Virus record (IMG/VR): IMGVR_UViG_3300002835_001009
Location: 1-25,128 of that record
DNA: 25,128 nucleotides
Direction: 5' to 3' (one strand)
Source of the DNA: a virus
Within the stretch, counting starts at the first letter, position 1. Each line of letters opens with the position of its first letter. The position numbers and the translations under genes are program-made. This document shows positions 1 to 25,128 of this stretch, piece by piece. Below the pieces are notes generated by a model, which did no database searches, was not told where the DNA came from, and saw nothing but the letters and a program-made list of their open reading frames with translations.

Positions 1-749
1 GCAATCACGTTGAAACCTGCGGCTGGGTGAATGATTTGGCCAATCTTTTTCACAAGAACAGGCTTGCCTTCAAGAACGCCTTGCAGGCACATAATCTTGT
101 TGCTGCCACGGTCGAGTTCGTCAATCATCAAAATGCAGCCTCGTTCCATTGCCTTGATAACTGGTCCTTTATGGAAAACCGTTTCGCCGTTGATCAAGCG
201 GAAGCCGCCAATAAGATCGTCTTCGTCAGTCTCTGGGCTGATTTGCACGCGGATGTATTCCTTCTTAAGCTTGGCGCAGGCTTGTTCGACCATCATGGTT
301 TTGCCGTTGCCGCTCATGCCACTGATGTATAGTGGGAAAAACATGCCGCTCTCAATCACCTTCTTGACAGTCTTATATTCACCCCATTGCACAAAGGTAT
401 GGTCGACAGAAGGAATGTAAATGTCGTCATTGCTGATGCTGGTCAGCTTTGGCTGAGGCTGAGGCTTAGGAGTAGTCAGATTGAACACTGGAGCAGCTGC
501 TGCTGGAGCGGCTGGCGTAGCAGGCTCACACATGGCATCGGTTGGTTTGGAGGCCAACACAGTAAGGTTATACAAGCCGCGCTTGACGGTACTCTTGTAC
601 TTATCGCACATCATATTGTCTTTGACTTGCTTGTAAGTCAGCCCCTGCTCACGGCCGACTTTATACAGCTGAGCGCTGCTTACTTCCGTGATCGGGCCTG
701 CGCCGAACAGCGCGTTGAGAGTGTTTTGGATCTTGGTTTGTGTATTCAT
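1..749 (-). CDS. MoxR/CobS-type AAA+ ATPase (3' end outside window)
   Basis: The reading frame is open from ATG at 749-747 to the window edge, giving 249 residues with the C-terminus missing. An N-terminal ~70-residue segment is followed by an Ala/Pro-rich and PKPQPQP linker (about residues 75-100) and then the AAA+ core. The Walker A is GMSGNGKT (residues 144-151) and the Walker B is CILMIDELD (205-213). The segment between them (DLIGGFRLINGE) resembles MoxR/CobS ATPases, which remodel partner proteins and typically act with a VWA-domain protein. Such a partner is encoded two genes upstream (1120-3483). T4-like cyanophages carry a comparable gene usually annotated cobS. A role in cobalamin synthesis is not shown by this sequence. 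It has its own early promoter (780-808), an SD-less ~24-base leader, and lies just downstream of the 63-aa gene. Sure of the AAA+ class; biological role unknown. Confidence 0.88.
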   Translation of the reverse strand, partial: MNTQTKIQNTLNALFGAGPITEVSSAQLYKVGREQGLTYKQVKDNMMCDKYKSTVKRGLYNLTVLASKPTDAMCEPATPAAPAAAAPVFNLTTPKPQPQPKLTSISNDDIYIPSVDHTFVQWGEYKTVKKVIESGMFFPLYISGMSGNGKTMMVEQACAKLKKEYIRVQISPETDEDDLIGGFRLINGETVFHKGPVIKAMERGCILMIDELDRGSNKIMCLQGVLEGKPVLVKKIGQIIHPAAGFNVI

Positions 750-779
750 AATGTAGTGGTTGTCAATTGGTACGAGATT

Positions 780-808
780 ATTATAAACTAAATTCTTAGA
801 CTTGTAAA
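780..808 (-). promoter_or_regulatory. Early sigma70-like promoter of the AAA+ ATPase gene
   Basis: On the minus strand a TTTACA box (808-803) is followed after 17 bases by TATAAT (785-780). The -35 is embedded in CCTTTACAAGT, which also occurs in the promoter at 1030-1058. It starts about 4 bases past the stop codon of the 63-aa gene. The predicted start site near 773 leaves a ~24-base leader without a Shine-Dalgarno sequence. Confidence 0.85.
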
Positions 809-811
809 GGA

Positions 812-1003
812 CTAAATGCGGTTAATAAGATTTCCACTGTTCTGAAGATATTCCAAATAAGCTTTAACCTGTGAAAGAGATTTAAATGTAGTAGAGACGG
901 CCAACCAAGCCCCACCGCTTGTGCCGGTGTTGGCATTGCGTTTGTAGATTTGGACGCCGAGGTAGCTAGAATGCTTGGTGTATTTTGGAGTGAGAGTAAT
1001 CAT
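812..1003 (-). CDS. Small 63-aa protein of unknown function (AP2-like outline)
   Basis: A 63-residue basic protein starting at ATG 1003-1001 and ending in TAG at 814-812. It has its own early promoter with exact consensus spacing, which supports it being a real gene. I do not recognise it by name. The pattern YLGV, then a GGAW-x-A strand, then F-x-S-x-x-x-x-x-A and a C-terminal helix resembles the beta-beta-beta-alpha layout of AP2-like DNA-binding domains found in phage integrases and HNH proteins, but this is a shape comparison only. It sits between the VWA protein and the AAA+ ATPase, so it may be co-regulated with them; its promoter-leader is nearly a copy of that of the ATPase gene. Function is not assigned. 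Confidence 0.72.
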   Translation of the reverse strand: MITLTPKYTKHSSYLGVQIYKRNANTGTSGGAWLAVSTTFKSLSQVKAYLEYLQNSGNLINRI

Positions 1004-1029
1004 AATGTAGTGGTTTGCCTTACAGAATT

Positions 1030-1058
1030 ATTATACACTAGATTTTGTGACTTGTAAA
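1030..1058 (-). promoter_or_regulatory. Early sigma70-like promoter of the 63-aa gene
   Basis: TTTACA (1058-1053), 17-base spacer, TATAAT (1035-1030) on the minus strand, again with the CCTTTACAAGT extension. The expected start site is near 1023, giving a leader of about 20 bases. The 15 bases ending at the start codon complement are identical to those of the ATPase gene at 747-761. Confidence 0.85.
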
Positions 1059-1119
1059 GGACAAAATGAAGAATTTTTTCAGTTTTTTCTTACCATTGAC
1101 AGTCAACCAGTTACGTGAA

Positions 1120-3483
1120 TTAGGCAATAATCTCTGCAAACTTGTTGAGGAATACGCGGGACAGCTTCTTCTCGCTGGTGAATTTGGTGAATTGCTTAGC
1201 AAGGCGGTTCTGAGAAGATGCATCAGAGAAGCTTTCACTAACAACACTGCTGACAAATTCCTCGTCATCATCGTTAATGTCCAATCCGTTTTTACTATCA
1301 AAAACAAAATATGCATCATAGTTATATCCGCCTAAAATCATCATGCACTTTTCTTTGCGTGCTTCACGACTTTTCTTTTGGAACAATTCATTGGCGCTGC
1401 GCCATGGCAAGATCTCGCCATCTTTCTTTGCGGTATAGCGCAATGCAGTGATTGCAGTGCTTTTGTAGTCGCTGCGGTAATTGGCAACAAAAAATCCAAT
1501 CACGGTGGTTCCACAGGTTATTCTGAGATTTTCAATCAGAGCGGCATACAATCCTTTATCATAGCTGCGGAACATAATGTTGCGGCCGTTTACTGGAATC
1601 ATGTTACCGCATTTCCATTCCGGAACGGTAGAAGCTTTACGGTATGTCTCATCGGCATTGTTGTAGTCAAAGTGAGCTTGGCATGCATCGCCATCAGTAA
1701 GGAAAATGGTATTCATCTTTTGTACATGATGGCGTGCCTTAAAGCGTTTCACAATTTCATGTGCAACAACAATTGTCTCGTTTAGGGGAGTGCCATTCAT
1801 TACCTCATACTTGTTATTGCTGAAAGGCATACTGCCGTTTCCACCATGGCTGTCGGCATGCAAATAAGCCTGAGCTTTAAGTTCTTTGCATGCCAATTCA
1901 AACTTGTCACGCTTCATGGTGCTGTTGACCAATTCAAAAATGTGAGTATAGCGAAATGCAATATTGCTGCCAAACTTAAGATTAGGATCTGTCTCATGCT
2001 TATAATTGACTGGGCTGGTGAAGCCGTAAACTTCAAACGGAATACCTACTGCTTTGCAGAAGTACACCAGTTGCAGAGTCTGAACAATCACGCGTCCAAT
2101 AGTATTGGACATGCTTCCAGAATAGTCGATGAAAAACACCATGCCATGGTTTTTAGCATCGGCCAGTTTGGTAATGCTACAGAAGATTTGATCTTCAAAC
2201 TTATAGGCATGCAGGCGGTTCACGTCAATTGTACCTGTAGTACTTTGCTGTGCTCGGCTATATTGGAATGCAGCTTTACGACGTTCAAATTCTTTGACCA
2301 ACACGCTGATGTGCTTTTTAGTTGCAGACTTAAAGTCTTTCCAATCTTCTTGAACACCCGCGGCTGACATAAGCGCCACATAGCTGGTGCAGCGATGGCG
2401 TTCAGCCATAATTTCCTCAACGGGAATTACACACTTCATCATTTCCGCGGCATTAGGAGCATTGCCAACAAGATAATCTGTAACAGTCTCTTGCATGTCA
2501 TGCAGTTGCTCACCAAATGATTGCATGGTCTTGCTGGTCAATTCATCTTGAGCATTGCCATAGCCCGGCATGTTGTCAGGCACACTTTCTCCTTCGCCAT
2601 CTTTATCAGCCTCGGCATTGCGGTCTTTCTTTTTAGAGTTTGCTTTTCTCTCATCGCTTTTGCCTTTTTTGTCTGAGGTTGAATCGGCCTTGTCAGAGGT
2701 TTTGCCGCCATCATCTTTGCTGTCACGATAAGTTTCTGTTCCGCCGTCTTTTTCATTGTCGGAATCTGATTGGTCTCCGTCGGTGCCATTCTCACCTTTA
2801 CCAGCGTCATCGCTTTTTTGTTTGCTTTCCTTGCCGCGAGGAGTGGTTGGAGAATTTTCATCGGGGGTGTCTGGAGTTTTAGTTTCCGCCTCCTCCTCCT
2901 CCTCCTCCTCACGCTTTTCGATGCTGACCATTTCATATACGGTCTTGCAAATATCAAGTACTTCATCATAAGTTTCTGCTGCGCGGCATCGTGCATATAC
3001 TGCTTCTTCAAGGTCATTCATTGGCACTTGCAGTTGAGTGCCAATTTTAGCGCGGATGTTTAAGCGGTCCGCAAAACCCAGTGTGCTCAAGTCAGTACCG
3101 TTAATTTTGAAAAAGTCTTTCTCAATAAAGTGTCGGTATCCTTCTTTGAAGCTATACACAAGGCCTGGGTAATTGTTCTGAATAAGCCGCTCAATGCGAA
3201 CATCTTCTACAATGTTGCCAATATCAAATGGAACTCCTGGGAGTGCTTCATGAAAGCGGGCGATTGCATCAGCTGGAGTATATAGCGCATGGCCAACTTC
3301 ATGGCCGACCAGCAGGTCACTTACTTGCTTATTGTCAGCATTCCACATGGGCAATCCCAATACACGTCGTTCGACATCAAAAAATGCAGTGCTGTAATTT
3401 CCAACACGAACATTAATGTTTTCTTTCGCTAGCAGCTTTGCTAGCATTTTCTGAGATTCGCGATTTACAGTGGCGGCTTGCAT
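1120..3483 (-). CDS. VWA-domain protein with N-terminal HEXXH metallopeptidase-like motif (CobT-like)
   Basis: A 787-residue protein. Residues 61-65 are HEVGH, the zinc-binding HEXXH of zincin peptidases, followed by NIVEDVRIE (91-99), which could supply the acidic third ligand. A highly charged, low-complexity linker (about 190-300) includes a poly-Glu run encoded by GAG repeats. The C-terminal half has a von Willebrand factor A domain with the MIDAS signature D454-x-S456-x-S458 (FFIDYSGSMS) and a later FLTDGDA strand. CobT-type VWA proteins share the acidic linker plus VWA layout and act with MoxR/CobS ATPases, and such an ATPase is encoded downstream. T4-like marine phages carry related proteins. 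The start is fixed by an early promoter whose -10 ends 6 bases before the ATG. Whether it is an active peptidase or a metal-binding adaptor cannot be decided here. Confidence 0.88.
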   Translation of the reverse strand: MQAATVNRESQKMLAKLLAKENINVRVGNYSTAFFDVERRVLGLPMWNADNKQVSDLLVGHEVGHALYTPADAIARFHEALPGVPFDIGNIVEDVRIERLIQNNYPGLVYSFKEGYRHFIEKDFFKINGTDLSTLGFADRLNIRAKIGTQLQVPMNDLEEAVYARCRAAETYDEVLDICKTVYEMVSIEKREEEEEEEAETKTPDTPDENSPTTPRGKESKQKSDDAGKGENGTDGDQSDSDNEKDGGTETYRDSKDDGGKTSDKADSTSDKKGKSDERKANSKKKDRNAEADKDGEGESVPDNMPGYGNAQDELTSKTMQSFGEQLHDMQETVTDYLVGNAPNAAEMMKCVIPVEEIMAERHRCTSYVALMSAAGVQEDWKDFKSATKKHISVLVKEFERRKAAFQYSRAQQSTTGTIDVNRLHAYKFEDQIFCSITKLADAKNHGMVFFIDYSGSMSNTIGRVIVQTLQLVYFCKAVGIPFEVYGFTSPVNYKHETDPNLKFGSNIAFRYTHIFELVNSTMKRDKFELACKELKAQAYLHADSHGGNGSMPFSNNKYEVMNGTPLNETIVVAHEIVKRFKARHHVQKMNTIFLTDGDACQAHFDYNNADETYRKASTVPEWKCGNMIPVNGRNIMFRSYDKGLYAALIENLRITCGTTVIGFFVANYRSDYKSTAITALRYTAKKDGEILPWRSANELFQKKSREARKEKCMMILGGYNYDAYFVFDSKNGLDINDDDEEFVSSVVSESFSDASSQNRLAKQFTKFTSEKKLSRVFLNKFAEIIA
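2889..2909 (-). repeat. Trinucleotide microsatellite (CCT)7 / (GAG)7
   Basis: Seven perfect CCT units on the plus strand are GAG on the coding strand and encode the poly-Glu run in the linker of the VWA protein. Repeat-number change would alter linker length by whole residues without breaking the frame. Confidence 0.9.
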
Positions 3484-3489
3484 ACAGTT

Positions 3490-3518
3490 ATTCTAACAGG
3501 TTTTTTCCGATCTGTAAA
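3490..3518 (-). promoter_or_regulatory. Early promoter of the VWA gene, predicting a leaderless mRNA
   Basis: TTTACA (3518-3513), 17-base spacer ending in TGT, then TAGAAT (3495-3490) on the minus strand. Only six bases separate the -10 from the ATG at 3483, so a normal sigma70 start site falls on the A of the start codon. There is no room for a ribosome binding site. Confidence 0.8.
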
Positions 3519-3603
3519 TAGAAAAATGCTGATTATGTGAAAAAAGTTTTACAGTGACAGCAAAACCATTGATTTTCAACACTTTACGGCAAACCATGCT
3601 TTT

Positions 3604-3716
3604 TGGGCATTTTAACCATGTTGGATGGGTATTCTACCGTTAAAATGCAGAAATGCCCATTTTGCTCTAAAACGGGCAAAATGGGCACTGTAACCTTTTG
3701 ATTTGTAATAGGTTAC
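3604..3716 (-). promoter_or_regulatory. Intergenic cluster of overlapping inverted repeats (terminator or attenuator candidate)
   Basis: Downstream of gp46 there are a 6-bp repeat GTAACC/GGTTAC (3690-3695/3711-3716, containing the gp46 stop codon), a perfect 12-bp repeat TGCCCATTTTGC/GCAAAATGGGCA (3654-3665/3676-3687) and a perfect 10-bp repeat GCATTTTAAC/GTTAAAATGC (3607-3616/3639-3648). In addition TGGGCATTT (3604-3612) can pair with AAATGCCCA (3651-3659), so some hairpins exclude each other. No strong U-tract follows, so simple intrinsic termination is only one reading. The rest of 3484-3712 holds the VWA promoter and no gene. Confidence 0.65.
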
Positions 3717-5434
3717 GAAATGCTTTTTATGCGAGTAAAGTTTTTATGCTTTTCAAACTCAATCTTCTGTTCGAACTTTCCTTCCAGCAAATCTTGTTTG
3801 TGGCTAATGACAAATACGGTTGTATCAGAGTCAAGAGTATTCATAATCTTCAATAGATTGTCAATACCGTCTGGATCCAAGCTGCTATCAAATACCTCAT
3901 CAAGAATAAGAAGATTGGTATTGCAACTATTTTGCATCTTTGCAATTTGTCGCCATGTAAATAAGATAGCTAAATTTATGCGGCTCTTTTCGCCTTCACT
4001 AAAGCTAGCATAACTAAAGTCATCGCGATGGCGACTGCGGATGGTTTCATTAAAGCTTTCGTCAAGATTAAAACTCACAAAGAAGTCAAGTACTTGTAGG
4101 TATTGGTTAATGAGCTTGTTCATAACTGGCAAGTATTGCCGTATAACCTTTGTCTTGATGCCTGTATCCTTAAGAAGTTCGCCAATTACTTCATTGTAGG
4201 TGCGCTCTTCAAGTTGTGTGCTTTTATGATCGCCTAGAATATCACGGCTATCTTTAAGAGTATCAAGTTCAGCTGTTGCACCATCAATATCAATATCACT
4301 GTGCTGCTCGTTTTTAACAGCAAGCAATGAAGATATACGCTGCTCAAAGTTGCTGATTAGTTTAAGGTTGCTGTGAATGGTGCTGTTAAGGCTATTAAGA
4401 TGTTGCAGTGTCTTTTCGGTTTGTGCAAGAGCTGCAACAGTTTCGTCCAAGCTAATCTGCAGCCGTTCATAGCCTTCGTTCAATTTGTGTGCTTTACTTT
4501 TACATTGCCCAATCTTATGGTCTCGCATGCCTTCATCAATAGCTTGACTGCATGTTGGGCAATCAGCATTGGTCTCATAGAACTTTGATTCTGATACAAT
4601 CTTTTTGATGTTGTCTTTAATTTGTCTTTCATAAGACAATAGACTTGCTTTTGTTTTCTGGTCGCGTTCGCTTTTGGTTTTGGCCTTGCCAAACTCTGTG
4701 CCATACTCTTCAGCAAGCGCAGCATTGGCTTCAACTAATGTTGCAATGTGATTGCTCAATTCGGTGATTTCTTCATCATACTTAGCGGCATTGCTAGCGT
4801 TGATGTTTTTAAGATTGCTAATGTGTTTGCTTTGCAGCACAATCTTTTCTTTGGTCAAATTGTATTGATATTCAGTATCTTTAATTGTATCCTTTAGCTT
4901 CGCTTGATTTTCTTTAAGCACAACATTCATTTTGCTAAAGATACCAATATCTAGCAAGTCTTCAATAACCTCACGTCGAGCATACGTACTAAGCTGCATG
5001 AATGGTGTAAAGTTACTGCTGCCCAATACCACAACTTGATGGAAGCTTTTGTGATTCAATTTGAGAATGTTTGTCTCAAGTAGCTTTTGATAATCACGGC
5101 TGTGGCTTTCCTGATTTACTAGATTGCCATTCAACCAAATTTCAAATATGTTGGGTTTGAGACCACGCACAATCTTATATTCACTTGGCCCAATATTGAA
5201 TTCAACTTCAACCTTGCAGCCTTTGCCATTGATGCTGTTGACAAGTTGAGGTTTGTTGATACTACGATGCGGTTTGCCAAACAAGACAAAGCTTAGTGCA
5301 TCCAGCATTAGACTCTTGCCGCTGCCATTGTGGCCTACAATAAGTGTAGAGCGAATGCTGTCAAGGTCAATTTCAATTTCATTGTCTCCTACGCTAAGGA
5401 AATTTTTATATTTTAGTTTACGGAAAATAATCAT
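3713..5434 (-). CDS. 46: gp46 recombination endonuclease subunit (Rad50/SbcC-like ATPase)
   Basis: A 573-residue SMC-type ATPase and partner of gp47. The complex resects DNA ends to feed recombination-dependent replication and helps degrade host DNA. The N-terminal Walker A is GHNGSGKS (34-41). Long charged helical segments flank a zinc hook CPTC (292-295). The ABC signature is FSEGEKSRINL (about 478-488) and the Walker B is LLILDEVFDSSLD (508-520). Length is close to T4 gp46 (560). The start codon overlaps the gp47 stop as ATGA, so the two are translationally coupled and probably made in matched amounts from the gp55 early promoter. All key motifs are intact. Confidence 0.97.
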   Translation of the reverse strand: MIIFRKLKYKNFLSVGDNEIEIDLDSIRSTLIVGHNGSGKSLMLDALSFVLFGKPHRSINKPQLVNSINGKGCKVEVEFNIGPSEYKIVRGLKPNIFEIWLNGNLVNQESHSRDYQKLLETNILKLNHKSFHQVVVLGSSNFTPFMQLSTYARREVIEDLLDIGIFSKMNVVLKENQAKLKDTIKDTEYQYNLTKEKIVLQSKHISNLKNINASNAAKYDEEITELSNHIATLVEANAALAEEYGTEFGKAKTKSERDQKTKASLLSYERQIKDNIKKIVSESKFYETNADCPTCSQAIDEGMRDHKIGQCKSKAHKLNEGYERLQISLDETVAALAQTEKTLQHLNSLNSTIHSNLKLISNFEQRISSLLAVKNEQHSDIDIDGATAELDTLKDSRDILGDHKSTQLEERTYNEVIGELLKDTGIKTKVIRQYLPVMNKLINQYLQVLDFFVSFNLDESFNETIRSRHRDDFSYASFSEGEKSRINLAILFTWRQIAKMQNSCNTNLLILDEVFDSSLDPDGIDNLLKIMNTLDSDTTVFVISHKQDLLEGKFEQKIEFEKHKNFTRIKSIS

Positions 5435-6519
5435 AATGCATCGGCGTTTTGCGCTTCAATATAGAGTTCTTGCAATTTGGTTTTGATGCGGCCTTTATCC
5501 AATTCAGTTTCAACTGCATCGACATAAGTATTTAATAGTGTGCTAGTATCGCTGACATTTACTTCTTCATCGAGAACGTTCTCGCTATTATACTCTGCAA
5601 AATTTTCAACAATCTTTAGGTCAAATGGTTCTTGAGCGCTGATACGATCGATGTACTTGTCAAAAGCAAATGGATCTTTCTTTGCAGCAACAATTACTTT
5701 AATAAAGGTTCCATTTACTGCGCTAAAATCCATTCTGTTGATTGCCTCAACCGGTGCATCATATGGTGTATCATCATATACCAGTTTTTTAAACATACAC
5801 AGGGCATTGCGGATTGGCAACAGCTCGCGTGTTTCAGTGTCAATCACATGCCAATACTTGGGGTCATTGCAATCTGCCCAGGTGTGTTCAAAGGCAACTC
5901 CTAAGTAATGAATATTATCGCGTTGACTCTTGGTATGATAGTGCCCACTCATTACTGTTTCATAGCGCCCAAACAATGAAGCATCCATACCATGACTGGT
6001 AGCCGGTGCGCCTTTCATCATTTCAAATCCACTCAACTCAAGGTGACTACCAAGCCATGCCGCCGGTGCGCTCTCAATGAAGCGAATACTCTCTGCATAA
6101 TTTTCTGAATTGATCCAAGGCAACAGCGCAATGTCCAATGAGCCATACGAAACAACCGTAGGCTCCATATGAACAGTAACCACTTCAGAGTACTTGCCTA
6201 ATACTTCATTGAGGCTGCATAGATTGTTGGTATTTTTAAAAAACACATCATGATTGCCTGGGATAATATCCATATGCATATCATATTCATACAGCTTATC
6301 AATAAACATAGCACGATTGCGATTCAACACTTTATAGTTGATATAGCGTCGATGATCAAAATAGTCTCCAAGATGAAGTATCTTTTTAATGTTGTGCCTT
6401 AGGCAATACGGGAAAAATACTTCGCTATAGAATCGCTCAGCATAGTCAAGAAATATATCACTGCCGGTTTTTATGCCAGCATGGGTATCCGTGAGAACTG
6501 CAATTTTCATATTAGGCAT
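5431..6519 (-). CDS. 47: gp47 recombination endonuclease subunit (Mre11/SbcD-like nuclease)
   Basis: A calcineurin-like metallophosphoesterase of 362 residues. Visible metal-binding motifs in order are TDTHAG (residues 10-15), LHLGDYFDHR, IIPGNHD and SGHYHTK, as in Mre11/SbcD and T4 gp47 (339 residues). It provides the nuclease activity of the gp46/gp47 end-processing complex. The start given (6519) overlaps the gp55 stop by eight bases; the internal ATG at 6510 (MKIAVL) leaves a one-base gap and fits the family N-terminus equally well. Neither has a clear Shine-Dalgarno sequence, so translation is probably coupled to gp55. Downstream it overlaps gp46 by ATGA. Confidence 0.96.
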   Translation of the reverse strand: MPNMKIAVLTDTHAGIKTGSDIFLDYAERFYSEVFFPYCLRHNIKKILHLGDYFDHRRYINYKVLNRNRAMFIDKLYEYDMHMDIIPGNHDVFFKNTNNLCSLNEVLGKYSEVVTVHMEPTVVSYGSLDIALLPWINSENYAESIRFIESAPAAWLGSHLELSGFEMMKGAPATSHGMDASLFGRYETVMSGHYHTKSQRDNIHYLGVAFEHTWADCNDPKYWHVIDTETRELLPIRNALCMFKKLVYDDTPYDAPVEAINRMDFSAVNGTFIKVIVAAKKDPFAFDKYIDRISAQEPFDLKIVENFAEYNSENVLDEEVNVSDTSTLLNTYVDAVETELDKGRIKTKLQELYIEAQNADAL

Positions 6520-7129
6520 TTAAAAAATCTGTAAGAGGGCCTGCACTCTTCTTAACACTTGCAACTCTTTTGGGAGCAGTTTTCTTTTGAGGCAATGCTT
6601 CGCCATTTGAAGTACAGCGCTCAACATTGTAAAAAGCATCATTTTTTTGTCGAATCTTTTCAACCATGGTTTCACCGCCATTTAATGCATCATCATCAAA
6701 TTGTGCAAACATACCAATCCCACCTTTTTCAATCAAAAGTTGCTTGATTGTGGTTTGCTTTTTTTCCTTAGCAATACGTCGGAGGAAAGCAAAGTATGCA
6801 ATTTGTGTAAAGTAACTAAAAGCATTGGGTGCGCCTGTGCGAGTAGTTTTAGTAACATCATAATTCATAATTGCTTTAACGCAATTTTCTACTGCATCCA
6901 TAACCATATCTTCACGGTAACTGTAATTCATGAAACTTGGGCTGCGTGCTAGGCCATTACAAATTTTCATGAATGCTTCACCAATATCATTGGGAATGTT
7001 GGGTGGCTCGGTTCCCGCTTCTTTAGCGGTAGTCACGCTGTTTACATATGTCATAACCTCTTCACTAAATATTGCGTTATTAACATAGTCGGTACCACGA
7101 CTTTTTCTTTTTGGTTTTTCAATCTGCAT
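6512..7129 (-). CDS. 55: gp55 late-transcription sigma factor
   Basis: A 205-residue protein (T4 gp55 is 185). The conserved core lies at about residues 60-125 (FMNYSYREDMVMDAVENC, then the YDVTK and NAFSYFTQIAYFAFLRRI segments), the sigma region 2-like part of gp55 that binds core RNA polymerase and melts TATAAATA late promoters. Late promoters of exactly that sequence precede most structural genes in this window, so the regulator and its targets are in one segment. In T4, gp55 acts with gp33 and the gp45 clamp; those genes are not in this window. It has an early promoter at 7136-7163 with a predicted leaderless start. The C-terminal ~50 residues are basic and less conserved. Confidence 0.93.
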   Translation of the reverse strand: MQIEKPKRKSRGTDYVNNAIFSEEVMTYVNSVTTAKEAGTEPPNIPNDIGEAFMKICNGLARSPSFMNYSYREDMVMDAVENCVKAIMNYDVTKTTRTGAPNAFSYFTQIAYFAFLRRIAKEKKQTTIKQLLIEKGGIGMFAQFDDDALNGGETMVEKIRQKNDAFYNVERCTSNGEALPQKKTAPKRVASVKKSAGPLTDFLNA

Positions 7130-7135
7130 AAGTAT

Positions 7136-7163
7136 ATTATAACAAAATTTAAAGTAATGTAAA
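7136..7163 (-). promoter_or_regulatory. Early promoter of gp55 (gp55-gp47-gp46 operon), leaderless type
   Basis: TTTACA (7163-7158), 16-base spacer ending in TGT, TATAAT (7141-7136) on the minus strand. Six bases separate the -10 from the ATG at 7129, placing the expected start site on the start codon. It is the only clear promoter for the gp55-47-46 genes, consistent with early expression. Confidence 0.82.
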
Positions 7164-7194
7164 CAACTTTTTTCTATGGAAATGCATTTTGTTA

Positions 7195-7223
7195 TTTACA
7201 AGACTATTCACTCTTGTTATAAT
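7195..7223 (+). promoter_or_regulatory. Divergent early-type promoter on the plus strand with a spacer palindrome
   Basis: TTTACA (7195-7200), 17-base spacer, TATAAT (7218-7223), with an extended -10 TGT. It matches the minus-strand early promoters, including the TTTACAAG -35 extension. The spacer contains the inverted repeat ACAAGA/TCTTGT (7198-7203/7212-7217), which could be an operator. Nothing convincing is encoded on the plus strand downstream, so transcripts would be antisense to the small gene at 7248-7670 and then uvsW. Function is inferred only. Confidence 0.6.
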
Positions 7224-7247
7224 ACTAATAGAACAACCGCTAAACAA

Positions 7248-7670
7248 TCAATTCTTCCATCGGTCTGCTGATCCATTCCAATCATGCTTAAATGAATCTG
7301 GAGGATCAAGGTCAGTTAAGGTTTGCTCATCGCCTTTGATTCCATTCTCATACGATTCTGTAAATAACGACGAGATTCGATCAATCACCAGTTGTTTATA
7401 ATATGATTCCTTAAGAACGTCAGAAGCGAAGGATTCGCTTTCTACTGCATGCAAGTAAAGGCTCATTGGCTCACCTTCATTTTGTGGTACTGCATTCACC
7501 ATACGAACGCCAATACCTTGCTGCACCTGTACTCGTACCATTTCAAGTGGACTATTAAGTAGAATCGTATCATCATACAGCTCCTGAAATTCCCCAATCA
7601 GTTGTCGACCGCTAACTGTGTTGTATACACGAATGTCTAGATGCTCGAGGGTGTCGATGGTATTATTCAT
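7248..7670 (-). CDS. Small conserved-type protein, possibly Sm-like
   Basis: A 140-residue acidic protein starting at an ATGA overlap with the uvsW stop, so it is probably translated by coupling. I do not recognise it firmly. Residues ~12-65 show short beta strands with the pattern SGRQLIGEFQELYDDTILL followed by SPLEMVRV, which resembles an Sm1-type strand pattern (G-x-x-hydrophobic, then an acidic turn and hydrophobic strand). Sm-like proteins of presumed cyanophage origin have been described structurally, and their genes occur in T4-like marine phages. If correct it might bind RNA. The C-terminal ~45 residues are charged and probably flexible. Assignment to the Sm fold is low confidence; that it is a real gene is fairly sure from its position and coupling. 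Confidence 0.7.
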   Translation of the reverse strand: MNNTIDTLEHLDIRVYNTVSGRQLIGEFQELYDDTILLNSPLEMVRVQVQQGIGVRMVNAVPQNEGEPMSLYLHAVESESFASDVLKESYYKQLVIDRISSLFTESYENGIKGDEQTLTDLDPPDSFKHDWNGSADRWKN

Positions 7671-9166
7671 GGCAGTTCAATTTCATAAATCTTGTATTCA
7701 AAACCTTCTTTATTATATATCTTGACACGATCAATAGCATGATTCATGGTGTAGTTCTTTTTCTTCTTCCAGCTAAAGTTGTCTGATATATCATACACTG
7801 TGCATCCTCGGCCATCATCACTTTTTCGTAGTCCGCGGCCAATGCTTTGCAGTACACGTATCTGACTCTTTGTTGGTGCAGCAAAAACAATCTGGTGGAG
7901 ATTGCGAATATTTATCCCTACACTAAAGGTCCCAATGCTGGCCACAATAATTGCATCTGTTTGCTGTTCAGTGATTTCTCGAATGGTTTCACGGTCTGTT
8001 GCATTAACTTCTCCGCTTACATAAAATACTTTGCGCTCAGGCGCTGCAGCTGCGCGAATAGCCTCATACAATGGTTTGCCATGTTTGGCAACCAGGTTAA
8101 ACAACACCAGCGTATTACCTTTTTGATCCAATGCAAGACGAGTAATAAAAGCATTGCGACCAGCGTGACTTACAATAGCATTGATTTCAGCCTGATAGTC
8201 CAACTTACTGACAATCTTTTTCAACTCTTCAGTGTGATTCAATACAATACATTTGATTTTGAGAGCTGCAAGAGTATTGCTGTCAATCAATTCTTTTGTT
8301 GTAATAACACGATGCACAGGCCCAAAGTTGCCAACCAGCACCAATTCATTACACTGACTGTTGTCGATAGTTCCAGTTGTACCAATGCGGTAGCTTGCAT
8401 TCACTAGCGCACTCATAATAGCATTAAGACTCTTTGCTTTAAATAGATGCGCTTCATCGCCTACAACCATGCCATACTTTGCAAACCAACTCTTAGGCAA
8501 TGTGATGGCGCTTTGCCATGTGGTAACTACTACGCGTGATTCAAAGTTATTTTTTTCTTTGCCACTGTAAATTTTATGAACATCAATGTCAGCATCAAAG
8601 CCATCATCTGCACTGCTATAATCTGCAAAGTCTTTTGTCAGCTGCTCAACCAAACTTGTTGTGGGAACCACAATCAATATACTATCATCATGATTATCAA
8701 GATACCAACGTATCATCATGTAGATAATTAAACTCTTGCCGCTGCCAGTTGGACTGATAACCAAACTGCGCCCTTCGCATAATGCGTGCGAGTAGGCGGC
8801 CAATTGATAGTCACGGGCCTCAATGCGGGATGCTCCACCCATTAGAGTTAGACTTTTTGCATAGTCAACCAATCCTGTTTTATTTTGAGGAGTGCGATCA
8901 CGTATATCACGATCAAGTTCTACGGTATATTTGCGAGCATCTGCAAACTTAAGCAATTCCAACAGGAGTCCATACGGTAATGTGTGGCTACGCATATCCA
9001 AGAGTCTTACCCGCCCATCCCACATGCGATTTTTAAATGCCACCATATATTTGTAACCTTCAGCAAAAAAAGTAAAGTATTCTTGCGCTTCCATGAGTAT
9101 ACCATGGTCATCACTCCAAATTTTTAGAGTGCACTCATTTACTTTCTTTACGGTAATGTCAGCCAT
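7667..9166 (-). CDS. uvsW: UvsW helicase (SF2 DNA/RNA helicase)
   Basis: A 499-residue SF2 helicase starting at MADITVKK (ATG 9166-9164); a longer open frame to 9265 uses an alternative start inside uvsY and is unlikely. Motif I is SPTGSGKS (138-145), motif II is GDEAH (236-240) and motif VI is QSIGRGLRK near the C-terminus. The N-terminal ~100 residues match the small substrate-recognition domain of T4 UvsW (503 residues). UvsW unwinds R-loops and branched DNA and drives the switch from origin-based to recombination-dependent replication. The start follows the uvsY TGA by one base and has a good AGGAG (9177-9173) six bases upstream, one of the few clear Shine-Dalgarno sites here. Probably co-transcribed with uvsY. 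Confidence 0.95.
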   Translation of the reverse strand: MADITVKKVNECTLKIWSDDHGILMEAQEYFTFFAEGYKYMVAFKNRMWDGRVRLLDMRSHTLPYGLLLELLKFADARKYTVELDRDIRDRTPQNKTGLVDYAKSLTLMGGASRIEARDYQLAAYSHALCEGRSLVISPTGSGKSLIIYMMIRWYLDNHDDSILIVVPTTSLVEQLTKDFADYSSADDGFDADIDVHKIYSGKEKNNFESRVVVTTWQSAITLPKSWFAKYGMVVGDEAHLFKAKSLNAIMSALVNASYRIGTTGTIDNSQCNELVLVGNFGPVHRVITTKELIDSNTLAALKIKCIVLNHTEELKKIVSKLDYQAEINAIVSHAGRNAFITRLALDQKGNTLVLFNLVAKHGKPLYEAIRAAAAPERKVFYVSGEVNATDRETIREITEQQTDAIIVASIGTFSVGINIRNLHQIVFAAPTKSQIRVLQSIGRGLRKSDDGRGCTVYDISDNFSWKKKKNYTMNHAIDRVKIYNKEGFEYKIYEIELP

Positions 9167-9167
9167 A

Positions 9168-9614
9168 TCAAACTCCTGCAGTGAATCTTCGAAAATCCAA
9201 AATATTTTTAATATGTGAGTGACGCCATTTGATGTTGTCAAGAATATCTTTAAGACTATCAACAATAACCTGCTGATAGTCCAACTTCATGCGAAGTTTG
9301 CTAATGTCAGCATCAGTTTCATAAAAAAGATCCATATCACTTTTAAGCGGTTTGGCCATTCCAGCAAAAGGATCGTAATTCCATCCACGGCTGTCCATAT
9401 CTTCTTTACTCATCTTGCCGTTATAGTATAACCATTTATCTTTTTTAAGAACAGCCATACCCAATTCACCTTTTTTAAATTGCAATTTACTTAAGCTGTA
9501 TAGCTCAAGATATTTTGAGTGCAACTGAGCACTCTTCATACTAGTAACATCAAGATTAACTTCATCAATCTTGATGTCCTCAGCCCACATTTTTAATATA
9601 TCATCTAGAGTCAT
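9168..9614 (-). CDS. uvsY: UvsY recombination mediator
   Basis: A 148-residue protein (T4 UvsY is 137). The C-terminal segment ending NIKWRHSHIKNILDFRRF, with invariant Lys-Trp-Arg and the FRRF-x-x-G end, is typical of the family, as is the N-terminal TLDDILKMWAEDI. UvsY displaces the single-strand binding protein gp32 and loads the UvsX recombinase. It is followed directly by uvsW. A late-promoter-like element (9626-9633) lies 11 bases before the ATG, framed by the 7-bp inverted repeat CTAGATT/AATCTAG (9619-9625/9641-9647). Confidence 0.95.
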   Translation of the reverse strand: MTLDDILKMWAEDIKIDEVNLDVTSMKSAQLHSKYLELYSLSKLQFKKGELGMAVLKKDKWLYYNGKMSKEDMDSRGWNYDPFAGMAKPLKSDMDLFYETDADISKLRMKLDYQQVIVDSLKDILDNIKWRHSHIKNILDFRRFTAGV

Positions 9615-9625
9615 TGTTCTAGATT

Positions 9626-9633
9626 GATTTATA
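9626..9633 (-). promoter_or_regulatory. Late-promoter-like element of uvsY (TATAAATC)
   Basis: Seven of eight bases match the T4 late consensus TATAAATA, located 11 bases before the uvsY ATG and just past the upstream stop codon. It is enclosed by the inverted repeat CTAGATT/AATCTAG. This is weaker than the perfect late sites elsewhere. Confidence 0.55.
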
Positions 9634-9638
9634 CGTTT

Positions 9639-10091
9639 TTAATCTAGGAAATCAAAGCTGTCATATTTAAATGTCACATCAATATATGCATACTCTACAT
9701 CTGTAGCCTGAGCGTTTAATTCTATACCACTGATGCTGCTAGCAAATACACTGTTAAAACTCACACTGCGTGATACATTAAAATGACTTGTGACAAAGTT
9801 TAATACAAGACCATATGTTTCTAATGCTGCTCCTTCACTGTTGCGCTTTATCCAATTGTATAATTCTTCATATACACCTAGCGCTTCATCAACAGCAATG
9901 CGTACGCTCAACTCTCCATACTCAAGGAATCCGCTGCTAACATAGCCTGCTTTGTTGGAGAAGTTGATAGCAACTTCACTAACGCTTATGCTTGGAAAAG
10001 AAGCTGATACTGCAAGACGCTCACACATAGAAAACTGGTCAGTATTAAACTGCATCTTAAACCCAGTCAATGATAATAAATTGGTAGCCAT
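9639..10091 (-). CDS. Tail-tube-like protein (gp19/gp48/gp54 superfamily paralogue)
   Basis: A 150-residue protein with the layout of T4-like tube proteins: N-terminal SLTGFKMQF strand, central LEYGELSVRIAVDEALGVYEE followed by a YNWIKR helix, and a C-terminal strand VDVTFKYDSF-type ending (IDVTFKYDSFDF). T4-like marine phages encode similar proteins beside the capsid gene, often called tail-tube initiators or virion structural proteins. It differs from the main tube protein gp19 at 15536-16072, so the phage has two paralogues. A late-type promoter (AATAAATA) lies nine bases upstream, immediately after the capsid terminator. The exact position in the virion (baseplate or tube end) is not known from sequence. 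Confidence 0.75.
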   Translation of the reverse strand: MATNLLSLTGFKMQFNTDQFSMCERLAVSASFPSISVSEVAINFSNKAGYVSSGFLEYGELSVRIAVDEALGVYEELYNWIKRNSEGAALETYGLVLNFVTSHFNVSRSVSFNSVFASSISGIELNAQATDVEYAYIDVTFKYDSFDFLD

Positions 10092-10100
10092 ATTATAAGG

Positions 10101-10108
10101 TATTTATT
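10101..10108 (-). promoter_or_regulatory. Late promoter of the tail-tube-like gene (AATAAATA)
   Basis: One mismatch to TATAAATA, nine bases from the ATG at 10091, and directly after the U-tract of the capsid terminator, so it restarts transcription after termination. Confidence 0.65.
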
Positions 10109-10110
10109 AA

Positions 10111-10147
10111 AGTAAAAAAGGTGGGCAACCTTTCGATTGCCCACCTT
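10111..10147 (-). terminator. Strong intrinsic terminator after gp23
   Basis: On the minus strand an 11-bp perfect stem AAGGTGGGCAA/TTGCCCACCTT (10147-10137/10128-10118) is extended by a U-G and a C-G pair closing a GAAA (GNRA-type) tetraloop, and is followed by TTTTTTACTTT. It lies 27 bases after the gp23 stop codon and would separate capsid mRNA from the genes beyond it. Confidence 0.93.
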
Positions 10148-10174
10148 ACGATTCCCTAAAGGGATTACTCCAAC

Positions 10175-11560
10175 TTATGAAGCGTATTGTTCAGTTGGGA
10201 TATAAGATCCACCGCCGAGACCGGTAACTGTGAACTTACGGAAGTATGGGTTTTGACCATCAACTCCAAGCGAGTCAGTTGCACCTGGCAAACATGCAAA
10301 TGGGTTAGCAACGAGACCATAACGTGTCTTGAAACCAATCTTTGGTTGGAAGGTGTTAGGATCAACGGCACGAACCATTGTCAATGGAACATATGGGCAA
10401 TAGAAGATACCTGCATCATATGCATTGGTTCCACGATAACCAACAGTCACATAATCAGTGTCAGCGAATGGGTCGATGAACACCTTCATGCGTCCGTTAA
10501 GAACACCAGCAAATACGTTACCTGTGTCATCAACATTCAGGTTGGTTGAAAGCGCTGGGGAATAGTCAAGAACACCAGCAGCTGCAAGAGCAGATGCAAT
10601 GTTACTTGAGCAAATAACGATGTTACCTTTACCACGACGTGTTGCTTTTGCAATGTAGTTGGCTTCAATTTCAATTTGGAAAAGAAGTGATTTGAACTTC
10701 TCAACAGCCCAACGGCCGTCTGCATCTTCATTAATATCAAATGCACCGCTTGCAGTAGCCGAAACAGTTGCAGTACCAGCACCACCAGATGCACCAGCAA
10801 GGATTACGTTGCGAATACCACCAACTTGTGCCTTAAGATTAACAGTTTCAATAACTTCACGGTTGATTTCTGCAAGGATTTCAACAGAGAGGATATTTGC
10901 AAGTTCAGCTTCTGCATCAAGGCCGTGAACAGCCTTAAGGTCTTGAGCAAGTTCCATTGTGTATTCTGCTTTAAGAGCGCGTGTCTTAGCAGTAACAGTG
11001 GTCTTGTCAACAGTGAAGCCCATTTGACCAAAACCAGAAGAACCGGTTGTGCGGCCAATGCTAACAGTAACAGCTGCAGTTGCACCAATACCAAAACCAC
11101 CTGGGTCAGAGTAGTTACCATCAACACCATTGCCAGTAAGTGCTTCTCCTTGAGCCGTAGTAACACTTCCAGAGAAGTTAGTTGCAGGCTTGTTGAAAAG
11201 AGCTTCAGCAGTGTTTGTGCCAGCAGCATTTTGATATTGCGAGCGCATTGCAAAGATCAAGCCAGTAGGCATGGTCATTGGTTGAACACCAGCAATGTCA
11301 TAAGCAACGATGTTAGGCATTGAACGACGAACAAGGCTGATAAGAACTGGATCCCAGGTCTTAACTGCGCCAGTTCCGGCTCCAATGCTGTTTCCTTCGT
11401 TGAGGAATGATGATTGTGCATTTTCTTCGCGAAGTGCTTTCTCTTGGTTTTCAAGGAGAACTGCAGTGATTGCTTTACGATAGTTGTCCTTGAATGAAGG
11501 AGCGTCTTTGGCTTCCAAGATTGGAGCCCATTTCTTTTGTAGTTGTTCTGAATTAAACAT
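10175..11560 (-). CDS. 23: gp23 major capsid protein precursor
   Basis: A 461-residue HK97-fold major capsid protein of the T4 gp23 family. The N-terminal LQKKWAPILE motif, the ITAVLLENQEKALREE helix and the C-terminal NPYFRKFTVTGL segment are characteristic. T4 gp23 (521 residues) is cut by the gp21 protease after an (L/I)-x-E site; here L53-N54-E55 followed by GNS is a good candidate, which would release a ~55-residue prodomain. It follows gp21 and gp22 as in T4 and ends at a strong terminator, in keeping with very high expression. No clear Shine-Dalgarno or perfect late promoter is seen; a weak AGAAAATA lies six bases before the ATG. Confidence 0.98.
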   Translation of the reverse strand: MFNSEQLQKKWAPILEAKDAPSFKDNYRKAITAVLLENQEKALREENAQSSFLNEGNSIGAGTGAVKTWDPVLISLVRRSMPNIVAYDIAGVQPMTMPTGLIFAMRSQYQNAAGTNTAEALFNKPATNFSGSVTTAQGEALTGNGVDGNYSDPGGFGIGATAAVTVSIGRTTGSSGFGQMGFTVDKTTVTAKTRALKAEYTMELAQDLKAVHGLDAEAELANILSVEILAEINREVIETVNLKAQVGGIRNVILAGASGGAGTATVSATASGAFDINEDADGRWAVEKFKSLLFQIEIEANYIAKATRRGKGNIVICSSNIASALAAAGVLDYSPALSTNLNVDDTGNVFAGVLNGRMKVFIDPFADTDYVTVGYRGTNAYDAGIFYCPYVPLTMVRAVDPNTFQPKIGFKTRYGLVANPFACLPGATDSLGVDGQNPYFRKFTVTGLGGGSYIPTEQYAS

Positions 11561-11605
11561 AATAGTTATTTTCTAGGTTGTTGTTTGTTTTTTGGGAACC
11601 GTGTA

Positions 11606-12721
11606 TCAGCTAACAGTGTTTGCAGTTTGCGCATTGTTGAGGCGAGATATTGCGGTTAAATATTGTTGCATACTTGGTGAAACTTCTTCACCAAAGGTTT
11701 CGTTTTCGATGATAGTTTCTGTACTGATGTATGAAGATTCTTCAATGGTTTCTTCTTCAACGTTTTGACGGCTATTGATATAAAACTCTTTGAGAGTTTC
11801 AATTTTCTTACGGAATGAATCTGTATCAACATATTCGACATCTTCGGATAATGCTTGCAATTTGGCAACTTGAGTATCAGCAAGATCACGAGTAGTTTCG
11901 GCAAGAACATTTGCGCGAGATAGTGTTTCAACTTTCTCAGCAAGGCTCTCAGCAATACGCTCAAGCTTTGCAGCTTGCTCTTGAGTTTCGCTCAACTTGG
12001 TTTCCATTTCAGCAACCATATCTGTCTTACCTTCAGGTACGTCAATATAGTTTTCAACAAATACGCTCTTAAGAGAAGTGATAAAGTTTTCTGCAATCTC
12101 AGTACGCAATGTACTTTCAACTGCAACTTTATTGTCAGCTACCCAGCTTTCAACTGCATACGTTAAATAACCGTCGATCTTTTCGACCAAGTCTTCATGA
12201 ATGCTTTCAACTTCTTCTGTCAAACGTGTTGCATATTCTTCCTTAAGTGTTGCTTCAGCTTCAGCAACTTTAGAGCGAACTGCAGTTTCAAAAATAAGCG
12301 TTGCTTTTTCTTTGAATTCTTCAGTTAGTCCAGCTTCGCTTTCAACCAATTGCGTAATGTCGCTTGAGTCAACTGCAAGTTGTTCTTTAACAACAGGAGT
12401 TTCTTCAAGTTCAACTTCTTCATTTTGCTTTTCAATAGCTGCTGAAATTTTCTTGCGGCGATTCTTTAGATATTCGTCAGTCTCATCGGAATCACCGTCG
12501 TTATCAACGTCGTCATCTTCTTTACCAACTTTATCCATTGCTTCTTCCATTTCATCAGCATCTTCCATATCATCTTCATCTTCTTCTTCTTCCTTAACTT
12601 TAGCTTCAGCGATCTCAGTTGATTCCGCGTCCGCCTCTAAAGTTTCGTCAAGAGAAAGTAATGTTTCTTCGCTGATATCTTCAATGATATCATCTTCAAT
12701 TGTTTCTTGTTTTGTTTTCAT
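11606..12721 (-). CDS. 22: gp22 prohead core scaffold protein
   Basis: A 371-residue, very acidic, largely helical protein located between the protease and the capsid gene, the gp22 position in T4 (269 residues). Residues ~45-90 are almost all Glu/Asp with few other residues. The rest alternates hydrophobic and charged residues with a coiled-coil-like stretch (about residues 245-325, with LSETQEQAAKLERIAE). Scaffold proteins form the inner core of the prohead and are degraded by gp21 during maturation. Identity rests on position, length and composition rather than on fixed motifs. It is longer than T4 gp22, mainly through the acidic N-terminal region. Confidence 0.88.
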   Translation of the reverse strand: MKTKQETIEDDIIEDISEETLLSLDETLEADAESTEIAEAKVKEEEEDEDDMEDADEMEEAMDKVGKEDDDVDNDGDSDETDEYLKNRRKKISAAIEKQNEEVELEETPVVKEQLAVDSSDITQLVESEAGLTEEFKEKATLIFETAVRSKVAEAEATLKEEYATRLTEEVESIHEDLVEKIDGYLTYAVESWVADNKVAVESTLRTEIAENFITSLKSVFVENYIDVPEGKTDMVAEMETKLSETQEQAAKLERIAESLAEKVETLSRANVLAETTRDLADTQVAKLQALSEDVEYVDTDSFRKKIETLKEFYINSRQNVEEETIEESSYISTETIIENETFGEEVSPSMQQYLTAISRLNNAQTANTVS

Positions 12722-12743
12722 GAGTTATATTACTTTATTTTGT

Positions 12744-13388
12744 TTAGAGTTTGGAGAGGAAATCTTTGAAGATACGTTCCTGAGCTTCAGCCAATTTGGC
12801 AGAAGAGGTCTTCTTAATTTCTGTCTCATACATTTCAATTTGTTGCGGCTTAAGTAGTCCGTTATCCCAGATCCATTCTACGCCTTCCATAATGCCGTTC
12901 ACAAAAGCGGACGGAGCACTTGGATCTTGCACAATATCAACTGTGGACAACACGAAGTCTTCATTGACAACTGTTTGACCATTCTTGCTTGCAACGGTTC
13001 CCATACCACGGCTTGAAACACCCAACTGACATCCGCCTTCCAATAGTCCTTTCACAATTTTACCCATTGGCGTATTCAGGATGAGTGCTTTTCCAACAAC
13101 ATCATTACCATTCCACTTGAGAGCGGTAATGCGATGCGAAACTTTATCGAGGTTAATCGCAGGGCCTTCTGGGTGATTCAATTCACCAACAGCTCGTCCA
13201 CGATTAACATAGTCAGTTACATACTTTGCAACTGCTCCTTCTAAAACTGTTTTTGGATATACACGGCGATTGCGATTAAGCTGCTCAGCCTGCATGAATA
13301 TCCCTTCAATAACATAGTTCTTACTGCCATCTGCAGCGGACTCAACTAGATAATTTAAATCCTCTAAATGTTCAGTAATTAACTTCAT
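12744..13388 (-). CDS. 21: gp21 prohead core protease
   Basis: A 214-residue serine protease of the T4 gp21/herpesvirus-assemblin-like type. The catalytic His is in VGELNHPE (His72) and the Ser in GVSSRGMG (Ser125 or Ser126), followed by the VDIVQDPSAPSAFVNG segment that holds the Asp of the family. It digests the scaffold and trims the capsid protein during head maturation. Length equals T4 gp21 (212). A perfect TATAAATA late promoter (13402-13409) lies 13 bases upstream. It is followed by gp22 after a 22-base gap. Confidence 0.97.
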   Translation of the reverse strand: MKLITEHLEDLNYLVESAADGSKNYVIEGIFMQAEQLNRNRRVYPKTVLEGAVAKYVTDYVNRGRAVGELNHPEGPAINLDKVSHRITALKWNGNDVVGKALILNTPMGKIVKGLLEGGCQLGVSSRGMGTVASKNGQTVVNEDFVLSTVDIVQDPSAPSAFVNGIMEGVEWIWDNGLLKPQQIEMYETEIKKTSSAKLAEAQERIFKDFLSKL

Positions 13389-13401
13389 ATTGATAATAGT
13401 T

Positions 13402-13409
13402 TATTTATA
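13402..13409 (-). promoter_or_regulatory. Late promoter of gp21 (TATAAATA)
   Basis: Perfect match to the T4 late consensus on the minus strand, five bases after the stop codon of the preceding gene and 13 bases before the gp21 ATG, giving a leader of about eight bases. Confidence 0.85.
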
Positions 13410-13414
13410 TAAAC

Positions 13415-13888
13415 TTATATTTTATCAAGCACATAGTTTAGTGCATCATAGACCTTTGGATTACCTCCATCAGATACGCTAACATTCTTAAACTTTTTCA
13501 TCAGCTTTGTGTATAGCATGCGAATTTCTTTTTCAAATTGCTTACCGTCGTCATCACGTGTATCAATTTGAATAATGCGTGAAAGCGCACGTTTGTCTTC
13601 ATCATCAAGTGCGCGGTAAATTTCGCCTTGTGCTTCACGGAATTTTGGGTCTTTACGTTCAATTGCTAAACCATGCGCATAGTCAAACTTTTTTGTGTTT
13701 TTCACCATGGCCTCGGATACAATGCTTTCGGTAATTTTTGGTTGATCGTAAATGCTAGCACTCAATTCAATTCTTTTGATGTCAAGAACAGTCTTAACTT
13801 TATCAATGATTAGTGACTGCAACGACGATGCACTTGCAGCTGTATTACCAGATGCAATGCTTTTTATAAAATTTTTAATGTTACTCAT
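13415..13888 (-). CDS. Prohead core protein, gp67/gp68-like by position
   Basis: A 157-residue charged protein between the portal and the protease, where T4 has gp67 and gp68. The N-terminus (SNIKNFIKSIASGN followed by a long amphipathic region DKVKTVLDIKRIELSASIYD) is like the small prohead core proteins of marine T4-like phages. The remainder (FREAQGEIYRALDDEDKRAL and KEIRMLYTKLMKKF) is helical. In T4 these proteins help determine head shape as part of the scaffold. It has a perfect late promoter eight bases upstream. The homology itself is inferred mainly from position. Confidence 0.72.
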   Translation of the reverse strand: MSNIKNFIKSIASGNTAASASSLQSLIIDKVKTVLDIKRIELSASIYDQPKITESIVSEAMVKNTKKFDYAHGLAIERKDPKFREAQGEIYRALDDEDKRALSRIIQIDTRDDDGKQFEKEIRMLYTKLMKKFKNVSVSDGGNPKVYDALNYVLDKI

Positions 13889-13896
13889 ACGGTATT

Positions 13897-13904
13897 TATT
13901 TATA
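13897..13904 (-). promoter_or_regulatory. Late promoter of the gp67/68-like gene (TATAAATA)
   Basis: Perfect late consensus, eight bases before the ATG at 13888; an overlapping AATAAATA four bases closer is a second possible register. It implies a leader of only about two bases. Confidence 0.83.
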
Positions 13905-13919
13905 TTTTTCTTTGTTTAA

Positions 13920-15467
13920 TTAAGCGCCAAAATCTGCAGTATCAGGGCCATCGCCTTCTCCATCTGCAGGAGCCCCAGCTTCTGCTTCAGCTGCTTCAAG
14001 TTTAATTTGCTCATTCATCTTTTCAACCTCATCTTCACTCTGATTTAGAATATTTGAGCGTACCCACTTTTCACTGTAGTATTTGCCAATCTGACCTTCA
14101 ATGCTTCCCAACATTTCAAGGCGCTCTTTCATAATTTCAAAGTCCTTGAGTTCGCTAAAGAAGTTGTCTTCAATATAGTCAATGCTACTGTTTTGACGTA
14201 TATGATTCCAATCATCCTGCGTAATAATTCCTTTAAGAATCAATTGAACGCGCAGCATGTCAATAAACAATGTACTAAACTTGCGGCGAAGACGGTTGAT
14301 AAACTTTTGGAATTTAACTTCTTCACGGTTAATCTCAGTGCTGCGACCAACATTAAACATGGTTTCGCTCTCAAGACGGCTTGATGGAACATTTAGTGAC
14401 TTGTAAAGATTTTTCTTAAAGTAGATAACATCTTCAATTTGACTAAGGTTTTCACCACCTGGTAGTGTTGTAATTTCGGTACCTCGGCCACCTTCACGAC
14501 GCGGGAGCCAAAAGTCTTCAAGCATACTCATGGTCTTGCGATCATCACGTATTTCACCAGTGTTGGCGTCATACATCAGCTTGTTGCGGTACTTGGCCAT
14601 AATGCCTTGTACATATTCTTCGGCTTTACCTTTTGGAAGGTTACCAATATCAATATAGAAAATACGGCGCTCAGGTGCGCGCGCAATACGATAGATGACC
14701 AATGCATCTTCCATCATGCGCAGTTGATTCACTAGTTTAACGGCTTTGTGCAGGTGACTGATACTAACTTTTCCGTTTTCATCCAATACTCCACTTGGTA
14801 CATATACAATAGCATTAGGATCAATCTTTAATCCGTTCATGCCGGCATTGTTATTAAAATCATCAGTATACAAAAAGTATTCATCAGTGATTTCGCTCGT
14901 CTTGATGCCGGTAGCTTTATCAATACGAGTACTAACTTCTTTAATCTTTTTGATCTTTAGCGGATCAATTTGTTGAATCTCTTTGATGCCTTCCTTAGGC
15001 TTTTTGGGATCCATAATCATGTAAAAATATATACGCCCATCAATATACCAACGGCGAAACAGGTCAAAGCCTGTATAAGTAAAATCTAATAGTTGAAGAA
15101 TATTAGAGAATTCTTCATGAATTTTTTTCTTAATATTATCAGCTAGTTCAACATTATCAAGAATCAAATTGACCGGTGCGCCGTCACTATCATTTACAAT
15201 TGCTCCATTTACAATTTCCGTGATGGCTGCATCGCATTCAGGTTGAACTGCACTAGCACGATAGCGTAAGATAAGATCCTTTTCGTTGTTTAGACTACCA
15301 CCATCAATATCAAGAATCTGACCGTAATAACCAGCAGCACTGTTTGCAGCACTAACATATGCTGCACCTTCATTGTCAACCGGTAAAGCAAAGCTTTGCA
15401 AAGAATCTTTATCTTCTGGTGCATCTTTACTTAAGCGCTTGGTTATTTCAAATCCAAATATTTTCAT
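13920..15467 (-). CDS. 20: gp20 portal vertex protein
   Basis: A 515-residue portal protein (T4 gp20 is 524), started at MKIFGFEITKRL (ATG 15467-15465); an upstream GTG frame extension has a low-complexity MLLLLLY start and is rejected. Family landmarks include RASAVQPECDAAITEIVNGA near the N-terminus, FRRWYIDGRIYFY, the PERRIFYIDIGNLPKGKAEEY region and VPSSRLESE. It forms the dodecameric DNA gate at the head vertex, docks the terminase and initiates head assembly. The C-terminal ~30 residues are Ala/Glu/Gly-rich. A degenerate late-type sequence (TATATAAAC) lies immediately upstream. Confidence 0.97.
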   Translation of the reverse strand: MKIFGFEITKRLSKDAPEDKDSLQSFALPVDNEGAAYVSAANSAAGYYGQILDIDGGSLNNEKDLILRYRASAVQPECDAAITEIVNGAIVNDSDGAPVNLILDNVELADNIKKKIHEEFSNILQLLDFTYTGFDLFRRWYIDGRIYFYMIMDPKKPKEGIKEIQQIDPLKIKKIKEVSTRIDKATGIKTSEITDEYFLYTDDFNNNAGMNGLKIDPNAIVYVPSGVLDENGKVSISHLHKAVKLVNQLRMMEDALVIYRIARAPERRIFYIDIGNLPKGKAEEYVQGIMAKYRNKLMYDANTGEIRDDRKTMSMLEDFWLPRREGGRGTEITTLPGGENLSQIEDVIYFKKNLYKSLNVPSSRLESETMFNVGRSTEINREEVKFQKFINRLRRKFSTLFIDMLRVQLILKGIITQDDWNHIRQNSSIDYIEDNFFSELKDFEIMKERLEMLGSIEGQIGKYYSEKWVRSNILNQSEDEVEKMNEQIKLEAAEAEAGAPADGEGDGPDTADFGA

Positions 15468-15485
15468 ATAGTTTATATATAATAA

Positions 15486-15517
15486 GAGCAGGAGCACATA
15501 TATACATGCTCCTGCTC
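15486..15517 (-). terminator. Hairpin between gp19 and gp20 (likely terminator)
   Basis: A perfect 11-bp inverted repeat GAGCAGGAGCA/TGCTCCTGCTC (15486-15496/15507-15517) with a 10-base loop. On the minus strand it is followed by TTATTATATAT, a weak U-rich tail. It lies 18 bases after the gp19 stop and 18 bases before the gp20 ATG, so it may also shield the 5' end of gp20 mRNA or the 3' end of gp19 mRNA. Confidence 0.75.
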
Positions 15518-15535
15518 AGGTAAACACTTTATGGT

Positions 15536-16072
15536 TTAGATAATGTTATTTACAATATCAGTCCAGTAGTGATAATTCATTTCGACAGTGAACTCTTCAA
15601 TGGCATCCGTTGTATCATAACTAAGCTCAATTTGACTTATGTTGATTGGATATGCGCCAATGAATGTGTATTCTTTCAATACGTTTTCACTGCGGTCGAG
15701 TTGTTGAACTTGCATTTGTGCCATGTAGCCTAATGAATTTCCGCCGCTGTAGGCCGATACATTTTCGCTATGAGCATTGATGAGATTCATCCAATTTTCA
15801 AATGCAGTACGAATGGTCATATTGTTATCATTGATAACAGTAATGGTCCATGTTTCAAATGTACGGTCACCTGCAATTTTTAATTTGCGACCGCGGAATG
15901 GTACTTCAACAGTACCAATTGTACTTGCAGGCAATCCCGCACCTTTAATCAAGAAGCTTGCTTTTTCTTGATCAAGACTAGATGCACCAGGCCATGCTAA
16001 TACTACTCTAAACAAGTTTGGACGAGCTCCACCGCCTGTTAGTTTTGATTTAAAATCTTCGATTCCAGCCAT
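15536..16072 (-). CDS. 19: gp19 tail tube protein
   Basis: A 178-residue protein (T4 gp19 is 163) lying between sheath and portal genes as in T4. Characteristic segments are MAGIEDFKSKL with the following RPNLFRVVL, KGAGLPASTIGTVEVPFRGR, the RTFETWTITVINDNN strand pair and the C-terminal IELSYDTTDAIEEFTVEMNY region. It polymerises into the rigid inner tail tube through which DNA passes. A perfect late promoter lies 31 bases upstream, abutting the gp18 stop codon, and a hairpin follows the gene. Confidence 0.97.
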   Translation of the reverse strand: MAGIEDFKSKLTGGGARPNLFRVVLAWPGASSLDQEKASFLIKGAGLPASTIGTVEVPFRGRKLKIAGDRTFETWTITVINDNNMTIRTAFENWMNLINAHSENVSAYSGGNSLGYMAQMQVQQLDRSENVLKEYTFIGAYPINISQIELSYDTTDAIEEFTVEMNYHYWTDIVNNII

Positions 16073-16103
16073 ATTATTTTTCTATGTTAAATTGTTATAA
16101 GTT

Positions 16104-16111
16104 TATTTATA
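16104..16111 (-). promoter_or_regulatory. Late promoter of gp19 (TATAAATA)
   Basis: Perfect late consensus directly adjoining the gp18 stop codon (16112-16114) and 31 bases before the gp19 ATG; the predicted leader is about 25 bases and lacks a Shine-Dalgarno sequence. Confidence 0.83.
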
Positions 16112-18214
16112 TTAGGCACCAACAATTGTTTTAAACTCAACACCTGTGCGAGTAGCAATAAAGTTGAGAGTAATGAAGTTGATTGAACGAGTTGGTTTGA
16201 TATAAATGTCAGCAACAAAACTATTGCTATCAATTACTTGCCCAGTGTTGTTTGTAGCATCACAAACAACGCGGAAGTCAGTGATACCACGACGACCTTG
16301 AACATCACGCAGATATGGCTCAACAATATTCTTAAATGCTGCACGTGTAAATTCATCGTTTTGTTCAAACAATTGAAATTTAGATGCGTTAGCAATTGCC
16401 TTTTCAAGTGTAATGAACAAGCGGCGAACATTGATGCGATCAAATGCACTTGGTTTTGCCAAACGTGTTTTATCTCCATACAATACAACTCCTTGACCTG
16501 GGAATGCGCTAATTGGATTAACACCTTGAGTATACAAAGCATCACGGTCAGCTTGATTTGGATTGTATGCAAGTTTAACTACATCTTGCAATTGACCACG
16601 GTTAAACCCAGCTGGGCTAAACCATGCATCAGCAACAGCGTCAGTATTTGCACATAAGCCAGCAACATGGCCGCAAGCAGGAATATAAAGATAATTGTCA
16701 TTATACTTGTTGTACACGTAAACTGGTGAAGAATCCATTACTATGTAACTGCTAACTGGGCAACCAGTTGTACCTAGCTTTGTTGTAATTTCGCCAAAGC
16801 GACCAGTATCAGTAGATTGACCAGTGATGGACATTGGAGCACTTATGAAACCAACGCAATCTTTTCGAGCATTCACAATAGCCGAAAGTTTAGCATCATT
16901 AGTAACTGCAGTAGCTGTTGTTTGGTGAACTTCACCAAACAGCAAACCAATGTCAACGCTTTGTGAGTCAGCAAACAAGTCGTATGCAGTAGACATACCA
17001 GTAGGAGTCATTGCAACGTTTGCACCACCAGTTAATGTAATGGTTACACCACCTGTGCTTGCTTTAGCACCAAGAGGAGTTGTAATTGCACTTAAAGCTG
17101 TAACATCAGTAACTGCAAATTCACCTTCAACAACGCCAGCAGTACCACTTGTAATACGGGAGTCTTTTAATTTATTGATATAGATGTAATTTGAAGCACG
17201 GTTAATTACCTCACGATAATAATTGGTTGCACCGTTTTCGGTTTTTGCATCGGTGAACAGTGAAAGGCCTTCATATTTTTCAAGGACTGTGCCGGCCGTA
17301 CCAGTAAATGAACCGTCGCTATCAATAACAGCAACATGAATTTCATCAACAACTTTGCTCAAGTTGGTAGCTAATGTGCTCGGTGTGCTATTTGCAGTTG
17401 CAACAGCTGTAGCATATGTACTTGTACCTGGGACATATGAAAACACGCTAGCATCAGTACGTGCAGTAATACCAGTTCCACCCGCGGCCAATGCATTTGC
17501 GCGGCAAATCACAACTTTAAGTGTATTACCCAATGATCCTGCATAGCGCGCAACAATTGCACTTTTAAGAGTATTTGTACCTGTAATAGCATCAAACACA
17601 TCTTTGTTTTTAATAAGCACTGGGCTATATGCACTATAAGTAAAACCAGCATCAATGGTTGTTATATTTAATGTACAACCACTTCCAGTTCCAGATGCAA
17701 CAGTTGTAGGTTTGCTACCACCAGTGGTATAACCCGAACCACCTGAAATAAGTGATACTCCAGTGACTGCCCCGCCAGCGCCAATAGTTGTGACTGTTAC
17801 AGTTGCAAGATTTCCTGTAGTTCCACCTGTGATGGTAAGAATGTCGCCTACGGTATAAAGAGTACCTCCAGCAGTAGGCGCCGAATTTAATACAGTAATT
17901 ACTCCAGTTGCTGTGGTTAAAAATGGTGAAGCTGCATTAACATCGGTTGTTTCAACCGAACGAGAAACTTTAAGACTGTTGCCATATTTTAGAAAGCTGG
18001 CAGCTGTGAAAAAGCTTGCTGTTTGCAATGTGTTTGTATTATTTGGCGCACCAAATAGTGTAATAAGATCTTTTTCAGAGCTTACGTTAACCAGTTGACC
18101 CGCAGGGCCCCAGTTGAATGATCCTGCATAACCACCTAAGCTGGTAGCAAGTGAAGGTACGATGTTTGTTAGGTCGATTTCTTTAATTTCGACGCCGGCT
18201 GATGTTAGTGCCAT
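16112..18214 (-). CDS. 18: gp18 contractile tail sheath protein
   Basis: A 700-residue sheath protein (T4 gp18 is 659). The N-terminus (SAGVEIKEIDLTN, then GGYAGSFNWGPAG) and the C-terminal half (AFDRINVRRLFITLEKAI, FTRAAFKNIVEPYLRDVQ, RSINFITLNFIATRTG) are classic sheath motifs forming the conserved polymerising domain. Residues ~102-190 hold a Gly/Thr/Val-rich beta module with repeated VGDILTITGG and SLISGGSGYTTGG-type units, which looks like an inserted surface domain. The sheath contracts to drive the tube through the host envelope. A perfect late promoter lies 64 bases before the ATG. Confidence 0.97.
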   Translation of the reverse strand: MALTSAGVEIKEIDLTNIVPSLATSLGGYAGSFNWGPAGQLVNVSSEKDLITLFGAPNNTNTLQTASFFTAASFLKYGNSLKVSRSVETTDVNAASPFLTTATGVITVLNSAPTAGGTLYTVGDILTITGGTTGNLATVTVTTIGAGGAVTGVSLISGGSGYTTGGSKPTTVASGTGSGCTLNITTIDAGFTYSAYSPVLIKNKDVFDAITGTNTLKSAIVARYAGSLGNTLKVVICRANALAAGGTGITARTDASVFSYVPGTSTYATAVATANSTPSTLATNLSKVVDEIHVAVIDSDGSFTGTAGTVLEKYEGLSLFTDAKTENGATNYYREVINRASNYIYINKLKDSRITSGTAGVVEGEFAVTDVTALSAITTPLGAKASTGGVTITLTGGANVAMTPTGMSTAYDLFADSQSVDIGLLFGEVHQTTATAVTNDAKLSAIVNARKDCVGFISAPMSITGQSTDTGRFGEITTKLGTTGCPVSSYIVMDSSPVYVYNKYNDNYLYIPACGHVAGLCANTDAVADAWFSPAGFNRGQLQDVVKLAYNPNQADRDALYTQGVNPISAFPGQGVVLYGDKTRLAKPSAFDRINVRRLFITLEKAIANASKFQLFEQNDEFTRAAFKNIVEPYLRDVQGRRGITDFRVVCDATNNTGQVIDSNSFVADIYIKPTRSINFITLNFIATRTGVEFKTIVGA

Positions 18215-18278
18215 ATTTTTTTATTTTCAGTTGTTGTGTTATAATAAGTTGTCATAATAAGAAGACTTTCAATAATCC

Positions 18279-18286
18279 TATTTATA
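18279..18286 (-). promoter_or_regulatory. Late promoter of gp18 (TATAAATA)
   Basis: Perfect late consensus followed by GG, 64 bases before the gp18 ATG. It gives the longest leader (~58 bases) among the late genes here. It lies just past the stop codon of the downstream terminase gene half. Confidence 0.82.
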
Positions 18287-18298
18287 AAATACACTGTT

Positions 18299-19687
18299 TT
18301 ATAAGCCGCTCCATTCTCGGTTTTGCTCTAGGGCTTCTTCATAGTATTGAGAGCTTTCTGGAGCATCTGACACATAGTTGTTTATGATTCCAAACAGTGG
18401 AACGTCTTCGTCCATCTCTCGTATCTTTTCGCTATACAAGAGTTGCTTAAGATCAACATTACTTATACCGCCAAATGCATCAGTGCTAACAAACCATGAA
18501 AACATTACAAGATTCATTACCAAGTCATCGTGCGTACTTCCACGCGCCGCATAGCTGTCGCCCTTTGGCTCAAAGCTGCTAAGTTCTGAAATGGTGTCTA
18601 TATCACATACTTCCAGCTTACCGCTTTCAATCAAGTCTTTAAGATTACTACAGCCAATTCGTTTAACTCTTTTTGTCATTACCACGCCAATGCCGTTGCT
18701 TTTGACCGCACTTGATACAAACATATTATCATATTCATATTCATAGTATACAGCATTACAAACAACTTGTCCAGCATCATTATTTTCAATAACCACCATT
18801 GCATTGTTATATTGCTTGGCGGCACGCACTATCAATTCTGGATATATCAGTGGACTAATTAGATTATCACGATAAGTACACACCGTCTTGAATGGCATGG
18901 TGCTAACATCGAAAACTGTAAATGTACTATAGTCCTGCCCTCTCCCTTTGCAAACATCAACCGTCATGATATACTCATGCCCTTCAACCGGATCATCATA
19001 ATAGCGTATGCCATATTGGCGCTTGCTTGGCTCAACGCCTTTTAGACCTAGTAGTGCTTCACTGCTAATTAGAGTAGCGCTGCTGCCAATAAAGTTAACT
19101 TCAAATTCTTGGGCAAACTGCAATTCGCTGCTGTTAGCAATTGTTTGACGTTTCCATGCTTCATCCCGCCCAGGAACATCGCTCCATTTGATTGTGAATG
19201 GTTTAAATTCGCTTGTCTTTTGTACCGCGCCTTCCCACAAGCGATAAAACATATTGCCTACGCCATTAGGTGTACTTGTGATGATCACCTTGGTATCTTT
19301 ACCAGATGAAATAACAGGATAGGTACTTGTATAAAACTCATTTGCATTTTGCACGAACGCAAATTCGTCAAGAAAAATACAGTTATGACTAATTAATCCA
19401 TTTGTATAATATGCATGAGTATCTTTAACATTTAGCAAATCATAAACCGATTCATTTGCAATTTCATTTATACTTTCTATACAGATATTTGTGTAAAGTA
19501 CATCTCCAATTTGTAAAAATCTTGCAGGTATATATGTTTCACCATCATCCATTAAAAGTTCATGATCAGGCGTGCATTTGATACTCTTATCAGCAGTACA
19601 TGTAATATATAGAAGACTATCTGAAACACCCTTATTTAGTATTCCATCAAATTGCTTAAACCCTTTATGCGTTAATACCTCAATCAT
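18299..19687 (-). CDS. 17: gp17 terminase large subunit, C-terminal half preceded by C-intein
   Basis: A 462-residue protein made of two parts. Residues 1-102 are the C-terminal part of a split intein: a block B-like KCTPDHELL (Thr39, His42), then FLQIGDVL, a block F-like VYDLLNVKDTHAYYTNG (81-97) and the block G end LISHN (His101-Asn102). The +1 residue is Cys103. From there the terminase resumes with the Walker B CIFLDEFAF, STPNGVGN (motif III region) and the RNase H-like nuclease with TVDVCKGRGQD, VVIENND and HDDLVM, whose acidic residues match the metal-binding set of T4 gp17. The ATG overlaps the stop of the upstream half as ATGA. After trans-splicing with residues 1-170 of that half the terminase would be about 530 residues. 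Confidence 0.94.
   Translation of the reverse strand: MIEVLTHKGFKQFDGILNKGVSDSLLYITCTADKSIKCTPDHELLMDDGETYIPARFLQIGDVLYTNICIESINEIANESVYDLLNVKDTHAYYTNGLISHNCIFLDEFAFVQNANEFYTSTYPVISSGKDTKVIITSTPNGVGNMFYRLWEGAVQKTSEFKPFTIKWSDVPGRDEAWKRQTIANSSELQFAQEFEVNFIGSSATLISSEALLGLKGVEPSKRQYGIRYYDDPVEGHEYIMTVDVCKGRGQDYSTFTVFDVSTMPFKTVCTYRDNLISPLIYPELIVRAAKQYNNAMVVIENNDAGQVVCNAVYYEYEYDNMFVSSAVKSNGIGVVMTKRVKRIGCSNLKDLIESGKLEVCDIDTISELSSFEPKGDSYAARGSTHDDLVMNLVMFSWFVSTDAFGGISNVDLKQLLYSEKIREMDEDVPLFGIINNYVSDAPESSQYYEEALEQNREWSGL
19382..19687 (-). other. C-intein (102 residues) of the split TerL intein
   Basis: Carries the block B, F and G motifs and ends in His-Asn before a Cys +1 nucleophile, as needed for Asn cyclisation and transesterification in a class 1 intein. 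Its size (102) and order are close to the C-intein of the described AceL-TerL atypical split intein (about 104 residues). Block B being in this half shows that the split lies between blocks A and B. Confidence 0.9.
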
Positions 19688-20625
19688 TTCTTAGTTGTGT
19701 TAACCCATCCAGTTGGCGCTTCATGCGGAAAGTAATATCCTCTTTTGGATGCATCTGATGGATCGGTGAAGTATTTCTTACCTTTATTCTTAGCAATCAT
19801 TCCCTTTTTAGCAAGTGACATTTTATCTTTAGATTCTGCGCTACGTTTCATACCTCTGTGTTTTTCAGCAGTCTTACGTATCTTTTCTGGATTATGATTT
19901 ATTTTTGAAACGTGGTCTGCGCTCTTTTTCATACCAGTCAATGCCTTGCTAATCTTTTCGCCAAACCCATCTGGCTTTGGCATACCTTTTAATTTTTGCG
20001 ATACAATCCGGCCATTAGATTTTCTCGTTTCAGGTAAAGCTTCTATCATTTGGTTTCTTTTATGATAAAATTCTTCGGCTGCGGATTGAATACCAGGCAA
20101 TTCATACTGTATATTACCATTAGGATTGCCGCATTCATAAATTACTTTTACTCGCGCAGCGTGGGCATTGCAATCTTTAAGATAACCCAATTCATTTATT
20201 GCATCCTCTACGGTATGGAATATTCTTCCATCAGTGTGTGCTATTTTATAACCATTTCCAGTAGGCAGTCCGGTTTTTTGTTTACTTAATTTTTCACGAG
20301 TTTCTTTACTATGCGTCTTTCCGTAAAATCCATTATTTTCACCATGCAGTACACAAACGTTACCTCCAACTGATAGATTATAAGTGTCTTCTCTTAAAGT
20401 AAAGTCACGATCAACAATTCTTTTTTCTTCAGCCTCAGCTTCTTCTTTGGTATTGTATACAGCTAAGATTTCTTTATTAAATTGGTCAACCCCATACTTC
20501 TCAACAGCTCTTCTTATCAGTTTACCCGATCCCATATATCCATCATCTATGTTACACGTAGAATGATAACCTACATAGATTTTGCCATTAATTTTATTAG
20601 TGATTTTATAAACCGTATAATACAT
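19684..20625 (-). mobile_element. GIY-YIG homing endonuclease with NUMOD-type repeats, embedded in the terminase gene
   Basis: From Met205 of the upstream terminase half (ATG 20625-20623) to the TGA at 19684, 313 residues. The GIY-YIG core is YYTVYKITNKINGKIYVGYH, with GYMGSGKLIRRA supplying the conserved Arg and a Glu-rich helix (EAEAEEKRIVDR) supplying the Glu. Next come NUMOD3-like segments (HSKETREKLSKQKTG, GEKISKALTGMKKS, SAESKDKMSLAKKG) and a C-terminal YYFPHEAPTGWV end as in T4 Seg-type enzymes. A GAGGA sequence (20634-20630) four bases before this ATG could allow independent translation, unusual in a window where most genes lack such a site. It would spread the insertion by cutting intein-less terminase genes. 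Confidence 0.88.
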
Positions 20626-21237
20626 ATGTTCCTCGATGAGTTTACTTTTATTTATATAATCATCTATTTTAACATAGTAAATTGCATCATTTTCATATAT
20701 GCAAATTTTGGTATCACCTGTCACACAATTCATACTCAAGCCTCGAATGCTACTACCGCTAGTTGCCGCTGCAATAATTTGGCTGTTGTTGCTAAACTTG
20801 ATACTACCTTTGTTCAATACCTTACACCCAGGCTGCAGGAAGAATGGCAGGTTCTCCAACATTAGTGTAAGGCGGCTCAACATCTCACGTGCAGTTGCAC
20901 CTTTGTTGGCAAGTATACCAATAGTCTTGTCAGGATTAAAGATGACATAGTGAAGGAGCCATGCCACACTTGTTATACTTTTACCACTTTGACGACATGC
21001 TAATACTATATTGAAACGGTTATCACTAAAATGTTTTACCATATTTTCTTGATAACCACGCAGCTTAAAAGGAACAAGCCCATGATCCAAGTGAATAACC
21101 TTTACATACTGCTCACAAAAATAACCAACATCTGCCATGCAGCGCTGATATTCAACTATCTCATGAGCGGTAAAGTTTTGCTGCACACCATCGCCCTTCA
21201 CGTGTGGGTTGCCATTATAGTTAAGTCCAGAATTCAT
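19684..21237 (-). CDS. 17: gp17 terminase large subunit, N-terminal half fused to N-intein and GIY-YIG endonuclease
   Basis: A 517-residue protein started at MNSGLNYNGNP (ATG 21237-21235); a longer frame to 21270 would use a TTG start and is rejected. Residues 1-170 are the terminase ATPase N-terminal part with Walker A-type ACRQSGKS (80-87) and ending RGLSMN just before the Walker B. Cys171 begins an intein block A, CVTGDTKI. About 34 intein residues are followed in frame by a GIY-YIG endonuclease (205-~290) with NUMOD-type repeats to the stop. The remaining terminase sequence is in the next gene, in a different frame, overlapping by ATGA. A perfect TATAAATA late promoter lies upstream (21296-21303). 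The protein should splice in trans with the product of the next gene and shed the endonuclease part. Confidence 0.94.
   Translation of the reverse strand: MNSGLNYNGNPHVKGDGVQQNFTAHEIVEYQRCMADVGYFCEQYVKVIHLDHGLVPFKLRGYQENMVKHFSDNRFNIVLACRQSGKSITSVAWLLHYVIFNPDKTIGILANKGATAREMLSRLTLMLENLPFFLQPGCKVLNKGSIKFSNNSQIIAAATSGSSIRGLSMNCVTGDTKICIYENDAIYYVKIDDYINKSKLIEEHMYYTVYKITNKINGKIYVGYHSTCNIDDGYMGSGKLIRRAVEKYGVDQFNKEILAVYNTKEEAEAEEKRIVDRDFTLREDTYNLSVGGNVCVLHGENNGFYGKTHSKETREKLSKQKTGLPTGNGYKIAHTDGRIFHTVEDAINELGYLKDCNAHAARVKVIYECGNPNGNIQYELPGIQSAAEEFYHKRNQMIEALPETRKSNGRIVSQKLKGMPKPDGFGEKISKALTGMKKSADHVSKINHNPEKIRKTAEKHRGMKRSAESKDKMSLAKKGMIAKNKGKKYFTDPSDASKRGYYFPHEAPTGWVNTTKK
20626..20727 (-). other. N-intein (about 34 residues) of the split TerL intein
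   Basis: Starts at Cys171 of the upstream half (codon 20727-20725), with CVTGDTKI matching block A of class 1 inteins, then a short strand pair up to the endonuclease Met. The published AceL-TerL N-intein is about 25 residues and starts CVYGDT, so size and position agree. Its exact C-terminal limit is uncertain because the endonuclease continues in frame. Confidence 0.88.
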
Positions 21238-21295
21238 AATTATTGTAATACTTTTCCAAGAGATTGCCAATCTTTAAACTTTTGACTCTTACATC

Positions 21296-21303
21296 TATTT
21301 ATA
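21296..21303 (-). promoter_or_regulatory. Late promoter of gp17 (TATAAATA)
   Basis: Perfect late consensus 58 bases before the ATG at 21237. It overlaps the stop codon of an 11-codon mini reading frame at 21299-21334. Confidence 0.82.
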
Positions 21304-21334
21304 CATAAGGATTGCCGTTTGGATGACTCGACAT
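21299..21334 (-). other. Mini reading frame MSSHPNGNPYV upstream of gp17
   Basis: ATG at 21334-21332 and TAA at 21301-21299. Its NGNPYV end resembles NGNPHV at residues 8-13 of gp17. It may be a relic or duplicate of the gp17 start, or a leader peptide; a chance match is possible with so few residues. An AATAAATA-like run overlaps its start. Confidence 0.3.
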
Positions 21335-21351
21335 ATTTATTTATTTTTACC

Positions 21352-21380
21352 TTTACAAGTTTGCAGAACCCTGTTACAAT
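21352..21380 (+). promoter_or_regulatory. Early-type promoter on the plus strand between gp16 and gp17
   Basis: TTTACA (21352-21357), a 17-base spacer ending TGT, and TACAAT (21375-21380). The -35 lies in CCTTTACAAGT, the same 11-mer as in the promoters at 780-808 and 1030-1058. No gene is visible on the plus strand downstream; transcription would run into gp16 in antisense. Confidence 0.58.
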
Positions 21381-21386
21381 TGATTT

Positions 21387-21452
21387 AGATCAAACCGCTA
21401 ATGGCAATCTAATTATATATCCATTCGACCAAAGGTTCCCGAAGGGATGGTC
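21387..21452 (+). ncRNA. Candidate small or antisense RNA between gp17 and gp16
   Basis: Expected transcript start from the plus-strand promoter at 21352-21380. It contains a hairpin GACCA/TGGTC (21427-21431/21448-21452) with an inner TCCC-GAA-GGGA stem. No clear U-tract follows, so the 3' end is unknown. The same hairpin on the minus strand includes the gp16 stop codon and could instead end gp16 mRNA. Confidence 0.3.
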
Positions 21453-21915
21453 AAACATCAACTGTTGTTTCACTTTGACTTTTAAGGAACTTCTGCAATT
21501 CAGTGGTTGTTCCAACAAAGATACTGTTGTTTGTGGTATTGGAGCCAACAGTTAGACTCTTTGGAGTCGCAGGTTCAATCACAAGTTTCTTACGGTCGCG
21601 TTGCAATGTTAGCAATTGACTATTCATATCCGCAGCACTCTTAATCATTGCAGCTAGCACTTCAAATGCGCGTGGGTGTTCAGCGTCGGCCGCAAGTGCA
21701 TGCATTGTTGCAATTGCTTCATCACTTGTTCCAATCAACTTTTTAATATGATCGCGTGCAAAGTTGTAGTCTTCCTCTACATCAACACTAATATCATCCG
21801 CTGATGGCAACATACTTTTGATGCTTTGCACCACAGGCTCTGCAACAACCGCTGGTAAATTGTTTTGTAGCGAATCAAGTATGTCTTGTCGTGTTTTTGT
21901 TTGTTTGAGACTCAT
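21451..21915 (-). CDS. 16: gp16 terminase small subunit
   Basis: A 154-residue protein (T4 gp16 is 164) between gp15 and gp17. The central YNFARDHIKKLIGTS, then ALAADAEHPRAFEVLAAMI and NSQLLTLQRDRKKL, form the long helices of the T4-type small terminase oligomer, which selects DNA and regulates the gp17 motor. It follows gp15 after eight bases with no promoter of its own and no Shine-Dalgarno sequence, so it is likely made from the gp14 late transcript. Confidence 0.93.
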   Translation of the reverse strand: MSLKQTKTRQDILDSLQNNLPAVVAEPVVQSIKSMLPSADDISVDVEEDYNFARDHIKKLIGTSDEAIATMHALAADAEHPRAFEVLAAMIKSAADMNSQLLTLQRDRKKLVIEPATPKSLTVGSNTTNNSIFVGTTTELQKFLKSQSETTVDV

Positions 21916-21923
21916 ACTATAAA

Positions 21924-22691
21924 TTATTCAAACCCAAATGTAGTAACCACAGTATAATTGTCAGGTGTGTCGGTTGTCATATTGCCAAGCTTCACATTAA
22001 CTTTGTCTAGTGGGAATCCGCGCGAGACTGCAGTTGTATCAAGAAAGTTTACATCAATGTTTTTGATAATACTCGATGTGTTGGTTTGACCAGCAAATTG
22101 AACTTTAAGGTTAAAGTCAAGTGTATAGACTAGAGTACGTCGACTAGTCTGATAGTCTCCTTCATAATCATCACTAAACGTTGTTCCAACTAAAGTAATA
22201 GGAACAACGGTATTTGTTCCTGGCACAGCCAAGTCAATAACAGTTATGCTATATTCAGGTGGAAATGTTGGAATGATTTGCTCAAATATTTGCAATGCAT
22301 CATCCTGATTGCGTGCATATATACTAAGCTGCATACCAATTATGTATGGTACAGTTTGCCAATAATAATTTTTTTTACCTGTTGCAGTATTGGTATTTAC
22401 AATTTCCTGATTAAGCCGATTCAATTTGGATGCGCTATCATATGTTATACTTGTTATTTCAAAGCTCATGCGCGGAACCTTTATAGCAATTTCAGTTTCT
22501 TTTTGGTCAACGGTGTTTTGACGAATACGCGCAAGCCAATGTTCTTTAGGCCCATATGCAATAGGAACTCGAGTAACTGCAGTTAGCTTACCAGCAATCA
22601 ACTTGCCAGTATGAATGTTGTTAAAAAGAGTGCCAAATACTGACACAATCTTTTTTATGGTTCCATGATAGTAGTAAGAATTGTCCAACAT
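21924..22691 (-). CDS. 15: gp15 tail terminator / sheath stabiliser
   Basis: A 255-residue protein (T4 gp15 is 272), with MLDNSYYYHGTIKKIVSVFGTLFNNI at the N-terminus read in two parts (LDNSYYYHGTIKKIV, FGTLFNNI), PIAYGPKEHWLARI, PRMSFEITSITYD and the PPEYSITVIDL segment typical of the family. It caps the tail tube and sheath at the neck and joins the tail to the head. The ATG is five bases after the gp14 stop, so it is probably co-translated with gp14. Confidence 0.95.
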   Translation of the reverse strand: MLDNSYYYHGTIKKIVSVFGTLFNNIHTGKLIAGKLTAVTRVPIAYGPKEHWLARIRQNTVDQKETEIAIKVPRMSFEITSITYDSASKLNRLNQEIVNTNTATGKKNYYWQTVPYIIGMQLSIYARNQDDALQIFEQIIPTFPPEYSITVIDLAVPGTNTVVPITLVGTTFSDDYEGDYQTSRRTLVYTLDFNLKVQFAGQTNTSSIIKNIDVNFLDTTAVSRGFPLDKVNVKLGNMTTDTPDNYTVVTTFGFE

Positions 22692-22696
22692 ATGTG

Positions 22697-23614
22697 TTAT
22701 TGATCTGGTTCGCCAAATGGATTCATTTGGCTAAAGTCGATGTACGCTGCACCGTTGGTTTCAAAAACATCGTTTTGAGCATTGATGTCGTTTTCAAATG
22801 CATCTTCATCAGTACTGCTCATTGCATATACTTCTTGAATTGTAACAACATAACCGTTATCAATGCTAGTCAGTGTATCACCTGCATCTATAATATGATA
22901 GTCGGCGTCATTCCAAGAAGGTACCCCAAGTTTGGTGCGCACTACACCGTTGCTATCTTTATAATAACCAAGAAATTCGAGCGTTCCAGTAACGCTTGTG
23001 CCAGACAAACTAACAGTTAGCGTTTCTCCGGCTGTAAATGTTTGCCCAGCCACACTAGTTGTGCGTACGCTTTGCGCTTGGGCTGCAGTGTATTGTATAG
23101 CATCAACTTCACCAACTCCAGTATCAATGTCCTGATTGCTATATTCAAAATTCTCACATGTCAATTTGAATGTGGGAACTTGACCAGCTTGATAGAATGG
23201 TTTTTTATCTTCAACGTAACGAATCTCAAATAAGCCTTTTGTCAATGGCACATAGATAAGATCACCTTCACGTGGGCGCGCACCACCTTCAGTAACACCA
23301 TAGCGGCCAATCAACTGATTCCAACGGCGATTAGCAACAACAAAAGTAACTTGGTCTCGGAATTCAAAACCAAACTTATTCATTAGCTTACCATCACCTT
23401 CAAAGCCATCTACGCTTTCAACATACATTTCAATTTTAAATGCACTCTCAAAACGCGAAAGCATGTCTTCATTTAAAATGGTATCCAATTGCACCACCTT
23501 GCGTGGTATATAGTAGACATCATGTCCGTAAATGGACATTGCTTCAATTATTAAATCTTCATAAAGGCTTTTTTCGCTACGAGTACCATGGGAAAAATAT
23601 ACATTGCGTGCCAT
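22697..23614 (-). CDS. 14: gp14 neck protein
   Basis: A 305-residue protein of the T4 gp14 family (256 residues in T4), with the typical N-terminus NVYFSHGTRSEKSLYEDLI, GHDVYYIPRKVV, and FGFEFRDQVTFVV. It forms a hexameric ring below gp13 in the head neck. Residues ~185-245 have a small Gly/Thr-rich beta region (FTAGETLTVSLSGTSVTGTL), perhaps an insertion relative to T4. The C-terminus ends in SQMNPFGEPDQ, a conserved feature in marine T4-likes. A late promoter lies exactly six bases before the ATG. Confidence 0.95.
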   Translation of the reverse strand: MARNVYFSHGTRSEKSLYEDLIIEAMSIYGHDVYYIPRKVVQLDTILNEDMLSRFESAFKIEMYVESVDGFEGDGKLMNKFGFEFRDQVTFVVANRRWNQLIGRYGVTEGGARPREGDLIYVPLTKGLFEIRYVEDKKPFYQAGQVPTFKLTCENFEYSNQDIDTGVGEVDAIQYTAAQAQSVRTTSVAGQTFTAGETLTVSLSGTSVTGTLEFLGYYKDSNGVVRTKLGVPSWNDADYHIIDAGDTLTSIDNGYVVTIQEVYAMSSTDEDAFENDINAQNDVFETNGAAYIDFSQMNPFGEPDQ

Positions 23615-23620
23615 TGGAGT

Positions 23621-23628
23621 TATTTATA
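23621..23628 (-). promoter_or_regulatory. Late promoter of gp14 (TATAAATA), near-leaderless
   Basis: Perfect late consensus with six bases (ACTCCA) before the ATG at 23614. T4 late promoters initiate about six bases past the box, so the mRNA should have a leader of at most one or two bases. Confidence 0.85.
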
Positions 23629-23651
23629 AACTTAACCGACAAAGAATTCTA

Positions 23652-24398
23652 CTAGCCGCAATAAAAGTCAGGCGGGAATTGATAACGAGACTCAAAGTCT
23701 TCTTCAATCTTTTGGATTTCAGCCGTTGCATCATCAAATAATGCTCGGCCGTTTAGTGTAACTCCGCCTGGCAGTTGCATACCTTCGAATTTCAACATAT
23801 TCGAAGCCCATTGCTTTTTTAACAGAGCAGTAGCATAACGCTTAAGTACCATGTCATTGTATACATCGCCAAATGCATTGGGATCAATTGTTTGATATGC
23901 TTCAACCACAATATATTGCCCAACTTTTAGAGTAGTCTTCCAGTCATCATCAATGCTTAAGCGATTCATGTGGCGTGCAAAAGTAATTTGCTGACTAGAA
24001 CCAGTAAGAATCATTTCAAGCAAACCCATATATTCTTTAGTCATCTGATAACTAATAATACTCTCAGGGCGACGAAGACCATACAGGTCATTAAGATACA
24101 TCTGATACTTGACACTAAACATATCACTTGCATCGCCGCGGTTGATATTCATTACGCGTAGCACGCAAATCAAACTGTCTGGGAGAGTAAAATAGCTGTT
24201 GTCAAAGTCGGTCTGAGTAATGACATGTTTATAGAATACTCTTGTCACACCATCATTATGGTATTCTTGATAGAATTGAATAGCCTCATCAAGTCGGTCT
24301 TCAATCTGATCGTCATCAATGTTTATTTCAAGCACAGGAGCGCCCAATGCTCGTAGGCAATAGTCAACCAATCCTTGTCGTGTAGTAGGGCGCGCCAT
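23652..24398 (-). CDS. 13: gp13 neck protein (head completion)
   Basis: A 248-residue protein (T4 gp13 is 309). Family features are the N-terminus TRQGLVDYCLRALGAPVLEI, then IDDDQIEDRLDEAIQFYQEYH and LLEMILTGSSQQITFARH. It forms the first neck ring under the portal after packaging. It is followed by gp14 after a 37-base gap containing a late promoter. Its own perfect late promoter lies six bases upstream, giving a predicted near-leaderless mRNA. Confidence 0.95.
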   Translation of the reverse strand: MARPTTRQGLVDYCLRALGAPVLEINIDDDQIEDRLDEAIQFYQEYHNDGVTRVFYKHVITQTDFDNSYFTLPDSLICVLRVMNINRGDASDMFSVKYQMYLNDLYGLRRPESIISYQMTKEYMGLLEMILTGSSQQITFARHMNRLSIDDDWKTTLKVGQYIVVEAYQTIDPNAFGDVYNDMVLKRYATALLKKQWASNMLKFEGMQLPGGVTLNGRALFDDATAEIQKIEEDFESRYQFPPDFYCG

Positions 24399-24404
24399 AT
24401 ACTG

Positions 24405-24412
24405 TATTTATA
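24405..24412 (-). promoter_or_regulatory. Late promoter of gp13 (TATAAATA), near-leaderless
   Basis: Perfect late consensus with six bases (CAGTAT) before the ATG at 24398 and only two bases after the stop codon of the preceding gene. Confidence 0.85.
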
Positions 24413-24414
24413 AC

Positions 24415-24702
24415 TTATGCCCACCAGATATTCGGGACGGACTCGTCAACTGGGCGGGGATCGCCCGATGCGCTTGACCAGTGGACGAACTGCTCGCCGC
24501 CTACCGGAATCGGGATTCCGACAAGATCACGGAATAGCACCCACCACTCTCCGGCAAACTCGCCCACAACGCACAGCGCGTGTTCGTGTGACGCAAGATT
24601 GGATTGCACCTCGCCGTTATCATCAGGCGCAGCAAACCCATTGGCGATGCCGAACTGCTCGGCTATTGCTTTTGATGCGAATTTTAGAATGTAGTCGGTC
24701 AT
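24415..24702 (-). CDS. Small protein of unknown function next to a fibre-type gene
   Basis: A 95-residue acidic protein rich in Trp/Gly/Pro. It starts at an ATGA overlap with the stop of the fibre-like gene, so the two are coupled. I do not recognise it. Its segment HALCVVGEFAGEWWVLFRDL and the preceding Asn/Asp-rich turn are visible but point to no family I can name; proteins in this position in phages are often fibre assembly factors or small tail proteins. G+C is high: 38 of 60 bases in 24421-24480 against 25 of 60 in 24361-24420, so this region has a different base composition from the phage backbone. Confidence 0.7.
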   Translation of the reverse strand: MTDYILKFASKAIAEQFGIANGFAAPDDNGEVQSNLASHEHALCVVGEFAGEWWVLFRDLVGIPIPVGGEQFVHWSSASGDPRPVDESVPNIWWA

Positions 24703-25128
24703 GCAGTGATGGCTTGGAGTTTGGCGTTGGGCAGGCGTTTCTTGTAGTAGCGGACAAATTGAATGTGCTTTGTGCCAAAGGCCCCGCTATTATCGTAGCC
24801 TATACGCAAGTCGGTAGAGTCTGGAATAGTCCCGTTCGTATTTGTGCCGGAATCACCAAGAAGCCCACTGTATGAACTTTGATAGTCATTGATTGCGTAA
24901 GCCAATCCAAGTTTTATCGGGTAAGTGGCTCCCGACGCAACGATTGTTCCGGTGAAATCAGGTGGTGGTGGCGCAAAATATATGGCCGTTGACCCGAATA
25001 TGGCAAATGTGCGGGCTGAAGGCGACGTGCAAACAAAGGTGTTAGCGAAGCCGTTCACTGACGCCCCAGATGAGCCGACTCCGACCACGCAGGTGCCAGC
25101 GAACCTGTTCCAAAAGCTCGTGAAGTCC
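24699..25128 (-). CDS. C-terminal part of a fibre/LamG-like virion protein (5' end outside window)
   Basis: An open frame from the window edge to TGA at 24701-24699, about 142 residues visible. It has no start in the window; the GTG at 25088 is internal because the frame stays open to 25128 (DFTSFWNRFAGTCVVG). The end HIQFVRYYKKRLPNAKLQAIT is a common ending of concanavalin/LamG-like jelly-roll domains in phage and prophage fibre or tail proteins, where a similar R-x-x-Y-Y-x-x-R-L-x-N-x-x-L-Q segment forms the last strand. Low Cys, Gly/Ser/Thr-rich beta sequence fits a surface domain. In T4 this place is held by gp12 and fibritin (wac), so a receptor-binding or whisker role is plausible. G+C is higher than in the backbone. 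Confidence 0.7.
   Translation of the reverse strand, partial: DFTSFWNRFAGTCVVGVGSSGASVNGFANTFVCTSPSARTFAIFGSTAIYFAPPPPDFTGTIVASGATYPIKLGLAYAINDYQSSYSGLLGDSGTNTNGTIPDSTDLRIGYDNSGAFGTKHIQFVRYYKKRLPNAKLQAITA

What the first reader, a model, noticed from the sequence alone, without database searches (positions are those of the whole stretch)
18299..21237. Terminase large subunit split by an atypical trans-splicing intein with an endonuclease between the halves
gp17 is encoded in two consecutive genes in different frames. The first ends its terminase part at RGLSMN and continues with CVTGDTKI (intein block A). The second starts with intein blocks B, F and G ending SHN and resumes at CIFLDEFAF, the Walker B motif. 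Each extein alone lacks essential parts of the ATPase (Walker A in one, Walker B and nuclease in the other), so packaging should depend on protein trans-splicing. A GIY-YIG endonuclease lies between. The plan matches the AceL-TerL split intein known from metagenomes, but the endonuclease fused in frame to the N-intein may be new.
Basis: partly seen in the sequence, partly recalled or inferred. Interest (0 to 1): 0.9.

Follow-up and report, generated by a model that had tools for sequence, protein, structure and literature searches.

The report
Split-intein phage packaging motor gene
An uncultured T4-like phage encodes its DNA-packaging motor in two separate genes whose protein products must be stitched together by a split intein, and the homing-enzyme gene lodged between them appears to carry its own late promoter, and perhaps its own repressor site, inside the intein code.

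Summary
On the minus strand, gp17/TerL is broken into ORF1 (TerL-N, a 34-aa N-intein, and a GIY-YIG/NUMOD3 endonuclease in one frame) and ORF2 (102-aa C-intein, then TerL-C), joined by an ATGA stop/start overlap. Intein-free relatives with 93-98% identical exteins show a seamless SMN|V-IFLDE junction. All tested splicing residues are intact and every segment is under purifying selection. ORF2 matches the atypically split Cat/AceL-TerL inteins in sequence and fold.

I add: (1) the site, just before Walker B, appears to differ from that of AceL-TerL (EFE|CEFLGS); (2) the in-frame endonuclease is not unique: about 15 IMG/VR lineages share it; (3) the endonuclease is probably also made on its own. 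A T4-type late promoter (TATAAATA) sits inside the N-intein code before an internal ATG and is conserved in 12 of 17 endonuclease-bearing lineages against 0 of 7 without. It abuts an inverted near-copy of the Walker B homing site, like the I-TevI autorepressor operator. The promoter is well supported, the operator suggestive; trans-splicing was not tested. New variant of a known kind.

The parts
21296..21303 (-). T4-type late promoter -10 (TATAAATA) upstream of ORF1
   Evidence: the DNA search: 8 copies, all on the coding strand, 1.89 expected
20728..21237 (-). TerL N-extein (170 aa), ends RGLSMN
   Evidence: intact relative L003 matches T4 gp17, E=1e-102
20977..21000 (-). Walker A motif ACRQSGKS in the N-extein
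   Evidence: sequence; alignment to T4 gp17
20626..20727 (-). N-intein, 34 aa, Cys1, CVTGDTKI... (block A)
   Evidence: the split falls where Cat/AceL-type inteins are split
20649..20656 (-). T4-type late promoter -10 (TATAAATA) embedded in N-intein codons 24-27
20625..20652 (-). Putative operator: 20/28 match to the reverse complement of the homing site 3' of the insertion (reads MFLDEFTFI on the other strand; TerL has IFLDEFAFV)
20630..20634 (-). Shine-Dalgarno-like GAGGA before the internal ATG
   Evidence: sequence
19684..20625 (-). GIY-YIG/NUMOD3 homing endonuclease (313 aa from internal ATG 20625), frame continuous with the N-intein
   Evidence: conserved in relatives
20413..20619 (-). 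GIY-YIG catalytic domain
   Evidence: PF01541 E=1.2e-5
20284..20346 (-). NUMOD3 DNA-binding motif
   Evidence: PF07460 E=2.8e-8
19684..19687 (-). ATGA overlap: stop of ORF1 and start of ORF2 (translational coupling, inferred)
   Evidence: same in L082, L083, L084, L091, L092, L098
19382..19687 (-). C-intein, 102 aa (blocks B, F, G; ends SHN)
   Evidence: CatC E=3.4e-11; VidaL rmsd 1.6 A, Cat 2.6 A
19562..19573 (-). Block B TPDH (TxxH)
   Evidence: alignment A2
19379..19387 (-). C-terminal His-Asn and Cys+1
18299..19381 (-). TerL C-extein (360 aa plus stop): Walker B and RNase H-like nuclease
19364..19378 (-). Walker B IFLDE
   Evidence: alignment to T4 gp17 MIYIDE
19352..19379 (-). Part of the homing site mimicked by the putative operator (coding strand shown; the mimic is inverted)

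Best explanation
This is a naturally split, atypically split intein in an essential gene. ORF1 makes TerL-N with a 34-aa N-intein and a GIY-YIG tail. Ribosomes finishing ORF1 restart at the ATGA overlap and make C-intein-TerL-C. The intein halves associate and trans-splice, giving full-length gp17 with both Walker motifs and the nuclease. The endonuclease cuts intein-free TerL alleles near Walker B, so that the whole insert is copied in by recombination. [quoted passage not shown] Shown: anatomy, intact residues, empty alleles, purifying selection, conservation of the promoter sequence. Inferred: splicing, coupling, homing, internal initiation, autorepression.
For: Seamless empty site in L003 and L004, 93-98% identical in the exteins. 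Cys1, TxxH, His-Asn and Cys+1 conserved in relatives. NG86 dN/dS 0.00-0.24 in every segment between window and L082/L083. C-intein matches CatC (E=3.4e-11) and VidaL/Cat folds; TerL halves match T4 gp17. ATGA overlap conserved. TATAAATA: 8 in the window, all on the coding strand and just upstream of start codons, 1.89 expected; inside the N-intein in 12 of 17 endonuclease-bearing lineages against 0 of 7 endonuclease-less ones, Fisher p=0.0046; product of chances over six lineages given the amino acids 8.5e-6. Homing-site mimic: 20/28, dinucleotide-shuffle p=0.002; LDEFA-codon motif with 0-1 mismatches in 13 of 18 endonuclease-bearing loci, encoded in a different reading frame in L100, L125, L126 and L215.
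Against: No splicing, homing or transcription was measured. The Shine-Dalgarno is strong only in the window clade. Given the amino acids, the operator match in the window alone is marginal (synonymous resampling p=0.025-0.064), and lineages are not fully independent. AlphaFold models are of moderate confidence (mean pLDDT 67-69).
Confidence: 0.8

Rival explanations
1. The endonuclease is made only as a C-terminal part of the ORF1 protein; TATAAATA and the operator-like match are coincidences of the N-intein code.
For: The frame is open in about 15 lineages; Thanatos-2 has a fused nuclease without TATAAATA.
Against: TATAAATA tracks endonuclease presence, including L227 where the endonuclease is not fused; the other seven copies in the window all precede late genes; two lineages, L099/L101 and L227, have a separate endonuclease gene.
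Confidence: 0.15
2. A -1 frameshift at the ATGA overlap yields one long TerL-intein-endonuclease-intein-TerL protein that splices in cis.
For: ORF2 lies in the -1 frame at the overlap; L084 has a run of A before it; contiguous mini-inteins exist at this site (L202-L207, L214, L233).
Against: No slippery sequence in the window, L091 or L092; each ORF2 begins with ATG at the overlap, which fits restart better.
Confidence: 0.06
3. The gene is dead: an unspliced relic.
For: None found.
Against: Purifying selection on all parts, intact residues, no stops, conserved across divergent contigs; TerL is essential and no second copy was seen in the record, which is however a fragment.
Confidence: 0.02
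4. The insert is removed at the RNA level (a group I or other intron).
For: GIY-YIG endonucleases often live in introns.
Against: No Rfam match down to E=0.1; the intein code is intact on both sides of the endonuclease.
Confidence: 0.01

Closest known systems
AceL-TerL, GOS-TerL and the Cat consensus (atypically split TerL inteins; PMC13014065, PMC11766414; PDB 6dsl)
   Same: Host gene TerL; short N-intein (25-37 aa) split after the first helix; Cys1, TxxH, HN and Cys+1; sequence and fold match.
   Different: Different insertion site: just before Walker B, while loci whose C-intein tail resembles AceL as I remember it sit at EFE|CEFLGS. Here the endonuclease frame continues the N-intein, with an internal late promoter.
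'Fractured genes' with split inteins and free-standing endonuclease genes (Dassa et al. 2009; not held, known from citations and memory)
   Same: Gene broken by a split intein with an endonuclease gene between the halves.
   Different: Endonuclease ORF in frame with the N-intein and overlapping the C-intein start; whether Dassa et al. saw such cases could not be checked.
T4 td intron endonuclease I-TevI (PMC2988022)
   Same: GIY-YIG nuclease with its own late promoter inside the element, overlapped by a sequence resembling its homing site.
   Different: The element here is a split intein, so the promoter and operator lie within protein-coding N-intein sequence.
Split TerL of Shewanella phage Thanatos-2, Yersinia TG1, Salmonella pSe_SNUABM_01, Pseudomonas PspYZU05
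   Same: gp17 in two CDSs with intein halves and an endonuclease between or fused.
   Different: Inserted after Walker B (IDE|C); a different nuclease (TnsA-like by Pfam in Thanatos-2); no TATAAATA inside.

Membership tests
Atypically split TerL inteins (AceL/GOS/Cat) | Host protein is a phage terminase large subunit | tested here: met
Atypically split TerL inteins (AceL/GOS/Cat) | Nucleophile at position 1, TxxH in block B, C-terminal His-Asn, Cys+1 | tested here: met
   Cys1, TPDH (TSDH in L084), HN, Cys+1; conserved in relatives
Atypically split TerL inteins (AceL/GOS/Cat) | Short N-intein of 15-37 aa, C-intein of about 100 aa | tested here: met
   34 aa before the endonuclease Met, 102 aa; range from PMC13014065
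Atypically split TerL inteins (AceL/GOS/Cat) | Sequence or fold similarity to Cat | tested here: met
   phmmer 6dsl_B E=3.4e-11; Foldseek 6dsl 2.6 A, 6vgv 1.6 A
Atypically split TerL inteins (AceL/GOS/Cat) | Same insertion site as AceL-TerL | tested here: inconclusive
   Window at SMN|C; AceL-like tails at EFE|CEFLGS in L265, L267, L269, but the AceL sequence itself is from memory
Atypically split TerL inteins (AceL/GOS/Cat) | Protein trans-splicing activity | not testable with these tools
   Needs expression
Fractured-gene arrangement (Dassa 2009) | Conserved gene broken by a split intein with an endonuclease gene between the halves | tested here: met
Fractured-gene arrangement (Dassa 2009) | Endonuclease gene is free-standing | tested here: inconclusive
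   Frame continues the N-intein, but internal promoter, SD and ATG exist
GIY-YIG homing endonuclease | GIY-YIG domain with DNA-binding modules | tested here: met
   PF01541, PF07460, PF19835; phrog_314 E=2e-41
I-TevI-type regulated endonuclease | Late promoter just upstream of the endonuclease start | tested here: met
   TATAAATA 23 nt before ATG, conserved; sequence only, no transcript mapped
I-TevI-type regulated endonuclease | Operator resembling the homing site overlaps the promoter | tested here: inconclusive
   20/28 inverted match, shuffle p=0.002, synonymous p about 0.06 in the window; stronger across lineages
I-TevI-type regulated endonuclease | Start region hidden in the long transcript and free in the late one | tested here: inconclusive
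   Long RNA z=-2.3 with the AUG partly paired, short RNA unstructured; energy model only
Group I intron | Intron RNA structure | tested here: not met
   No Rfam match up to E=0.1

The most novel reading that the evidence does not exclude
The 102-nt N-intein code is a triple-use element: it encodes the splicing peptide, holds a T4-type late promoter for the endonuclease, and overlaps an operator that mimics, in inverted form, the Walker B homing site. That would be an I-TevI-like autoregulatory circuit evolved inside protein-coding sequence of a split intein, with the endonuclease made both as a by-product of TerL splicing and as a separate late protein.
Probability: 0.45. Interest if true: 0.75.

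Novelty: new variant of a known kind. Interest (0 to 1): 0.62.

Why it matters
It shows one insertion site in an essential phage motor at many stages of intein evolution: contiguous mini-intein, split with in-frame endonuclease, split with separate endonuclease, split without endonuclease, and a contiguous intein with an endonuclease remnant. It links split inteins to the promoter and operator logic known, as far as I could find, only from T4 introns, suggests that the endonuclease follows the late programme of its host phage, and offers a set of new short-N-intein split inteins for protein chemistry. Relatives whose TerL must be assembled from three polypeptides are natural cases of multi-part trans-splicing.

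Tried and rejected
RNA intron: no Rfam match. Dead gene: rejected on dN/dS and intact residues. Uniqueness of the in-frame fusion: rejected, about 15 lineages and one cultured phage of another type. Bacterial or prophage source: the genome-contig scan found no relative. Forward-orientation match between promoter and homing site: none. Operator logic at the second split intein of L083: 17/20 against its own joined site but not significant against empty alleles, so left open. Late promoter inside the cultured phages' split TerL (L113, L114, L116, L119): absent. Dassa 2009, Bachmann 2015 and Stevens 2018 are not held.

Full report
What was checked. The two ORFs exist as described, on the minus strand. 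ORF1 runs 21237..19684 and ORF2 19687..18299; they overlap by ATGA. Pfam places the first part of the T4-type terminase ATPase profile in ORF1 and the rest in ORF2, finds GIY-YIG, SegE-type and NUMOD3 matches in ORF1, and an intein splicing domain (just under its cut-off) and the nuclease domain in ORF2. The window is a 25,128-base virus record.

The junction. Two viral contigs, L003 and L004, are 93-98% identical to the window in both exteins and carry no insert; the join is exact, RGLSMN|VIFLDEF (RGRSMN in L004). The only change at the junction is Val to Cys at the +1 position, as splicing needs. Intein-free TerLs such as L029 naturally have Cys there, so the product should be tolerated. L003 aligns with T4 gp17 (3EZK, E=1e-102); the insertion falls just before Walker B (T4 MIYIDE), with Walker A in the other half.

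The intein. The C-intein matches CatC, the consensus atypically split TerL intein (E=3.4e-11). A model of ORF2 superposes on VidaL (1.6 A) and Cat (2.6 A) and on gp17 nuclease structures. In the model the ATPase stub of ORF2 (residues 103-166) has low confidence, as expected of half a domain. Cys1, TxxH, His-Asn and Cys+1 are conserved in relatives. Between the window and L082/L083 (97%), NG86 dN/dS is 0.00-0.24 in every segment, including the endonuclease (0.05). The gene is under selection as a working gene.

How widespread. Further scans show this site, or one two codons upstream (RGxS|CN), occupied in many T4-like contigs. In one site family I see contiguous mini-inteins (L202-L207, L214, L231, L233), split inteins without an endonuclease (L228, L229), split inteins with a separate GIY-YIG gene (L099/L101, L227), split inteins with the GIY-YIG in frame with the N-intein (window, L084, L091, L092, L093, L096, L098, L100, L125/L215, L126, L208, L209, L212, L219, L220), and a contiguous intein with an endonuclease remnant (L234). 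A tree of the endonucleases needs at least two changes between in-frame and separate. The in-frame plan is thus common here. At another TerL site, the cultured Shewanella phage Thanatos-2 shows it with a TnsA-like nuclease.

An internal late promoter. TATAAATA, the T4 late -10 sequence, occurs eight times in the window, all on the coding strand (1.89 expected on both strands, 0 of 100 shuffles reach 8). Seven copies lie shortly upstream of start codons of late genes, including gp17 and gp18; the eighth lies inside the N-intein code, 23 nt before an ATG that opens the GIY-YIG domain, with GAGGA in between. It recurs at about the same place (offset 71-92) in 12 of 17 endonuclease-bearing lineages and in none of 7 endonuclease-less ones. 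Given the amino acids and codon usage, the product of chances over six divergent lineages is 8.5e-6. L227, whose endonuclease is not in frame, keeps it. TATAAATA also appears inside the N-intein of the second split intein of L083 and upstream of the Walker A endonucleases of L084 and L099.

A possible operator. The stretch from the promoter to the ATG matches the reverse complement of the homing site just 3' of the insertion, 20 of 28 (dinucleotide shuffles p=0.002; synonymous resampling p=0.058). Read on the other strand it says MFLDEFTFI; TerL has IFLDEFAFV. Across lineages a motif made from the LDEFA codons with free wobble bases is found with 0-1 mismatches in 13 of 18 endonuclease-bearing loci, and in four of these (L100, L125, L126, L215) it is encoded in another reading frame, which argues for DNA rather than protein constraint. 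Seven representatives combine to p=1.5e-9 under independence, which is not fully met. T4's I-TevI has such an operator, 15 of 20 identical to its homing site and overlapping its late promoter (PMC2988022). By analogy the endonuclease would repress its own promoter. The mimic lies wholly 3' of the insertion, so cleavage would have to occur on the 5' side for the insert to protect its own allele; this is inference.

Mechanism. ORF1 and ORF2 are made from the upstream late promoter, ORF2 by restart at ATGA (conserved). Trans-splicing makes gp17 and leaves N-intein-endonuclease bound to C-intein. The free endonuclease is made from the internal promoter. Confidence: trans-splicing about 0.9, internal promoter about 0.75, operator about 0.5.

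Novelty. Atypically split TerL inteins and genes fractured by split inteins are known (Dassa 2009 by citation). An internal late promoter and operator in the N-intein code, and the conserved in-frame endonuclease, I did not find described in the papers held, but the key 2009 paper could not be read.

Noticed in passing
L083 5974-9935; L084 800-5315; L099 5362-8842: TerL broken at two or three sites at once: L083 has a second split intein at EFE|C, L084 another at Walker A, L099 a Walker A split, a pre-Walker B split and a contiguous mini-intein. TerL must there be assembled from three polypeptides by two split inteins.
   Followed up: partly
L092 1764-4646 with 2125-3018; L209 1200-4001 with 1549-2391: At Walker A an endonuclease ORF of about 280-300 codons lies out of frame inside a TerL/intein reading frame that stays open throughout; 0 of 2000 synonymous resamples of the endonuclease keep the other frame open.
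   Followed up: partly
L234 2126-3709: Contiguous intein that contains a truncated GIY-YIG remnant, apparently a split intein rejoined by deletion.
   Followed up: no
window site SMN|C versus L093, L096, L098, L099, L212 (RGxS|CN or CA): Related inteins with related endonucleases sit two codons apart in TerL.
   Followed up: partly
L113, L114, L116, L119, L115 3992-5326: Cultured phages annotate split TerL as two 'terminase large subunit' CDSs with a hypothetical or endonuclease CDS between; Campylobacter NCTC12673 has an unannotated C-intein-TerL-C ORF.
   Followed up: partly
window 24405-24412 and 23621-23628: Late promoter TATAAATA only 6 nt before the ATG of the next gene, so the mRNA could be nearly leaderless.
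   Followed up: no
L083 8144-8200: The second split intein also has TATAAATA inside its N-intein and a 17/20 inverted match to its own joined site, but not a significant match to empty alleles.
   Followed up: partly
L118 1075-3213; L233 3200-5750: Contiguous TerL ORFs with two (L118) or three (L233) mini-inteins.
   Followed up: no
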